The notes under the pieces are model-generated. The model saw only the letters and a program-made list of their open reading frames with translations, had not been told where the DNA came from and ran no database searches. 64,000 nucleotides of DNA. Origin: Leifsonia sp. CL147 (GTDB lineage Bacteria > Actinomycetota > Actinomycetes > Actinomycetales > Microbacteriaceae). Positions 1 to 64,000 of this stretch are shown in pieces (within the stretch, counting starts at the first letter, position 1; each line of letters starts with the position of its first letter). Position numbers and translations under genes: made by a program. Location: contig NZ_FOTM01000005.1 of assembly GCF_900114565.1 (NCBI RefSeq), positions 62,001 to 126,000 of the forward strand, written 5' to 3'.

Positions 1-427
1 ACCGCGGATCGGCCACCCAGGCGACCGGATACGACCCGTATTCCGAGATCCAGCGCGCGTTCACCCACGCGTTCAGGGTGTTGAAGGCGATCGCGAGCGC
101 CATGACGAGCACCGGCATGCGCGATCCCGACCGCATCAGGAACGGATACACGAACGCGCGATAGACGTAGTGCACCAGCCAGAGCGCCAGGAACACGAGC
201 GGAACGAGTTGCGCCCGGCGCGAGCCGAGAAGGAAGAACGCGACGAACAGAACGGGGGCCGGCGCCTCCATCACGATCCAGCCCACACGTGCCGGGACGG
301 TCGGTCCCCACCCCACGCGGCCGTGCCGCCCGCCGTAGGGCGCGACCACGAACAGCAGGGCGACGAACGTCACCAAGGCCAACGCCAGCTCGGCGTAGAC
401 GAACCAGCGGTACGCTCCCTCGGGCAT
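1..427 (-). CDS. Steroid 5-alpha-reductase family membrane protein (partial, C-terminus off the window)
   Basis: The reading frame starts at an ATG at 427 and is still open at base 1, so only about 142 N-terminal residues are seen. The protein is very hydrophobic with about four membrane segments. It contains PYGGRHGRVGWGP, then VGWIVMEAPAP, then LWLVHYVYRAFVYPF and AFNTLNAWVN, which match the N-terminal half of eukaryotic SRD5A-type 3-oxo-5-alpha-steroid 4-dehydrogenases. The family reduces an enone double bond with NADPH in the membrane; the NADPH-binding C-terminal part is outside the window. It reads in the same direction as the beta-glucosidase upstream, but a hairpin repeat lies between them, so co-transcription is uncertain. 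The substrate is unknown; many bacterial relatives are named only methyltransferase/reductase-like membrane proteins. Confidence 0.75.
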   Translation of the reverse strand, partial: MPEGAYRWFVYAELALALVTFVALLFVVAPYGGRHGRVGWGPTVPARVGWIVMEAPAPVLFVAFFLLGSRRAQLVPLVFLALWLVHYVYRAFVYPFLMRSGSRMPVLVMALAIAFNTLNAWVNARWISEYGSYPVAWVADPR

Positions 428-468
428 GCGGCCCAGGCTAGCCGCCGCCCGCCGCCCAGCCGTCGACG

Positions 469-522
469 ACTGGTCCCGACACGCCGTCACGTCCGCAGTC
501 GAAACGGCGTGCCGGGACCAGT
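469..522. repeat. Dispersed hairpin repeat, family B copy 1
   Basis: The left arm ACTGGTCCCGACACGCCGT (469-487) pairs with a right arm at 504-522 with a single G-U type mismatch, giving a 19-bp stem and a 16-base loop. It lies between the stop of the beta-glucosidase gene and the start of the next gene on the same strand. Near-identical arms recur at 57717, 58728 and 61348, and a decayed copy at 24309. No T-tract follows, so it is not a standard terminator. Confidence 0.85.
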
Positions 523-532
523 GGATGCGGTC

Positions 533-2827
533 CTACGACTGCGCGTTGGCCGCCGCGAGCAGTCCGTCGATCATCTCGGGTGTCACGCCCTCGCCGGCCA
601 TCATGCCGATGCGTCCGATCGGGAACGAGCCCATCATCCGTTCCATCGAGACGCCCTCCGGCATGATCGACGCAGCGCCCTCCATCATCTCCCCCATGCC
701 GGCCAGCGCGCCCTGCAGCATCGGCCCGGCCACCGGATTCGCGAGCACCTCCGCGAGCGACGAATCGCGCGTCAGCGGGAGCCGCAGCTCGTCGCCGTCG
801 ATCGAGACCGTCGCGGACGACCGCAGATCACGGCTCGACGACCCCACCTCGATCCGGTAGTCGCCTCCCTCGACGACCCACCGCTCGGCGGTCACATGCC
901 AGTACGCCAGGTCCTCGCGGCGCACGGTGACGACGACCTCGCGCGCTTCGCCGGCCGCGAGCTCCACCGAGGCGAACCCCTTGAGCTCGCGCGGCGCGCG
1001 CTGCACGCGCGATCCCGGCAGCGAGGTGTACACCTGGACGACCTCGCGCCCGGCCCGTCCACCGCTGTTGGTGACCGTGACGCGCACCTCGAGGTCGCCG
1101 TCCGCCGAAATGGATGCGCCGGCCGCGCCGTACCCGAACGTCGTGTACGAGAGGCCATGGCCGAACGGGTACTCCACCTCCAGACGCCGCGCGTCGTACC
1201 AGCGGTATCCGACGAACAGACCCTCCCCGTACCGGACGTGCCCCTCCTCGCCCGGGAAGTTGAGGAAGGCGGGCGTGTCCTCGATCCGGCGCGGGACGGT
1301 CTCCGTGAGCTTGCCCGACGGGTTCGCGGCACCGAACAGCACGTCCGCCGTCGCCGACCCTCCGGCCTGGCCGAGCAGCCAACCCTCGACGATCGCGGGA
1401 ACGCGACCCGCGAAGGGCAGGGTGACGACGCCGCCGTTCGAGAGCACCACGACGGTCCGCGGGTTCGCCTGGACCACCGCGTCGATCAGCGCCACCTGGT
1501 CGGCCGGGAGGTCGATGTCGTCGCGGTCGTAGCCTTCCGACTCGAGCCGCGCCGGAAGCCCCGCGAACACGACCGCGACCTCGGCGGAGGCCGCGGCCTC
1601 GACGGCCTCGCGCTGCAGTCGCGCGGTCTCGGACGGGTCGGCGTCGACCGCGAGCGAGAACCCCGGCGCGTAGGTCACGTCCTGCGCAACGTCCCGGATG
1701 GCCGTGAGCGCGTCATCCAACCGGGTCGGCCGGATCATGGACGAACCGGCGCCCTGGTACCGCGGCTTCTGGGCGAACGCACCGATCACGGCGATCCGCT
1801 GCCCGGACGCGAGCGGCAGCACGGGCTCGGAGCCGTCCGCCGCGGCATCGTTCTTCAGCAGCACGATGGAGCGCGCCGCCGCTTCGCGGGCGAGTGCGTG
1901 GTGCGCCTCCACGTCCAGCGGACCCTCGATACGCGCAGTCGCCGCCCAGCGGGTCGCGAGCGTCGCGATCCGCCGGGCCGACGCATCCAGGAGCGCCGCA
2001 TCCAGAGAGCCGTCGGCGACAGCGGCGACGACCTCCCGATCGGTCCGGCCGCCGGTGCCGGGCATCTCGAGATCGAGTCCCGCGCTCAGTGCCGCGACCC
2101 GGTCGCCGACCGCTCCCCAGTCCGAGACGACCAGCCCTTCGAAGCCCCATTCGTCGCGCAGCACGTCCGTGAGCAGCCAGCGGTTCTGCGAGGCCGGCAC
2201 GCCGTTGATCCGGTTGTACGAGCACATGACCGTGTACGGCTGGGCGTCCTCGACGACACGCTGGAATCCGCGCAGGTAGATCTCACGCAGCGGACGCGGG
2301 TCGATGTCGGACGAGGAGCGCATCCGGTCGTCCTCCTGGTTGTTGGCCGCGAAGTGCTTCAGCGACGCACCGACGCCCTGCGACTGGATGCCGCGCACGA
2401 GCGCCGCGCCGAGCACGCCGGAGACGATCGGGTCCTCGCTGAGGTACTCGAAGTTGCGTCCGCACAGCGGAGAGCGCTTGATGTTGATGCCGGGACCGAG
2501 GAGGACCGCGACGTCCTCGATGGACGACTCCACGCCGAGGGCCGCACCGACCCGCTCGACCAGCTCCACATCCCAGGAGGAGCCCAGTGCGACGGCGGGA
2601 GGGAAGCAGGTCGCCGGGATGCTGTCGCCAATGCCCAGGTGGTCGCCCTCGTCCTCCCTCTGCTTCCGCAGGCCGTGGGGCCCGTCCGTGAGCATGACGG
2701 ACGGGATGCCCGCCCGCTCCACTGCTTTCGTGCGCCAGAAGCTCGCGCCGCTGGTCAGCGACGCCTTCTCCTCGACCGTGAGTCCCGAGATGGCGTCGGC
2801 GACCTCCGCCGTGATCGTGTCGGTCAT
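533..2827 (-). CDS. Glycoside hydrolase family 3 beta-glucosidase
   Basis: A 764-residue GH3 enzyme that releases terminal beta-linked sugars from oligosaccharides or glycosides. The N-terminal barrel carries KHFAANNQE near residue 158 and the nucleophile motif VSDWGAV (Asp near 236). The GH3 C-terminal sandwich domain follows (KNDAAADGS, AVIGAFA), then GHGLSYTTF and a fibronectin-III-like domain. The last 65 residues are an unusual methionine-rich tail. The ATG at 2827 is chosen because an AGGAAA box sits just before it; an in-frame ATG 18 bases upstream lacks one. No signal peptide is seen, so it acts in the cytoplasm. It lies 46 bp downstream of an MFS transporter gene and is probably co-transcribed with it. 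Exact sugar specificity (gluco- or xylo-) cannot be read from sequence. Confidence 0.93.
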   Translation of the reverse strand: MTDTITAEVADAISGLTVEEKASLTSGASFWRTKAVERAGIPSVMLTDGPHGLRKQREDEGDHLGIGDSIPATCFPPAVALGSSWDVELVERVGAALGVESSIEDVAVLLGPGINIKRSPLCGRNFEYLSEDPIVSGVLGAALVRGIQSQGVGASLKHFAANNQEDDRMRSSSDIDPRPLREIYLRGFQRVVEDAQPYTVMCSYNRINGVPASQNRWLLTDVLRDEWGFEGLVVSDWGAVGDRVAALSAGLDLEMPGTGGRTDREVVAAVADGSLDAALLDASARRIATLATRWAATARIEGPLDVEAHHALAREAAARSIVLLKNDAAADGSEPVLPLASGQRIAVIGAFAQKPRYQGAGSSMIRPTRLDDALTAIRDVAQDVTYAPGFSLAVDADPSETARLQREAVEAAASAEVAVVFAGLPARLESEGYDRDDIDLPADQVALIDAVVQANPRTVVVLSNGGVVTLPFAGRVPAIVEGWLLGQAGGSATADVLFGAANPSGKLTETVPRRIEDTPAFLNFPGEEGHVRYGEGLFVGYRWYDARRLEVEYPFGHGLSYTTFGYGAAGASISADGDLEVRVTVTNSGGRAGREVVQVYTSLPGSRVQRAPRELKGFASVELAAGEAREVVVTVRREDLAYWHVTAERWVVEGGDYRIEVGSSSRDLRSSATVSIDGDELRLPLTRDSSLAEVLANPVAGPMLQGALAGMGEMMEGAASIMPEGVSMERMMGSFPIGRIGMMAGEGVTPEMIDGLLAAANAQS

Positions 2828-2873
2828 GTGTTTCCTTACTGTCATTCGACGATGTGGTGGATGGATGGTCGGT

Positions 2874-4202
2874 TCAGCGCGTCGCCTTGATGGGCCACAC
2901 GGCCAATGCCCCCAGGATGCCCAGGACGATCCCGATGGGGAAGAGCCCCGCGTATCCGAAGCTGAGGACGATGGCGCCGGCGACTCCCGGAGCGAGGGTC
3001 TGCGGGAGGGTCGCGGCGATGTTGACGATGCCGAGGTCCTTGGCGAACGACTTCGCCGACGGCAGCACCTGACTCATGAGCGCGGTGTCGACGGCCTGGA
3101 ACATCCCGAATCCGAACCCGGAGACGATCGTCATCACGACCCAGGCCGTCAGGTCGTGCCACATCCACGGCAGGAGGAACGCGAGTCCGACCACGGCCGC
3201 GGACGCGAACACGAACGGCTTGCGGCGGCCGAAGCGGTCGGACAACGGTCCCGAGACGATCGTGGAGACGAGGATGCCGACCAGGCTGAGCAGGCCCAGG
3301 ATCGGGATCACCTGCTCGGGATGCGCGACGTGGAAGTAGTCGGTCAGCAGGTAGAGCTGGAATCCCGTGACCGCGAAGTAGCCGGTGTAGAGCAGCAGCC
3401 GGCCGGTGAACGCCCAGAAGAAGTCCGGGTAGCGGACGGGATTGACCCAGAAGGTCTTGAGGAACTGGACGAAGGTGAAGGGGTCGCGCTCGATCCTCGC
3501 ACTGGAGTGATCCGGGTTGGTGAGCAGGAACAGGCTCAGGACGATCACGGCGAACACGGCGAAGAAGATGTAGCCGGCAGCGACGTTGTCGAAGAACCGC
3601 GACCCGACGATGGTGCCGCCCAGGGCGCCCACCATCAGGCCGATCCCCATGAGGGCGGCGAAGGTGCCGCGGCGCTTGAGCGGGACGCGGTCGGGCATCA
3701 CCGCGGTGAGTGGTCCCTGCGCGAAGTTGTACGAGATCTGCACCAGAGTCCAGGCGATGATCAGCCCGACCAGGGAGTTCGCGAACGCGAGGCCGACGAG
3801 CGACAGTCCGCCTACCAGCGAGCCGATGAGGATCCAGGGAGCCCGGCGCCCGAACCTCGATCGCGTCCGGTCCGAGAGCTGACCGGCGATCGGCTGCGCG
3901 ACCATGGCCGAGAACGCCCCGATCGTTGCGACGATCGTCAAATTGACGACATGGTCGCGCTGGCCGAAGAGCAGCGTGATCTGCTGCGGCAGGAGGATGC
4001 CGGGCACCGCTCCCCAGATCAGGTAGATGCCGATGTTCGCCGGGATGATCCATCCCATCAGGCGCCGGAGGCCCTTCGGTGGCGCGGGCGGATCGTCGCT
4101 GCCCGAGGCGGTGCCGACGAAGGTGTTCGTCGTGATCGCGTCGATCGGGTCGTCGGGTCCGGTCATCGGATCGCCCGTGGGCACGGAGGTGTCTGACGTC
4201 AT
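2874..4202 (-). CDS. MFS sugar transporter (GPH/SLC45-like)
   Basis: A 442-residue integral membrane protein with about 12 hydrophobic segments. The MFS signature loop GQLSDRTRSRFGRRAPW lies after the second segment, and a second loop GPLSDRFGRRKPF marks the pseudo-repeat. The pattern resembles cation-coupled glycoside or sucrose symporters. The ATG at 4202 is preferred because a GAGAGGAA box lies about 10 bases ahead; an alternative start is 42 bases upstream and would overlap the regulatory region. The gene precedes the GH3 beta-glucosidase and faces a TetR regulator, so it most likely imports the glycoside that the hydrolase cleaves. Substrate is inferred from context. Confidence 0.88.
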   Translation of the reverse strand: MTSDTSVPTGDPMTGPDDPIDAITTNTFVGTASGSDDPPAPPKGLRRLMGWIIPANIGIYLIWGAVPGILLPQQITLLFGQRDHVVNLTIVATIGAFSAMVAQPIAGQLSDRTRSRFGRRAPWILIGSLVGGLSLVGLAFANSLVGLIIAWTLVQISYNFAQGPLTAVMPDRVPLKRRGTFAALMGIGLMVGALGGTIVGSRFFDNVAAGYIFFAVFAVIVLSLFLLTNPDHSSARIERDPFTFVQFLKTFWVNPVRYPDFFWAFTGRLLLYTGYFAVTGFQLYLLTDYFHVAHPEQVIPILGLLSLVGILVSTIVSGPLSDRFGRRKPFVFASAAVVGLAFLLPWMWHDLTAWVVMTIVSGFGFGMFQAVDTALMSQVLPSAKSFAKDLGIVNIAATLPQTLAPGVAGAIVLSFGYAGLFPIGIVLGILGALAVWPIKATR

Positions 4203-4300
4203 TGTCGAAGGGTTCCTCTCACCATCCACCGTGGACAGTGGCAAAACCTTACGTCATTCGGTTTTCAGAAATCAAGCGGCGTTCGGTTTATCCTCGGGGC
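4203..4300. promoter_or_regulatory. Divergent control region between MFS and TetR genes
   Basis: A 98-bp intergenic region between two outward-facing genes. It holds an inverted repeat AAAACC (4243-4248) / GGTTTT (4260-4265) with an 11-base spacer, and a direct repeat TTCGGTTT at 4257 and 4282. A TATCCT box at 4289-4294 lies six bases before the TetR ATG, as in leaderless promoters. The inverted repeat is a plausible TetR operator; this is inference from layout. Confidence 0.45.
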
Positions 4301-4894
4301 ATGGCACGACGAGGGTCCTATGCGAAGGGCGTGGCGAAGCGGGACGAGATCCTGGAGGCCGCGCTGGAAGTGATCGCGCGCGAGGGATACCGCGGCGCGT
4401 CCGTGAAGGAACTCGCCGAGGCGGTCGGACTCAGCCAGGCGGGCCTGCTGCACTACTTCGACAGCAAGGACGAGCTGTTCACGGCGATCCTCCGCAAGCG
4501 CGACGAGGTGGACTCGCGCCGGTTCGGTGCGATGGACGACGACGCCCCCCTGGAGCGCATCCGCGACGGCTTCGTGGATGTCGTGCGCCACAATGCCGAG
4601 GTCCCCGGCCTGGTGCAGCTGTTCTCCCGGCTCGCCGTCGAGGCCGGCGACCCGGAGCACCCCGCCCACGCCTACTTCGTGGAGCGGACGGACTCCCTCC
4701 GCCGCACCTTCGCCGACGCCCTCGAGCGTCAGCAGCAGGAGGGACGCATCACCGGCCGCGTGCCCGCCGAGACGCTCGCGCGCATCGTGCAGGCCCTGGC
4801 CGACGGCCTCCAGCTGCAGTGGATGCAGGACCCGAGCGTCGACATGCCGGCGACCGTCGCCTCCCTCTTCGACCTGCTCGCCCGCGAAGCCTGA
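4301..4894 (+). CDS. TetR/AcrR family transcriptional regulator
   Basis: A 197-residue regulator. The N-terminal helix-turn-helix runs through EILEAALEVIAREGYRGASV, KELAEAVGLSQAGLLHYF and DSKDELFTAIL, a classical TetR DNA-binding domain at about residues 14-60. The C-terminal helical domain is a ligand/dimerisation region (LARIVQALADGLQLQWM near its end, as in TetR_C_6-like proteins). The ATG at 4301 directly follows a TATCCT -10 box by six bases, so a leaderless transcript is likely; longer upstream extensions have no support. It faces the MFS and GH3 genes and probably represses them until a sugar or aglycone binds. The ligand is unknown. Confidence 0.9.
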   Translation: MARRGSYAKGVAKRDEILEAALEVIAREGYRGASVKELAEAVGLSQAGLLHYFDSKDELFTAILRKRDEVDSRRFGAMDDDAPLERIRDGFVDVVRHNAEVPGLVQLFSRLAVEAGDPEHPAHAYFVERTDSLRRTFADALERQQQEGRITGRVPAETLARIVQALADGLQLQWMQDPSVDMPATVASLFDLLAREA

Positions 4895-4911
4895 CGCCCG
4901 CGTTGGGGTGG

Positions 4912-5172
4912 CGACATTCGTCACGAATGTGCGCCTACCCGCGGGCCTGCGCGACATTCGTCACGAATGTGCGCCTACCCGCGGGCCTGCGCGACATTCG
5001 TCACGAATGTGCGGCTACGCACGCCCTAACGCAACATTCGTCACGAATGTGCGGCTACCCGCGCCCTAACGCAACATTCGTCACGAATGTGCGCCTACCC
5101 GCGCCCCAAGGCAACATTCGTCACGAATGTGCGCCTACGCACGCCCCAACGCAACATTCGTCACGAATGTGC
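4912..5172. repeat. Array of seven 17-bp palindromes at exact 40-bp period (family A, array 1)
   Basis: The palindrome ACATTCGTCACGAATGT with a single central base occurs seven times, the 15-bp cores starting at 4915, 4955, 4995, 5035, 5075, 5115 and 5155. Each is followed by a moderately conserved 25-bp linker (TGCGCCTACCCGCGGGCCTGC type, with variants). The array fills the gap between the stop of the TetR gene and the convergent tRNA-Val gene. There is no credible gene here. Linkers are similar to each other, so it is not a CRISPR array. A second array of the same core lies at 15121-15340. Confidence 0.95.
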
Positions 5173-5185
5173 GCGAGCTGAGGGG

Positions 5186-5258
5186 TGGGCCCTGCCGGGA
5201 TCGAACCGACGACATCCACGGTGTAAACGTGGCGCTCTACCAGCTGAGCTAAAGGCCC
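5186..5258 (-). tRNA. tRNA-Val (TAC)
   Basis: On the minus strand the sequence folds as a full cloverleaf. The acceptor GGGCCTT pairs with AGGGCCC, with one wobble. The D-arm is GCTC...GAGC, and the anticodon stem CCACG/CGTGG encloses loop TTTACAC with anticodon TAC. The T-arm is GTCGG TTCGATC CCGGC and the discriminator is A. The CCA end is not encoded. Length is 73 bases. Confidence 0.96.
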
Positions 5259-5323
5259 GGGATGCGCACTAGCTTAGCCGGTCGGAATCGGAGGGGATCC
5301 GGCGCGGCGCGCCGCCGCGGGCG

Positions 5324-5373
5324 GGAAGCGGAGGAGGAAGCGCCGGCGAGAGCGACGAAGCTCCTCCGTTTCC
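5324..5373. repeat. Hairpin repeat, family D copy 1
   Basis: GGAAGCGGAGGAG at 5324-5336 pairs with CTCCTCCGTTTCC at 5361-5373 (one mismatch) around a GC-rich loop. It lies between tRNA-Val and the 3' end of the AhpE gene. A hairpin with the same purine-rich arm motif (ACGGAGG) lies at 62280-62323. There is no T-tract. Confidence 0.6.
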
Positions 5374-5387
5374 GCCGGCCGGGCGGG

Positions 5388-5858
5388 TCAGACGTGGGCG
5401 GGCAGGCGGTCCAGGGCCGCGCGGTACGCCTCGATGGAGCGGGCCTCACCCGGCGCCGTGATGAAGGAGGAGCGGATGATGCCGCGCTCGTCGATGAGGA
5501 AGGTGGCCCGGTTGGCGAAGCCCTTCTCGGGGAGGAACACGCCGTACTCCTTCGCGATCTCGCCATGCGGCCAGAAATCGGCCAGCAAGGAGAACGTGTA
5601 GCCCTCCTGCTCCGCCCAGGCCCGCAGCGAGTACTTGGAGTCGACGGAGATCCCCAGCAGTTCGACGCGGTGGTCCTCGAACAGCGCCAGGTTGTCCCGC
5701 AGCGCACACAGCTCGCCGGTGCAGGTGCCCGAGAAGGCGAGCGGGAAGAAGACCAGCGCGACCGCTTTGCGGCCGCGGAAGTCGCTCAGCCGCACGGTCT
5801 CGCCGTACTGGTTGAGCAGCTCGAAATCGGGAGCCTGAGTGTCGTTCTCGAGGGCCAT
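5388..5858 (-). CDS. AhpE-type peroxiredoxin
   Basis: A 156-residue thiol peroxidase that reduces hydrogen peroxide, alkyl hydroperoxides or peroxynitrite. It has the peroxiredoxin core [19 protein letters not shown]; the peroxidatic cysteine is near residue 46 and a second cysteine near 51. It also has SDFRGRKAV and the later [18 protein letters not shown], which closely resembles mycobacterial AhpE. The ATG at 5858 is preceded by AAGGA six bases upstream; an earlier in-frame start lacks one. The gene stands alone, divergent from aceE. Electron donor is not evident from the neighbourhood. Confidence 0.93.
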
Positions 5859-5910
5859 GGTTCGTCCTTTCACGCCGGCGCGGCGTGGCTCGACGCAGGC
5901 ACGAGCACAC

Positions 5911-5975
5911 AGCCTAGACCCGCACCGCCGGCATGCCAAGCGACGTCAGCAACGGCCGTGGAGTGCGGCTAGGCT
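5911..5975. promoter_or_regulatory. Divergent promoters of AhpE and aceE
   Basis: Two TAGGCT boxes face opposite ways: on the minus strand at 5911-5916 (for the peroxiredoxin) and on the plus strand at 5970-5975 (for aceE, about 80 bases before its start codon). They match the actinobacterial TANNNT -10 pattern. No clear -35 boxes are seen. Confidence 0.4.
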
Positions 5976-6057
5976 GGACGATGGTGCCCGCGCTTGTCGA
6001 GACCCGACAGCGCTCCGGCCAGTCCACGATCCATCCGACACAAGAAAGAGGTCGAGG

Positions 6058-8784
<2,727 letters not shown>

Positions 8785-8792
8785 CGCCCGCC

Positions 8793-10007
8793 GTGCCCGC
8801 CCGACCGGTGGAGAGGACGAAGCCCGAGACGCTCGCGTGGCTGCGCAAGATCTCGGGTGAGCTGGCCACGACCACGCTCAAGAGGCTCGAAGACACCCTC
8901 CCGTGGTACCGCGACATGCCACCGGGCCGGCGCAGCGCCGTCGGCCTGGTGGCGCAGGCGGGCATCTCGTCGTTCATCTCGTGGTACGACGACCCGCGCT
9001 CGACGCCCTGGATCGCCGCCGATGTGTTCGGTGCCGCCCCGCGGGAGCTGCTGCGCAGCGTCAGCCTGCAGCAGACCCTCCAGCTCATCAAGATCACCGT
9101 CGAGGTCGTCGAAGAGCGCGTGAAGTCCGCGGGCGGGGAGGATCTCCGCGAGGCGATCCTCCTCTATTCGCGTGAGATCGCCTTCGCCGCGGCGGACGTC
9201 TACGCCCGCGCCGCCGAGGCCAGGGGCCTCTGGGACGCGAGGCTGGAGGCGCTGGTCGTCGACAGCATCCTCACCGGCGAGTACGACGACGAGCTGCCCA
9301 GCCGCATCGCCGCGCTCGGCTGGCACGGCCACGGCGAGGTGAGCGTCCTCGTCGGCACCGCCCCGAAGATGCTCGACGTCGACCAGCTGCGCCGCATCGC
9401 ACGGCACATGTCGGCCGATGTGCTGATCGGCGTGCAGGGCAGCCGTCTGGTGCTGGTGATCGGCCGCGCCTGGCCCAGCACCAGCGCGCCGGAGGATGCG
9501 ATCGGGACGGCGCCGCTCGTCCCGTTCCTCGAGATCGCGCAGCAGCTGGAACCCGGCTTCGGCCCCGGTCACCTGGTGCTCGGCCACGAAGTGCCGAGCC
9601 TGGTGGATGCGTCCAAGAGCGCGAAGGCCGCCCTCGCCGGGTTCGCGGTGGCGAAGGCGTGGCGCAACTGCCCGCGTCCGGTGCACGCCGACGACCTGCT
9701 CCCCGAGCGCGCGCTCGCGGGCGACGGCCTCGCGCGGGCCACGCTGATCAGCCGCATCTACCGACCGCTGCAGGCCTACTCGGCCGAGCTGCTCACCACG
9801 CTGTGGTGCTACCTCGACAACGGCCGCTCGCTGGAGGCCACCGCGCGGGAGCTGTTCGTGCACCCCAACACCGTCCGGTACCGCTTGAAACGCGTCTCCG
9901 AGGTGATCGGCTGGGATGCGACCGGCGCGCGCGAAGCGCTCATCCTGCAGGCCGCTCTCATCGTCGGCTCCATCAACGAACCCGATTCGCAACGCCGCGG
10001 CGGCTGA
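8793..10007 (+). CDS. fasR: FasR-like PucR-type activator of fatty acid synthesis
   Basis: A 404-residue regulator with a C-terminal PucR-type helix-turn-helix (DNGRSLEATARELFVHPNTV, then YRLKRVSEVIGWD). The N-terminal and central regions form a GGDEF-like or sensory fold. In Streptomyces coelicolor a protein of this class, FasR, lies directly upstream of fabD-fabH-acpP-fabF and activates them; the same order here supports the assignment. The GTG at 8793 gives the longest form; a GTG at 8808 (VERTKPE) is an alternative, as neither has a strong ribosome-binding site. It follows aceE by eight bases and may be co-transcribed with it. Confidence 0.85.
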   Translation: MPARPVERTKPETLAWLRKISGELATTTLKRLEDTLPWYRDMPPGRRSAVGLVAQAGISSFISWYDDPRSTPWIAADVFGAAPRELLRSVSLQQTLQLIKITVEVVEERVKSAGGEDLREAILLYSREIAFAAADVYARAAEARGLWDARLEALVVDSILTGEYDDELPSRIAALGWHGHGEVSVLVGTAPKMLDVDQLRRIARHMSADVLIGVQGSRLVLVIGRAWPSTSAPEDAIGTAPLVPFLEIAQQLEPGFGPGHLVLGHEVPSLVDASKSAKAALAGFAVAKAWRNCPRPVHADDLLPERALAGDGLARATLISRIYRPLQAYSAELLTTLWCYLDNGRSLEATARELFVHPNTVRYRLKRVSEVIGWDATGAREALILQAALIVGSINEPDSQRRGG

Positions 10008-10092
10008 GTTGTAGACAACCGCACAGCATTCCCGAAAGACTTCGTACCGAATCGACACATCCGCGTTGCGGAAGATTGGCAGACTGGAAACC
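10008..10092 (+). promoter_or_regulatory. fabD upstream region with inverted repeat
   Basis: The perfect inverted repeat GTTGT-AG-ACAAC lies at 10008-10019, directly after the fasR stop codon. A CAGACT box at 10080-10085 lies seven bases before the fabD GTG, so fabD may be transcribed without a leader from here. The inverted repeat could be the binding site of the adjacent FasR-like regulator; this is inference from position. Confidence 0.4.
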
Positions 10093-11013
10093 GTGATCGT
10101 CATCGTGTGCCCGGGCCAGGGATCCCAGACCCCCGGCTTCCTCGGCCCCTGGCTCTCCGAGTCCTCGTTCCGCGATCAGCTCAGCGGCATCTCGGAGGCG
10201 GTCGGCATCGACCTGGTCGCCCACGGCACGGTGAGCGACGCCGACACCATCCGGGACACCGCAGTGGCCCAGCCGCTGATCGTCTCCGCAGGCCTGCTGA
10301 CACTGTCGGCGCTGCTCGCGGACGGGCGTCGCGACCGGATCGGCGGCATCGCCGGCCACTCGGTCGGCGAACTCACCGCCGCGGCAGGGGCCGGAGTCCT
10401 CAGCGCCACGGATGCCGTCGCCTTCGTGCGCGAGCGGGGCGTGGCCATGGCCCGCGCCGCGGCCGAGGCGCAGACCGGCATGAGCGCCGTGATCGGCGCG
10501 GACGAGACCGAGCTGCTCGCACGCCTCGACGAGCTCGGCCTCTCCCCCGCCAACTTCAACGGCGCCGGCCAGATCGTGGTCGCAGGGGCGGTGGATGCGC
10601 TCGCGCAGCTGGCCGAGAACCCGCCGGCTCGGGCGCGCGTCATCCCGCTGCAGGTCGCCGGCGCCTTCCATACGCGGTATATGGCGTCCGCCGTGCCGGT
10701 CCTGGACGAGTTCGCGGCCACCCTCCCGACGAACGACCCGACGCTTCGGCTCTGGACGAACAAGGACGGCTCCGAGGTCAGCGACGGCGCCGAGTTCCTG
10801 CGCCTGCTGGTCGGCCAGGTCTCCTCGCCGGTGCGCTGGGACCTGGACATGAAGGCCTTCGAGGAGGCCGGCGTCACCGGTCTCATCGAGCTCGCGCCGG
10901 CCGGCGCGCTCGTCGGCCTCGCCAAGCGCGGGCTGAAGGGCGTCCCCACCGTCGCCATCAAGACCCCCGACGACCTGCCCGCCGCCTTCGACCTCATCGA
11001 CCAGGCCGCCTGA
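10093..11013 (+). CDS. fabD: Malonyl-CoA:ACP transacylase
   Basis: A 306-residue enzyme that transfers malonyl groups from CoA to acyl carrier protein, the entry step of fatty acid elongation. It starts with VIVIVCPGQGSQTPGF as in actinobacterial FabD. The nucleophile motif GHSVGE has its serine near residue 90, and GAFHTRYM supplies the catalytic histidine. The GTG at 10093 aligns with the known N-terminus of the family and follows GGAAA. First gene of the fabD-fabH-acpP-fabF cluster. Confidence 0.96.
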   Translation: MIVIVCPGQGSQTPGFLGPWLSESSFRDQLSGISEAVGIDLVAHGTVSDADTIRDTAVAQPLIVSAGLLTLSALLADGRRDRIGGIAGHSVGELTAAAGAGVLSATDAVAFVRERGVAMARAAAEAQTGMSAVIGADETELLARLDELGLSPANFNGAGQIVVAGAVDALAQLAENPPARARVIPLQVAGAFHTRYMASAVPVLDEFAATLPTNDPTLRLWTNKDGSEVSDGAEFLRLLVGQVSSPVRWDLDMKAFEEAGVTGLIELAPAGALVGLAKRGLKGVPTVAIKTPDDLPAAFDLIDQAA

Positions 11014-11035
11014 GCTGCAAGGAGCACTCCCGACG

Positions 11036-12040
11036 ATGACACACCCCACCCTGCAGCAGTCGCACGGCCCGCAGTACACGCGCATCCTCTCGATCGGAGC
11101 GGCGCGCGGGGACCTCGTCGTCCCGAACGACGACCTCGTCGGCCCGATCAACTCCTCCGACGAGTGGATCCGCCAGCGCACGGGCATCGTCACGCGCACG
11201 CGGGCGAGCAGCGACATCCTCGCCGTGGATCTCGCCACCGACGCCTCACGCGAGGCGATCCAGAAGTCCGGCGTCGACCCGAAGCTCATCGACCTGGTCA
11301 TCATCGCCACGATCTCCAACGTGCAGCAGACGCCCTCCATGGCTGCCGTCGTCGCCGACCGGGTCGGCGCCAACCCGGCCGCCGCCTACGACATGAACGC
11401 CGCCTGTGCCGGCTACGCCTACGGCATCGCACAGGCCGACGCGCTGATCCGTTCGGGCGCCGCCCACTACGCCCTCGTCGTCGGCGCCGAGAAGCTCTCG
11501 GACGTCGTCGATCCGACCGACCGCACGATCTCGTTCCTGCTCGGCGACGGCGCCGGCGCGGTCGTGGTCGGCCCGAGCGACTACCCCGGCATCGCCAAGA
11601 CGGTGTGGGGATCCGACGGCTCCAAGGCGGACGCGGTCGGGATGGACAACACGCTGATCGAATACCGCGACGCGGGAAAGCCGTGGCCGACCCTCCGCCA
11701 GGAGGGTCAGACCGTCTTCCGCTGGGCGGTGTGGGAGATGGCCAAGGTCGCCAAGCAGGCTCTGGATGAGGCGGGCGTCTCCCCCGACCAGCTCGCGGCG
11801 TTCATCCCGCACCAGGCCAACATGCGGATCGTCGACGAGTTCGCCAAGCAGCTGAAGCTGCCGGAGACCGTGGCGATCGCCCGCGACATCGAGACGACGG
11901 GGAACACCTCCGCCGCCTCCATCCCCCTCGCGACCCACCGCCTGCTCCAGGAACGCCCGGAGCTCAGCGGCGGACTGGCGCTGCAGATCGGCTTCGGCGC
12001 CGGTCTGGTGTTCGGCGCCCAAGTTGTCGTGCTGCCCTAG
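11036..12040 (+). CDS. fabH: 3-oxoacyl-ACP synthase III
   Basis: A 334-residue condensing enzyme that starts fatty acid chains by joining an acyl-CoA primer to malonyl-ACP. The active cysteine lies in NAACAGYAYG near residue 124, the histidine in PHQANMRI and the asparagine in GNTSAASIP, completing the Cys-His-Asn triad. An AAGGAG box precedes the ATG. In Gram-positive bacteria with branched lipids FabH prefers branched primers; that specificity is not proven here. It sits 22 bases after fabD. Confidence 0.96.
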   Translation: MTHPTLQQSHGPQYTRILSIGAARGDLVVPNDDLVGPINSSDEWIRQRTGIVTRTRASSDILAVDLATDASREAIQKSGVDPKLIDLVIIATISNVQQTPSMAAVVADRVGANPAAAYDMNAACAGYAYGIAQADALIRSGAAHYALVVGAEKLSDVVDPTDRTISFLLGDGAGAVVVGPSDYPGIAKTVWGSDGSKADAVGMDNTLIEYRDAGKPWPTLRQEGQTVFRWAVWEMAKVAKQALDEAGVSPDQLAAFIPHQANMRIVDEFAKQLKLPETVAIARDIETTGNTSAASIPLATHRLLQERPELSGGLALQIGFGAGLVFGAQVVVLP

Positions 12041-12043
12041 ACT
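12038..12043 (+). promoter_or_regulatory. Possible internal promoter for acpP
   Basis: A TAGACT box overlaps the fabH stop codon, about 57 bases before acpP. It matches the actinobacterial -10 pattern. acpP often needs more transcript than its neighbours, which would fit an extra promoter. No clear -35 box is seen. Confidence 0.35.
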
Positions 12044-12099
12044 GTTCCACGGTCAAAACGACACCCCTCACGGCCACACCCCTCAAGGAGAGAAAAACC

Positions 12100-12351
12100 A
12101 TGGCATTGTCCACCGAAGAAGTTCTTGCCGGCCTGGCCGAGCTCATCAACGACGAGACCGGCATCGCGACCGACACGGTTGAGCTGGACAAGTCGTTCAC
12201 CGACGACCTCGACATCGACTCGATCTCGATGATGACCATCGTGGTCAACGCCGAGGACAAGTTCGACGTCAAGATCCCCGACGAAGAGGTCAAGAACCTC
12301 AAGACGGTCGGCGACGCGGTGGAGTTCATCGTCAAGGCACAGAACGCGTAA
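12100..12351 (+). CDS. acpP: Acyl carrier protein
   Basis: An 83-residue acidic helical protein that carries growing fatty acyl chains on a phosphopantetheine arm. The attachment serine is in DDLDIDSISMM near residue 41 (the usual DSL motif is DSI here, as in other actinobacterial ACPs). A strong AAGGAG box lies before the ATG. It sits between fabH and fabF in the fatty acid operon. Confidence 0.97.
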   Translation: MALSTEEVLAGLAELINDETGIATDTVELDKSFTDDLDIDSISMMTIVVNAEDKFDVKIPDEEVKNLKTVGDAVEFIVKAQNA

Positions 12352-12459
12352 GGCCCCCGAGCCGAGAAACTTCCGCGCGGGCGGCGCACGTCTGAAGTCG
12401 CCGCCCGCGTGTTGCGCTCCAGCGAGAGCGTGTTCGTCCCCTTCACGGAGAGATGTCGT

Positions 12460-13698
12460 ATGAGACCCAAGAAGATCGTCGTCACCGGCATGGGCGCTTC
12501 GTCGCCCCTCGGCGGCACCGCCCCCGAGAGCTGGACCGCGCTGCTCGCCGGAGTCTCCGGCACCCGGACCCTCGAGCACGAATGGGTCGCCAAGTACGAA
12601 CTGCCGGTCACCTTCGCCGCCGAGGCCAAGGTGCGCCCGGAGGAGGTCCTCGAGCGGCCCGTCGCGAAGCGGCTGGACCCGTCCAGCCAGTTCGCGCTGA
12701 TCTCCGCCATGGAGGCGTGGGAGGACGCGGGGCGGCCGGATGTTCCCTCCGAGCGTCTCGGAGTCGACTACGCCACCGGCATCGGCGGCGTGTGGACTCT
12801 GCTGGATGCGTGGGACACCCTGCGCGAGCGCGGCCCACGGCGCGTGCTCCCCATGACCGTTCCGATGCTCATGCCGAACGCGGCCTCCGCCGCCGTGTCG
12901 ATGCACTTCGAGGCCCGCGCGTTCGCGCGCACGGTCGCCTCCGCCTGCGCGTCGAGCACCGAGTCGCTCGTGAACGCCTACCAGCACCTGCAGGCCGGCC
13001 TCGCCGACGTCGTGATCGCGGGCGGCACGGAGTCGGCCATCCACCCCATCACCGTCGCATCGTTCTCGTCGATGCAGGCGCTCTCGCGTCGCAACGACGC
13101 ACCCGAGACGGCCTCCCGACCCTACAGTGTCGACCGCGACGGGTTCGTCATGGGCGAAGGCGCGGCCAGTCTCGTGCTCGAAACCGAGGAGCACGCACTC
13201 GCGCGCGGCGCCCGCATCTACGCCGAGCTCGCCGGCGGCGGCGTCACCGCCGACTCGTACCACATCACGGCGAACGACCCCGAGGGACGCGGAGCCAGCC
13301 GCGCCGTCCACCTCGCCCTCGACCGGGCGGGCGCCTCCCCCGACGATGTCACCCACATCAACGCGCACGCGACGAGCACGCCGGTCGGCGACCCGTCGGA
13401 GTACGTCGCCCTGCGCGAGGTGTTCGGCGAGCGGGTGCACACGATCCCGGTCTCGGCGACCAAGGCGTCCACCGGTCACCTGCTGGGCGGCACCGGAGCT
13501 CTGGAGGCGGTGTTCAGCATCCTCGCGATCCGCGACCGCGTCGCTCCGCCCACGATCAACATCACCGAGATGGATCCGGCCATCCCGCTGCAGGTGGTCG
13601 GCGAGCCCCAGCCGCTCGGCGATGAACCGCAGCTCGTCATCAGCAACTCCTTCGGTTTCGGCGGCCACAATGCGGTCGCCGCGTTCCGCAGCTACTGA
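12460..13698 (+). CDS. fabF: 3-oxoacyl-ACP synthase II
   Basis: A 412-residue elongation condensing enzyme. The active cysteine is in SACASSTES near residue 163. The two catalytic histidines are in NAHATSTPVGD and KASTGHLLGGTGA, and the glycine-rich end is SNSFGFGGHNA. The ATG at 12460 follows ACGGAGAG; an in-frame start 51 bases upstream extends into the intergenic region without support. Last gene of the cluster, followed by a strong hairpin terminator. Confidence 0.96.
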   Translation: MRPKKIVVTGMGASSPLGGTAPESWTALLAGVSGTRTLEHEWVAKYELPVTFAAEAKVRPEEVLERPVAKRLDPSSQFALISAMEAWEDAGRPDVPSERLGVDYATGIGGVWTLLDAWDTLRERGPRRVLPMTVPMLMPNAASAAVSMHFEARAFARTVASACASSTESLVNAYQHLQAGLADVVIAGGTESAIHPITVASFSSMQALSRRNDAPETASRPYSVDRDGFVMGEGAASLVLETEEHALARGARIYAELAGGGVTADSYHITANDPEGRGASRAVHLALDRAGASPDDVTHINAHATSTPVGDPSEYVALREVFGERVHTIPVSATKASTGHLLGGTGALEAVFSILAIRDRVAPPTINITEMDPAIPLQVVGEPQPLGDEPQLVISNSFGFGGHNAVAAFRSY

Positions 13699-13737
13699 GG
13701 CGCAGCAGTCCTCGGCGGCGGCAAGAGCCGTGCCGTA

Positions 13738-13773
13738 GCAGAAGGCCCCGGTCGTATGACCGGGGCCTTCTGC
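13738..13773. terminator. Strong hairpin terminator between fabF and DUF3145
   Basis: A perfect 16-bp stem (GCAGAAGGCCCCGGTC at 13738-13753, its complement at 13758-13773) with a 4-base loop GTAT. It lies between two convergent genes and has A-rich and T-rich stem ends (GAAGG/CCTTC). It probably stops transcription from both sides, though no long T-tract is present. Confidence 0.85.
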
Positions 13774-13829
13774 GTGTCACCGCGTGCGGGCGGCCCAGCC
13801 GGGCCCGTCGCGGGAGTCGGGTGCGGGCG

Positions 13830-14333
13830 TCAGCCGACGTTGTGCAGCCAGATGACCGAGGTGTCGTCGTGGGCGTGGCGGAACGGCTCCAGCTCGTCGT
13901 CCCAGGCCTGCCCGAGCGCGAGCCGCAGCTCGCGGTGCAGCTCCAGCGCGTTGCCTCCGGCGATCTCCATGGCGTAGCGGATGCGGTCCTCCGGCACGAC
14001 CATGTTGCCCGCCGTGTCCACCTGGGCGAAGAAGATCCCGAGGTCGGGAGTGTGCATCCACCGGCCGCCGTCGGTGCCGTGGCCGGCGTCCTCGGTGACC
14101 TCGTAGCGCAGGTGCTCCCAGCCGCGCAGTGCGGACGCGAGGCGCGCGCCAGTGCCCGGGGGGCCATCCCAGAAGAACTCGGTGCGCTGCGAGCCCTTCA
14201 GCACCGGCTGTGCCTCCCAGGTGAAGTTCACGGCTCGTCCGAGAGCGCGACCTGCAGCCCACTCGATGTGGGGGCAGAGCGCGCTCGGCGAGGAGTGCAC
14301 GTAGAGCGCTCCTCGAGCTGCGTGTGCCGACAT
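13830..14333 (-). CDS. DUF3145 family protein
   Basis: A 167-residue soluble protein found mainly in actinobacteria, commonly beside the fatty acid synthesis genes as here. It shows conserved blocks ALYVHSSPSALCPHIEWA, then GSQRTEFFWDGPPGTG, WEHLRYEVTEDAG and WMHTPDLGIFF. No catalytic motif is evident and the function is unknown. It converges on fabF across a shared terminator. A GGAGAA box precedes the ATG. The family assignment comes from recalled sequence pattern and context. Confidence 0.85.
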   Translation of the reverse strand: MSAHAARGALYVHSSPSALCPHIEWAAGRALGRAVNFTWEAQPVLKGSQRTEFFWDGPPGTGARLASALRGWEHLRYEVTEDAGHGTDGGRWMHTPDLGIFFAQVDTAGNMVVPEDRIRYAMEIAGGNALELHRELRLALGQAWDDELEPFRHAHDDTSVIWLHNVG

Positions 14334-14504
14334 GGTTCTCCTCCGTTCGTTGGTGCGTCTTCCCCTACGACCAGGAACGGATGAGTACTGCGGCGTATGA
14401 AATTGGATGCGCTCACGCGCTTGCCACGATTATGCCCGAGAACCGCGGGGAGTTACAAGATTGTGATTCGGCGATTCGCTCGCCCTGCGAACGGCAGGAC
14501 GGAA

Positions 14505-14520
14505 TAGCATACCGAGTATG
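14505..14520 (+). promoter_or_regulatory. Leaderless promoter and operator-like repeat of the PadR gene
   Basis: A TAGCAT box at 14505-14510 lies seven bases before the PadR ATG, so the transcript would begin at the start codon. The inverted repeat CATAC-CGA-GTATG (14508-14520) overlaps both the box and the ATG. PadR proteins bind short inverted repeats and often repress themselves, so autoregulation is likely. Confidence 0.5.
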
Positions 14521-15117
14521 TCGGTGCAGAACGGATTCCTTGCGCTCCTCACCCAGGGCGGGGCCTACGGCTCGCAGCTGCAGAGCGAGTTCCTCTGCCG
14601 GGCGGCGCACCGGCGACAGCTCAACCCGGGGCAGGTCTACTCGACGCTCGATCGGATGATCGACCAGGGCCTCGTCGCCTCCGCCGGGGCGACGGACGAC
14701 GGCCTCCCGCTGTACGAGCTGACGCCGGCCGGACGGGATGCGGCGGCCGCGTGGCTGAGTCACGGTCCCGTGGACAGCCGGCCCGACTGGGACGAGATGC
14801 AGGACCAGGTGCTCATCGCCGCCTCCCTCGATGGTCGCAAGGCCCTCGCGATCGTGGACGACTACCGCGCGGCGTTCGAGGAGAAGATCCGCTACCTGAG
14901 GCACGAAGCGGACTCCCGGGCCCTCCTCGCCGCGAACCGTGCTGCGGAGTTGGGTGCGAAGGCCGCCATCGAATGGCTGGACGAGGTCGCCGCGATGCTC
15001 CGCGCCCATCCGACGGCCCTGGTGAAGCCGCGCTCCCCCGAGCGCCCGCGCCGCGGCCGGAAGCCCGCCGCTGAGTCTGCCGCCGATCCCGCCCCTGCTC
15101 CCGCCCCTCGGGACTGA
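14518..15117 (+). CDS. PadR family transcriptional regulator
   Basis: A 199-residue regulator with an N-terminal PadR winged helix (FLALLTQGGAYGSQLQSEF, then NPGQVYSTLDRMIDQGLV and YELTPAGRDAAAAWL). A helical PadR C-terminal domain follows (KALAIVDDYRAAFEEKIRYL), then a basic, proline/alanine-rich tail of about 30 residues. The winged helix reads DNA and the C-terminal helices dimerise. The target is unknown; the operator-like repeat at its own start codon suggests autorepression. A palindrome array begins three bases after its stop codon. Confidence 0.88.
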   Translation: MSVQNGFLALLTQGGAYGSQLQSEFLCRAAHRRQLNPGQVYSTLDRMIDQGLVASAGATDDGLPLYELTPAGRDAAAAWLSHGPVDSRPDWDEMQDQVLIAASLDGRKALAIVDDYRAAFEEKIRYLRHEADSRALLAANRAAELGAKAAIEWLDEVAAMLRAHPTALVKPRSPERPRRGRKPAAESAADPAPAPAPRD

Positions 15118-15120
15118 CGC

Positions 15121-15340
15121 GATTCGTCACGAATCGCCGCTTTCCGGCGCTCAGAGTGACCATTCGTCACGAATCGCCGATTGCCCACTGGCGACTCCAA
15201 ATCGACATTCGTGACGAATCACGGCTTTCCGGCGCTCAGAGTGACCATTCGTCACGAATCACGGCTTTCCGGCGCTCAGCGTGACCATTCGTCACGAATC
15301 ACTGCTTTCCGGCGCTCAGAGTGACCATTCGTCACGAATG
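15121..15340. repeat. Array of six 15-bp palindromes at 40-45 bp period (family A, array 2)
   Basis: The core ATTCGTCACGAAT occurs at 15121, 15161, 15206, 15246, 15286 and 15326 (15-bp units), so the period is 40, 45, 40, 40, 40. The third copy has G instead of C at the central base. Linkers here are of a different type from array 1 (CACGGCTTTCCGGCGCTCAG) and can form a small CCG/CGG hairpin. The second linker is divergent and longer. The last copy continues with GTGCC as in array 1. The array fills the gap between the convergent PadR and DUF1684 genes. Confidence 0.95.
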
Positions 15341-15347
15341 TGCCGGG

Positions 15348-16208
15348 TCAGTGGAGGAGCTCGCCCTGCTTGTCGAGGACGTTCTTCTCGCCCGCCTCGA
15401 TCGGCACCGAGAAGCGGTTCTGCGCCGGAGGCAGCGGGCAGTTGAAGTTGTAGCTGAACGCGCACGGCGGCAGCACCGCGAGGTTGAAGTCGAGGGTCAC
15501 GGTTCCGTCGTCGTTGGGCACGACGAAGAGGAACCGGCCCACCGAGTACGTGCTGTCCCCGTTGGTGCTGTCCGAGAACACCAGCTGGAGCGCGCGGCCC
15601 GCCTTGAACGCGGCGAGGTTGTAGTCGACCCCGTCCTTGGTGAACGTGATCTCGCCGGGGATGACCATGTCGCGCGTCGCGCCGTCGTCCTTGAGGTGCT
15701 CGAAGCCGACCGTCTTCCCGCCCTCGATCGGGCTGAAGGCCGCCGTGATGATCCACTCGGGGTTGAACGGGAACGCGTCGATGGAGCCGAACTCCTGGAT
15801 GGCGTCGGAGTTCGCATCCCACACCCGCAGCGCGTAGTCGCCGTCCTCACTGGCGATGACGAAGCCCGTCACCGTGTCGCTGAACCGGATGGCGCCCGGG
15901 TTCGGATCGTTCTTGCCGCGAACGATCGCGGAGCCGTCGACGAGCACCTCGTCCACGAAGATGTTGTCGGTCGCCTGCGCGGTGACCTTGAGGCCGGACT
16001 GTCCCTTCGGCAGCGGCGACCACAGGCCCGGCACACCCCACACCGGCTGCTCGGACTCCGGGTCGCCGGTGATCCACTGCGTGTTGACGAGAGCGAGGTT
16101 GCCCTGAGGCGCGGTGACCGCCTGTTCGCGGCGGGCGCGATAGCGCGCGAGCACGGCATCCGGGTCGGTGCGGTCGGCGTGTTCGCGTGCGGTGGCGGTG
16201 TCGGTCAT
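15348..16208 (-). CDS. DUF1684 domain protein
   Basis: A 286-residue soluble protein of the DUF1684 family. Conserved features include WSPLPKGQSGLKV near the N-terminal third, the central FPFNPEWIITAAF and the C-terminal DFNLAVLPPCAFSYNFNCPL and PPAQNRFSVPI, where the family typically has a Pro-Pro-Cys-Ala-(Phe/Tyr) stretch. No enzymatic role is established for the family. The ATG at 16208 is preferred because GAGG lies about nine bases ahead; an ATG three codons earlier is possible. The 3' end abuts the palindrome array. Confidence 0.82.
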   Translation of the reverse strand: MTDTATAREHADRTDPDAVLARYRARREQAVTAPQGNLALVNTQWITGDPESEQPVWGVPGLWSPLPKGQSGLKVTAQATDNIFVDEVLVDGSAIVRGKNDPNPGAIRFSDTVTGFVIASEDGDYALRVWDANSDAIQEFGSIDAFPFNPEWIITAAFSPIEGGKTVGFEHLKDDGATRDMVIPGEITFTKDGVDYNLAAFKAGRALQLVFSDSTNGDSTYSVGRFLFVVPNDDGTVTLDFNLAVLPPCAFSYNFNCPLPPAQNRFSVPIEAGEKNVLDKQGELLH

Positions 16209-16275
16209 GGTCTCCATCCTCGGTCAGGTACCCCGTCACAACCAACTCCGACACTCGGGCATTCCGCCCGGGACC

Positions 16276-17991
16276 TCATTTGGCGTCGGCATAGCTGTCC
16301 ACGACAGCCGCGGTCACCGGGAACTCGACCGGAAACCCTCCGAAGAGCAGCCGGCCGGCCTTCCCGGCGGCGGCGTGAACGGCGGCCACCACCTCCTCCG
16401 CGTACTGCTCGGGGGTGTGGACGATGACCTCGTCGTGCAGAAAGTACACGAGATGCGGCGCGTCCGTCAGCACCGCCCCCGGCACCAGGGCCGTGAGCCG
16501 GTTGCGCAGCTCGGCCATCCAGCAGAGCGCCCATTCGGCGGCGCTCGCCTGCACGACGAAGTTGCGCGTGAACCGGCCCCAGTCGCGGGCCTGGCTGCGC
16601 GCGCGGCGCTCGTCCGCCTCCGTCGAGTCGGGGCCGGATGCCGCCGCCTGCGCCGCGTCCCAGGCCGGTCCCGGAAGCGGCGAGCTCCGCCCCAGCCGGG
16701 AGGTGACCTTCTCGCCGCGCTCGCCGGCGCGGGCGGCGTCCTCCACCAGCCGGATGGCGGCCGGGAAGGCGCGGGTGAGCCGCGGCATCAGGCGGCCGCT
16801 CTCCCCCGTCGTCGCGCCGTACATCGCGCCGAGCATCGCCACCTTGGCGTGCGCGCGCTCGTCGACGGCTCCGGACGCCACGATGCCCTCGTAGAGGTCC
16901 TTCCCGCGGCCCGCTGCGGCCATGGCCTCGTCGCCGGAGAGCGCCGTGAGGATGCGCGGCTCCAGTTGAGCCGCATCCGCCACGACGAGCTTCCAGCCCG
17001 GGTCGGCCACGACGGCGCTCCGGACCTGCTTCGGCAGCTGCAACGCGCCGCCTCCGCGCGTGGCCCACCGACCGGTCACCACACCGCCGGGGATGTAGTC
17101 CGGGCGGAAGCGGCCGTCCCGGATCCAGGCGTCGAGCCACGCCCATCCATTCGCCGTGAGCAGGCGCGACAGCTTCTTGTAGCGCAGCAGGGGCTCGATG
17201 ACGGGATGCTCGAGCTTCCGGAGCTCCCAGGACCGGGTGGAGACCGCCATCACGCCCGCACGCTGCAGGGCCTTGAGGACCTCGGGCGGGCTGTCCGGGT
17301 TCAGGTCGGGTGCATCCAGGTGTTCGCGGAGCTCGCGCGTGAGCGCCTCGAGCACCGCGGGCCTGCCATATGCGGGGCGCGGGCCGAGAAGCTCGGTGAG
17401 GAGCTCGTCGTGGCGGTCCGCGCGGTACGGCAGCCCGGCGTGCTGGAGCTCTGCGGCGATGAGTGCGCCGGCGGATTCCGCGGCGAGCAGGAGGCGCAGG
17501 CGTCCGGGATCGGCGCTCGCCGCGATCGCCTCCTCCTGGGCGAGGAGTTCCGTGCGAGCGGATGGGCGTCCGGCGGCCAGCGCGTCCGCGGGCTGCTCGA
17601 GGTCGAAGAGAGCGGTGTGAGCGGTGGGCGATTGCTCCAGCTCCGGCTGGAGGGCCACATCCCAGGGGCCCGGCTCGGCGGTCGCCAGCCGGGTGCGGGC
17701 CGTCAGAGTGGAGTTGCGGAGGATGACGTGGCACAGCCGCAGGTCGACGCAGCGCTCGACCCGCACGCCGGCGGCCAGGAATGCGGGATACCACGCGCTC
17801 GTGTCGTCCCACACCCAGCGCGGGCGCTCATCGCCGGCCTCCTGGGCCTCCACGAATGCGGGCAGGTCGTCGAGGTCGATGTCCGCTGAGCGCTCGGCGG
17901 GAGGTTCGGCATCCGCCTCGGCGAAGCGGCTCGGATCGAGCCAGGTCGCCCGAACGACACCGCGGTCGGGCCGCTCGAGCAGGATGTGCAC
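16276..17991 (-). CDS. PolA-like family-A DNA polymerase with degenerate exonuclease region
   Basis: A 571-residue protein of the group annotated in actinobacteria as bifunctional 3'-5' exonuclease/DNA polymerase. It lacks the 5' nuclease domain of PolA. Polymerase motif A is VVADAAQLEPRILTALSGD (instead of the DYSQIELR of PolA). Motif B is AHAKVAMLGAMYGATTGESG with the conserved Lys and Tyr-Gly, and motif C is FLHDEVIVHTP with the catalytic His-Asp-Glu. The N-terminal 220 residues occupy the place of an exonuclease fold but I see no full set of exonuclease acidic motifs. The cell role is unclear; DNA repair is possible. Starts GTG at 17991. Confidence 0.83.
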   Translation of the reverse strand: MHILLERPDRGVVRATWLDPSRFAEADAEPPAERSADIDLDDLPAFVEAQEAGDERPRWVWDDTSAWYPAFLAAGVRVERCVDLRLCHVILRNSTLTARTRLATAEPGPWDVALQPELEQSPTAHTALFDLEQPADALAAGRPSARTELLAQEEAIAASADPGRLRLLLAAESAGALIAAELQHAGLPYRADRHDELLTELLGPRPAYGRPAVLEALTRELREHLDAPDLNPDSPPEVLKALQRAGVMAVSTRSWELRKLEHPVIEPLLRYKKLSRLLTANGWAWLDAWIRDGRFRPDYIPGGVVTGRWATRGGGALQLPKQVRSAVVADPGWKLVVADAAQLEPRILTALSGDEAMAAAGRGKDLYEGIVASGAVDERAHAKVAMLGAMYGATTGESGRLMPRLTRAFPAAIRLVEDAARAGERGEKVTSRLGRSSPLPGPAWDAAQAAASGPDSTEADERRARSQARDWGRFTRNFVVQASAAEWALCWMAELRNRLTALVPGAVLTDAPHLVYFLHDEVIVHTPEQYAEEVVAAVHAAAGKAGRLLFGGFPVEFPVTAAVVDSYADAK

Positions 17992-18102
17992 CCTCCTATT
18001 GTCAGTGCTGCCGCTGACACCCGAATTGGATGCTTGCGCAGCGCATCCCGGTGCTCGACAATGCGATCAACGACGATGCCGACCCGAAAGGCATGATCGA
18101 CG

Positions 18103-18462
18103 ATGACTGTATACCTGCACGACAGTCGGGGCGCGTGGATCGCGTTCCGCACCGACCCCGGAGCCCGGGATGTGTTCAATCCCGAGGGCGACTGGATCGG
18201 CTGGCTCCCCTGGGGCGACGACGACGTCGTCACCCCGGACGGCGAGTACCTGGGAACCATCCGCGGCGACCGGCTCTTCGCAGAGAGCAGCTGGCGGTAC
18301 CGGGGAGATCCCGGCTACCCCGGCGCTCCCGCCTACCCCGGCGCCGCTGCGTATCCCGGCGCCGCCCCCTACACGGGCCTCCCCGGCGGCTACGACGACG
18401 TCCCCACTGCGCTCCTCCGGCCGCCCGTCCCACTATCGAGTACGCAAAGACTGCACGTTTAG
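18103..18462 (+). CDS. Small hypothetical protein, 4-fold beta-flower-like
   Basis: A 119-residue protein. The N-terminal 65 residues contain repeated short turns (WIAFRTD, DVFNPEGDWIGWLPWGDD, VVTPDGEYLGTIRGDRLF) that resemble the small four-fold beta-flower proteins of actinobacteria. A low-complexity tail of proline, glycine, tyrosine and alanine follows (PGYPGAPAYPGAAAYPGA). The last nine codons lie inside a hairpin repeat (18435-18495), so the native C-terminus may have been altered by that repeat. Function unknown. Confidence 0.6.
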   Translation: MTVYLHDSRGAWIAFRTDPGARDVFNPEGDWIGWLPWGDDDVVTPDGEYLGTIRGDRLFAESSWRYRGDPGYPGAPAYPGAAAYPGAAPYTGLPGGYDDVPTALLRPPVPLSSTQRLHV

Positions 18463-18495
18463 GCGCCCAAAAGCGCAAGTCTTCGTGTACTCGAT
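18435..18495. repeat. Imperfect 61-bp hairpin between convergent genes (family C)
   Basis: ATCGAGTACGCAAAGACT at 18435 pairs with AGTCTTCGTGTACTCGAT ending at 18495, with two mismatches in the outer 18 bases and weaker pairing inside. It overlaps the last codons and stop of the beta-flower-like gene and separates it from the convergent Nudix gene. No second copy was found in this window. Confidence 0.7.
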
Positions 18496-18509
18496 GGCGG
18501 GGGCGTGGG

Positions 18510-18968
18510 TCAGTCGGAGAGGGCCGTGAGGCGCGCCCTGAGTTGCGGCCACGAGGCGGCGAAGCCGGGGTGCAGCGGGAGTCCGGTGACCTCCGGAACG
18601 GCGACCCAGCGCAGCTCGATGCTCTCGACGTCCGCCATGTGCGGCTCGAAGGGACGGATGGCCTGCGCCACCACGGTGGTGTACGACCAGAAGCCGAGAT
18701 CGAGCACGCTCTCGAACAGCACCCGCACGTCCTCGGGCGGGACGGCCGCCTCCTCCGCCGCCTCCCGCAGAGCGCCCTGCACGGCGGTCTCGTCGGCATG
18801 GCGGGCGCCGCCCGGCAGTCCCCACGTCCCCCCGAAATGGCTCCAGTCGGCGCGATGCTGCAGCAGGACGCCGCGGCGCAGGTCGTGGACGAGCAGCCCG
18901 GCCGCGCCGAACCGGCCCCAGAACCGCTGGCCGTCCGGCCCTTCCACCCACGCATCTCCCGAGTCCAC
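18510..18968 (-). CDS. Nudix hydrolase
   Basis: A 152-residue pyrophosphohydrolase. The Nudix box is GGARHADETAVQGALREAAEE, with the metal-binding REAAEE intact; the usual glycine after it is alanine. The preceding WSHFGGTWGLPGG is also typical. It would cleave a nucleoside diphosphate linked to another group; substrate is not predictable. The GTG at 18968 lies six bases after a TAACGT box, suggesting leaderless transcription. It is divergent from a second Nudix gene. Confidence 0.88.
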   Translation of the reverse strand: MDSGDAWVEGPDGQRFWGRFGAAGLLVHDLRRGVLLQHRADWSHFGGTWGLPGGARHADETAVQGALREAAEEAAVPPEDVRVLFESVLDLGFWSYTTVVAQAIRPFEPHMADVESIELRWVAVPEVTGLPLHPGFAASWPQLRARLTALSD

Positions 18969-19044
18969 AGCTCCACGTTAGTCGCCGATCGAGGGCTCCT
19001 GTGCGGAGGTGACGCCCGGCGTCGTGAGGTGGCAGTCTGGGGCC

Positions 19045-19524
19045 ATGCCCGTCCGCAGCGCCGCCCTGCTCCTGTACCGCCGCCGTGCCGAGGTCGAGGT
19101 GTGGATCGCCCACATGGGCGGCCCGTTCTGGGCGCGGAAGGACGAGGGCGCCTGGTCGTTGCCGAAGGGACTCGTGGAGTCGGACGACCTCGGCGACGAG
19201 CTGGTCGCCGCGCAGCGGGAGTTCGCCGAGGAGATCGGCACCGACGCCCCGGATGCGGACTACGTGCCGCTCGGCGAGTTCCGCGGATCAGGGAAGACCA
19301 TCGTCGTCTTCGCCGCCGAGACCGAGTTCGAGCCGGATGCGGTGCAGAGCAACACCTTCGAGCTGGAGTGGCCCCCGCGATCGGGGCGGATGCAGCAGTT
19401 TCCCGAGATCGACGACGCCCGCTGGTTCACCGTGGATGAGGCCCGCACGAAGCTGACGAAGGCACAGCGGCCCATTGCGGACGCGCTGGTCGCACACCTC
19501 GCGGAGAACACGGAAACCCACTAG
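19045..19524 (+). CDS. Nudix hydrolase (MutT-like)
   Basis: A 159-residue Nudix protein starting MPVRSAALLLYRRR. The Nudix region has WSLPKGLVESDD followed by ELVAAQREFAEEIG, which supplies the conserved acidic residues. The C-terminal part contains FELEWPPRSGRMQQFPEID and DARWFTVDEA as in a well-spread group of NTP pyrophosphohydrolases. The ATG at 19045 fits the family start; an in-frame ATG 36 bases upstream is less likely. The substrate is unknown. Divergent from the Nudix gene at 18510. Confidence 0.88.
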   Translation: MPVRSAALLLYRRRAEVEVWIAHMGGPFWARKDEGAWSLPKGLVESDDLGDELVAAQREFAEEIGTDAPDADYVPLGEFRGSGKTIVVFAAETEFEPDAVQSNTFELEWPPRSGRMQQFPEIDDARWFTVDEARTKLTKAQRPIADALVAHLAENTETH

Positions 19525-19588
19525 CGCGCACAGCGGTCCAGCGCCGTATGGTTGGCCTCACCGGGGGGTGGAACCCGAAGGAGGGACT

Positions 19589-19951
19589 GTGGCGAAGAGC
19601 AAAGCCGAGAAGGCGGCGGAGAAGGCGCTGGACTCGGCGCGAGTCGCGGTCGGCGAAGCCGAGAAGGCCGTCAAGAAGCTCGACAAGAAGACCCGCCGAG
19701 AGGCGAAGGACCTGGCGGACCGGCTGCAGCGAGCGGCGAAGGACGCGAAGAAGGCCGTTCAGAGGGCCAAGAAGACCGCAGCGGATGCCCGCGTGTCGGC
19801 GAAGCAGCCGATGGACCAGGTGGATGCGCCCGCGTCGAGCACGGGCATCCCCACGTTCCGGGAACTGCGCGACCGAGCGAAGGACCGCGGCATTCAAGGC
19901 TATTCACGGATGAACAAGGCCCAGCTGCTGCACGCGCTGGGCGAGGGCTGA
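19589..19951 (+). CDS. Basic Ala/Lys-rich coiled protein with SAP/Rho-N-like C-terminus
   Basis: A 120-residue protein. Residues 1-75 are a highly charged helix of Lys, Ala, Glu and Arg (AEKAAEKALDSARVAVGEAE, then KKAVQRAKKTAADARV). Residues 85-120 form a small helical module (FRELRDRAKDRGIQGYSRMN, then KAQLLHALG) resembling the Rho N-terminal/SAP nucleic-acid-binding motif. The GTG at 19589 is set by an AAGGAGG box four bases upstream. The composition suggests a nucleoid-associated or RNA-binding protein; that is inference. Confidence 0.72.
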   Translation: MAKSKAEKAAEKALDSARVAVGEAEKAVKKLDKKTRREAKDLADRLQRAAKDAKKAVQRAKKTAADARVSAKQPMDQVDAPASSTGIPTFRELRDRAKDRGIQGYSRMNKAQLLHALGEG

Positions 19952-20059
19952 CGCCGGCGCGGACGGGATCGGCGTCCGCGCCGGCAGCTGAGGGGCTTGG
20001 ATCGTCGGCGCTTGGCTCGTCGGTGCTTGGCTCGTCGGCGCCGGACTCGGCGCCCGGTG

Positions 20060-20605
20060 TCAGGGGCGCGGGCCGGTGCCGTCGTCGAAGCGCGGCGCAT
20101 CATGCCCGGCCGCGTGTCGTGGCGCGCCGTCGGGGGTCGTGGTCGCGTCCGGCGCCGTCGTCCCGGCCGCCGTGGTCCCGGCCGCCGTCGTCCCGCCCGG
20201 CGTAGCCGTGGTTCCCGGCGTTGCCGCAGTCCCATCGCGCGGACCGTCGTCGATCCGATTGCCGTGCCGGTCGGTCCGGACATCCGGGTCGACGTCGTCG
20301 GCCTTGCGCCGCGCCTCCTCCGACTCGGATCGCGCGGCAGCGGCGGCGGACTCGCGATCCCCCGCCTCGCGTCGCAGTCGCTCCGCATCCACTTCGGCCT
20401 GCTTGGCGTCCGCGGCGGCACGTGCGGCCTTCGCTTCGCGTTCGCGCGCCTCGAGCTCGGATTGAGCGGCCGTCTGCCGCATCTCCTCCGCGCGGTGGCG
20501 GTCCGCTTCACGCTTGCGGTTGCGGCCCACCGTGAGGGCGAGGATCACGACCACGACGATCACGACCACCACGACGATGAGAACAATCCATCCGGTTGTG
20601 TTCAT
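20060..20605 (-). CDS. Membrane-anchored coiled-coil protein of unknown function
   Basis: A 181-residue protein. A single N-terminal hydrophobic helix (WIVLIVVVVVIVVVVILA) is followed by a charged alanine/glutamate/arginine coiled coil of about 75 residues. The C-terminal tail is low complexity, with repeats of Thr-Ala-Gly and Thr-Pro (GTTAAGTTAAGTTAP). It is probably a cytoplasmic-side anchored scaffold with a flexible tail. No domain is recognised. Short direct DNA repeats encode the tail. Confidence 0.65.
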   Translation of the reverse strand: MNTTGWIVLIVVVVVIVVVVILALTVGRNRKREADRHRAEEMRQTAAQSELEAREREAKAARAAADAKQAEVDAERLRREAGDRESAAAAARSESEEARRKADDVDPDVRTDRHGNRIDDGPRDGTAATPGTTATPGGTTAAGTTAAGTTAPDATTTPDGAPRHAAGHDAPRFDDGTGPRP

Positions 20606-20638
20606 GCCGCCTCACGGTACCCCTGACGCCCGGAATCG

Positions 20639-22864
20639 CTAGGGGATTGAACCATCGCGCTGACGGACGGGGCCCGTGTGCAGGGGGACGACCCAGTGCT
20701 CGTCGCTGTAGTCGTCCTTGTAGACAGCGAGCCGGGTGAACCCGACGACAGAGCGCCAGGCATCCCCGAAGCGGAACCGGCTGGACCCGGATTCGTGACC
20801 TTCGCTCAGCACGACGGGAACCTCGACGACCCGGATTCCCTGCTGCTCAGCGGCCAGGACCAACTCGGTCGTCCACATCAACCCCGACTCGCGGGAGACC
20901 ATCGCGAGGGAACGACACCAGTCACCGTCAGCCCAGATCGTGCCCTGGCTGTCGCCCACCTTCGACTGCAGCAGTGCTTCTCTCAGGAATCGGAAGATAC
21001 GCGACTGCACCGCGCGGCGCCAGGAACGGCGGACGCGTGAATCCGGATGGGCCTTCGAGCCGATCGCGACCGTCACATTCGCCGGAAGGCGCTCGAACTG
21101 TTCGAGGTCGGACAACCCGAACGGCAGATCGTCGGCCGTCAGCAGCACGCGTCGTCCCCTGCTGCTCAGCACTCCGGTGCGGAGCGCCTCACCCAGCCCC
21201 GGCTCGGACCGGCACAGCACGAGCGCCGCGGGTGCCGTCCAGCTGTCCTTCGCGGCTTCCAGCAGCTCCCACGTATCGTCCGTGGACCCGTTCTCGGCGA
21301 CGATGATCTCGTCCTCGGCGGTGAGCACCCCGGCCAGCGTCGTGAGGGTGTCGCCGAGCACGGCGGACCCATTCCGCGTCGGCACGATCACGCTCAGCCC
21401 TACCGAAGACTCTGTCCGCGGCGCTGACGGAAGCGCACGAGTACTCAGCCGGCTTCGCTCGGATGCCCGCACGTGTGCGGGCATGGAGGTCAGGGACCAC
21501 ACAAGCCCTCCGAGCGCGATGGCGACGAGGATGCTCAAGCTGGCAGTGAGCTCCGAGTAGTAGTACAGGAACGGCATCACGAGCACCGGCGGGATGAGAC
21601 CGAGCAGGATGGTCGGGACCGTGACAGCGAGTGCCGCGCCGAGATGCCTTCGCTGCGGAGCCCGCCGCATGAGCGCCAGCACGAGCCCGACGAGAATGAA
21701 GGCCAGCATGGCGCCGAAGTGCTTCACCACGTAGAGGAACTTCTCGAAGTACAGCTTTGCAGCGGTGAGGGGATGCGCGCTCACCTCATCGAGGTAGAGC
21801 TTCTTGATGATCAAGTCGTACTGGTCGCTAGCGATGACCACCTTCGGATCGATCGCCCAGGCCTTGTCCCAGGCGAACTCGTCGGACCACTCGATGCCGA
21901 AGGGCGACCGCTGCCCGGTGATCGGCTGCGGATATGCCAGACCCAGGTAAAGCGGGTGCCACGTGCCGTGCGACGCCGGCAGTGCCGCCATGCTCTGACC
22001 TGTGGTGGCGCTGCGCGCGGCGTTGAGCCCGGACATGGTGACGTTCTGCAGGCCGAAAGTCAGGGTTATCGCGGTCAACGCAGCGCCAATCCCTACCAGC
22101 CAACGCCATTTCTTGTGGGTGTGAAGCCACCACAGCACCCCGACCGCGGCCGCGATGCCCATCCCGGAGAGAGACCGGGCCAGGTCGCCGACGGCGGCGA
22201 GCACGATGATGCCGCAGCTCACCGCGATCAGCGCACCGATCCGCAGGCGGAACGTGCAGAACAGCACGATCAGGGACAGCGAAAGGAAGGCGATGGAGGC
22301 GGCGATCCCGTAGAGCGCATAGACACGGGTCGTGCTCACAGAGTCCGAGAGACCGTATTCGGTGCCCGCGAGGATCGTGCCGTTGTTCAGGAGCCACATC
22401 AGGGGCGGGAGCAGCACCACCGCATACCCGGCACGCGCGCGCTTGAAGATTCGCGCAACCGCAGTGGGCAGCCAGAGGAGCGGAAGGGCGACAAGGAGGG
22501 CTTCCGCAAGGCCGAGACCCGGATAGGGCGAGCCGGAATGCGTGACGACACCCATGAGACTGGCGATGATGTACGCGCCGGGGTCGTCGTCCCAGGCCGC
22601 GGACACCCACGGGCCGGGGCCTGCCACCTGCGTGTACTTCGAACCCGAGTTCACCGCTTTGATCAACAACGTGCCGGTCTGCCGGAAGGCGTCGTACGTC
22701 GCCTGCAGCTCGTGGGCCCGTGCCGAATGCCAGGGCAGGGCCGGCATGTTGATGACGACGACGAACGAGAGGACGCTGAGCACGACCCCGACAAGGATGA
22801 GGAAAATGCTGGTGGACCGAGGCCACAAGCGGTTCGCCGCGGCGGAGCGAATGCGGTCGGACAT
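20639..22864 (-). CDS. Polytopic membrane protein fused to a GT2 glycosyltransferase
   Basis: A 741-residue protein. About ten hydrophobic segments fill the first 480 residues, with a large outside loop (KLYLDEVSAHPLTAAKLYFE and before). The C-terminal 250 residues are a GT2 domain: LSVIVPTRNGSAVLGDTLTT, EDEIIVAENGSTDDTWELLE and a TADDLPFG acidic motif, as in dolichyl-phosphate-mannose-synthase-like enzymes. The ATG at 22864 is preferred; a GTG at 22981 would overlap the upstream flippase gene by 8 bases and give a 780-residue form. It follows the flippase on the same strand. It probably makes or extends a lipid-linked sugar for the cell envelope. Confidence 0.78.
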   Translation of the reverse strand: MSDRIRSAAANRLWPRSTSIFLILVGVVLSVLSFVVVINMPALPWHSARAHELQATYDAFRQTGTLLIKAVNSGSKYTQVAGPGPWVSAAWDDDPGAYIIASLMGVVTHSGSPYPGLGLAEALLVALPLLWLPTAVARIFKRARAGYAVVLLPPLMWLLNNGTILAGTEYGLSDSVSTTRVYALYGIAASIAFLSLSLIVLFCTFRLRIGALIAVSCGIIVLAAVGDLARSLSGMGIAAAVGVLWWLHTHKKWRWLVGIGAALTAITLTFGLQNVTMSGLNAARSATTGQSMAALPASHGTWHPLYLGLAYPQPITGQRSPFGIEWSDEFAWDKAWAIDPKVVIASDQYDLIIKKLYLDEVSAHPLTAAKLYFEKFLYVVKHFGAMLAFILVGLVLALMRRAPQRRHLGAALAVTVPTILLGLIPPVLVMPFLYYYSELTASLSILVAIALGGLVWSLTSMPAHVRASERSRLSTRALPSAPRTESSVGLSVIVPTRNGSAVLGDTLTTLAGVLTAEDEIIVAENGSTDDTWELLEAAKDSWTAPAALVLCRSEPGLGEALRTGVLSSRGRRVLLTADDLPFGLSDLEQFERLPANVTVAIGSKAHPDSRVRRSWRRAVQSRIFRFLREALLQSKVGDSQGTIWADGDWCRSLAMVSRESGLMWTTELVLAAEQQGIRVVEVPVVLSEGHESGSSRFRFGDAWRSVVGFTRLAVYKDDYSDEHWVVPLHTGPVRQRDGSIP

Positions 22865-22973
22865 GCGTGTTGCGTGATCCTCGTGATGGTCGTGGCCGAA
22901 CGGGCGGTTTCGGGCGGTCGACAGTAGCGCCGTGCGCTCTCGCGGGAGTCTATCAGCGCCGCCCGCCGCCGGT

Positions 22974-24218
22974 TCATTCACGCGGCGACGACCCGACGAG
23001 TCCAGGGCGTGCCGCCGAAGCGTCCGCGCGGCGCGTCCGTCGGAGCTCCACCACGATGCCGATCACGACCAGAGTTGCTGCGATGACGCAGGTGCAGGCC
23101 ACGATCGCCGCGACCGACTGGTGCACCCAGAACGAGACCACGACGACTTGCACGACGAGCGCGCACGCCGTCAGGATGCCGAGGGACCGTCCGCGCGAGG
23201 AGAAGCCGGCGTAGAGGATCACCTGGAGGATCGCGAACAGACTGCCCTCGAGAGCGAACAGCCAGGCGAGCGCGGCGAATCCAGCGTATTTGTCACCGCC
23301 GATCAACCACACGAGCGGGCCTCCCAGAACGGCGGTACCGATCGTCGCGACCGCACCGATTGCGGCCGACGCGCCGACCGCGAGCTCGAACGCGTGCCGT
23401 AAGGTGCCTGCCGACATCTTCGGGAAGAACACCGTGATCACCGCGTACGGGAGGAAGAAGGCGATCTTGGCGACCAGCGATCCGAGCGCGTATTCTCCTG
23501 ACGCCTCCCCGTCGAGAAAGATGCGGGCGAGGAGCAGGTCGGTGTTCGAGAGGGCGTAGAGGGCCACGAGGGATCCCGTGGTCGCAGCGAACTCCCGACC
23601 CAACTGCGCGGTGAGCCGCCGACCGGGGCGGGAGGGACCGGCGATGAGGATCGCCACCACCGTTCCCGCTGCGCTTCCGGCAAGGATCCCCAGGCAGGCG
23701 GACGTCACCTCGGGCCGGATGGCAAGCGCCACCACGCCGCCCGCTGCCCGGAGGCAGCCGATCGCCGCGTAGGCGAAGCCGTAATGCCGGTGACGTTCAT
23801 CGCCCTGGACAAGCCCCAGCGCACCGAATCCCGTCACAGAGGCGGCGACGGCCAGGAAGGTGAGGACCACGGCGGCGAGAGGGACATCGAGCAGGACCGC
23901 CAGCGGCCACGAGACGACGAGTCCGCCGACCGCGATCACAGCAGTGAGCCGCACGCCGAGGCCGACGATCGCGGCGCGCTCCTCCTCAGCGCCCGTGCCG
24001 CTCGCTGCGATCCGGCGGGCGGCGACCGCCTGCACGCCGAGTGCGAGCGTACCGCCGATGATCGAGATGCTCAGCAGAGCGCCGAGCGCACCGTACTGGG
24101 GCACGTTCATCCAGCGCGCGGCGAACATCGAAAGGAGGTACGACGCGCCGTTCGCCAGCATGGTGGCCGCACCGACGAGCAGAATACCGCCCGCGATCGC
24201 GCGCCGGGAGTCATTCAC
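22974..24218 (-). CDS. Oligosaccharide flippase (MATE/Wzx-like)
   Basis: A 414-residue protein with about 12 membrane segments in the pattern of polysaccharide-transport MOP family members (GGILLVGAATMLANGASYLL at the N-terminus, then NVPQYGALGALLSISI). It would flip lipid-linked sugars across the membrane. It is followed at once by the membrane/GT2 gene, and the two probably act together in surface glycan assembly. Start ATG at 24218. Confidence 0.8.
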   Translation of the reverse strand: MNDSRRAIAGGILLVGAATMLANGASYLLSMFAARWMNVPQYGALGALLSISIIGGTLALGVQAVAARRIAASGTGAEEERAAIVGLGVRLTAVIAVGGLVVSWPLAVLLDVPLAAVVLTFLAVAASVTGFGALGLVQGDERHRHYGFAYAAIGCLRAAGGVVALAIRPEVTSACLGILAGSAAGTVVAILIAGPSRPGRRLTAQLGREFAATTGSLVALYALSNTDLLLARIFLDGEASGEYALGSLVAKIAFFLPYAVITVFFPKMSAGTLRHAFELAVGASAAIGAVATIGTAVLGGPLVWLIGGDKYAGFAALAWLFALEGSLFAILQVILYAGFSSRGRSLGILTACALVVQVVVVSFWVHQSVAAIVACTCVIAATLVVIGIVVELRRTRRADASAARPGLVGSSPRE

Positions 24219-24271
24219 CCGAGGACTCTACCAGCGCAAGGAACTGCCTTCGATTTGGCTGGGCGCTCCTA

Positions 24272-24297
24272 CGTACGATGGACGGGACTTGAACCCG
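24272..24297 (-). other. 3' tRNA fragment matching the tRNA-Met T-arm
   Basis: GGACGGGACTTGAACCCG at 24280-24297 is identical to 35379-35396 inside the intact tRNA-Met gene, in the same orientation. Four bases further out (CGTA at 24272 and 35371) also match at the same offset. The 5' half of a tRNA is absent here. It lies at the left edge of the lower-GC RHS toxin region and may be an attachment-site remnant. Confidence 0.6.
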
Positions 24298-24308
24298 CGC
24301 CCACAACT

Positions 24309-24359
24309 ACTGGCCCCAACACGCCGTCTCGCCGGCGGCGCAAACAGCGTGCTGGGACC
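24309..24359. repeat. Dispersed hairpin repeat, family B, decayed copy
   Basis: ACTGGCCCCAACACGCCGT at 24309-24327 and ACAGCGTGCTGGGACC at 24344-24359 are recognisable as the two arms of the family-B hairpin, with several mismatches. It follows directly after the tRNA fragment. Confidence 0.65.
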
Positions 24360-24390
24360 CCTCTATCTCTATGTCGGGCCTACTCGATCG

Positions 24391-24639
24391 CTATCTGGGC
24401 GACGAGGTGTGCGTACTGGTGCGTCGTTGGGCGATTTCGAGCTTCTTCATCTCCGATGGAAGCAAACTGACGGTGTGCAAGGTGTTCAATATCTCGCGGT
24501 AGCTACTCACTACGGTGCCCCGATCGCCTTGCTTCCAAGCGAGTTCGGCCTTCCCTCGCAAGTATGAGGCGAGGATACCTTCCGTGAATTATCCGCCCAC
24601 GCTTGGTTGTACTGCCGATGGGCTCCACGGCAAGGGTTA
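24391..24639 (-). pseudogene. Gene remnant downstream of the immunity gene
   Basis: Within 24391-24576 an open frame without a good start reads FTEGILASYLRGKAELAWKQ and goes on through REILNTLHTVSLLPSEMKKL to a stop at 24391. Upstream, another frame reads HRQYNQAWADNSRK and joins it only by a frame change. The composition is protein-like and lower in GC than the surrounding core genes. It may be a decayed orphan immunity or accessory gene of the RHS locus. I do not recognise a family. Confidence 0.3.
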
Positions 24640-25233
24640 CCGCCGGAGTAGAGCCGTAGCCTCCTTTCCATACAGCGGGTCACTTCGCAGTTCTTCGAGT
24701 ATGTCGCGGCCCCGCTGACCGCCGAGTCGCTTTATTGGCCCTAGAAAATGGATTCGCGTATCACTCTTGGAGCCCTCGCCGAGAAGGTCGATCAGCGCAG
24801 GTAAGTGCTCAACGGTCGCCGAAGCGGCAAGTGCAACGGCCAATCCTTTCTCTTCGCCGCGCCCTTGAGCGGCCAGGTAGAGGGTTCTCAGCCTGTCCCA
24901 GGCGAATGCGGCGGGCTTGACAGCGAGCGCGCGCCCGAGGCTTTCCATCACCATGTCGGGATACCCGCCCTTTTCGAGATGTTTGAGCAGCACTGGAAGG
25001 GCCGCAGGATACGGGACTGCGGTATTGACCAGGTCCCATACCGAGTTCACGTCAACGCCGACGCCGCGGAGATCAGAGACAATGGGCTGCTCAGCTTTCC
25101 TGAGTTCAGCCACTCGGGCTTGCCTGACCGCCTCCGCAGCCTGGATTCTTCGTTGGTAATTAGGATCGTTCTGTAACTGGTTGATCAGCTCGGTGGCGCC
25201 GATGGGGCCACGCCCACTTTTACGATCGGTCAT
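24637..25233 (-). CDS. Putative immunity protein of the RHS toxin (helical, HEAT-like)
   Basis: A 198-residue soluble protein, mostly helical. Repeated helix pairs (ALPVLLKHLEKGGYPDMVME, then HLPALIDLLGEGSKSDTRIH) resemble HEAT repeats. Its ATG overlaps the toxin stop codon by 4 bases (ATGA), so translation is coupled. Position directly after the toxin C-terminus and overlap are the standard arrangement of polymorphic toxin immunity genes; the function is inferred from that. It should bind and block the toxin domain encoded just upstream. Confidence 0.72.
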   Translation of the reverse strand: MTDRKSGRGPIGATELINQLQNDPNYQRRIQAAEAVRQARVAELRKAEQPIVSDLRGVGVDVNSVWDLVNTAVPYPAALPVLLKHLEKGGYPDMVMESLGRALAVKPAAFAWDRLRTLYLAAQGRGEEKGLAVALAASATVEHLPALIDLLGEGSKSDTRIHFLGPIKRLGGQRGRDILEELRSDPLYGKEATALLRR

Positions 25234-28200
25234 GGAATAAACCTTAGATTGACTTCTCCGCTCATTACGGCCGCTTTCAACGGTCCGGACAGAGTGGTTT
25301 CGCTCTCTCCTCCGCGCACGTACAAATCAAACCGACGGCCATTCGCTTGGGCGTAGGCAAGTGAATCCTTCAACTGCTGAGTGAAAGCTTGATATTGTAC
25401 ATTCTTAACTTCCGATACGGCCTCATCGTTTAGGCCGTCGAAGATCCGCTTGCGCCCGTCGATTACCTCGGAGACTTTTGGGCCGATATCGTAGCTTGCG
25501 CGGACAGCTGCCTCACCCGCCTGCCCAATGCGCACTGGTCCGGCACCCCCCGCCGCGCCGTTGAGGCCTTCATCACTCTTAAGGGTCTCGACCTCGGCTT
25601 GCCAGTTCTCCGATTCGGCAGCATAGAGCTCCGAGCAAGCTTCAGCCTCCACCTCCGTTCCTTCGCAAGCCTCAGCGGCCGCTCCGGCAACGAATGTGGC
25701 CATCAGAGTGAGCTCGTCAGCTGGCACTGGATTGTCCCACGCTGGGATTTCCCCCTTTGCAGGGGCTGGGCAGGCCATGTAACTGACCGAGCACGCATAC
25801 TCCGTGCTGCTCGATTCCATGCTTCCCGCTCCAGGAGAAGCTTGACCGGTGTCGCCTCCATCGCTCGACCCGATCGCTGAGCTGCCGAGTCCGCCGGAGG
25901 TGGAGGGGTTGGTGTTGCCGGAACCGTCGTTCCCGTTCGCTGGCGGTGGCGTGCCGCCACAGGCGAAGTAGCTCCAGGTGGTTTCGCTGGTGCACGGGTC
26001 CAACCCGCTCGGGTCAGCAAGGGTGATCGGACTGTTAGAGCTGTACGAGTAGCCGTTGTTCTGTCCGGGGTCGAATGGTGAAAGCACGGAGTCTACGGAG
26101 AGGAATTTTCCGATGACTGAGTCATAGGAACGGGCTCCGAGTTGGGTGAGTGACGCGAATGGGTTGGTTGCCGCATTCAGGTAGCCGTTTCCGCTTGACC
26201 ATGTGGCTGCCGTCCCGCGGCTGTTTCCGTTGGGGTCCGTATATCGCTGGGTGAGGGCACCGGAGGTGGCGTCGATTTCGAGATAGACCGTCCCGTTGTT
26301 ATCCGTTGCTGTGAACAACATGGAGGATCCGGTTACCCCGGCCTTCGTTGTGCGTTCGGCGACCGTGTGACCAGCTGCGTCGTAGTCACGGACAGCGGTC
26401 GATGTTGAGCTTCCCGGCGCAAGATGCAGCTGAGTCTCACCGATGAAAAGAGTCGAACCTGTGGTGGAGTCGGTTTGCAAAAACAGATGACCGTCCGGCG
26501 TGTAGACGTTGCTTTGGGTAACTCCTGCCACGGTGATGGAGGCGAGGCGCCCGAGGGAGTCCCAAGCCATCGTCTGCCCTGGACGGGAGGTGGTGTTCCC
26601 CGCTGGGTCGTACCGGTATGAGCTTGTGCCCGCGCCCGCTCCGGTGGTTGCGATGGTGCTGACCGCGTGCGGTTGGGTGGCTCCTGCCACCGGATAGCCG
26701 TAGGTGCTTGCGCTAGTCGCTGTACCGCCACTGGTGTGATTGGTCGTCTGGGTACGGTTTCCCGTGACGTCGTCGATTCCGTAACTCGTCCAATACGGGG
26801 CGGGGCCACCGAGGGTGGTGGAGGCTCCGGGCCCGGCAGGGTCACAGGTGTTGTTCGCAGGCGTCCACGCCTGGGTTAGGTTGCGGAGGGTGTCGTATTG
26901 GTAGCACTGGGTGTCGGTAGCACTGGTGCCCTTGTTCTGCGCTTCGGTGATGTCACCGGCCGAATTGCGGGTGTAGGTAAGTGTTGCCGGGGTGCTGATG
27001 GTGCTGCCGTTGGTCTCGGTTTCGACTTTGCCGGCGAGGGCTCCGGTGGCGGGGTCGTATCCGAAGCTGCTGGCCAGGGCGACGGTGTTGCCGCGCGTGA
27101 TGGAGCCGACCTGCCCGACGTTGGTGTAGTTGATGATGCCGTAGGTATTGGTTCCGGAGAGGCTGCTGAGGTTGCCGAGACTGTCGTAGCCGTATCGGAG
27201 GCCTTCGATGCCGAGGCCTCCCATTGCCGGGATGACTTTGGTCTTGAGGGTTTCGTCCCGGTTGTACTGAAGGGTGAAGCTGTAGCTGGTGCCGCCGAAG
27301 GCCGGAGCGGCAGCAGGAATACTGACGGTTTGCCCGGTGGGCTGGTAGCCGCTGTCGTACCCGGTGTAGCTAGTGGTGTAGGCGGCGCCCGGGACCGTGG
27401 GGGTGGAGCCGGTGTAGGTGGTTGCGCTGGAGATCTGTCCGAGAGCTCCGGTCACTCCGTCGTAGGTCCATTTGGACTGGATGGCTCCAGCAGGGCTGCC
27501 GGTGTAGACCGCTGTCTTCCGGTTGAGCGTGTCGTACGTGTAGGCCAGGACAACGCCTCGAGCGTCGGTGCTCGTTACGAGATTCCCGCCTGCGTCGTAC
27601 TTTGTGGTGGTTGTGCCGGTGTCGGGGTCGGTGGCGCTGGTCTGGTTGCCCAAGAGGTCGTAATTCCAGGTCCAGGTGTTGCCGTCCTGGTCTCTCATCG
27701 TGGCGAGTTTGCCGAGCGTGTCGTAACTGTAGGTGGTCGTGATCGTCGGCGCTGTGGCACTGATGCTGCTGGCCTGGTACTGCACCAACGAGGTGCGTTG
27801 ACCCAGGGAGTTGCTGAACGTGGTGGTGGGGGTCCCGCCGGACGGTGGATTGACGTCAGTCCGATCACTTCCCGGATAGGACGATGTGGTGCGGAACTTC
27901 TCGGCGCCGTAGGAGAGGGTCAGCTGCGCGGTCAGGCGCCCGCTGGGGTCGTACTGGGTAGCTGTTGCCGAGGGGATGTTGGATACGTTGTTCGGTACGA
28001 AAAGCGTGCCGGACGGGGTGACATCGGCAGTCCAGTACGGGTTATCGACCAGTGTCTGGTTGCCCTGAGTGTCGTATCCGTAATCGGTGACCGTTGTCTT
28101 TCCGGCGACGTTCGGTGCCTGGTTCTGGATCAGCTGGCCGAGCCCGTCGTAGAGGCTGTACGTTGTCACCTTTGAGGTCGCTTTCAGCGTTGTCGTGGTC

Positions 28201-31200
28201 ACAAACGATGGAACGGTCTGGGAAAGGGTATAGCTGTGGGCGCTGTTCGGATCGGCCGGATTGGCGGTCTTGCTGTTGCCCGGCAACCAGACCGCCGTGC
28301 GCCGGCCGAGCGGGTCGTAGGTAAGGTCTGTGATCTTGGCGTTCTGATCCGACACCTCGACGGGGACGTTCCACGTCGGCTGATACGTCGTACTCGTCTT
28401 CCAAGTGACGGGAGCTGTGGTGTTCGTCACAACAGCGCTCGTGAGGCTGCCGGGCTCTGCCGCACCGGCCGCAGGGGTGTATGCGGTCGTCGTCGTGTGA
28501 CTTAACGCATCCGTGGAGGAGACAACTCGGCCCATGGCGTCGAATGCGCTCTTCGTCATGACGGTGTACTGCGGCTGGTTGGATCCGTCGTAGCTGGTGG
28601 CAGTACCACTCTCGGTGACGTCACCCAGAGTCGGAGAGGCGCCGTACCCGAGAGAGTCGAACGCGGTACGGGTTTCGCTCGCGACGTTCGCCGGCGTGAA
28701 GGCCGTTGCACACGTCGCGCTCACGTTCCGTGTGTGTGAGACCAACCCGATGAGCCACGCACTCGTGTTGTTGACGTAATCGCTGGTGACACATGATGCG
28801 GGTGCGCTGTCGCTGTGCGTGGTTTCGACGGTGGTGGGGTATCCGTAGGTCGGATCGTGAGTGGTCGTGGTCGTCGTTGTCACGCTCCCGCCGGTGCTCA
28901 GCGGGGTGGAAGCCGTCGTGACGTGGTCACCGGTCATGTATGCAGTGCCGAAGCTGTCGCTCGCCGTCTGACCGGAGACCCAGAGGCCGGCGTTCGTCGT
29001 ATCGGAGACGACTTGCCCGCCGGAGCCGTTGCTGACCTTCGTTTCGTAGGCATTTCCGGCGAACCACAGATCGTCCGGGATGCTGGTGCCTGTGACCATG
29101 ACACTCTTCGTGCCGCCCGAGGCGCCGGCACGGTCGCCGTTGAGTCCCTGGTAAAAGGTGTAGTCGGTGCGCTTCTCAGCGGAGGGCGCGTTCGGGTCGC
29201 CGGAGAGGACGGTCACCTGGTTGAATCCGGCGAATCGGGACCATGTCCGCTCCTTGCTGGGAACCAGTGGGGACGTCTCATAACGCCACGCGGGCGTGCC
29301 GTACGTGTACGTCGTGATCTGGTTTGCGACGTTCGGCGTACCCGTTACCGGGCTTGCCTGCACCTGAGTGACGACGTATTTGTGGAACAGGTCCATCTGC
29401 GGCTGGTTGCCGGGCGGCGCCCACTCTTCGGGGAAGCAGCGCCGATTGTTGCTCCAGGGGTTGGCCAAGATGCTGGGGCCGTCAGAAGGCTGGCAGTCCG
29501 TCCCGGAGTACTGGACGTTGATCGACCCGCCGAGACTGGTGACAACCCCACTCAGCCGGTACTTGTAGAGCGCCGAGAACGTCAGCGTCATCACACGGTT
29601 CTGCATCGGCGTGCCCGAGAACAGGGTCGGCGGCTCCGTGGCCGTGCCACCGACGTACCCCGTGTGATCGACGCGTGTAAGCCACAGCGAGTGCGCTCCC
29701 CCATCGCCCGGGTCTGGGAACGAGTGGGAGAGAGCCCAGGAGTCGACTTTCGTCGCCACGCCGGCAGACCACGAGGTTGTGGTGATGCTGGCGAGTGTGG
29801 ATACGGTCCAGAAGCTCGGCGAAAGCAGTCCGGTGCAGCTTCCGCTCGTGCAGTTCTGGTCGAAGGGCACGTCCGGATAGTCCGCCGGATGCGCTGGAGC
29901 GGTCGCGAAACCTGCCGACGGCTCGCTGGTGCAGTTCGCGTGGCTGGCGTCGTCGCAACGCCCATAGGCGTCGTAGCCGAAGCTCACCGTGGCAGACGCT
30001 GCATTCGCATCGGTGACGTGGTTGACATTCATCCCGTAATCGATGTGATCGAGCTCCCCGCCACGCATGTAGAGGGTGGGGGTCGTTCCCTGCCGCGAGT
30101 AGATGTTGTTCTGCGCGTTGTAGTAGTAGACCTCGGCGTTGCCGTGGACATCGACGACCTCGTCGAGGTTCCAGCGCCACGCCTGCATGCAGAAGGCGGT
30201 GCTGTTGCACGGTTCACCCGGGTCGTTGCCGAAGACGGGCACAGTCCAGGTGGACTGGGACGCGGACCGCGAACCGAAGAAGTATCGAGTGCCGTCGGTG
30301 GTGGTGACCACCCAGCAGTCGACATCCCACGTCCCGTTGCTGCCACAGTTCGGGCTGCCCGCTGCGTGCTGAATCCGTGTGCCATCATCGGATTGCAGAC
30401 GCCACTGCCCCGTGGTGCCGATCTGCGTGAGTTGTCCGGCATGCCCGGCGATGGAGAGGGTGGCGTTGTCCGCCTTCCAGCAGAGATCCCCAGAGTTTGC
30501 GATCGGCCCGGTCGGTCCATCGTCCAAAGCGCAGGGAACATAGTTGCGCTGAATGAAACCGCCGGCAGTAAGGCTCCACCCCTCACCTACAGCAGAGGGC
30601 TGATTGTTGGTAGCGCCCGTCTCACCATCCACCGATTGGGAGTCGTAGCTGAGAGCGACTTTCGGTTGCGGGCCGGCGGCGACAGGCACAGTACGGATCG
30701 GATACGACCAGGAGAAGTCACCCGTCTGTGTCGAAACGTCCCATTCGGCCGCAGTGTTAAGGGGCGTCGCGGTGTAGTCGCCGGACCCGGCCGACGACGC
30801 ACCCGATGCCTGCGCGGTCATCATCATTGGGGTGCTCGAGGCTTGGGGCGTCAAGAGCACGCTGTTCTTCGTTTCCGTAGCGGCTAGGGGTTTGGCGGCA
30901 GCGGCAACGGACTTCTGTGACGTTGCTTCCGAAGCCGGGACTTGCACCCATCGCAGACGGCTGGCGTAGTCCCCGCCATAGAGCGAGGCCAGGACATTCG
31001 TCGGGATCTGAACGGCGACAGGACCCGCTGACCTCGAGCCGTCTGTGCGCTGGATCTCGATAGCGATCGGTGAGCCGGTTCGCTTCTTCGCATCCTGCGG
31101 ACTCAGCACCGAGGCGTGGACCTTTTCAGGTCCGCTAGTGCCTGCAGCCGAAGCCGAGCCGGCCTTCGCGGAGGCATGGCTGAGCTTGACGGCGGATCCT

Positions 31201-31508
31201 CCGACCGATTGCCAGTCCCCATCGATCGTCGCCTTCGAAGTGGCTCCGATCGATGAACTCTTCGTCAGGTTCGGGTCGCCGTTCCCCGCGGTGAGGGGCT
31301 TGACCGTGATCGGCTTGGACCTTGTGGAGGATGAGGGGCTGGGTGCCGCTGTTGTGCTCGCGTGTCCAGGTACGGGTGGCAGTTGCGACAATTGCGTTTG
31401 CGATGTCTGAGCTGCCTGAGCCGCAACAGGCTGCAACAGGGATGCGCTCAGAGCGCCGGCCACCAGAAGCGTCACGGCGATACGAGAACGTGAACGTGTA
31501 AACCGCAT
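25230..31508 (-). CDS. RHS-repeat polymorphic toxin with restriction-endonuclease-like C-terminal domain
   Basis: A 2,092-residue secreted protein. It begins with a signal peptide (SRIAVTLLVAGALSASLL, cleavage near AQAAQ). A low-complexity region and a long RHS/YD-repeat body follow (YDSLGNLSSLSG, YDALGR-like units throughout). The RHS core closes with ARSYDSVIGKFLSVDSVL and SNSPITLADPSGLDPC. The variable tip is about 230 residues and ends in a domain with GQAGEAAVRASYDIGPKVSE and an Asp...Glu-Val-Lys pattern (FDGLNDEAVSEVKNV), which looks like a PD-(D/E)xK nuclease-fold toxin. The ATG at 31508 follows GAGGAG; a GTG at 31523 would overlap the upstream gene. The RHS shell is expected to encapsulate the toxin. 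Codon use and GC are lower than in flanking housekeeping genes. Confidence 0.92.
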   Translation of the reverse strand: MRFTRSRSRIAVTLLVAGALSASLLQPVAAQAAQTSQTQLSQLPPVPGHASTTAAPSPSSSTRSKPITVKPLTAGNGDPNLTKSSSIGATSKATIDGDWQSVGGSAVKLSHASAKAGSASAAGTSGPEKVHASVLSPQDAKKRTGSPIAIEIQRTDGSRSAGPVAVQIPTNVLASLYGGDYASRLRWVQVPASEATSQKSVAAAAKPLAATETKNSVLLTPQASSTPMMMTAQASGASSAGSGDYTATPLNTAAEWDVSTQTGDFSWSYPIRTVPVAAGPQPKVALSYDSQSVDGETGATNNQPSAVGEGWSLTAGGFIQRNYVPCALDDGPTGPIANSGDLCWKADNATLSIAGHAGQLTQIGTTGQWRLQSDDGTRIQHAAGSPNCGSNGTWDVDCWVVTTTDGTRYFFGSRSASQSTWTVPVFGNDPGEPCNSTAFCMQAWRWNLDEVVDVHGNAEVYYYNAQNNIYSRQGTTPTLYMRGGELDHIDYGMNVNHVTDANAASATVSFGYDAYGRCDDASHANCTSEPSAGFATAPAHPADYPDVPFDQNCTSGSCTGLLSPSFWTVSTLASITTTSWSAGVATKVDSWALSHSFPDPGDGGAHSLWLTRVDHTGYVGGTATEPPTLFSGTPMQNRVMTLTFSALYKYRLSGVVTSLGGSINVQYSGTDCQPSDGPSILANPWSNNRRCFPEEWAPPGNQPQMDLFHKYVVTQVQASPVTGTPNVANQITTYTYGTPAWRYETSPLVPSKERTWSRFAGFNQVTVLSGDPNAPSAEKRTDYTFYQGLNGDRAGASGGTKSVMVTGTSIPDDLWFAGNAYETKVSNGSGGQVVSDTTNAGLWVSGQTASDSFGTAYMTGDHVTTASTPLSTGGSVTTTTTTTHDPTYGYPTTVETTHSDSAPASCVTSDYVNNTSAWLIGLVSHTRNVSATCATAFTPANVASETRTAFDSLGYGASPTLGDVTESGTATSYDGSNQPQYTVMTKSAFDAMGRVVSSTDALSHTTTTAYTPAAGAAEPGSLTSAVVTNTTAPVTWKTSTTYQPTWNVPVEVSDQNAKITDLTYDPLGRRTAVWLPGNSKTANPADPNSAHSYTLSQTVPSFVTTTTLKATSKVTTYSLYDGLGQLIQNQAPNVAGKTTVTDYGYDTQGNQTLVDNPYWTADVTPSGTLFVPNNVSNIPSATATQYDPSGRLTAQLTLSYGAEKFRTTSSYPGSDRTDVNPPSGGTPTTTFSNSLGQRTSLVQYQASSISATAPTITTTYSYDTLGKLATMRDQDGNTWTWNYDLLGNQTSATDPDTGTTTTKYDAGGNLVTSTDARGVVLAYTYDTLNRKTAVYTGSPAGAIQSKWTYDGVTGALGQISSATTYTGSTPTVPGAAYTTSYTGYDSGYQPTGQTVSIPAAAPAFGGTSYSFTLQYNRDETLKTKVIPAMGGLGIEGLRYGYDSLGNLSSLSGTNTYGIINYTNVGQVGSITRGNTVALASSFGYDPATGALAGKVETETNGSTISTPATLTYTRNSAGDITEAQNKGTSATDTQCYQYDTLRNLTQAWTPANNTCDPAGPGASTTLGGPAPYWTSYGIDDVTGNRTQTTNHTSGGTATSASTYGYPVAGATQPHAVSTIATTGAGAGTSSYRYDPAGNTTSRPGQTMAWDSLGRLASITVAGVTQSNVYTPDGHLFLQTDSTTGSTLFIGETQLHLAPGSSTSTAVRDYDAAGHTVAERTTKAGVTGSSMLFTATDNNGTVYLEIDATSGALTQRYTDPNGNSRGTAATWSSGNGYLNAATNPFASLTQLGARSYDSVIGKFLSVDSVLSPFDPGQNNGYSYSSNSPITLADPSGLDPCTSETTWSYFACGGTPPPANGNDGSGNTNPSTSGGLGSSAIGSSDGGDTGQASPGAGSMESSSTEYACSVSYMACPAPAKGEIPAWDNPVPADELTLMATFVAGAAAEACEGTEVEAEACSELYAAESENWQAEVETLKSDEGLNGAAGGAGPVRIGQAGEAAVRASYDIGPKVSEVIDGRKRIFDGLNDEAVSEVKNVQYQAFTQQLKDSLAYAQANGRRFDLYVRGGESETTLSGPLKAAVMSGEVNLRFIP

Positions 31509-31519
31509 CGTCGAGCTCC

Positions 31520-34480
31520 TCACTGCGGGTCCTGGTAGTTGGTGATGTTGGTGAGCTGTGCCGACGTAGGGACGCCGGGAAGCACGACGAGGTCAGACAC
31601 GTTGCCGACCCAAGGCGTAGCGATCTGCCCGGTGCTCAATACCTTGGAGCCCAGTGTGATGGGCGCCGAAGACCCGGGGTCTCCCGCCGGGTCGACGAAT
31701 GCTGCCGCAGCGATGGAAGTCTGGTCGCGGTAAACCCGGATCTGAGAGTTGTTCGCGTCCCACACCCCGGTCAGATGTACCCAGGTGTTGGCGGGGAGGA
31801 GGTTCTGCGATGCCGTCGCGCTTGCACATCCCGTAGCGGCGACTCCCGACGCCTGGCTGGTTACGCAGAACTCCGCGACCTGACCGTTGGTTCGGAGTTC
31901 GAATCCGGGCCCGTTCGCCGTGCCAGTCTGCGAGACCAACGTGTGGATACCGGTCAGGTCGGTTGCTTTTGCCCAGAGCCCGACGGCGAACGATTGTGCG
32001 GAGTCCGTTACTGCTGCAGTCGTGTTGATCGTCGACGTAAGCGATGCGCCGCTCAGGCTGAGGACATAACCGAAGCCGGTCTGTCCACTGGATATGTCAC
32101 TGTCGGTTGCAGTTGCCCCAGCTCCGGCAGGTACGAGAAGATCGGCGGCCTTCACCTGCCCAGCGTCGTGAATGGCGAACGGCACCTGAGGCGGCGGAGG
32201 CGCATACGCGTAATCCGGTTCAGTGATCCACCCGTGGCCCGTACCCGGACTTACGTAGCCGAGATTGGTTTCGGTAAAGTCTGCGTTCGCGAACCCGATC
32301 TCCGGCACGCTCGGAGCATTGTTCGTGGGGACCGTGGCCGCGTAGTTTCCAACTGCGTCGACCGCAAGCACCTCGACGGTCATGTTCGCGCTCGAGACAG
32401 GGAAATGGATCGTCGTTGGCGACGAGGTCGAGCACACGTATCCGACGACGGTGCCATCGGCCAAGGTCGTCATGGGTTGGGCGCAGGTCTTCTGATTGGG
32501 CAGGAACTGTCCCGTCGGCGGAAGACCCGGAGCGGCACTGCCCTGGTTCGCGGTCCAATACATCCAGCCAGCGACACGGCTCGAGGCGCTTCCCCCGAAG
32601 CTCACTGTCGCGGTGCCCTGGGAACCCATCGCTCCTCCCGATGTCACAACCGTCGATGGCGCATCGAAGTTGCTTGACAACACTTGGAAGTAGCAGTCGA
32701 TCGAGTGCGGGCCCGTGGCTAATCCGTCGGAGGGCACAAGGTAGTACTTATATATGTGCCCGTCGAGCAGCGGCTGTGGACCGTTCGTCTGTCCCCAGTT
32801 CGCGAGTTGGGGGCCGTAGTTCAGGCTGACTGTTCCCGCGCTGTTCGGCGTGAGCCACTGCGCGTAAAAGGATTGCGCCGTGGCGCCGGTCATGTCGTTG
32901 ATATAGAGCAGCGCCTGCAAGCTCGCCTGGCTTGCGGCGTCGGGATCGGTGATCGTCCCGAACATCGGTACGGCCGACAGCCCGCTTGTGGCGTTCACCC
33001 CCCTCGTGGAGACAAGGATGGGATTCGTCTTCGAAGATCCCGCGCAGGATCGAACATTGCCTGCTCCATAGTCGAGATGCAGGTTGGTGGGCTGGTTCGG
33101 TGGAGTGTTGTACTGGGTGAGCAGGCTCGCATTCCACTGGTAGTGCTTTCGCGTCAGCGAGTTGCTCTCATCTGCGACGCGCAGTCCGAGGGTGAGGCTG
33201 GGAAGCGAGTTGGCGGCCGCATACACCGCGCCCTGCGTGACATTCCATCCCACGGTCGCCGGATTCGGTGCGCACGGCCCCCCATTCGCGTCGCCCTGCT
33301 GATCAAGGAGCTGAGCCCACGCGCCTGGTTCCGTATTCCACGTGAATCCGGTTGCGGTGGAGGCGTAGCGCCAGGCCTGGACCAGTGTCGTATCGCACGA
33401 GTTCGAGTACGTCTGATAGATGTTCAGGTACGAGGAGTTGATCTGCTTCCCCTCGAGCACGCCAGTGTCGAACTGGAAGAACGCGCGAGACAGGTAGCCG
33501 ACGCCACCCTGGATCCCGTATCCGACGCTGTCCTCCGGCGGGTCGAAGTACGACTGCGTCGGATAAGCGCGGTCGTCATACCAGTCCGCGATCAGGTGCG
33601 AGCTGTAGCCGCTCCAGGCCGGGTCGACATAGAGCGGGTAGGTCAAACCCGCCGTGGCCGTGACATTGCTGACATCCAGCGAGACCGACGATGTGTCTGC
33701 TTGAAATGCAAGCCCGCGCGGCTCGGAGCCGGCGCTGCTATCAGCGCTCGCTCCCGGCGCTGAGGAATCCCACCACAGCGGCGTCGCCGAGCTGACAACC
33801 GCTGCGGACGGCGTCGTTGCCAGCAAGCTACGGGTCTTGGTCTGCACTGTCGGCGTCGCACCTCCAACGGTGAACTTCACCGTTGCGAGCCGCGGGTCGG
33901 CAGCGGCAGAAGGCGACTTGATCACCAAGACCTCGGACATGCCGAGTTGGGTTGCAGCGACCCGGAGGTCCACATCCGGGAAGACGTTCTGGTAGACCGC
34001 GCTGGAACCATCCAGTTTGGGCGTCGGCAAAGTCCCGTAGGGCCAGGACTCCGTCATCCAGCTGCCGTCGGTAGAGAGCACTTGGGCCAGCGAGTTGTTC
34101 CCTCCGGTTGAAAACCGCACCGGGGACGCAGCCGCGGCCGGCGCCTCCCAGCCGTTCTGGAGGGAAAGAGTCGTGTCCTCCGGGACCCAGTCGCCATTCT
34201 TCTGGACCCGCTCCGGTACCACGTCCGACTCGGCTTGAAAGCCGCCATCGGGAAGTGCGTTCACAATCGCCGTTGGTGAGGTCTCCGAATCGACCCGCAC
34301 CTTGTGAGCGAATTGCACCGCGATGGCGTGTGCCGCATCTTCGGTGGAAGCGGAGGCCGCATCCGTGATCCCGGAACCAGTGTCTGCTGCCGACGCCGGC
34401 AGTGACACAAACAACGACGCTGTCAGGGCAACAACCGTGCCGATGCATAGGTTTAGACGAGCGCGGCTCAGCAGTCGCAC
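31520..34480 (-). CDS. Secreted LamG-like/DNRLRE-like protein, partner of the RHS toxin
   Basis: A 986-residue exported protein. The GTG at 34480 gives a clean signal peptide (LNLCIGTVVALTASLFVSLP, then ASAAD) and has GGAGGA just upstream. An N-terminal propeptide-like region is followed by a DNRLRE-like beta domain (SYLNIYQTYSNSCDTTLVQA, then GFTWNTEPGAW), Ig-like segments (PNQPTNLHLDYG) and a C-terminal LamG-type jellyroll (FAVGLWAKATDLTGIHTLVS, then NTWVHLTGVWDANNSQIRVY). Such proteins regularly precede RHS toxin genes in actinobacteria. Its stop codon lies 11 bases before the toxin start, so both are co-transcribed. It may anchor or deliver the toxin at the cell surface; that role is inferred. 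Confidence 0.85.
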   Translation of the reverse strand: MRLLSRARLNLCIGTVVALTASLFVSLPASAADTGSGITDAASASTEDAAHAIAVQFAHKVRVDSETSPTAIVNALPDGGFQAESDVVPERVQKNGDWVPEDTTLSLQNGWEAPAAAASPVRFSTGGNNSLAQVLSTDGSWMTESWPYGTLPTPKLDGSSAVYQNVFPDVDLRVAATQLGMSEVLVIKSPSAAADPRLATVKFTVGGATPTVQTKTRSLLATTPSAAVVSSATPLWWDSSAPGASADSSAGSEPRGLAFQADTSSVSLDVSNVTATAGLTYPLYVDPAWSGYSSHLIADWYDDRAYPTQSYFDPPEDSVGYGIQGGVGYLSRAFFQFDTGVLEGKQINSSYLNIYQTYSNSCDTTLVQAWRYASTATGFTWNTEPGAWAQLLDQQGDANGGPCAPNPATVGWNVTQGAVYAAANSLPSLTLGLRVADESNSLTRKHYQWNASLLTQYNTPPNQPTNLHLDYGAGNVRSCAGSSKTNPILVSTRGVNATSGLSAVPMFGTITDPDAASQASLQALLYINDMTGATAQSFYAQWLTPNSAGTVSLNYGPQLANWGQTNGPQPLLDGHIYKYYLVPSDGLATGPHSIDCYFQVLSSNFDAPSTVVTSGGAMGSQGTATVSFGGSASSRVAGWMYWTANQGSAAPGLPPTGQFLPNQKTCAQPMTTLADGTVVGYVCSTSSPTTIHFPVSSANMTVEVLAVDAVGNYAATVPTNNAPSVPEIGFANADFTETNLGYVSPGTGHGWITEPDYAYAPPPPQVPFAIHDAGQVKAADLLVPAGAGATATDSDISSGQTGFGYVLSLSGASLTSTINTTAAVTDSAQSFAVGLWAKATDLTGIHTLVSQTGTANGPGFELRTNGQVAEFCVTSQASGVAATGCASATASQNLLPANTWVHLTGVWDANNSQIRVYRDQTSIAAAAFVDPAGDPGSSAPITLGSKVLSTGQIATPWVGNVSDLVVLPGVPTSAQLTNITNYQDPQ

Positions 34481-35020
34481 GATTCCTCCGATTGGTCCCC
34501 CGCCGGCCCCCGTGACCAACATCCGGAATCTAGGGCCTCCAGGTGCCCCTGTGAAAACTTTCAAGAAACGGACTTCCGCGGAATCCCGGGGAGTCCACCC
34601 CCTGTATTGGGGGTGACAAGGTCAAGGACTCGAGTCCCGCGGATGGCAAATCGGGTCACAGAAGAGAGCAGAGCGGAGCGTGGGAAGGGTCGATGGTGCA
34701 TCCACCCGAGCTGAGCGCGCGCAGCGGCGTTGAGGTCAAAATGGAGGATCCAAACTCGGTCTGCATCGACGTGGTGGTTCGGCTCGGAGCGTGCCTCGTG
34801 TGTGACGTCTTCGGCGGATTATCGGGTGTTGCGACGTCGGGCGCGCGGTGAGGCGTTGGTGGTCGCGTAGGCCATGTCGCGGGCGGATCGCTGGTGTCCT
34901 GATTCAGCCTCTTCCGGTCCCCGTTGACTGAAAGGCTTTCCCGCCCGACACGAATCAATAGCCGCTATCCGGGTTTCGGCGTGAACGGGAGCGGCCGGCC
35001 TCTCCTTCGGACCCGAGCGG
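34481..35020. other. Gene-poor region upstream of the RHS operon
   Basis: No convincing gene is seen in these 540 bases. It should contain the promoter of the leftward toxin operon. A 7-bp stem (CACCCCC at 34596-34602, GGGGGTG at 34609-34615, loop TGTATT) lies about 116 bases before the GTG and could be regulatory. The part from 34660 to 34960 has short, biased open frames on the minus strand that look like degraded DNA. Confidence 0.5.
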
Positions 35021-35290
35021 TCAGCCCGCTGAGGAGATGTGGGAGAAGGCTTGGAGAAACAGGCTGAGCCAGACGATGAAGAAGACCACCCCGAAGAGGG
35101 TGAACAGCGAGCCGATGAGGACGGCTGCGCGCGCCAGCCCTCGGCCGCCCTCTCCGCTCGTGCGGGTCTGCTGAAGGCCGATGATTCCGAGCACGATGCC
35201 GGCAATGGGAACCATGAAGGCAGCGATGAACCCGACGAGAGCGATGGTATTGATCTTCTGGGTCGGTGCTGGAAGCTGAGGGGTGGTCAC
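35021..35290 (-). CDS. Small DUF4190-like membrane protein
   Basis: An 89-residue protein with two long hydrophobic helices (INTIALVGFIAAFMVPIAGI and AAVLIGSLFTLFGVVFFIVW) separated by a short glycine-rich loop (LQQTRTSGEGGRGLA), the pattern of DUF4190 proteins. The GTG at 35290 follows a TAGAAA box by six bases, suggesting a leaderless transcript. Function unknown. Confidence 0.75.
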   Translation of the reverse strand: MTTPQLPAPTQKINTIALVGFIAAFMVPIAGIVLGIIGLQQTRTSGEGGRGLARAAVLIGSLFTLFGVVFFIVWLSLFLQAFSHISSAG

Positions 35291-35372
35291 GCGTCATTTC
35301 TACCGCATGCGACGGTCGAAGCGCTCTCTCGCGTCCGGATGTCTACACCAGTTGGACGCTATGAGTTCGTCG

Positions 35373-35446
35373 TAGGGCGGACGGGACTTGAACCCGTGAC
35401 CGAGGAATTATGAGTTCCCTGCTCTGACCAGCTGAGCTACCGCCCC
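35373..35446 (-). tRNA. tRNA-Met (CAT), elongator type
   Basis: Minus-strand cloverleaf of 74 bases. The acceptor GGGGCGG pairs with CCGCCCT (one G-U at the end), and the D-arm is GCTC...GAGC. The anticodon loop CTCATAA (anticodon CAT) is on stem GGGAA/TTCCT. The T-arm is ACGGG TTCAAGT CCCGT and the discriminator is A. The CTCATAA loop matches actinobacterial elongator Met rather than Ile2 or initiator. CCA is not encoded. Confidence 0.92.
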
Positions 35447-35465
35447 GATCGCGCGCCGGTTCCCG

Positions 35466-36719
35466 TCACTCGGGAGCGGGCACGCTGGGGGCCGCATCCG
35501 TCACCGGGTCGGCCACCGGCTCACCACGATACAGGCTTTCGAAGGTGCTGATCGTGGTCTGGATGTCGTGGGCGGCGACGATCCGGAGGGAGCCGTGCTT
35601 GAGCACGTCGAGCTCCTCCTGCGGCATCGTGAGAACGCGCTCCAGCTTGTCCGCGAGGTCCTGCGCGTCACCGGGACGGAACAGGTATCCGTTCTCGCCG
35701 TCGTGCACGAGGTGCGGCAGGGCCATCGCATCCGCGGCGACGACCGGGAGGGCGGAGGCCATGGCCTCCATAGTGGCGATGGATTGCAGTTCGGCGATCG
35801 ACGGCATCGCGAACACCGTTGCACGGCTGTACGCCTCGCGCAGCTGCTGGTCGCTGACGTAGCCGAGGAACTCGACGCGGTCCGTGATCCCCGTCGTCTC
35901 CGCCATCGTCTGCAGGTTCTTCAGCTGGTCGCCGCCGCCGACGATCTGGAGGTGGGCATCCAGGGTGGCCGGCAGCAGCTTCATCGCCTTGAGGAGCACG
36001 TCGATGTGCTTCTCACCGGTGATCCGGCCGACGAAGAGGATGCGGTTCGCCGTGCGGGGCGTGAAGTCGGGGGTGTAGTTGTGGGCGTCGATGCCGCACG
36101 AGACCGCGTGGATGTCACGGAGGCCGGTCGAGCGCTCCAGGAACTCGGCCGCCTTGCGGGTCGGCGTGGTGACGGCCTCGGCGCGGTCGAAGGTGGGGCG
36201 GGCGTCCGCCCAGGCGAGCTTGACGAAGGTCTTCTGCAGGAACTTCGGCAGGAGGGTGAACTCCACGACGTTCTCGGCCATCACGTGGTTCGTGGCCACG
36301 ATGCGGATCCCGCGCTTCTCGGCCTCCGCGGCGAGGCCCCGGCCGACGACGATGTGCGATTGGATGTGGACCACATCCGGCTTCACCTGGTCGAGGACCC
36401 GGCGGGCGTTCGCTTTGCTGGTCCACGGGAGCGCGAACCTCAGCCAGTCATGGGGATACCAGCGCCAGCTGCGCAGGCGGTGCACGGTCATCTTCTGACC
36501 CTGGTGCTCCTCGACCCACGTTCCGTGCCTGCGGCTGGCCGCGGGCGCGACGATGTGCACGTCGTGCCCGTGCTCCACGAGTCCGGCGGCGAGGCGCTCC
36601 GCGAAGCGGGCGGCTCCGTTGACGTCGGGGGCGAACGTGTCGCACCCCATCACGATGGTCAGCGGCTGCTTGGCCGCGGGCGCAGAGGACGTGGGATGCG
36701 GTCCGCTCGAATCAGGCAC
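35466..36719 (-). CDS. GT4 family glycosyltransferase
   Basis: A 417-residue enzyme with two Rossmann domains. The N-terminal acceptor domain shows FAPDVNGAARFAERLAAGL and VVHIQSHIVVGRGLA. The C-terminal nucleotide-sugar domain shows ILFVGRITGEKHIDVLLKAM, QIVGGGDQLKNL and the EX7E-type region AELQSIATMEAMASALPVVA. It resembles alpha-mannosyl or alpha-glucosyl transferases acting on phosphatidylinositol or diacylglycerol in actinobacteria. The donor sugar cannot be assigned. GTG start with an AGGGA box upstream. It is downstream of a DMT permease on the same strand. Confidence 0.88.
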   Translation of the reverse strand: MPDSSGPHPTSSAPAAKQPLTIVMGCDTFAPDVNGAARFAERLAAGLVEHGHDVHIVAPAASRRHGTWVEEHQGQKMTVHRLRSWRWYPHDWLRFALPWTSKANARRVLDQVKPDVVHIQSHIVVGRGLAAEAEKRGIRIVATNHVMAENVVEFTLLPKFLQKTFVKLAWADARPTFDRAEAVTTPTRKAAEFLERSTGLRDIHAVSCGIDAHNYTPDFTPRTANRILFVGRITGEKHIDVLLKAMKLLPATLDAHLQIVGGGDQLKNLQTMAETTGITDRVEFLGYVSDQQLREAYSRATVFAMPSIAELQSIATMEAMASALPVVAADAMALPHLVHDGENGYLFRPGDAQDLADKLERVLTMPQEELDVLKHGSLRIVAAHDIQTTISTFESLYRGEPVADPVTDAAPSVPAPE

Positions 36720-36812
36720 GTGGTTCGTTCCCTACGGTCGGGGGCTTCGGAAGGCGAATCCGGCGACGGTTTCGCGGTCCGGGCGTTGGTGGTGCCCGGT
36801 CGATTCAACGGC

Positions 36813-37763
36813 CTAGTCTAAGCCGCTTTCCCGCACGACGTCCGTAATACGGTCAGCCACCGGCGCGTCCGATGCCGTCTGCGGGTGGTGTTTGGCCAGC
36901 TGGAAGACCCCGAGGATGGCCACGAGGCCGGTCAGCGCGAAGCCCAGCATGGCCCACCAGGGCGCGCCGGCGGCTTCATCGAGCACCACGATCCCGATGG
37001 TGACGGCCACCAGCGGGTCGATAACGGTGAGCCCCGCGATGACCAGATCGGGAGGTCCGGACGAGTACGCGTTCTGGACGAAGTAGGCGCCCAGAACGGC
37101 CGCAGCGAGCAGTGCGACGATGGCGGCGACGAGCAGCCAGTCCCACTCCTGGTTGGAGATGCGCGCGATCGCGACCTTCGCGAGCGTCGCCACGAAGCCG
37201 TACAAGACGCCCGCGCCGACGATGTACATGATCGCCTTGAACCGATGCCGGAAGAACCCGAAGAGGACCCCGAAGGCCACCAGGACGACGGCGAGCACGA
37301 TGAGGATGATGACGAGCGCCTGGCTGGAGACCGGCAGGTCGCGGGCGAAGACGGCGGCCAGGAGCACGAACGCGCCGACGCCGCTCACGCACAGGGTGAC
37401 CGCGATCACGGACTGGTGGTTGAGCTTCACGCCGCTGACCCGGGCGTTGAGGATGCTGGTGATGACGAGCCCGACCACGCCGAGCGGCTGGACGAGGATG
37501 ATCGGCGACAGCTTGAGGCTGACCAGCTGGAAGACGATGGCAAGCCCCAGCAGCAGGGTCCCGATCACCCAGGAGGGCCGCGCGAGCAGCAGGCCGAGCT
37601 GGCGCCCGCTCAGTCCGCTCTCAGAGTGTCCGGCCGTGGACTCCACCTTGGCGACGCCGTGGTGCTGGAGCTGGGCGCCGACGGACAGGAAGCAGGCACC
37701 GACGAGCGCGACCGGAATGCCCAGAAGCTGGCTGGGCTGATACGACAGGTCGAACGCGTGCAT
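36813..37763 (-). CDS. DMT superfamily transporter (EamA/NIPA-like)
   Basis: A 316-residue protein with about nine or ten membrane helices and the two-fold repeat of drug/metabolite transporters (ILVQPLGVVGLVITSILNAR and VIAGLTVIDPLVAVTIGIVV are equivalent segments). The sequence around these, with conserved prolines, is close to NIPA/DMT permeases. The ATG at 37763 is preferred; a GTG at 37778 is possible. Substrate unknown. It is divergent from def. Confidence 0.78.
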   Translation of the reverse strand: MHAFDLSYQPSQLLGIPVALVGACFLSVGAQLQHHGVAKVESTAGHSESGLSGRQLGLLLARPSWVIGTLLLGLAIVFQLVSLKLSPIILVQPLGVVGLVITSILNARVSGVKLNHQSVIAVTLCVSGVGAFVLLAAVFARDLPVSSQALVIILIVLAVVLVAFGVLFGFFRHRFKAIMYIVGAGVLYGFVATLAKVAIARISNQEWDWLLVAAIVALLAAAVLGAYFVQNAYSSGPPDLVIAGLTVIDPLVAVTIGIVVLDEAAGAPWWAMLGFALTGLVAILGVFQLAKHHPQTASDAPVADRITDVVRESGLD

Positions 37764-37818
37764 CAGTTCCGTACCCACTCCACGACCCTACAAGGAATGC
37801 TCCCGATAGTCTTGCCGA

Positions 37819-38385
37819 ATGGCCGTCCTCCCGATTCGGATCACCGGTGACCCCGTCCTGCACTCCCCCGCCCGTCCCGTCGGCGAGATCGACGACGACG
37901 TGCGGACCCTGATAGCGGACATGTTCGAGACGATGGACGAGGCCCCCGGCGTCGGCCTCGCCGCCCCGCAGGTCGGTGTCCCGCTGCGGTTGTTCGTCTA
38001 CGGCTGGACGGATGACGACGACGTGCAGCATCGTGGTGCCGCCATCAACCCGACGCTGTGGCAGAGTCCGCTGACCGTGGACGAGCTGGACGAGGACTCG
38101 GAGTCGGAGGGCTGCCTCTCGTTCCCGGGCGAGCGGTTCCCGCTGCGCCGGGCCGAGCGCGTCATCCTGCAGGCGACCGATCTCGATGGCGCCGGGTTCG
38201 AGGTGCGCGCGGACGGCTGGCTGGCGCGGATCTTCCAGCACGAGTACGACCACCTCGACGGCGTGCTGTACGTGGACCGGCTCGCGCATCCCTTCGGGAA
38301 GGCCGCGCAGAAGGCGCAGCGCAAGAACAGCTGGGGAGTCCCCGGGTTGAGCTGGCTTCCAGGACGCGACCACCTGGAGGACTGA
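37819..38385 (+). CDS. def: Peptide deformylase
   Basis: A 188-residue metalloenzyme that removes the formyl group from new proteins. All three family motifs are intact: GVGLAAPQVG near residue 44, EGCLSFPGE near 97 (metal-binding Cys) and QHEYDHLDG near 138 (metal-binding His pair and catalytic Glu). The ATG lies six bases after a TAGTCT box, so the transcript is probably leaderless. Confidence 0.97.
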   Translation: MAVLPIRITGDPVLHSPARPVGEIDDDVRTLIADMFETMDEAPGVGLAAPQVGVPLRLFVYGWTDDDDVQHRGAAINPTLWQSPLTVDELDEDSESEGCLSFPGERFPLRRAERVILQATDLDGAGFEVRADGWLARIFQHEYDHLDGVLYVDRLAHPFGKAAQKAQRKNSWGVPGLSWLPGRDHLED

Positions 38386-38392
38386 CGCCGAC

Positions 38393-39268
38393 TCAGCGGC
38401 GCAGGTCGACCCCGTGGACCCCGTTGTGATGACGGAGCGCCGGGAAGACGGCTGAGAGGGTGAAGCCGATCCCCGCGACCGTCTGCGCGTTCAGCGTGCC
38501 GCCGAAGAGGGACGCGCGCTCGCGCATCTCGATGATCCCAGCACCCTCGTAGTGCTCGGTGAGCGCCCGGACGTCGTCGGCGACACCGTACGCGGTGGCC
38601 TGGTCGACGCCCTCGCGGTCGAGACCCAGCCGGCGTGCGGCCGCGCGGATGCCGTCGTCCTCGACGCTCACCTGGAGGCCGTCGGGAGTCCACGAGAAGG
38701 CGACGGCCGCATTCGTACCGGCGCTGCCGTGCTTGAGCGCGTTCTCCAGACTCGTCTGCAGGATGCGGAACACCGCGAGTTCTGCGCCAGGGCGCAGGTC
38801 GAAGCGCTCCCCGGTCTCGCGGAAGGTGACCGCGAGCCCGGCATCCCGCATCACGCGGAACAGATCGCGCGCCGAGTGGAGGCTGGGCTGCGGAAGGGAC
38901 GCGTTCTGCGCCTCCCGCGCGACCGCCTGCAGGCGGCGGAGGTCGGCGAGGGCGTCACGGGCGGAGGTCTCGAGCACGCCCGCCGTGCGGAGAGCCGCCG
39001 CGGGATCCGCATCCGCGGCATAGCGGACGGCCTCCGCCTGGGTGACCAACCGCGAGACGGACTGGATGGCCACATCCCCGAGATCGCCGACGATGCGGAA
39101 CCTGCCCGCCTGTTCGGCGAGGTCGAGCTCGCGGTCGATGCGGTCCCACTCCGACTCCTGCCGCGTGTCGCGGAGGCGGATGAGCCGGCTGCGCTCCCAC
39201 AGCCAGAGGCCGAGGAAGACGAGCGTGGCGAGCCCCAGCGCGGCGGCGACCAGCGCGATGACGTCCAT
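38393..39268 (-). CDS. NarL/DesK-type histidine kinase homologue lacking the phospho-acceptor histidine
   Basis: A 291-residue protein with one N-terminal membrane helix (VIALVAAALGLATLVFLGLW) and a C-terminal HATPase domain (FRILQTSLENALKHGS for the N box, VSVEDDGI for the D box, GIIEMRERASLFGG). In the dimerisation segment, where active kinases read RIARELHDVLAHS, this protein reads RIVGDLGDVAIQS: the histidine is replaced by glycine. It is therefore unlikely to autophosphorylate. No response regulator is adjacent. It may be a regulatory pseudokinase or ATP-binding sensor. ATG at 39268 chosen before the membrane helix. Confidence 0.8.
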   Translation of the reverse strand: MDVIALVAAALGLATLVFLGLWLWERSRLIRLRDTRQESEWDRIDRELDLAEQAGRFRIVGDLGDVAIQSVSRLVTQAEAVRYAADADPAAALRTAGVLETSARDALADLRRLQAVAREAQNASLPQPSLHSARDLFRVMRDAGLAVTFRETGERFDLRPGAELAVFRILQTSLENALKHGSAGTNAAVAFSWTPDGLQVSVEDDGIRAAARRLGLDREGVDQATAYGVADDVRALTEHYEGAGIIEMRERASLFGGTLNAQTVAGIGFTLSAVFPALRHHNGVHGVDLRR

Positions 39269-39452
39269 CTTCCGTCCCTTCCGCCGCACGGCTGCGCGAC
39301 CCGGTCGATCCTATCGGGCTGCATGGCACGCCGACGGGGCGGCGGCTCCACGTCTGTGGAGAACTCCGCCGCCCCCTCGGCTGTGCACGATTCGTGCGTT
39401 CCTGGCCGCCTTCCGTCCGCGATGTCCGGCGTGCCAGTTCCGTCCCAGTGCC

Positions 39453-39764
39453 TCAGGCGCTGTCGCGGTTGGCGCGCAGCACCTCCAGCCGGGCCCGGTA
39501 CTCCTGCTCGTCGATGTCGCCGTTCGCGTACCGCTGCGCGAGGGTCTGTTCGGCGGAGCGGGTGCTGCCATGAGGCCCCCAGCCGCCGTACCCGCCGCGA
39601 GCGATTGCCGCCCGGCGCCAGCGCCGCCCGAAGAAGCCGAAGATCAGTACGAAGACGAGGATCCAGAAGATCGGGATGAAGATCCACCACCAGCCGACGA
39701 ACGGCGCGCCGTAACCGAAAGCGCACGGCGCTGCTGCGACGGCGGTGGCCAGTGAGCTGAGCAT
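39453..39764 (-). CDS. SHOCT domain membrane protein
   Basis: A 103-residue protein. One strong membrane helix (WWWIFIPIFWILVFVLIFGF) follows a short hydrophobic N-terminus. The C-terminal 35 residues are a SHOCT module (SAEQTLAQRYANGDIDEQEY, then RARLEVLRANRD). SHOCT modules are short oligomerisation domains. The ATG at 39764 fits the hydrophobic N-terminus. Function unknown. Confidence 0.8.
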   Translation of the reverse strand: MLSSLATAVAAAPCAFGYGAPFVGWWWIFIPIFWILVFVLIFGFFGRRWRRAAIARGGYGGWGPHGSTRSAEQTLAQRYANGDIDEQEYRARLEVLRANRDSA

Positions 39765-39869
39765 GATGTGTGTCCAATCCGTGAGTGGCCCACGCCTGTC
39801 GCGGACCGTCACGGACAGCCTCGTCCGCAGGCGCATCGCGCGAATCCGCCGCCGGGAGCGATTGCGCGT

Positions 39870-39897
39870 ACTCCCCCGGGAGCATGCGGGCCGCGTA
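39870..39897 (+). repeat. 28-bp direct repeat, left copy
   Basis: The 28 bases here (beginning ACTCCCCCGGGAGCATG) are identical to 41167-41194. The two copies bound a segment of about 1.3 kb that contains only the DUF3800 gene and its leader. The bases just outside differ, so the match ends sharply on both sides. Confidence 0.93.
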
Positions 39898-39969
39898 TCC
39901 CGATAGCACTTCGCTGTGAATGAGCCACTGGTCGACCTACTCGGGCGGGCATGAAAGGTGTAATCACAG

Positions 39970-40113
39970 TTGACAAGTGGAAGGCGGAATGAGAGGTTTT
40001 GCTTGTCGAGAGAACTGCCCACGCGGTTCGCTCATCCGGCTGGGACTGCCAACGCGGTGCCCGGATTGTTGACTCGACAGCATTGCGCGAGGCCCGACAA
40101 GAGTCGGGCCTCG
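39970..40113 (+). promoter_or_regulatory. Structured leader before the DUF3800 gene
   Basis: The segment can fold into a row of hairpins. GACAAG (39972) pairs with CTTGTC (40002). GAACTGC-CCAC-GCGGTTC (40012-40029) has a flanking GAG/CTC clamp. ATCCGG (40034) and CCGGAT (40061) enclose ACTGC-CAAC-GCGGT (40045-40058). An 11-bp perfect stem CGAGGCCCGAC-AAGA (40088-40113) comes last. Two hairpins share the same ACTGC/GCGGT core. TTGACA at 39970 may be a -35 box. The last stem ends 27 bases before the start codon. Structured RNA motifs have been reported upstream of DUF3800 genes; whether this is one is not tested. Confidence 0.55.
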
Positions 40114-40140
40114 TTGCTATTAACAGATCAGGGGCCCGAG

Positions 40141-41001
40141 TTGTATCTGCTTTTCGTTGACGAGTCCGGTACGCATGGGGGAGCGGACCCTTTTGTACTG
40201 GGTGGCATCGCCATCCACGAAGACGACGCAGCAGTTCTACAGGCTCACTTGGACAAGCTCGTCATCAAGCATCTGGGCCGTGTGCCCGTCAATCTTGAAG
40301 AGTACGAGATACACGCGCATGAACTACGCAACGCAAAGAAGCCGAAGGTTCCTGGTGGACGATCCAGTATTTGGTCGAACGTGCCACGCAGCGTTCGCGC
40401 AGCACTTCTCGCAGACGCATACGACCTTTTGGCAGATTTCAGAGGGTCGAACTCAGAACTGGGGCCCGCGCTCTTCGGAGTCGCGGTTGAGAAGAACTTC
40501 CATTCTGAGTGGTCTGTCCTCGAGCATGAGCGATTCGCCTACGAAGTGCTTCTGGGCAAGTTCGACGTCATGTTGAAAACACTCCGCGTGCGACGGAAGC
40601 AGCCAAACCGCGGTCTTGTAATACATGATCGTCGCGTCGTGGCCGAACAAGACATTCAAAGCTGGACGTCGTCATGGAGATCCACGGCCGAGCGGATCGG
40701 ACAGCTTCGAAATCTGGCTGATGTTCCCTTGTTCACCGATTCGCGAGCCACGCGACTGATCCAGGCCGCAGACATCATCTCGTACGCTGTCTTCAGGAGC
40801 TACGCGAGTCGAGACTCCACGATGTTTGATCGAATCTGGCCTGCGTTTCACCCGGAGAACGGTGTGACTCACGGGTGCGTTCATTACACGCCCTCATACG
40901 GGCAGGGATCATGCGAGTGTCGACCCTGTGAGCAGCGTCTTTCGGCGGAGGCCGTGAAGTCGGTCGCCCGTCCGCGCCGGAGGACTGAACGACGACAATG
41001 A
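40141..41001 (+). CDS. DUF3800 domain protein
   Basis: A 286-residue soluble protein. It starts LYLLFVDESGTHGGADPFVL, the diagnostic N-terminus of DUF3800 (a predicted RNase-H-like fold with an Asp-Glu-Ser-Gly motif). The conserved C-terminal acidic stretch is ATRLIQAADIISYAVFR. The TTG at 40141 is chosen because the family begins at this motif and CAGGGG lies six bases upstream. Codon use and GC are below the neighbours, and the gene sits between 28-bp direct repeats, which suggests horizontal transfer. DUF3800 proteins are often in mobile or defence contexts; the biochemical role is not settled. Confidence 0.85.
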   Translation: MYLLFVDESGTHGGADPFVLGGIAIHEDDAAVLQAHLDKLVIKHLGRVPVNLEEYEIHAHELRNAKKPKVPGGRSSIWSNVPRSVRAALLADAYDLLADFRGSNSELGPALFGVAVEKNFHSEWSVLEHERFAYEVLLGKFDVMLKTLRVRRKQPNRGLVIHDRRVVAEQDIQSWTSSWRSTAERIGQLRNLADVPLFTDSRATRLIQAADIISYAVFRSYASRDSTMFDRIWPAFHPENGVTHGCVHYTPSYGQGSCECRPCEQRLSAEAVKSVARPRRRTERRQ

Positions 41002-41166
41002 AGTAATTGCTTGCGGACTGCGACGAACGTACGACCGGCAACAGTCAGGTCAAGGGTCCGGCTCCCTCAATGCAATGTGTTGGCCCGGATGCCTCTTCCT
41101 GCTCTTTCGTCCCTCAATGCCAGTTGATCCCGTACTACTACCGAAGTACCGGGGCTCCGCTACAAG

Positions 41167-41194
41167 ACTCCCCCGGGAGCATGCGGGCCGCGTA
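41167..41194 (+). repeat. 28-bp direct repeat, right copy
   Basis: Exact copy of 39870-39897. It ends 22 bases before the histidine kinase ATG and so covers the position of a -35 element for that gene. The short repeat CCCTCAATGC also occurs twice just upstream, near 41065 and 41112. Confidence 0.93.
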
Positions 41195-41216
41195 GGGGCG
41201 TAGCTAGCATGAGGAG

Positions 41217-42479
41217 ATGCCCTGGAACGCGCCACCCGATCCAGGCGGCGGCGCGCCCGCGCATCCCGAGCACACGCACGTGGCGTCCAGTGCCGGCGAC
41301 TGGCCCGGTCCGCCGTGGGCGCGCCGCGGGCGTCCACGGGGCGCTCGCTGGTTCGTCGTGATCGTCGCGGCCCTCTTCCAGCTCCCGGGGCTCGTGTTCG
41401 CCTGGCATGACTCCGCCCACGATCCGGTGACCCTCGCCTTCGTCCTGCTCGCCTTCGCGGCCTCCTTCCTGCTCCTGCTGGCGAGAACGCATCCCGGTGC
41501 GACCGTCGTCGCGATCGCCGTGCTGACCGGGCCGGCGATCGCCGTGACCTCAGGGCCGCCGTTCGCGGCTGTGCCCCTCGCGTTCGCCGTCGTCAGCGCT
41601 GTCGTGCACGGCGCGCGCATCTGGGCCTGGTGGACGATCGCCGGTTTCGCCCTCGCGGTTCCGGCCGCCGATTACCTGTTGCGCGGACAGCCGGGGGCGC
41701 TCATCCGGCCCCTGATCGTGGCCCTGGTGCTGTGCCTCCTCCTCGGGCTCGGAGAAGGCATGCGCAACCGGCGGGAGCGCTACCGCGAGGTCGCACGAGC
41801 GGTCGCCGCCCGGCGCGAGTCCGCCGCAGAGGCGGAACGCCTGCGCATCGCGCGCGAACTGCACGACGTGCTCGCCCACTCCTTGTCGCAGATCAGCGTG
41901 CAGGCGGGGGTCGGCCTCCACCTCTTCGATTCCCGCCCGGAGAAGGCGCGCGAAAGCCTGGAGGCGATCAGGTCGACCAGCAGCCAGGCGCTGGAGGAGG
42001 TGCGCGGCGTGCTCGGCTTCCTGCGTGGATCCGACGGCTACGCGGCGCGCTCCCCCGAGCCGGATCTCGCGCGCATCCCCGTCCTCGTGGAGACGTATCG
42101 CAAGGCGGGACTGCAGGTCTCCTACGAGCCGGAGCTGCACTCGACGCCGTCCGCGGCGGCGCAGCTGGCGCTCTACCGGATCGTGCAGGAATCGCTCACC
42201 AATGTGGGGCGGCACGCCCAGGCGACGAAGGTGACCATCCGTCTGGCCGAAAGCGAAGGCTCGTTCGTGCTCACGATCCAGGACGACGGACGCGGCCTGC
42301 CGGAGGGCGTCTCGGCCGCAGACGCGAGCGCGGGCGGAGCGACGGGAAAGGGGATGCTCGGGATGCGCGAACGCGCCGAGCTGCTCGGCGGCACTTTCGA
42401 GGTACGAACGCCCGAGGGCGGCGGCGTGACCGTGGAGGCGCGCATCCCGGCTGCGCCGCGATCCGGGGGCACGTGGTGA
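41217..42479 (+). CDS. NarL/DesK-type sensor histidine kinase
   Basis: A 420-residue membrane sensor. About four to five helices (WFVVIVAALFQLPGLVFAWH onward) are followed by the HisKA_3 segment LRIARELHDVLAHSLSQIS with the phospho-acceptor histidine. The ATPase domain has GRHAQATK, IQDDGRGLPEG and GKGMLGMRERAELLGG. It phosphorylates the response regulator encoded next, whose GTG overlaps its stop codon by 4 bases. A TAGCAT box lies six bases before the ATG, indicating a leaderless transcript. The signal is unknown. Confidence 0.92.
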   Translation: MPWNAPPDPGGGAPAHPEHTHVASSAGDWPGPPWARRGRPRGARWFVVIVAALFQLPGLVFAWHDSAHDPVTLAFVLLAFAASFLLLLARTHPGATVVAIAVLTGPAIAVTSGPPFAAVPLAFAVVSAVVHGARIWAWWTIAGFALAVPAADYLLRGQPGALIRPLIVALVLCLLLGLGEGMRNRRERYREVARAVAARRESAAEAERLRIARELHDVLAHSLSQISVQAGVGLHLFDSRPEKARESLEAIRSTSSQALEEVRGVLGFLRGSDGYAARSPEPDLARIPVLVETYRKAGLQVSYEPELHSTPSAAAQLALYRIVQESLTNVGRHAQATKVTIRLAESEGSFVLTIQDDGRGLPEGVSAADASAGGATGKGMLGMRERAELLGGTFEVRTPEGGGVTVEARIPAAPRSGGTW

Positions 42480-43138
42480 TCCGGGTCCTGCTCGCGGACG
42501 ACCAAGTACTGGTCAGGGCCGGCTTCCGCGCTTTGCTGGAGGCGGAGGACGACATCGAGATCGTCGGGGAGGCCGGGACCGGCCGGGCGAGCGTCGACCT
42601 GGTGCGGAAGACGCATCCCGATGTCGTGCTGATGGACATCCGGATGCCGGACGGCGACGGACTGTGGGCGACGGGAGAGATCGTCGCCGACCCCGGGCTC
42701 GCCGGGACGCGGATCGTCATCGTGACGACCTTCGAGCTGGACGAGTACGTCGCACAGGCGATCATCGCCGGGGCGAGCGGGTTCCTGGTGAAGGACACCG
42801 AGCCGGTCGAGCTCATCCGCGCCGTCCGTGTCGTGGCCGCCGGGGATGCGCTGCTCTCCCCCGGCGTCACCCGGCGCCTGATCGAGCGGGTCTCGGGCGG
42901 CCTCCGGCCGGCGCCGGACTCCACACTGCTCGAGCAGCTCACCGAGCGTGAGCGCGAGGTGCTGGCGCTCGTCGCGCACGGCCTCACCAACACGGAGATC
43001 GGCGAACGGCTCTACCTCAGCCCTCTCACCGCGAAGACCCACGTCTCGCGGATCATGACGAAGCTGGATGCGCGCGACCGTGTGCATCTCGTCGTCCTCG
43101 CCTACGAGACCGGCCTCGTGCAGCCGGGGTGGCAGTAG
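42476..43138 (+). CDS. NarL/FixJ-type response regulator
   Basis: A 220-residue DNA-binding regulator. The receiver domain shows VLLADDQVLVRAGFRALLEA, the phosphorylation site HPDVVLMDIRMPDGDG and the lysine in FLVKDTEP. The C-terminal LuxR helix-turn-helix is TEREREVLALVAHGLTNTEI followed by LSPLTAKTHVSRIMTKL. The GTG at 42476 overlaps the kinase stop codon (GTGA). Targets are unknown. Confidence 0.94.
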   Translation: MIRVLLADDQVLVRAGFRALLEAEDDIEIVGEAGTGRASVDLVRKTHPDVVLMDIRMPDGDGLWATGEIVADPGLAGTRIVIVTTFELDEYVAQAIIAGASGFLVKDTEPVELIRAVRVVAAGDALLSPGVTRRLIERVSGGLRPAPDSTLLEQLTEREREVLALVAHGLTNTEIGERLYLSPLTAKTHVSRIMTKLDARDRVHLVVLAYETGLVQPGWQ

Positions 43139-43184
43139 GGCGTCCGCGCGCGCCCGTCCGCGCGCACGTTGACGCGCACACGCA

Positions 43185-43220
43185 GAAACCCCCGGCCTTC
43201 CGCAGAAGACCGGGGGTTTC
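43185..43220. terminator. Hairpin terminator after the two-component genes
   Basis: GAAACCCCCGG (43185-43195) pairs perfectly with CCGGGGGTTTC (43210-43220); the inner bases can extend it. It lies between the response regulator and the convergent tRNA-Asn gene and has a TTTC end on the plus strand. Confidence 0.85.
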
Positions 43221-43224
43221 GAAG

Positions 43225-43297
43225 CTCCCCGACTTGGACTCGAACCAAGAACCTGCCGGTTAACAGCCGGCTGCTCTGCCAATTGAGCTATCGAGGA
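43225..43297 (-). tRNA. tRNA-Asn (GTT)
   Basis: Minus-strand cloverleaf of 73 bases. The acceptor TCCTCGA pairs with TCGGGGA (one wobble) and the D-arm is GCTC...GAGC. The anticodon stem GCCGG/CCGGC encloses loop CTGTTAA with anticodon GTT. The T-arm is CTTGG TTCGAGT CCAAG and the discriminator is G. CCA is not encoded. Confidence 0.96.
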
Positions 43298-43376
43298 ATG
43301 CTTGATCAGCGAAGCTACTCTAGCAAGCTTCGAGCGTGCTCGGGAAATCCGGCCGGCATCCCGCGCGCGTCGCCAC

Positions 43377-44390
43377 TCAGTAGCCCGCGACCGGGTCCAC
43401 GACTCCCACGAATCGGCCATCGCCGAGGAACGCCTGCACGTTCAGGCGGATGCGCTCGGCCAGGAGCGGAGCCGTCATCTCGGGGGTGTCCGCCTGGTGC
43501 GGGGTGAGGAGCACGCGAGGCTCATCCCATAGCGGATGACCGTCCGGCAGCGGTTCCGGGTCGGTCACGTCGAGACCCGCGCCCGCCAGAGCGCCCGAAC
43601 GCAGGGCGTCGAGCAGCGCGTCGGTGTCCACCAGTCCGCCGCGGGCGATGTTCACCAGGTAGGCGGTCGGCTTCATCGCAGAGAACTCCTCCGGGCCGAA
43701 GAGGTGCCGCGTGCTTCCGGTCAGTGCAGCGGCCACCACCACGAGGTCGGCGGAGGGCAGCACGGTCGTGAGCTGATCGGCGGTCACCGTGCGAGCGGCA
43801 CCCTCGACCGGTTCGGACGAGCGCCGCACGATGGTCACACGCACGCCGAACGGCTCCAGCAGGCGCATCAGTTCCCGGGCGATCCCGCCGGCGCCGACGA
43901 TCACGACGTCCAGTCCGTACAGCGACCGCCCCTCCTGCTCGCTCGCCCAGGAGCGCGCCCGCACCCGCTTCGGGATCACCCGCAGCAAAGCGAGGCTCAG
44001 CACCAGCGCATGCTCGGCCACAGGCTGCGCGTAGGCGCCCTTCGCGCTCGTCCAGACCAGCCCGGGGCGGTCCTCCGAAGCGATGACGCCGGCGAACGCA
44101 TCCACGCCGGCGAACGGGAGCTGCACCCAGCCGATGCCCGGATGCGCCTCGAGCACCGGCGGGAAGGCGGCCGCATCCTTATTGGACAGCCACACCACCC
44201 CGCGAGTGCGGTCCGAGAGCGGCTCGACGGTCCCCCCTGCCGCTTCGACCGCCTGGACGAGCGGCTGCTCGGGCTCGGGCAGCACGGCGATCGGGCCGGG
44301 CTCGGGCCGCTGCTCCGTTGGCACGGCCGCGACCGGGTCGGCCAGGACGGCTCGATGGCGCGGAGAGCCCGCGTCTGCGGAATCGGACAT
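43377..44390 (-). CDS. D-2-hydroxyacid dehydrogenase
   Basis: A 337-residue NAD-dependent dehydrogenase. The catalytic domain is split around a Rossmann domain whose dinucleotide motif is VVIVGAGGIARELMRLL. Later signature blocks include YLVNIARGGLVDTDALLDAL (Arg of the active site), GLDVTDPEPLPDGHPLWDEP (Glu) and VLLTPHQADTPEM (His). It reduces a 2-oxoacid or oxidises a D-2-hydroxyacid; substrate unknown. The ATG has an AAGGAG box and overlaps the stop of the upstream ABC ATPase by one base, so it is the last gene of the peptide-importer operon. Confidence 0.88.
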   Translation of the reverse strand: MSDSADAGSPRHRAVLADPVAAVPTEQRPEPGPIAVLPEPEQPLVQAVEAAGGTVEPLSDRTRGVVWLSNKDAAAFPPVLEAHPGIGWVQLPFAGVDAFAGVIASEDRPGLVWTSAKGAYAQPVAEHALVLSLALLRVIPKRVRARSWASEQEGRSLYGLDVVIVGAGGIARELMRLLEPFGVRVTIVRRSSEPVEGAARTVTADQLTTVLPSADLVVVAAALTGSTRHLFGPEEFSAMKPTAYLVNIARGGLVDTDALLDALRSGALAGAGLDVTDPEPLPDGHPLWDEPRVLLTPHQADTPEMTAPLLAERIRLNVQAFLGDGRFVGVVDPVAGY

Positions 44391-45256
44391 CAGATCTCCT
44401 TCGTGCTCTTCGGCTGCGCGCGCTGCGGACGCCGCTCCGTGCGCTGCTGCGGCGGCTTCAGGGCGCGTGCGAGGCCGGCGACGAACGGATGCGTCGGGTC
44501 GGCGAGGACGTCCTCGATCGGACCGAACCCGACAGGGCGGCCGGCGTGCAGCACCAGCGAGGTGTCCGTCGCCCGGCGCAGGACCGCGAGGTCGTGGCTG
44601 ACGATCACCGCCGAGAACTCGGGATGCTCGCGCAACTGGGCGAGCAGGTCGATCACCGCATCGCGCACCGTGGCGTCGATGCCCGCGGTCGGCTCGTCGG
44701 CGATCAGGATGCTCGGGCCGAGCACGAGCGCCCGCGCGAGCGCCACCCGCTGCCGCTGGCCCGAACTCAGCTGGTACGGGTACTTGTTGAGCACGCTCAG
44801 CGGCAGGTGCACCGTGTCCAGCATGGTCGCGGCCCGCTCCCCGGCGAGGCGCCGGGAGTAGTGCTCGTCCCGCTCGAAGATGGGCAGGGTCACGTTGTCC
44901 TGCACGCTGAGCGTCGGCTCCAGGGTCGCAGCCGCCTCCTGCGGCAGGTAGCCGACGTGGAAGGTCACCTCGGCGAGGTCGCGCTTGCGCGCCTTCCGCA
45001 GCGGATGCCCGAGCACCGACGCCTCTCCCCCGGTGATCCGCGGACCCGGCTCGGATGCGCGCGCCGGGAGCACCCGGCCCGCCAGCACCTGGGCGAGCGT
45101 GCTCTTGCCCGAGCCCGTCTCGCCGAGCACCCCGAGGACCTGCCCGTGCTCCAGCCGGAAATCGATGCCGCGCAGGGCGACACACGACGCACTGGGGCCC
45201 CGCGCGGGGTATTCGACGGATAGGTCGCTGACGACGATGGCGGGCTCGGAACTCAC
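44390..45256 (-). CDS. ABC transporter ATP-binding protein (single domain, peptide/nickel type)
   Basis: A 288-residue ATPase. Walker A is GETGSGKS, the signature is LSSGQRQRVALARAL, Walker B is ILIADEPTAGID and the H-loop is VIVSHDLAVL. The C-terminal tail is basic (RPQRAQPKSTKEI). The GTG at 45256 follows the dual ATPase gene by ten bases. The importer already has two ATP-binding domains in one chain, so this third one is an extra whose partner is unclear. Confidence 0.88.
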   Translation of the reverse strand: MSSEPAIVVSDLSVEYPARGPSASCVALRGIDFRLEHGQVLGVLGETGSGKSTLAQVLAGRVLPARASEPGPRITGGEASVLGHPLRKARKRDLAEVTFHVGYLPQEAAATLEPTLSVQDNVTLPIFERDEHYSRRLAGERAATMLDTVHLPLSVLNKYPYQLSSGQRQRVALARALVLGPSILIADEPTAGIDATVRDAVIDLLAQLREHPEFSAVIVSHDLAVLRRATDTSLVLHAGRPVGFGPIEDVLADPTHPFVAGLARALKPPQQRTERRPQRAQPKSTKEI

Positions 45257-45266
45257 ACCCTCGACC

Positions 45267-46955
45267 CTAGGCGCTCTGCGACTGGAGGCGGTGCAGCGCC
45301 TCCCGCCGGTCGGCCTGTTCGATCGGATCCGGCACCGGGAGGGACGCCAGCAGCCGCTGCGTGTACGGCTCGCGCGGGCTGCCGAGCACCTCGGCGCCGG
45401 TACCCTCCTCCACCAGCTTGCCGCGGTGCAGCACGGCGATGCGATCGGCCAGTAGGTCGACCACGGCCAGGTCGTGACTGATGAACAGCGAAGCGAACCC
45501 GAACTCCCTCTGCAGCTCGGCGAACAGTTCCAGCACGCGGGCCTGCACCGAGACGTCGAGGGCGGAGGTGGGCTCGTCGGCGATGAGCAGCGTCGGCTCC
45601 AGAGCGAGCGCGCGCGCCAGACTGGCCCGCTGCCGCTGACCGCCGGACAGCTCGTGCGGGTACCGGTCGCCGTAGGCACGCGGCAGCTGCACCGCCTCCA
45701 GCAGCTCGTCCACCCGGCGGCGTGCCACGGCGGCCGACGATGCGCGTCCGTGCACGACCAGTGGCTCCGCCACGCATTCCGCGACCGTGAGCAGCGGGTT
45801 GAAGCTCGACGCCGGGTCCTGGAAGACGAAACCGAGGTCGCTGCGCACCTTGCGGAACTGGCGCTCGCGCATCCCGTTCATCTCGAGCCCCAGGACCTGG
45901 AGGGACCCGCCGCTGACCCGGTTCAGACCGGCGATGGCCCGGCCGATCGTGGTCTTACCCGACCCGGACTCGCCCACCAGACCCAGCACTTCGCCCGGCC
46001 CGATGTCGAACGACACCCCGTCGACGGCGACGAACCCGGGGCGGCCGAGCCGGCCGGGGTACTGGATGCGCAGGTCGCGCGCCTGCACCACGGGTGCTGC
46101 GAGCGGGCGCTCGGCCCGGGCGATCGCGCGATCCTGCGTCGCCGCGAGACCCTGACCGATCTTCGGAACCGCGGCCAGGAGCTTGCGGGTGTACTCCGCC
46201 TGCGGGGCCGCGAACAGCGTGCGCACCTCGGCCTGCTCCACCAGCTTGCCCTGGTACATCACCGCCACGCGGTCGGCCAGGTCGGCGACGACGCCCATGT
46301 TGTGCGTGATGAGCACGATGGCGGCGCCGAACTCGTCACGGCAGCGGCGCAGCAGGTCGAGGATCTCGGCCTGCACCGTCACGTCGAGCGCCGTCGTCGG
46401 TTCGTCGGCCACGATGAGTCCGGGATTCAGCACCAGCGCCATCGCGATGACGATGCGCTGCTTCTGGCCGCCCGAGAACTGGTGCGGGTAGTACTTGACC
46501 CGCTTCTCCGGCTCCGGGATGCCGACGCGGTCGAGGATCTCGATGGCCTTCGCCCGCGCCTCCTTCCTCGACAGTCTCCCGTGCGCGCGCAGGCCCTCGG
46601 CGATCTGCCAGCCGACCGGATACACCGGGTTCAGTGCCGTCGACGGCTCCTGGAAGACCATGGCGACGTCGGTGCCGCGCACCTGACGCAGTCGGCGCTT
46701 GTCGATGGAGATGACATCCGCCTCGCTGGCGCCGTCGCGGCTGCGCAGGATGACGGCCCCGGACGCGGTCGCGGTCTCGGGAAGCAGGCCCAGGATGGTC
46801 TTGGCCGTCACCGTCTTGCCCGAGCCGGACTCGCCGACGATGGCGAGCACCTCGCCCGGCGCGACGGTCAGGCTCACGCCGTCGACCGCTTTCACGGCAC
46901 CCGCGTCGGTGGAGAACGAGACCGAGAGGTCCTCGATCTGGACGACGTCGCTCAT
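45267..46955 (-). CDS. Dipeptide ABC transporter ATP-binding protein, two domains fused (DppD-DppF type)
   Basis: A 562-residue protein with two complete ABC domains. The first has GESGSGKT, FSGGQKQRIVIAMAL and LIVADEPTTALDVT. The second, after residue 280, has GESGSGKT, LSGGQRQRASLARAL and LLIADEPTSALDVS. Each half ends with the peptide-importer C-terminal extension (the first with FAAPQAEYTRKLLAAVP). It powers the permease pair encoded just upstream. Its ATG overlaps the stop of the permease gene by four bases. Confidence 0.94.
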   Translation of the reverse strand: MSDVVQIEDLSVSFSTDAGAVKAVDGVSLTVAPGEVLAIVGESGSGKTVTAKTILGLLPETATASGAVILRSRDGASEADVISIDKRRLRQVRGTDVAMVFQEPSTALNPVYPVGWQIAEGLRAHGRLSRKEARAKAIEILDRVGIPEPEKRVKYYPHQFSGGQKQRIVIAMALVLNPGLIVADEPTTALDVTVQAEILDLLRRCRDEFGAAIVLITHNMGVVADLADRVAVMYQGKLVEQAEVRTLFAAPQAEYTRKLLAAVPKIGQGLAATQDRAIARAERPLAAPVVQARDLRIQYPGRLGRPGFVAVDGVSFDIGPGEVLGLVGESGSGKTTIGRAIAGLNRVSGGSLQVLGLEMNGMRERQFRKVRSDLGFVFQDPASSFNPLLTVAECVAEPLVVHGRASSAAVARRRVDELLEAVQLPRAYGDRYPHELSGGQRQRASLARALALEPTLLIADEPTSALDVSVQARVLELFAELQREFGFASLFISHDLAVVDLLADRIAVLHRGKLVEEGTGAEVLGSPREPYTQRLLASLPVPDPIEQADRREALHRLQSQSA

Positions 46956-48025
46956 GGACGCACCTCGATTCCCTCATCGTCGAACGATCCGCCCGGTTCC
47001 AGTCCGTCGACACCACCGGGACCGGCGGCGAGGACGCCGCCGGGGACGACGGATGTCTCGGCGACCTCGCCCGACGCCGCCGCGGCCCGCCGACGACCGC
47101 GCAGGCGCGGGTCGGCCAGATCGTTCAGGCTCTCGCCGACCAGCGTGATGCCGAGCACGACCAGCACGATCGCGAGACCCGGGTAGATCGAGGTCCACCA
47201 GATCCCGCTCGTGACGTCGTCCACGGCCTTGTTGAGATCGAAGCCCCACTCGGCGGCGGCGGTCGGCTCGATGCCGAAGCCGAGGAACCCGAGGCCGGCC
47301 AGCGTGAGGATCGCCTCCGACGAGTTGAGCGTGAAGATCAGCGGCAGCGTCCGTGTGGAGTTGCGCAGGACATGACGGAACATGATCCGCGCGTTGCTCG
47401 CTCCGACGACCTTCGCCGACTCGACATACGCTTCGGCCTTGATCCGTACCGCCTCCGAGCGGATGACGCGGAAGTACTGCGGGATGTACACCACAGTGAT
47501 CGAGATCGCCGCCGCCAGGATGCCGCCCCAGAGGCTCGACTGCCCGCCGCTGATCGCGATGGCCATCACGATCGCCAGCAGCAGGGACGGGAACGCGTAG
47601 ATCGCGTCGCAGACGACGACCAGCACGCGGTCGAGCCAGCCGCCGAAGTAGCCGGAGATCAGGCCGAGGAACACCCCGAGGAAGATCGACAGGATCACGG
47701 CGACGACGATCACGAGGATCGCGGTCTGCGTCCCCCAGATCACCCGCGAGAACACGTCGTAGCCGCCGGAGGTCGTTCCCCAGATGTGAGCGCCGCTCGG
47801 CGCCTGCGTGGTCCCGAAGGCCGTGCCGTCGGCGTTCTTCAGCTGGGCGAAGCCGTACGGCGCGATCAGCGGGGCGAAGATCGCGACCAGGAGGAACAGG
47901 ACGGTGAGCACGAGGCCCGCGACGAGCATCCCGCGCTGCAGCCCGACGCTCTGCCGGAGCTGGTGGACGACGGGAATCCGGTCCAGGAGCGGGCGCTTCC
48001 GGGAGGTGAGTGACGGGGAGGTCAT
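46952..48025 (-). CDS. Peptide ABC transporter permease (DppC-like)
   Basis: A 357-residue membrane protein with six helices. The N-terminal block PLLDRIPVVHQLRQSVGLQ precedes the first helix, a long outside loop carries the APSGAHIWGTTSGGYDVFSR stretch typical of DppC/OppC, and the binding-protein-dependent transport motif is SAKVVGASNARIMFRHVL. A low-complexity alanine/glycine/proline tail of about 50 residues is added at the C-terminus. Second permease of the importer. Confidence 0.93.
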   Translation of the reverse strand: MTSPSLTSRKRPLLDRIPVVHQLRQSVGLQRGMLVAGLVLTVLFLLVAIFAPLIAPYGFAQLKNADGTAFGTTQAPSGAHIWGTTSGGYDVFSRVIWGTQTAILVIVVAVILSIFLGVFLGLISGYFGGWLDRVLVVVCDAIYAFPSLLLAIVMAIAISGGQSSLWGGILAAAISITVVYIPQYFRVIRSEAVRIKAEAYVESAKVVGASNARIMFRHVLRNSTRTLPLIFTLNSSEAILTLAGLGFLGFGIEPTAAAEWGFDLNKAVDDVTSGIWWTSIYPGLAIVLVVLGITLVGESLNDLADPRLRGRRRAAAASGEVAETSVVPGGVLAAGPGGVDGLEPGGSFDDEGIEVRP

Positions 48026-48026
48026 C

Positions 48027-49130
48027 TCAGTACCTCACTCTCGGGTCGATGAACGCCGCGATCACGTCGACCACGAAGTTCGTGAGGGTCACGATCACGG
48101 CGAGCAGGACGACCATGCCCTGGACGGCGACGAAGTCCCGCGCCTGCAGGTAGTGCACGAGCTGGAACCCGAGGCCCTTCCACTCGAAGGTCGTCTCGGT
48201 GAGCACGGCGCCGCCGAGCAGCAGGGCGATCTGGAGACCGATGACGGTGATGATCGGGATGAGCGCCGGCCGGTAGGCGTGCTTGCGCAGCAGCCGCGAC
48301 TCCCGCACGCCGCGCGAGCGCGCCGCATCCACGTAGTCGGTCGACAGCGTCCCGATCACGTTCGTGCGCACCAGGCGGAGGAAGACGCCGGCCGTCAGCA
48401 GGCCCAGGGCCAGGGCCGGGAGGATGGCGTGGCTGAGCACGTCCCCGACGACAGCCGGATCACCGGTCTGGAAGGCGTCGATCAGATAGATGCCGGTCTT
48501 GCCGTCGAGGGTCTGCATCTCCAGCTCCGAGCCGGTGGACGCACGACCGGAGACTGGGAGCCAGCCCAGCCAGATCGCGAAGACGAGCTTGAGGACGAGG
48601 CCGACGAAGAACACGGGCGTCGCGTAGCAGAGGATCGCGAAGACGCGGAGGGCCGCATCCTGCCCCTTGTCCCGGAAGTAGGCCGCGACCATGCCGAGCG
48701 GGATACCGACGATGAAGGCGACGATGAGGGCGTAGAACGCCAGCTCGACCGTCGCAGCGCCGTACGTCAGCAGCACGTGGGTGACCGGCTGGTGGTCGGT
48801 GAAGGTGGTCCCGAAGTCGCCGCGGAGAAGCTGACCCAGGTACTCGAAGTACTGGACGAGGATGGGGCGGTCGTAGCCCGCCTCGTGCACCCTCTGCGCG
48901 AGCTGCGCCGGAGGCAGCTTGCCGCCGAGCGCGGCGGTGATGGGGTCGCCCGTCGAGCGCATCAGGAAGAAGACGACGGTGACGAGGATGAAGATCGTGG
49001 GGATGATGAGAAGCGCACGGATCAGGACGTAGCGGCCGAGGCCGCCCCCGGATCGTCGCTTCGTCGTCGTGTGCGCAGGGTCGGGGAGGCCGGCGGTCCC
49101 CGCTCCCGGCGTGCTCACAGTCGCTGTCAT
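48027..49130 (-). CDS. Peptide ABC transporter permease (DppB-like)
   Basis: A 367-residue membrane protein. The first helix YVLIRALLIIPTIFILVTVV is followed by the family block LGQLLRGDFGTTFTDHQPV, and the EAA-type loop is DYVDAARSRGVRESRLLRKH. The ATG at 49130 is preferred over an upstream in-frame start because it gives the usual short N-terminus. It pairs with the DppC-like permease to form the channel. One base separates the two genes. Confidence 0.93.
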   Translation of the reverse strand: MTATVSTPGAGTAGLPDPAHTTTKRRSGGGLGRYVLIRALLIIPTIFILVTVVFFLMRSTGDPITAALGGKLPPAQLAQRVHEAGYDRPILVQYFEYLGQLLRGDFGTTFTDHQPVTHVLLTYGAATVELAFYALIVAFIVGIPLGMVAAYFRDKGQDAALRVFAILCYATPVFFVGLVLKLVFAIWLGWLPVSGRASTGSELEMQTLDGKTGIYLIDAFQTGDPAVVGDVLSHAILPALALGLLTAGVFLRLVRTNVIGTLSTDYVDAARSRGVRESRLLRKHAYRPALIPIITVIGLQIALLLGGAVLTETTFEWKGLGFQLVHYLQARDFVAVQGMVVLLAVIVTLTNFVVDVIAAFIDPRVRY

Positions 49131-49224
49131 GGAAGCCAATCGTGGTGGTTCGTGGAAAGGGGGCGGCCCGCTGCGAGAGCGAGCCACCCCCCGGTCGGCT
49201 CAGAGCTGGTGGCTCCGCGCCGGA

Positions 49225-50850
49225 TTACTTCGAGAGAACCGCGTAACGGAACTTGAAGGAGGCGTCGAGGGTCTTCTCGGTGCCCTTCACATTCTTGCCG
49301 ACGATGGCGACCTGCGAGCCCTGCAGCAGCGGCAGGGTGCTCAGGTCGGCGGCCACCTTGGCCTGGATCTCCTCGATCAGCTTGGTGCGCTCGGCCTTGT
49401 CGGTCGTGCCCACCTGCTTCGTGATCAGGCCCTGGACCTCCGGGTTGTCGTAGTGGTTCGCGAGGAAGTTGTCCTTGCTGAAGAACGGCGACAGGTAGTT
49501 GTCCGCGTCGGAGTAGTCCGGGAACCAGCCCAGCTGGTATGCCGGGTAGACATCCGCGGTGCGGTCCTTCGAGTACTGCACCCACTCGGTCGACTGCAGG
49601 TTCACCTTGAACAGGCCACCGGTCTCCAGCTGCGACTTCACCTGGGCGTACTCGTCACCGGAGGACGGGCCGTAGTGGTCCGGGTTGTACTGCAGGTTCA
49701 GGGAGACCGGGGTGGTCACTCCAGCGGCCTGCAGGGCAGCCTTCGCCTTGTCCAGGCTCGGTCCGCCGTTCCCGTCGCCGTAGAGGTCCTTCAGCACCGT
49801 GGTGGCGCCGGTGAGGCCGTTCGGGACGAACGAGTACAGCGGGGTGTACGTGTCCTTGTAGACCTGCTTGGCGATCGCCGCTCGGTCGACCAGGTCCGCC
49901 GCCGCCTGACGAACGGCGAGGGCCTTCTTGGGGTCGGCGTCGGGGGTCTTGGAACCGAACGGCTGGGTGTTGAAGTTGAACACGATGTAGCGGATCTCGC
50001 CACCCGGTCCCTTGACGACCTTGACGTTCTTGTTCGTCTGCAGGTTCTCGATGTCGGTGGCCGACAGCTGACGCCACGCGACGTCGATCGCGCCCTTCTG
50101 GATGTCCAGCTTCAGATTCGAGGCCTGGGCGTAGTACTTCACGTTGATCTTGGCCGTCGCCGGCTTGCCGAGGAGGCCCTGGTAGCCGTCGTACGCCTTG
50201 TACGCGATCAGGTTGTTGAAGTCGTAGGACGTGATGTCGTACTGTCCGGCGAAGGCGTGACCCTTGACGATGGTGTTGTCCGGAGTGACCTTGTCCGCGG
50301 AGAAGACCTGCTCGTCCACGATGGGACCGGCGGGGCTGGAGAGCACCTGCGGGAAGGTCTGGTCGTTCGGGACCTTCAGCTTGAACACGACGGTCGTCTT
50401 GTCCGGCGTCGACACGCTGTCGAGGTTCGCGAGCAGCGACGCGGGGCCGTTGGGATCGTTGATCTTGAGCTGGCGGTCGAAGGTGAACTTCACGTCCGAG
50501 GAGGTGAGGTCGTGGCCGTTGGCGAACTTGAGGCCGGGCTTGAGCTTGACCGTGTACTCGGTCGGGCTGGTGAAGCTGGCGCTCTCGGCGATGTCCGGCT
50601 TGACGTCGGGGCTGCCGTACGGGGTGTTCATGAGGAACGGGTAGACCTGGTTCATCACCGCGAACGAACCGTTGTCGTAGGAGCCGGCCGGGTCGATCGA
50701 GGTGATCTTGTCCGTCGTGCCGACCGTGAGGGTGCCGCCCCCGCCGGAGCCGTTGTTGCTTCCCGAGCAGCCGGCGAGGACCAGCGCCGCGGCCGCGAAG
50801 GCGGCGGAGACGGCGAGCAGGCGCCGACCGCCGTAGTGTGCGGATGTCAT
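49225..50850 (-). CDS. Extracellular peptide-binding lipoprotein (SBP family 5)
   Basis: A 541-residue solute-binding protein. A lipoprotein signal peptide ends in the lipobox LAGC (Cys near residue 28) and a Gly/Ser linker. The mature protein has the family-5 features LKPGLKFANGHDLTSSDVKF and WRQLSATDIENLQ, and ends in the usual LLQGSQVAIVGKNVKG region. It delivers peptides or similar solutes to the permeases. First gene of the operon, with a GAGGT box about nine bases before the ATG. Ligand cannot be read from sequence. Confidence 0.94.
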   Translation of the reverse strand: MTSAHYGGRRLLAVSAAFAAAALVLAGCSGSNNGSGGGGTLTVGTTDKITSIDPAGSYDNGSFAVMNQVYPFLMNTPYGSPDVKPDIAESASFTSPTEYTVKLKPGLKFANGHDLTSSDVKFTFDRQLKINDPNGPASLLANLDSVSTPDKTTVVFKLKVPNDQTFPQVLSSPAGPIVDEQVFSADKVTPDNTIVKGHAFAGQYDITSYDFNNLIAYKAYDGYQGLLGKPATAKINVKYYAQASNLKLDIQKGAIDVAWRQLSATDIENLQTNKNVKVVKGPGGEIRYIVFNFNTQPFGSKTPDADPKKALAVRQAAADLVDRAAIAKQVYKDTYTPLYSFVPNGLTGATTVLKDLYGDGNGGPSLDKAKAALQAAGVTTPVSLNLQYNPDHYGPSSGDEYAQVKSQLETGGLFKVNLQSTEWVQYSKDRTADVYPAYQLGWFPDYSDADNYLSPFFSKDNFLANHYDNPEVQGLITKQVGTTDKAERTKLIEEIQAKVAADLSTLPLLQGSQVAIVGKNVKGTEKTLDASFKFRYAVLSK

Positions 50851-51086
50851 ATCCGATTACCTCTTCCTGGTGTGGGATGCGGGGCCGTCGAGCACGCGTG
50901 CGCGATCGCCATCCGCGTGACAACTTTCCTAGCACGGAATGGCGCCCCAGCGCGCATTCGGGAGCGAAACCGTCCCTCATCCGTTACCCGTGCGCAACAA
51001 ATCGTTGCTCATTCGCGCATCGAGGTGCGAAATCAGCGGTCGGACGGCGAGTTTGCGCTATCGGTGGAATCCGGCCGTCGGACGGT

Positions 51087-53057
51087 TCACTCGCCGCGCA
51101 AGCGGCGCCGCTCGGACTCGATAGCGACCATGGCGAGCGAGATCTGACGGCGGAGCTCCGGATCCTCGGTGCGGCCGAGCCGCGACGTCAGCTCGGCCTT
51201 CTCGCGGAGAAGGTCGCGGTCGATGAGGCCATCGACGATGGAGCGGGCATACCGGCCCGGCTCGCCCTCCTGCGGCAGCGCCGCCACGGCGAGGGCGTTG
51301 ACGGTCGGAGCGTAGGCCTGCGGCACCTCGGCCACGATGCGGTCCACCCAGCCGGGCTGATTCATCGTGTCGAGCCGGCTGGCGATCGCGTCGCGTACCA
51401 CCGCATGCGTCGGATTCGTGAACGGCACCTGCACGGCACGCGCGGCACGATCGGCTCCGACCTCGCCCGGCAGCTGCAGCAGGACCATGAGGCTCTCGCG
51501 CTCGGTGCGCTGGGTGGGGTCGGTGAGGTCGGCCTGCGGGAGCCGTTGCGGGCGCTCACCGGGCTGGAAGCCGCCGGAGTCCGGTCGCGCACGGCCGTCG
51601 TCCCGGGAGGCGTACCCTGCGGAGCTCCGCTGGTCGCCTGGGCCGGCGTTGCGCTGGTCGCCTGGGCCGGAGCTGCGCCCCGCCGGGCCGGAGCTGCGCT
51701 GCTCCCCGTGACTGGAGCCGCGCTGCGAACCCGTGGTGCGCTGCGCTGCGCGCACGGCGCGGGTCGCATCCTGCAGTTCGGCCCCGGAGAGCCGCGCCAG
51801 CTCGCGCGTGTAGCCGCTCTGCGCTGCGGGGTCGCGGATGTTAGCCACGATCGGGGCACCGGCGCGCACCGCCGCCGCGCGGCCCTCCACCGAGTCGAGA
51901 TCGAAACGCTCGACCACCTGGCGGATCATGAACTCGTACATCGGCTTGCGGGCGTCGATCATCCGGCGCACCGCGTCGTCGCCCTTGGTCAACCGCAGGT
52001 CGCACGGGTCGAGACCGTCGGGACCGACCGCGACGTACGTCTGGGCCGAGAACCGCTGCTCCTCCTTGAACGCGCGGGTGGCCGCCTTCTGCCCGGCCGC
52101 ATCCGGATCGAAGGTGAAGATCACGGAGCCCTGGCTGTTGTCATCGCCCATAACACGGCGGATCACCTTGATGTGGTCGACGCCGAAGGAGGTGCCGCAC
52201 GTCGCGACCGCGGTGGTGACGCCCGCCAGATGGCAGGCCATGACGTCCGTGTAGCCCTCGACGACGACGACCTGGTCCTTCTGGGAGATGTCGCGCTTGG
52301 CGAGGTCGAGCCCGTAGAGCACCTGCGCCTTCTTGTACACCGGGGTCTCGGGCGTATTGAGGTACTTCGGGCCTTTGTCGTCCTCGAGCAGGCGTCGCGC
52401 CCCGAACCCGATGGTCTGGCCCGTGACGTCGCGGATGGGCCAGATCAGCCGGCCGCGGAACCGGTCGTAGACACCACGGTCGCCCTGGGTCACGAGGCCC
52501 GCGGCGAGCAGCTCGTCCTGGGTGTACCCCTTGCCGCGCAGGTGCTTGGTGAGCTCATCCCAGCTCTTCGGGGCGAAGCCGACGCCGAAGTGGGCCGCCG
52601 AGGCGGAGTCGAACCCGCGCTCGCCGAGGAAACGACGGCCCGGGTCTGCATCCGGCGCGGACAACCGGTCGCGGAAGAACTCCTCCGCGGCCGCGTTCGC
52701 GGCGAGGATCCGCGCCCTGTTGCCCGAGCCCTCCGAGGGGCCTCCCCCGCCCTCCTCGTAGTGGAGCTGGTACCCGATCCGACCGGCCAGGCGCTCGACG
52801 GCATCCGTGAAGGAGACGTGGTCCATCTTGAGCAGGAACTCGTAGACGTCGCCGCCCTCGCCGCAGCCGAAGCAGTGGTAGCGGCCGACGCCCGGACGCA
52901 CGTAGAAGCTCGGGCTCTTCTCGTCGTGGAAAGGGCACAGACCCTTGAGCGCGCCGACGCCGCCGGTCTTCAGGCTGACGTAGTCGCCGATGACGTCGCC
53001 GATGTTCGTGCGGGCTTTGACCTCTTCGATGTCGCTTTGTCGAATCCGGCCGGCCAT
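51087..53057 (-). CDS. dnaG: DNA primase
   Basis: A 656-residue primase that makes RNA primers at the replication fork. The N-terminal zinc finger is CPFHDEKSPSF with HCFGCGEGGD (Cys41, His44, Cys62, Cys65). The catalytic core includes RGRLIWPIRDVTGQTIGFG and the TOPRIM motif VVVEGYTDVMACH, with FDPDAAGQKA after it. Near residue 440-510 is a linker of Gln, Ser, Gly and Pro repeats (SSGPGDQRNAGPGDQRSS). The C-terminal helical domain would bind DnaB helicase. The ATG at 53057 lies seven bases after a TAGAAT box, so the mRNA is probably leaderless. Confidence 0.96.
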   Translation of the reverse strand: MAGRIRQSDIEEVKARTNIGDVIGDYVSLKTGGVGALKGLCPFHDEKSPSFYVRPGVGRYHCFGCGEGGDVYEFLLKMDHVSFTDAVERLAGRIGYQLHYEEGGGGPSEGSGNRARILAANAAAEEFFRDRLSAPDADPGRRFLGERGFDSASAAHFGVGFAPKSWDELTKHLRGKGYTQDELLAAGLVTQGDRGVYDRFRGRLIWPIRDVTGQTIGFGARRLLEDDKGPKYLNTPETPVYKKAQVLYGLDLAKRDISQKDQVVVVEGYTDVMACHLAGVTTAVATCGTSFGVDHIKVIRRVMGDDNSQGSVIFTFDPDAAGQKAATRAFKEEQRFSAQTYVAVGPDGLDPCDLRLTKGDDAVRRMIDARKPMYEFMIRQVVERFDLDSVEGRAAAVRAGAPIVANIRDPAAQSGYTRELARLSGAELQDATRAVRAAQRTTGSQRGSSHGEQRSSGPAGRSSGPGDQRNAGPGDQRSSAGYASRDDGRARPDSGGFQPGERPQRLPQADLTDPTQRTERESLMVLLQLPGEVGADRAARAVQVPFTNPTHAVVRDAIASRLDTMNQPGWVDRIVAEVPQAYAPTVNALAVAALPQEGEPGRYARSIVDGLIDRDLLREKAELTSRLGRTEDPELRRQISLAMVAIESERRRLRGE

Positions 53058-53212
53058 GCTCTCGATTCTAGTGAGCCGCACCGACTCTCGACGGCGGCCG
53101 CCAGAACCTGTGGATGAGGCGCTCGCCGGAGGCTGCCTGTGGACGGAGGGTGTGCGGTCACTCCGTCACTGGCCCACTCCCCGGCGCTCCCCGGTCACCT
53201 CGGTCACCTCGG

Positions 53213-54583
53213 TCACTCTCCGGGCGGCCGCCTCCGACGGGTGTTCTGGGCGATCTCGATGATGGCGCAGAACACTTCGATCCCGACGCGGAGGAGCAGG
53301 ACGGCCAGCATGGCGCCGACCAGCGTGATGAGGACGCCGAAGAGGAACACGAACGCGCCGATCGGCGCATGGGTGGCGATCGCGGACGTCAGCGCGTTGG
53401 CGAAGCCGACGATGACGCCCAGCGCGATCAGGACGAGTCCCACGACGTACACCGGGCCGGCGAGCTTGCGCGTGACGTAGTTCGTGAAGGTGAAATCGAA
53501 CAGCGAGGAGAAGAAGCGCGAATCGTCGAGCCGGTCGGCGAGGTCGGTCACCGTCCGGCCATGGGGCACCTGATGCGGTCCGGGCACCTCGGCGGCGGTG
53601 CCTCCCGCGGCCGCGCCGGTGGCGGGATCTGCGGCTGCGCCCTCTGTGATGGCTGTCCCGACGCCGACCGGGGTCTCGGCGACGAGGGTCTCGGCGGCGG
53701 GTGTGGCGGCGGCTGGGGTCTCGGCGGCGGGTGTGTCGGTGGCTGGGGTTTCGTCGGCGACGGTCTCAGCGGCGGCGGTCTCGTCGGCGACGGTCTCAGC
53801 GGCGGCGGTCTCGTCGGCGACGGTCTCAGCGGCGGCGGTCTCGGCGGCGGGGGTCTCGTCGGCGGCGGCGAGGGGCACAGTGGCTGCCGCTGCTCCGTCG
53901 GCTTCGTGGTCCTTCGTGGTGTCCACAGTGGTCTCCCCGGTGGTGTCGGATGTGGCGGCTGCAGGCTCGGCTGGCCCGGCCGCTGCCGGTCGGGTGACCG
54001 ATCCTGCCCGATCGAGGGCCGCGTCAGGCGACTCGGGCTTCGCGCGGACGACGCGAGCACGTGCGGGTGCCGATCCGGCCGGAGGGCTCCGCCGCGCGAG
54101 CGGTTCACGCGCGGAGAGCGCCGCATCCATGATGTCCGGGGCTTCGCCCTCGGGTGCGATCGGGGCGGTCTTGGCGGTCGTTCGGCGGGTGCGGGCCGCG
54201 GGCCCCTGTGCCGCGGGGCGCTTCGCCGCAGCAGGCTTCGCTGCAGCGGGCTTCGCCCCAGCGGGCTTCGCCCCGGCCGTCTCAGCCGACTTTCCCCCGG
54301 CTGTCTCAGCCGACTTCGCCCCGGCCGTCTCAGCCGACTTTGCCCCGGCCGACTCAGCCGGCTTTGCACCGGCTGTCTTCGGCGCGGCCGGCTCTGCCGC
54401 ATCCTGCTTCGTCGTCGCCGACTTCGCTCGGCTCGAGGGGCGCTTCGCCGGCGCATCCGCATCCGCTGCCCCGGCGGAGGCGCGCGGCGTGCGCCGTACG
54501 GCCCCGGGGCCGGCCGGTGCCGCGCTCGACGGTTCGCCCGCTGCGGGGCTTCCGTCGTCCGACGGTGGTTCTGCGGTGCTCAT
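53213..54583 (-). CDS. DUF4282 membrane protein with a long repetitive Ala/Glu/Lys/Thr region
   Basis: A 456-residue protein. The first 350 residues are disordered and repetitive, with 8-residue units of the type AKSAETAG and 10-residue units of the type ETVADETAAA. The C-terminal 100 residues are a DUF4282 domain: FFSSLFDFTFTNYVTRKLAG, then two membrane helices and EVFCAIIEIAQNTR. The ATG at 54583 has an AGGAGG box. The repeats are encoded by near-perfect tandem DNA repeats, so the length is likely to vary between strains. Function unknown; the flexible domain is probably cytoplasmic. Confidence 0.82.
   Translation of the reverse strand: MSTAEPPSDDGSPAAGEPSSAAPAGPGAVRRTPRASAGAADADAPAKRPSSRAKSATTKQDAAEPAAPKTAGAKPAESAGAKSAETAGAKSAETAGGKSAETAGAKPAGAKPAAAKPAAAKRPAAQGPAARTRRTTAKTAPIAPEGEAPDIMDAALSAREPLARRSPPAGSAPARARVVRAKPESPDAALDRAGSVTRPAAAGPAEPAAATSDTTGETTVDTTKDHEADGAAAATVPLAAADETPAAETAAAETVADETAAAETVADETAAAETVADETPATDTPAAETPAAATPAAETLVAETPVGVGTAITEGAAADPATGAAAGGTAAEVPGPHQVPHGRTVTDLADRLDDSRFFSSLFDFTFTNYVTRKLAGPVYVVGLVLIALGVIVGFANALTSAIATHAPIGAFVFLFGVLITLVGAMLAVLLLRVGIEVFCAIIEIAQNTRRRRPPGE
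53749..53838. repeat. Tandem 30-bp repeat, three units, inside the DUF4282 gene
   Basis: Three nearly identical 30-bp units (each containing GTCTCGTCGGCGACGGTCTC) encode the 10-residue repeat ETVADETAAA. Related but less regular units extend on both sides. Confidence 0.85.
54267..54376. repeat. Tandem 24-bp repeat inside the DUF4282 gene
   Basis: Four to five units of 24 bp (each like GCCGACTTCGCCCCGGCCGT followed by CTCA) encode the 8-residue unit AKSAETAG. Point differences between units show some age. Confidence 0.8.
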
Positions 54584-54671
54584 CCGTTTCCTCCTGAAGG
54601 CCTGACCCCAAGCATTCTGCACAGGGCTGCGGTATTCAACCCCGGCCGTGCGCATCCCCGTTTCGTGTCGC

Positions 54672-55976
54672 TCAATGCTGGACGAGCCGCTCGTACCAAC
54701 TCAGCGCGGACTGGTCGGTGAGACTGGCGACCTGGTCGACCACGACGCGCCTGCGCTCGCCGTCGGTGGATGCCGCTCGCCAGTCCTCGGCGAATCCCGG
54801 GTCGAGCTCCGCCGGCCCCCGCTGGTAGAGCAGGTCGGCGAGGGTGGTGAGGATCTGGCGCTGCTGGGCGTAGATCGGCTGCCGTGTGTTCCGCGACATC
54901 ACGAATGTCGCCACGATGCCCTTCAGCACCGCGATCTCGGCCTGGATGCCCGGCGGCACCACGACATCGGCGCCGAAGCGGATGAGATCGGTGCGCCCGG
55001 CGGACTCCTTCGTCGCGTGGACGGCCGCGTGCGCGAACCGTCCGATCAGCTGGCTCGTGAGGTTCTTCAGCCGCGCCTGGGACCGGCGCGAGCCATCCCA
55101 TCCGTCGAGCCAGATGTCCATGCTGTCGAGCCGGTCGAACGCCTCGATCAGCTCGTGGTGGGTGACCTCGCCGCCGATCCACTCGTGCATCGACTGGACG
55201 AGATCCTCGTGGTCGACCCGGCTGCCGAGGGCAGCCACGTCGATGTAGCCGTTGACCACCGCGTCCTCGAAGTCGTGCACGGAGTAGGCGATGTCGTCGG
55301 AGAGGTCCATCACCTGGGCCTCGATGCAGCGCTGGCGGTCGGGCGCGCCTGCGCGCATCCACTCGAAGACGGCGCGGTCGTCGGCGTAGAACCCGAACTT
55401 GGCGCGCCCGCTCGGATCGGCGACCGACGAGGATGCGGGCCACGGATACTTGCAGCTGGCGTCGAGGCTCGCCCGGGTGAGATTGAGGCCGTAGGGGCGC
55501 CCGTCGTTGCCGAAGACTTTCGGCTCCAGCCGGCTGAGCAGTCGGAGTGTCTGCGCGTTGCCCTCGAAGCCGCCGATCTCCGCCGCCCAGGCATTGAGCG
55601 CCCGTTCGCCGTTGTGGCCGAAGGGAGGGTGCCCGATGTCGTGCGCGAGACAGGCGGTGTCGACGATGTCCGGGTCCAGGCCCAGACTGTTCGCGAGCTC
55701 GCGGCCGACCTGCGCCACCTCCAGCGAGTGCGTCAGGCGGTTGCGCGCGAAGTCGAGGCCGGCCGTCGGGCTGAGCACCTGCGTCTTCGCGGCGAGCCGG
55801 CGGAGGGCGCTCGAGTGCAGCAGGCGCGCGCGGTCGCGAGCGAAGTCGCTCCGGCGGCTGGAGTGGTGCTCGGGCATCCACCGTTCCCGGTCGTGCTCGG
55901 TGTACCCGGATGCGCCCTCGCGGGACTCATCGCGCGATCGTGCGCCGGAGCGCGGTGCCGCCAGCTCATCCACCAC
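54672..55976 (-). CDS. dgt: Deoxyguanosinetriphosphate triphosphohydrolase-like protein
   Basis: A 434-residue HD-domain enzyme that hydrolyses dNTPs to nucleosides and triphosphate. The HD metal site is made by NRLTHSLEVAQVGRE, then CLAHDIGHPPFGHNGE, and MDLSDDIAYSVHDFEDAV. The GTG at 55976 follows GGAGGTG by seven bases and overlaps the dusB end by 11 bases, so the two are coupled. In actinobacteria this gene typically lies between dusB and dnaG, as here. Confidence 0.94.
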   Translation of the reverse strand: MVDELAAPRSGARSRDESREGASGYTEHDRERWMPEHHSSRRSDFARDRARLLHSSALRRLAAKTQVLSPTAGLDFARNRLTHSLEVAQVGRELANSLGLDPDIVDTACLAHDIGHPPFGHNGERALNAWAAEIGGFEGNAQTLRLLSRLEPKVFGNDGRPYGLNLTRASLDASCKYPWPASSSVADPSGRAKFGFYADDRAVFEWMRAGAPDRQRCIEAQVMDLSDDIAYSVHDFEDAVVNGYIDVAALGSRVDHEDLVQSMHEWIGGEVTHHELIEAFDRLDSMDIWLDGWDGSRRSQARLKNLTSQLIGRFAHAAVHATKESAGRTDLIRFGADVVVPPGIQAEIAVLKGIVATFVMSRNTRQPIYAQQRQILTTLADLLYQRGPAELDPGFAEDWRAASTDGERRRVVVDQVASLTDQSALSWYERLVQH

Positions 55977-57156
55977 TGTTGTGCACCTCCGCGTCGGCGA
56001 CCTCTGCGCGCGCCGCGCCGTCGAGATCGCGGCTCGCCAGCCACCCATCGGGAAGGGCGGGGCGCTTCGGCGACCCGGCGCGACCGCGCTGGCCCTCCGC
56101 GGCCTCGCCGGGGTACTCCTGGTCGGCGTCCAGGGTCGCGAGCAGCTCGTCCATATGCTCCAGCGTGTCGACGGTCGCGAGGCTCGCACGCAGGTCGCCG
56201 CCGACCGGGTAGCCCTTGAAGTACCACGCGACGTGCTTCCGGATGTCGCGGCAGCCGCGCTCCTCGCTCTCGAAGAACTCGGCCAACAGCTCCGCGTGGC
56301 GGCGGAACGCCTGCGCGACCTGGCCGAGTGTCGGGCGCGCCTGCGCCGCCTCCGCCTCCGAAGCGCTGAGCTCGCCGGCGCGTGCGCGAAAGGCCGCGGC
56401 CAGGTCTCCGAACAACCATGGACGGCCGAGGCAGCCCCGGCCGACGACCACGCCGTCGCACCCGGTCTCGTCGACCATCCGGAGGGCGTCGGCGGCCGAC
56501 CAGATGTCGCCGTTGCCCAGCACCGGCGTCGAGGTCACGGTCTCTTTGAGCTTGGCGATCGCCGGCCAATCCGCCTGCCCCGAGTAGAACTCGGCAGCCG
56601 TCCGGGCATGCAGAGCCATGGAGGCGACACCCGCGCCCTCCGCGATGCGGCCGGCCTCGAGATAGGTGAGATGGTCGCTGTCGATGCCTTTGCGCATCTT
56701 GATGGTCAGCGGGATGTCGCCCGCCGCATCCACTGCGCCTTCGACGATCTCGCGGAACAGCCCCAGCTTCCAGGGCAGCGCGGCCCCGCCGCCCTTGCGA
56801 GTGACCTTCGGCACCGGACAGCCGAAGTTGAGGTCGATGTGGTCGGCGCGATCCTCTGCCACCAGCATCGTGACGGCTTCACGGACGGTCTTCGGATCGA
56901 CCCCGTACAGCTGGATGGAGCGCGGCGTCTCCGACTCGTGGTGCGTGATCAGGCGCAGCGACTCGGGCGTCCGCTCGACCAGCGCTCGGGACGTGATCAT
57001 CTCGCTGACGTAGAGCCCGGCGCCGAACTCACGGCACAGCCGGCGGAACGCCGTGTTGGTGATCCCGGCCATCGGAGCGAGGACCACAGGCACGTCGAGC
57101 CGCAGCGGACCGATGGTCAGCTGGGGCGCGTGGCTTATCGTTGCAGTGGTAGACAT
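55966..57156 (-). CDS. dusB: tRNA-dihydrouridine synthase (DusB type)
   Basis: A 396-residue flavoenzyme that reduces uridines in tRNA D-loops. It has the TIM-barrel start VPVVLAPMAGITNTAFRRLC, the substrate-binding HIDLNFGCPVPKVTRKGGGA with the catalytic cysteine in NFGCP, MRKGIDSDHL, ALHARTAAEFYSG and the FMN-phosphate site DGVVVGRGCLGRPWLF. The ATG at 57156 fits the family N-terminus. It is divergent from the YbaK gene with only 33 bases between the start codons. Confidence 0.95.
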   Translation of the reverse strand: MSTTATISHAPQLTIGPLRLDVPVVLAPMAGITNTAFRRLCREFGAGLYVSEMITSRALVERTPESLRLITHHESETPRSIQLYGVDPKTVREAVTMLVAEDRADHIDLNFGCPVPKVTRKGGGAALPWKLGLFREIVEGAVDAAGDIPLTIKMRKGIDSDHLTYLEAGRIAEGAGVASMALHARTAAEFYSGQADWPAIAKLKETVTSTPVLGNGDIWSAADALRMVDETGCDGVVVGRGCLGRPWLFGDLAAAFRARAGELSASEAEAAQARPTLGQVAQAFRRHAELLAEFFESEERGCRDIRKHVAWYFKGYPVGGDLRASLATVDTLEHMDELLATLDADQEYPGEAAEGQRGRAGSPKRPALPDGWLASRDLDGAARAEVADAEVHNSGG

Positions 57157-57189
57157 CTCACTCGATTCTCCCAGAAGGCGTGCTGAGCT

Positions 57190-57708
57190 ATGACCGAGAG
57201 ACCGGAATCTGTGGAAGACTCCCCCGGCGTCGAAGCTGTGGACACCGGCCGGGAGCGTGTGCTCGCCGATGCCACAGCTCGCGGTGTGGACATCCGGATC
57301 ATCGAACGGCCGGCCGCCCGGAGCCTCGCCGAGGCGGCGGCACAGCTCGGCATCCAGCCCTCCGACATCGTGAAGACGCTCGTCGTGAAGCGCAGCGACG
57401 ACACCTTCCTCTTCGCGCTCGTGCCCGGCGGACGCAAGATCGCCTGGCCGAAGCTGCGCTCCGTGCTCCAGGTGAACAAGCTGCAGCTGCCCGACGCCTC
57501 GGTCGCGCTCGCGGCGACCGGCTACGAACGCGGCACGATCACCCCGTTCGGGAGCACCACCGCGTGGCCGGTCGTCGCCGACGCCACGATCCTCGGCCGG
57601 ACCGTCTCGATTGGGGCCGGCGAGCACGGCTACTCCCTCTTCGTCGACGCGGACGCGCTCACAGCCGCCTTCGGCGCCACCGTCGCCGACATCACCGACC
57701 CCGAGTAG
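57190..57708 (+). CDS. YbaK/EbsC family aminoacyl-tRNA deacylase
   Basis: A 172-residue protein of the YbaK/ProX superfamily, which hydrolyses mischarged aminoacyl-tRNAs in trans. It shows PSDIVKTLVVKRSDDTFLFA with the conserved lysine, and GYERGTITPFGSTTAWPVVA with the Gly-X-X-X-Pro-Phe-Gly motif, plus SIGAGEHGYSLFVD. An N-terminal 25-residue tail is extra. Which tRNA it edits (often Cys-tRNA-Pro) is not known here. Confidence 0.88.
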   Translation: MTERPESVEDSPGVEAVDTGRERVLADATARGVDIRIIERPAARSLAEAAAQLGIQPSDIVKTLVVKRSDDTFLFALVPGGRKIAWPKLRSVLQVNKLQLPDASVALAATGYERGTITPFGSTTAWPVVADATILGRTVSIGAGEHGYSLFVDADALTAAFGATVADITDPE

Positions 57709-57716
57709 CCCATCCA

Positions 57717-57768
57717 CTGGTCCCAACATGCCGTAAAGGCGCGGCGGCTTACGGCGTGTCGGGACCAG
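57717..57768. repeat. Dispersed hairpin repeat, family B copy 3
   Basis: CTGGTCCCAACATGCCGTAA (57717-57736) pairs with TTACGGCGTGTCGGGACCAG (57749-57768): a 20-bp stem with two differences, both compatible with G-U pairs. It follows the YbaK stop codon by 8 bases. Confidence 0.9.
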
Positions 57769-57828
57769 CAGTTTCCCGCCTGTGGAGAACGCACGACGCC
57801 CGCGCGCTGGATGATGCAGAGTGGCGTC

Positions 57829-58746
57829 ATGAAGCAGCCGGGACCGCTCCCACCGATCCTCCGATCTCCCGCGTTCTCCGTCCGCGTCGCGGTGCAGGCC
57901 GGGGTGCCGGTCCAGCGTCTTCGCCGCACAGACCTCGACGCGCCATTTCACGGCGCCCGGCTGGTGCACGCGTCCAGCGGAGCCGATCTGCTTGCACGCT
58001 GCGCCGCGTACCGGACAGTGATGACTCCGGGCAGTTTCTTCAGCCACACCACCGCGGCATCGATTTACGGTCTCCCCGTGCCACGACGTCACTCGGAGAA
58101 CGATCGGCTTCATGTCTCGGCAGTGCTGCCTGTCCGAGCGCCGAAAGGGCGAGGTGTGCGTGGACACGCGCTTTCGAGCCGGCCCTCAGTGCGACTGGTT
58201 CGCGGGATGCGGGTGCCGGAGCCCGCGGAGGTATGGTGCCAACTCGCTTCTCTCCTGACACTGGATGAACTGGTCATCGTCGGCGATGCCCTGGTGCGTC
58301 GGATAGATCCGTATTGCGAAGTGTCCGAGCTGATTCGGGCGGCCAGTGAGATCTCCGCTCGACCAGGGGCCCGTAGGATCCGCGAAGCGATCCGTTTGGT
58401 GCGGGCTCGGACGGATTCGCCGATGGAGACGGTGCTCCGCCTGGCCATCGTGCGCGCCGGCCTGCCTGAGCCTCAGGTGAACCACCCCATCGCCGACGGC
58501 TCCGGGAGGATCGTCGCCTCGGGTGATCTCGTGTTTCCCGCGGCGCGGCTGGTCGTCGAGTACGACGGGGACCATCACCGCACGGACGCGGTGCAGTATC
58601 AGACGGACATCGATCGTGTGTATCGGATCGAGTCTCTCGGGTGGACGGTCGTCCGCATCAGCAAGATGCACATGCGTGACGGCGCGAACGAGGCGCTCGC
58701 ACGTATCCGGCAGGCTCTGAAAACGAATGGTCCCAACATGCCGTAA
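57829..58746 (+). CDS. DUF559/VSR-like endonuclease-fold protein
   Basis: A 305-residue protein common in Microbacteriaceae. The N-terminal 180 residues resemble AbiEi-like or winged helical modules (FFSHTTAASIYGLPVPRRH). The C-terminal part is a VSR/DUF559-type nuclease fold with RLVVEYDGDHHRTDAVQYQT and RVYRIESLGWTVVRISKMHM. The final residues TNGPNMP and the stop codon TAA come from the left arm of a family-B hairpin repeat. Start ATG at 57829 is favoured over one six codons earlier. Function unknown; some relatives accompany toxin-antitoxin or restriction genes. Confidence 0.75.
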   Translation: MKQPGPLPPILRSPAFSVRVAVQAGVPVQRLRRTDLDAPFHGARLVHASSGADLLARCAAYRTVMTPGSFFSHTTAASIYGLPVPRRHSENDRLHVSAVLPVRAPKGRGVRGHALSSRPSVRLVRGMRVPEPAEVWCQLASLLTLDELVIVGDALVRRIDPYCEVSELIRAASEISARPGARRIREAIRLVRARTDSPMETVLRLAIVRAGLPEPQVNHPIADGSGRIVASGDLVFPAARLVVEYDGDHHRTDAVQYQTDIDRVYRIESLGWTVVRISKMHMRDGANEALARIRQALKTNGPNMP

Positions 58747-58777
58747 CGCTCGGCGCTGACACGGCGTGTTGGGACCA
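58728..58777. repeat. Dispersed hairpin repeat, family B copy 4
   Basis: TGGTCCCAACATGCCGT (58728-58744) pairs with ACGGCGTGTTGGGACCA (58761-58777) with one mismatch. The left arm is translated as the last codons of the DUF559 gene and gives its TAA stop. Confidence 0.9.
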
Positions 58778-58781
58778 ATAG

Positions 58782-58937
58782 TTACGGGAGGGCGCAGGTG
58801 TCGCCGTCGCAGACGGCGCCGGCGGCGCCGAGCGGGACGAGCGGGAGGCGCGCGGCCGGCTGCGGCGCCGGAGGTGCCGCAGCGGCGGGCGCAGGCGCGG
58901 CCGGCGCAGCCGGCGCGCCCGGCGCGCCCGGCGTCAC
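58782..58937 (-). CDS. Short frame encoding an Ala/Pro linker and a CX4C tail, coupled to the DsbA-type gene
   Basis: A 51-residue frame that starts with GTG overlapping the stop of the FrnE-like gene (GTGA). It encodes an Ala/Pro/Gly stretch and ends GAVCDGDTCALP. A C-terminal CX4C motif after an Ala/Pro linker is what FrnE-type DsbA proteins carry at the end of the main chain. So this is either the last part of that protein separated by a -1 frame change, or a coupled micro-ORF. A sequencing error in this very GC-rich stretch is possible. Confidence 0.45.
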   Translation of the reverse strand: MTPGAPGAPAAPAAPAPAAAAPPAPQPAARLPLVPLGAAGAVCDGDTCALP

Positions 58938-59605
58938 GCGGTCACCGCGGCGCGCTCGGACCAGACCTGCTCGAGGACCTGCGCGAACGTCTGCGCGTCC
59001 TGCGCACCCGAGACGCCGTACCGGCCGTCGATCACGAAGAAGGGGACGCCGTTGATGCCGAACTCGGTAGCAGTGGCCTGGTCGGCGCGCACGTCCGCCA
59101 GATACTGCCCGGACTCGAGGGCCGCCAGCGCCTCGGCGCGGTCCAGCCCGACCTCGGCTGCCAGGTCCGCCAAGTCGGCGACGCGGCCGACATGACGCCC
59201 CTCGATGAAGTAGGCGCGGAACAGACGCTCCGCCAACTCCAGCTGCGCACCCCGTGCCTTCGCGAAGTGCAGCAGCTCGTGCGCCTTCACGGTGTTGGTG
59301 TGCCGCAGGCTGTCGAAGTCGTAGTCCAGTCCGACGGACGAGGCGATTCCGGTGACGCGCTCGAGCATCTGCTCGACCTGCGACGCCGGCAGGCCCTTGT
59401 GGCCCGCGAGGAAGTCGACCTCGCTGCCCTCGAAATCGACCGGAGTGTCGGGTGAGAGCTCGAACGAGTGGTACTCGACCTCCACGCCGCGGCCGTCGCC
59501 GGCGCCGGCGAAGAGGCCGCTTCCCGCCTCGAACTTGCGCTTTCCGATGTAGCACCACGGGCACGCGATGTCGGACCAGATGTCGATCTTGATGGGTTCG
59601 CTCAC
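58934..59605 (-). CDS. DsbA family oxidoreductase (FrnE-like)
   Basis: A 223-residue thioredoxin-fold protein. The redox motif CPWC lies at residues 15-18 (WSDIACPWCYIGKRKF), with the cis-proline loop FGINGVPFFVIDGRYGVSG and the helical insert typical of FrnE/2-hydroxychromene isomerase relatives. No signal peptide, so it acts in the cytoplasm. The chain stops right after VWSERAAVTA, and the C-terminal CX4C tail expected for FrnE proteins is found in the -1 frame just downstream. It precedes no obvious operon partner. Confidence 0.9.
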   Translation of the reverse strand: MSEPIKIDIWSDIACPWCYIGKRKFEAGSGLFAGAGDGRGVEVEYHSFELSPDTPVDFEGSEVDFLAGHKGLPASQVEQMLERVTGIASSVGLDYDFDSLRHTNTVKAHELLHFAKARGAQLELAERLFRAYFIEGRHVGRVADLADLAAEVGLDRAEALAALESGQYLADVRADQATATEFGINGVPFFVIDGRYGVSGAQDAQTFAQVLEQVWSERAAVTA

Positions 59606-59634
59606 GTCAGGCGCAACATCCTGAAGCGGTCCGG

Positions 59635-60441
59635 CTATTCCGCGACCGGCGCATCCACTGCGCCCCCGAACCGGCGATTGCGGCGCAGGTAGAGGTCCAC
59701 CGCCTCCCAGAGGTCCGTCCTGCTGAAGTCGGGCCAGAGCGTGTCCAGGAACACCATCTCGGCGTAGGCGCTCTGCCAGAGCAGGAAATTGCTGGTCCGC
59801 TGTTCGCCCGAGCTTCGCACGAAGAGGTCCACATCCGGCATGTCCGGGAGGTAGAGGTGGCGCTGGATGGTCTTCTCACTCACCGCGGACGGCCGCAGCC
59901 GGCCGGCGGCCACCTCCTCGGCGATCGCCCGAACGGCGTCGGCCACCTCGGTGCGACCGCCGTAGTTCACGCACATCGTCAGGGTGAGGACGTCGTTCCC
60001 GGCCGTCAGCTGCTCGGCGTACTGCAGCTCCTTGATGACCGACGACCAGAGCCGCGGCCGCCGTCCGGCCCAGCGCACCCGCACGCCCCACTCGTTGAGC
60101 TGGTCGCGGCGCCGGTGCAGCACCTCCCGGTTGAAGCCCATCAGGAACCGGACCTCATCGGGCGACCGCTTCCAGTTCTCGGTGGAGAACGCGTAGACGC
60201 TCAGATGCTTGATGCCGGCCTGGATGGCGCCGGCCACCACATCCAGAAGCGACGCCTCCCCTGCACGGTGTCCTTCGATGCGGGTGAGGCCGCGGCGGTT
60301 CGCCCACCGGCCGTTCCCGTCCATCACGATCGCCACGTGCGAGGGAACACCGCCCGCGGGGAATGCGGGTGGATGGACGCCGGTCCAGTCGAGCGGGCGG
60401 TACTCCACCGCATCCTTGTGCGTGTAGGGCTTCGGACTCAT
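59635..60441 (-). CDS. uppS: Isoprenyl transferase (undecaprenyl/decaprenyl diphosphate synthase type)
   Basis: A 268-residue cis-prenyltransferase that makes the lipid carrier for cell wall synthesis. It has [18 protein letters not shown] with the catalytic Asp, [26 protein letters not shown], the Asn-Tyr-Gly-Gly-Arg block [13 protein letters not shown] and the end motif [19 protein letters not shown]. Its ATG overlaps the recO stop (ATGA). Product chain length is not determined. Confidence 0.96.
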
Positions 60442-61274
60442 CCACTCGCCTTCTGCTCATGCGTGTCGTGCTCGCGCGTGTCGTGCTCGCGCGTGTCGTC
60501 TTCGGGCGTGTCGTGCTCACGCCGGGTGGGCGCGTCGCGCTGTTCGTTCCGCTCCGGCGGAATGTGCTGCAGGGAGCGCAGCCCACGCTCCAGATGCCAC
60601 TGGGTGTATGCGGCGACCACTCCGTTGGCACGGCTGCGGGTGGTGTCCGATGCCGCATCCGCAGCATCCCAGTCGCCGGACAGCAGCGCCCCGAGCAGCG
60701 CGATGGTGGGAGCATCCACCTTGGGGGCACCCGGGGGCGCACAGTTGTCGCACACCACGCCGCCCAGCTGGACGACCACCGCCGTGTGCGGACCGGGCGC
60801 GCCGCAGCGCGAGCAGTCCTGGAAGCTCGGCGCCCAGCCGGCGAGCGACAGCGCCCGCAGGAGGTAGGAGTCGAGCGTGAGGCCGGCACCGTGCTCCCGG
60901 CGCGAGAGGGAGCGCAAGGCACCCACGAGCAGGAGGTACTGCTGGAGGGATGCTTCGGCGTCGGTCAGCCGGTCGGCTGCCTCCACCATGGCGTTCGCTG
61001 CCGTGTAGCTGGCGTAATCGTCCGCGATGAGGGCTCCATAGGCTCCCAGCGTCTCGGCCTGGGTGACGATGTCGAGGCTGCGCCCCTCGTAGAGCTGCAC
61101 GTCGGCGACCATGAACGGCTCCAGCCGCGAACCGAACCGGGACGCGGTGCGCCGCACACCCTTCGCGACCGCCCGGATCTTGCCGTGCTGACGGCTCAGC
61201 ATCGTGACGATGCGGTCGGCTTCCCCCAGCTTGTGGGTGCGGAGCACGACGGCTTCATCACGGTAGACAGGCAC
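60438..61274 (-). CDS. recO: DNA repair protein RecO
   Basis: A 278-residue recombination mediator that helps load RecA on single-stranded DNA. The N-terminal OB fold begins [20 protein letters not shown] with [12 protein letters not shown] zinc finger follows: [15 protein letters not shown] and VCDNCAP. The last 25 residues are a repeat of Glu-His-Asp-Thr units. The GTG at 61274 fits the family start and lies five bases after a GATACT box, so a leaderless mRNA is likely. uppS follows with a 4-base overlap. Confidence 0.95.
60461..60520. repeat. Tandem 15-bp repeat at the 3' end of recO
   Basis: Four 15-bp units (GCGTGTCGTGCTCGC with variants) at 60461, 60476, 60491 and 60506 encode the charged tail with its repeated EHDT. 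The reading frame is kept. Confidence 0.9.
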
Positions 61275-61347
61275 ACTCCAGTATCGCGCGGCGGGCTGAC
61301 AGTACGGCGGAGGCGGTGGTCCGGCGCGCGGACGGTCGCGTGAAACG

Positions 61348-61400
61348 ACTGGTCCCGACATGCCGTGTGGCGGGCGGGCGCTGCGGCGTGTCGGGACCAG
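61348..61400. repeat. Dispersed hairpin repeat, family B copy 5
   Basis: ACTGGTCCCGACATGCCGT (61348-61366) pairs with GCGGCGTGTCGGGACCAG (61383-61400) with two mismatches. It lies between the divergent starts of recO and the TRIC-family gene, unlike the other copies, which lie at gene ends. Confidence 0.9.
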
Positions 61401-61449
61401 CAGATCGCGAGAAGCCGAGCGGCTCCGCCGCGCGTGATACATATGACGG

Positions 61450-62229
61450 ATGAGCACGCCCGCCCTCGCCATCGGCGCCCTGTCGATCCCACTGTGGGGC
61501 GACCTGATCGCCGTCGGGGTCGGCAGCCTCCAGGGAGCCATGTTCGCGGCGGGATTCCGCGACCGCCGGCTCGATCTGCTCGGCGTCGCGATCATCGGTG
61601 TGGCCACGGGCGTCGGCGGCGGCCTCCTCCGCGACCTGCTGCTGAACGTCACGCCGCTGGCACTCCAGTCCAACTGGTACCTGCCGATCACCGTCGTGGC
61701 TGCGCTGCTCGGGATGCTGCTGATCCGGCTGTTCCGGCGGCTGGATCCGCTGATCACCCTCCTGGATGCGCTCACGATCGGCCTGTTCGGAGCGATCGGC
61801 GCGAGCAAGGCGCTGGCCCTCGGCCTGCCGGAGGTACCCGCGGTGTTCGTGGGGGTGGTCTCCGCGGTGGGCGGATCCATCCTCCGCGACATGCTGCTCA
61901 ACCTCCCGATCGCGCTCATGCACGTCGGCTCGCTGTACGCCGTCGCGGCCGGCGCGGGCACCATCGTCCTCGTCGTGATGATCGACTTCGGTGCGCCGCT
62001 GACCGCCGCGGCGATCGTGTGCGTCCTGGTGACCCTGGTGATCAGGCTGCTCGCCGTGCGCTTCGGCTGGAGCCTGCCGGAGCAGCGGGAGCTGGGACGC
62101 ATCCCGCGTCCGCGCTGGCCTCGCCTGATCCGTGCGCCGGGCCGGACCGCGGATCGCGCTGCCGAACGGACCGCGGACCGTACCGACACCGGCGCGCTCC
62201 CCCGCTATCGCATCGACAAGGGCGAGTAG
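61450..62229 (+). CDS. TRIC-family (UPF0126) cation channel-like membrane protein
   Basis: A 259-residue protein with about seven membrane helices. It has the two glycine-rich repeats of the family: [20 protein letters not shown] and [19 protein letters not shown]. These glycine-Arg-Asp segments line the pore in TRIC channels. A charged C-terminal tail of about 45 residues follows. Bacterial members include potassium-permeable trimeric channels and candidate glycine transporters; the substrate here is open. Confidence 0.87.
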
Positions 62230-62236
62230 GGCCGTC

Positions 62237-62323
62237 GGAAACGGAGGACTTCCGTCCCGGATGACGCGGAAACGCGGGGAACGGAGGCGATCGCGTCCCG
62301 TTCGGGACACGATCACCTCCGTT
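62237..62323. repeat. Hairpin repeat, family D copy 2
   Basis: A 21-bp stem (AACGGAGGCGATCGCGTCCCG at 62280-62300 minus strand-compatible partner at 62303-62323) with two G-U type differences and a 2-base loop. A short hairpin with GGAAACGGAGGAC lies just before it at 62237. It lies between the convergent TRIC-family gene and leuA and could act as a terminator. Confidence 0.7.
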
Positions 62324-62411
62324 TGCTACGCGGAGACGCGAGACCGGAGCGCGAGACGCGAGAGCGGAGGGCGGAGTGCGGGAGAGCGGCGTCAGGCCGT
62401 CAGCGGGAGCC

Positions 62412-64000
<1,589 letters not shown>

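Follow-up and report, generated by a model that had tools for sequence, protein, structure and literature searches.

Genes and repeat arrays at the locus

The window, i.e. the whole stretch of 64,000 nucleotides of Leifsonia sp. CL147 that we analyzed, has a G + C content of 66-69% and carries two arrays of one short palindrome, both lying between converging genes (Table 1). Array 1 consists of seven identical 17-mers, ACATTCGTCACGAATGT, starting at positions 4914, 4954, 4994, 5034, 5074, 5114, and 5154, so that the step is exactly 40 bp. The 13-bp cores of these 17-mers start at 4916, 4956, 4996, 5036, 5076, 5116, and 5156, and all of them have C as the centre base on the + strand (7/7). TRF reported the same period of 40 with 91% matches. 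A previous sequence-only reading of this locus, which described seven copies of a 17-bp palindrome kept without change at an exact 40-bp period, was therefore correct on both points, while the linkers, given there as 25 bp, are actually 23 bp long around the 17-bp palindrome, or 27 bp around the 13-bp core.

Array 2 is made of the same element, with six cores at 15122, 15162, 15207, 15247, 15287, and 15327 (steps of 40, 45, 40, 40, and 40 bp) whose centres are C or G. When up to two mismatches to the 13-mer core were allowed, the window gave 26 strand matches against 1.04 expected, and this number was reached in none of 100 dinucleotide shuffles of the window.

Both arrays lie close to the ends of the neighboring genes. 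The first core of array 1 is located 21 bp behind the stop codon of the TetR-family gene, and the 3' end of the convergent tRNA-Val gene is 13 bp past the end of the array and 15 bp from its last core. In array 2, the first core lies 4 bp behind the stop codon of the PadR-like gene and the last core 8 bp from the 3' end of the convergent gene. The TetR neighbor, behind which the palindromes had been noted, looks incidental because the element adjoins many unrelated genes.

Table 1. Features of the window at and around the two arrays
Feature	Coordinates	Strand	Description	Basis
Array 1	4914..5170	.	Seven copies of ACATTCGTCACGAATGT, step 40 bp	Sequence, pattern scan, TRF
Array 2	15122..15339	.	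Same element, six cores	Pattern scan, TRF
TetR-family regulator gene	4331..4894	+		Own gene caller; Pfam TetR_N, E 7e-16
tRNA-Val(tac)	5184..5258	-	Convergent with the TetR-family gene	ARAGORN, Rfam
Peroxiredoxin-like gene	5388..5858	-	Family name by inspection	Own gene caller
PadR-like regulator gene	14518..15117	+		Own gene caller, Pfam
Gene convergent with the PadR-like gene	15348..16217	-		Own gene caller

Copy number and distribution

The core ATTCGTSACGAAT occurs in 456 copies in the 3.78-Mb genome of this strain (G000), in which its reversed control has 0 copies, and 324 pairs of cores are exactly 40 bp apart. The sample of this genome comprised all of contigs C15 and C16, C17 beyond its first 20 kb, and the window. 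These 427 kb are above average in core density because the contigs were chosen for the cores listed on them. They contain 19 arrays and 100 exact cores. Among the distances between neighboring cores in this sample (up to two mismatches), 70 of 83 are exactly 40 bp, and the remaining 13 are 35, 45-47, 52, and 73 bp.

Within the genus, a looser form of the core, ATTCGNNNCGAAT, occurs in 22 to 459 copies in 22 of 28 genomes and in 0 to 4 copies in the other six (G004, G006, G007, G012, G017, and G022), while its reversed control occurs at most once in any of the 28. The paired general core was found in 6 of 299 genomes of the family, which are all six members of the genus that were drawn, and in none of the 293 genomes from 84 other genera. 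Single exact cores were present in 20 of the 27 other genomes of the genus and in 3 of 32 from other genera. No exact core was found in the 18 genomes to which named loci belong, three of Agromyces among them. Among the matches listed, with near records left out, a pyruvate-dehydrogenase-like protein of the window (AceE by inspection) is closest to named proteins of Agromyces (86-87%) and Humibacter (86%), which points to Microbacteriaceae as the most likely family. Searches of viral contigs, plasmids, and phages found no matches to the element. In the genomes compared, the paired element is confined to one bacterial genus, where it occurs in many copies between and behind genes. Some cores lie near contig ends (C14:343 and C15:203065 in G000, the latter on a contig ending at 203432, and C4:1 and C34:16 in G020), which suggests that arrays may break assemblies and be under-counted in draft genomes.

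Architecture of the unit

Because several relatives carry doublets and not long arrays, the unit could be recognized as a 53-bp dyad that consists of a core, a 27-bp linker, and a second core, the two cores being 40 bp apart. The core has the form ATTCG[T/G]-N-[A/C]CGAAT with a centre that is nearly always C or G, and it varies with the species. While G000 has ATTCGTSACGAAT, the genomes G002, G013, G015, and G021 have ATTCGTGCCGAAT, often inverted against ATTCGGCACGAAT, and ATTTGGACCAAAT together with ATTCGGTCCAAAT was found at one place in G011. The 40-bp step is constant despite these species-specific variants. What lies in the middle of the unit also differs among species: it may be a third core, another palindrome, or A/T triplets alone. 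Cores 20 bp apart, often three in a row, occur in G001, G005, G009, G014, and G020, the middle in G026 is mostly another palindrome, ATTCGTGSCACGAAT, and in G019 and G023 it has A/T triplets only. Thus the 40-bp step recurs at independent loci and in species with another core, and 20-bp steps occur in five genomes, which answers the expectation of the sequence-only reading that a protein-binding array should show consistent spacing elsewhere.

In 61 units of G019 and G023, positions 1-3, 11-13, 20-22, 32-34, 41-43, and 51-53 are at least 90% A/T, and the other linker positions are less than 30% A/T except for 15 and 39, which adjoin the cores. G027 and G013 agree with this profile, with at least 80% A/T at the triplets, and in G000 the pattern is partial, with about half A/T at 20-22 and 70-80% at 33-34. 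The distances other than 40 bp at the sampled loci of G019 and G023 are mostly 25 or 35 bp (19/32), i.e. 5 modulo 10. All 221 cores of the form ATTCGTNACGAAT in the sampled DNA of G000, G019, G023, and G027 had C or G at the centre; one listed core of G001 has an A/T centre. This centre and the odd dyad fit the dimer-type site that had been suggested, and the dyad and the spacing are conserved while the linker letters are mostly free, as in an array for a dimeric protein. In contrast, the proposal that all sites face nearly the same side of the DNA has to be modified, since 40 bp corresponds to 3.8 turns at 10.5 bp per turn; sites at this step would share a face only if the DNA were held near 10.0 bp per turn.

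Position relative to genes

Using genes called with a simple codon-usage caller, we placed the 19 sampled arrays of G000 in 11 convergent, 5 co-directional, and 3 divergent spacers, and 0 of them inside genes. Arrays were present in 10 of 48 convergent spacers of at least 20 bp and in 8 of 218 other spacers (p 2e-4). With three divergent and five co-directional cases, the arrays of this genome give no clear support to a strict 3'-end role. Among 60 loci of G013, G019, G023, and G027, which were chosen because they carry a core pair, 38 are convergent, 22 co-directional, and 0 divergent, and the other spacers of the same stretches are 5 convergent, 48 co-directional, and 35 divergent. In a contiguous 400 kb of G023, the general core is present in 7 of 67 convergent spacers. 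The element often lies 9 to 12 bp from the stop codon, which may reflect short spacers because convergent spacers that lack an array are often 4 to 50 bp long. Three of the G000 arrays adjoin tRNA genes, two of them directly behind 3' ends (tRNA-Val and tRNA-Leu) and one between tRNA-Arg and tRNA-His. Elements at 3' ends could also be tolerated there instead of being useful.

Convergent spacers hold further dispersed inverted-repeat families, both in G023 (C1:1600001-2000000, loci L239-L258) and in G000. Examples in G023 are at offsets 108520, 209928, 225885, 308429, 363591, and 375405, for instance with arms containing GAGTACGC, and those in G000 are at C15 45518, 79883, 99823, and 153018 and at C16 21169 and 70852, for instance with arms near CCCCACCGTCGAGTACACAAAG. 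It seems that several such palindrome families occur at 3' ends in the genus.

At the scale of the chromosome, exact cores occur all round the 4.42-Mb chromosome of G023 outside about 0.85 Mb (C1:3818349-4418190 and 1-250925) that has no exact core, and the part of G019 that matches this region has few exact cores among those listed. Because this gap, which holds for the exact core only, lies on one side of dnaA (at 349 kb), there is no clear macrodomain pattern.

Selection on arms and linkers

For the comparison of G019 and G023, we used 17 of 20 orthologous spacers with cores on both sides; the other three were left out because of large differences in copy number or length. The ATTCG/CGAAT arms changed at 5 of 528 sites (0.9%), a figure to be about doubled to approximately 2% for two branches because the cores were defined in G023, and even the doubled value is roughly tenfold below that of the linkers, which changed at 205 of 1072 sites (19.1%). 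The three centre positions changed at 35 of 159 sites, and the flanks of the elements differ at 10.6% of sites. At the centre base, 18 changes were flips between C and G and one was a change of class.

The linkers show a second constraint. Of the changes at A/T letters of the triplets, 16 gave the other A/T letter and 6 gave G/C. The corresponding counts were 2 and 23 for A/T letters elsewhere in the same linkers (p 5e-6) and 21 and 145 for those in the flanks (p 8e-9). The triplet places had been defined from the profile of G019 and G023 themselves, the same genomes as tested, and this test was made after a test of class over whole linkers and the positional profile. Over whole linkers, the A/T versus G/C class was kept no better than in the flanks (59:55 versus 402:304, p 0.31), and G/C sites of the linkers were not specially kept (40:20 versus 381:159 in the flanks). 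A/T character is thus kept at a few fixed places besides the arms, which we regard as a mark of DNA shape. The suggestion that selection acts on the palindrome itself is supported by the contrast between arms and linkers in these two species. The accompanying statement that the linkers drift needs a limit, as they do not drift freely because the fixed triplets remain A/T.

Growth and turnover of the arrays

We tested 25 core clusters of G023, of which 22 had both flanks in the G019 DNA and three had no ortholog there. Cores were present in G019 at 20 of these 22 places and absent from 2, part of the G019 loci having been picked because they carry a core pair. Ten of the comparisons were made on stretches chosen by projected coordinates, after a partial list of G019 cores was known, and cores were found in 8 of them. 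L190, one of the 20 places with cores, has flanks 0.8 kb apart, and L180 is a clean empty spacer and hence a presence/absence difference between the two species. At L194, G023 has a ladder and the G019 ortholog an unrelated long hairpin, a state that looks like the replacement of one 3'-end element by the other. Local expansion is seen at C1:42567-42989 of G019, where 12 general cores correspond to 4 at about C1:1813827 of G023.

Over longer distances, turnover of the places is high. With the peroxiredoxin-like gene as the anchor for finding the place of array 1 in 27 relatives, the exact array behind tRNA-Val was found in a single one of the 28 genomes of the genus. Four of the 27 relatives, judged by eye, have one doublet with another core at this place, that of G021 being degenerate, and no tRNA was found in the corresponding stretch of G006 and G019. 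The neighbor genes of six G000 arrays or loci were also found in the DNA of relatives. Two of these places are common, one behind the same epimerase gene in G000, G019, G023, and G027 and the other behind mnmA (named from Pfam tRNA_Me_trans) in G000 and G002; the remaining four (C15 33360, 114558, 176152, and 194253) have no core near in the relatives.

Linkers within an array are near copies of one another (on average 23.6 of 27 positions identical in G000), while the identity of linkers across sampled loci is within the column-shuffle range in G000, G019, G023, and G027. In G013 it exceeds this range; two loci there share identical linkers and lie next to a 1.3-kb duplication (90% identity). 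These observations indicate local growth of the arrays, with no sign of recent transposition of single units at the sampled loci of the five genomes. In Leifsonia sp. CL147, the elements have expanded in place through tandem duplication of the 40-bp step.

Interpretation

The paired half-sites, the A/T triplets phased at approximately 10 bp, and the 20/40-bp step suggest a dimer that oligomerizes along a face of bent DNA. With moderate confidence, we read the element as a genus-specific, REP-like extragenic element that acts at the DNA level as a platform for a putative oligomeric DNA-bending protein.

An action at the RNA level, in which the palindromes form two-way hairpins that serve as terminators without a U-tract or stabilize mRNAs or tRNA precursors, would agree with the position of the element close downstream of stop codons, be it on one side or on both, and at the tRNA genes described above. 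The first 106 nt of the array are predicted to fold strongly as a transcript (z of -6.1 and -9.3), the linker consensus is dyad-symmetric, and in one relative the L194 spacer lacks the element and holds another hairpin. We nevertheless regard this explanation as unlikely. An intrinsic terminator, a G + C-rich stem followed by a T-run, was rejected for array 1, as 0 such sites were found between 4700 and 5400 of the window (mean of 0.3 in shuffles), in agreement with the sequence-only reading that the array is not a terminator. Nor were compensatory changes, as expected of an RNA structural element, found in the linker halves or the core flanks. When the two linker halves were exchanged between copies, pairing was as good as in the original units (204 to 1541 of 2000 permutations reached the observed value in G023, G019, G013, G027, and G000). 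For the bases flanking the core, such an exchange even improved pairing in four relatives (1991 to 1998 of 2000); in G000, the corresponding numbers for the core flanks were 1948 for all cores and 1807 when each array contributed one core. In RNA, a loop base could vary freely, yet the centre was C or G in every one of the 221 sampled cores. Because the core arms hardly vary, covariation says nothing on the core itself, which may have an RNA role.

Mobile palindromes of the REPIN or MITE kind, selfish or neutral, could pile up where they are least harmful. Patchy copy numbers, from 0 to 459 cores within one genus, the presence/absence difference at L180, locations typical of REPs in the available part of PMC3733652, and several other dispersed palindrome families in the same kind of spacer all speak for such an origin, which we consider quite improbable in view of the following. 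The Y1 transposase (PF01797) was found in 0 of the 28 genus genomes, while 5 of 14 controls were positive, and among the sampled loci only those of G013 that adjoin the duplication had inner sequence in common as recent copies would; the REPIN/RAYT system was rejected on these two grounds. Across sampled loci, linkers were no more alike than column shuffles allow in 4 of 5 genomes, two species that differ by about 10% have most places in common, the arms are under selection, and the viral contigs, plasmids, and phages had no matches. Strong sites for DNA gyrase, relieving positive supercoils between converging genes as reported for E. coli BIME-2, would likewise account for elements downstream of genes; the excerpts of PMC6379681 describe gyrase sites as over-represented in BIME-2, and the triplets phased at approximately 10 bp resemble the phased 10-bp G/C variation described in parts of PMC6379681 and PMC12324340. 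The letter preferences of gyrase given in the available part of PMC12324340 (-4G/+8C, -2A/+6T, and +1G/+4C) imply an even dyad, in contrast to the odd, base-centred dyad of the core, and do not predict ATTCG. Windows with at least five of the six preferred letters made up 1.37% of the arrays versus 0.59% of the whole sampled DNA in G000, 0.62 versus 0.52% in G023, and 0.84 versus 0.53% in G019, an excess that is modest by raw count in the three genomes, and we judge a gyrase site to be decidedly unlikely.

Under the preferred reading of a DNA-level platform, a dimeric, oligomerizing protein would recognize the ATTCG half-sites and bend or wrap the phased DNA, and the resulting nucleoprotein block might insulate neighboring 3' ends. 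To do so, the block could halt read-through RNA polymerase arriving from either direction or hold supercoils in place between converging genes. A genus-specific chromosome-architecture system, in which the putative oligomeric DNA-bending protein and the ladder sites mark tens to hundreds of 3' ends as bidirectional roadblocks or insulators and in which site and protein co-evolve between species (cores ATTCGTSACGAAT, ATTCGTGCCGAAT, and, at one place in G011, ATTTGGACCAAAT), is a more speculative and somewhat doubtful extension. In orthologous spacers, the constraint at the DNA level can be read directly as frozen arms, triplets restricted to A/T, a fixed phase, and no covariation, which makes the element a clean case for finding a binding protein and for testing the role of palindromes at converging genes. 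A dedicated binding protein, should there be one, would represent a novel type of roadblock at 3' ends or of nucleoid factor.

Comparison with known systems

Palindromes that are dispersed in many short copies and bound by one dimeric protein include matS (MatP), the Noc sites, and the SlmA sites. These are single sites that are not known to form fixed-step ladders at gene ends. The Leifsonia element resembles them in being a short palindrome with many dispersed copies, and its ladder with a fixed step distinguishes it from them. CRISPR arrays share with it regular palindromic repeats and non-identical spacers, but here the repeats are 13-17 bp long with an interchangeable centre base, the linkers within an array are related, and 19 arrays occur in 427 kb of one genome. 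CRISPR was rejected, as the sequence-only reading had also concluded, since the linkers here closely resemble one another within each array and are not unique spacers. The E. coli BIME-2 elements, REPs in tandem that gyrase cleaves, likewise form intergenic palindrome arrays downstream of genes; the Leifsonia element differs from them in its sequence, its shorter and odd dyad, its exact 40-bp step, a link to gyrase that is putative, and the lack of a Y1/RAYT gene among the 28 genus genomes.

The closest likeness is to REP elements. According to the available part of PMC3733652, these are short extragenic palindromes in tens to hundreds of copies, with variants by species and frequently in dimers, located near 3' ends and chiefly in the spacers of convergent and unidirectional genes; the diagrams of two genomes there place the REPs of convergent genes mostly less than 20 bp from both 3' ends. 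The same paper describes CGTC REPs without a dedicated transposase and calls the roles of REPs in supercoiling, termination, and mRNA stability hypothetical. In the broad sense of many short extragenic palindromes, mostly at 3' ends, the Leifsonia element is a REP, with 456 copies and 0 of 19 arrays inside genes, so the earlier statement that it is not a known feature type was too strong, at least by the copy numbers and 3'-end places that PMC3733652 describes in this part. In contrast to the GTAG and CGTC families as presented there, it has no unpaired tag and no covarying stem, and it adds a fixed 40/20-bp ladder and the constraint on A/T triplets. The tagged super-families were rejected, because by inspection no fixed tetranucleotide flanks the cores in the listed units, CGTC being inside the core itself. 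The main text of PMC3733652 contains no word beginning with "actinobacteri", and among the matches listed (titles and starts of abstracts) in the literature on actinobacterial and Leifsonia repeats, REP/REPIN, BIME and gyrase, and roadblocks, a description of the element was absent. Taken together, the absence of a GTAG/CGTC tag, a RAYT gene, and covarying stems and the ladder geometry place the element as REP-like but outside the tagged families. While the REP kind itself has long been known, the fixed-step ladder is a new form of REP-like element.
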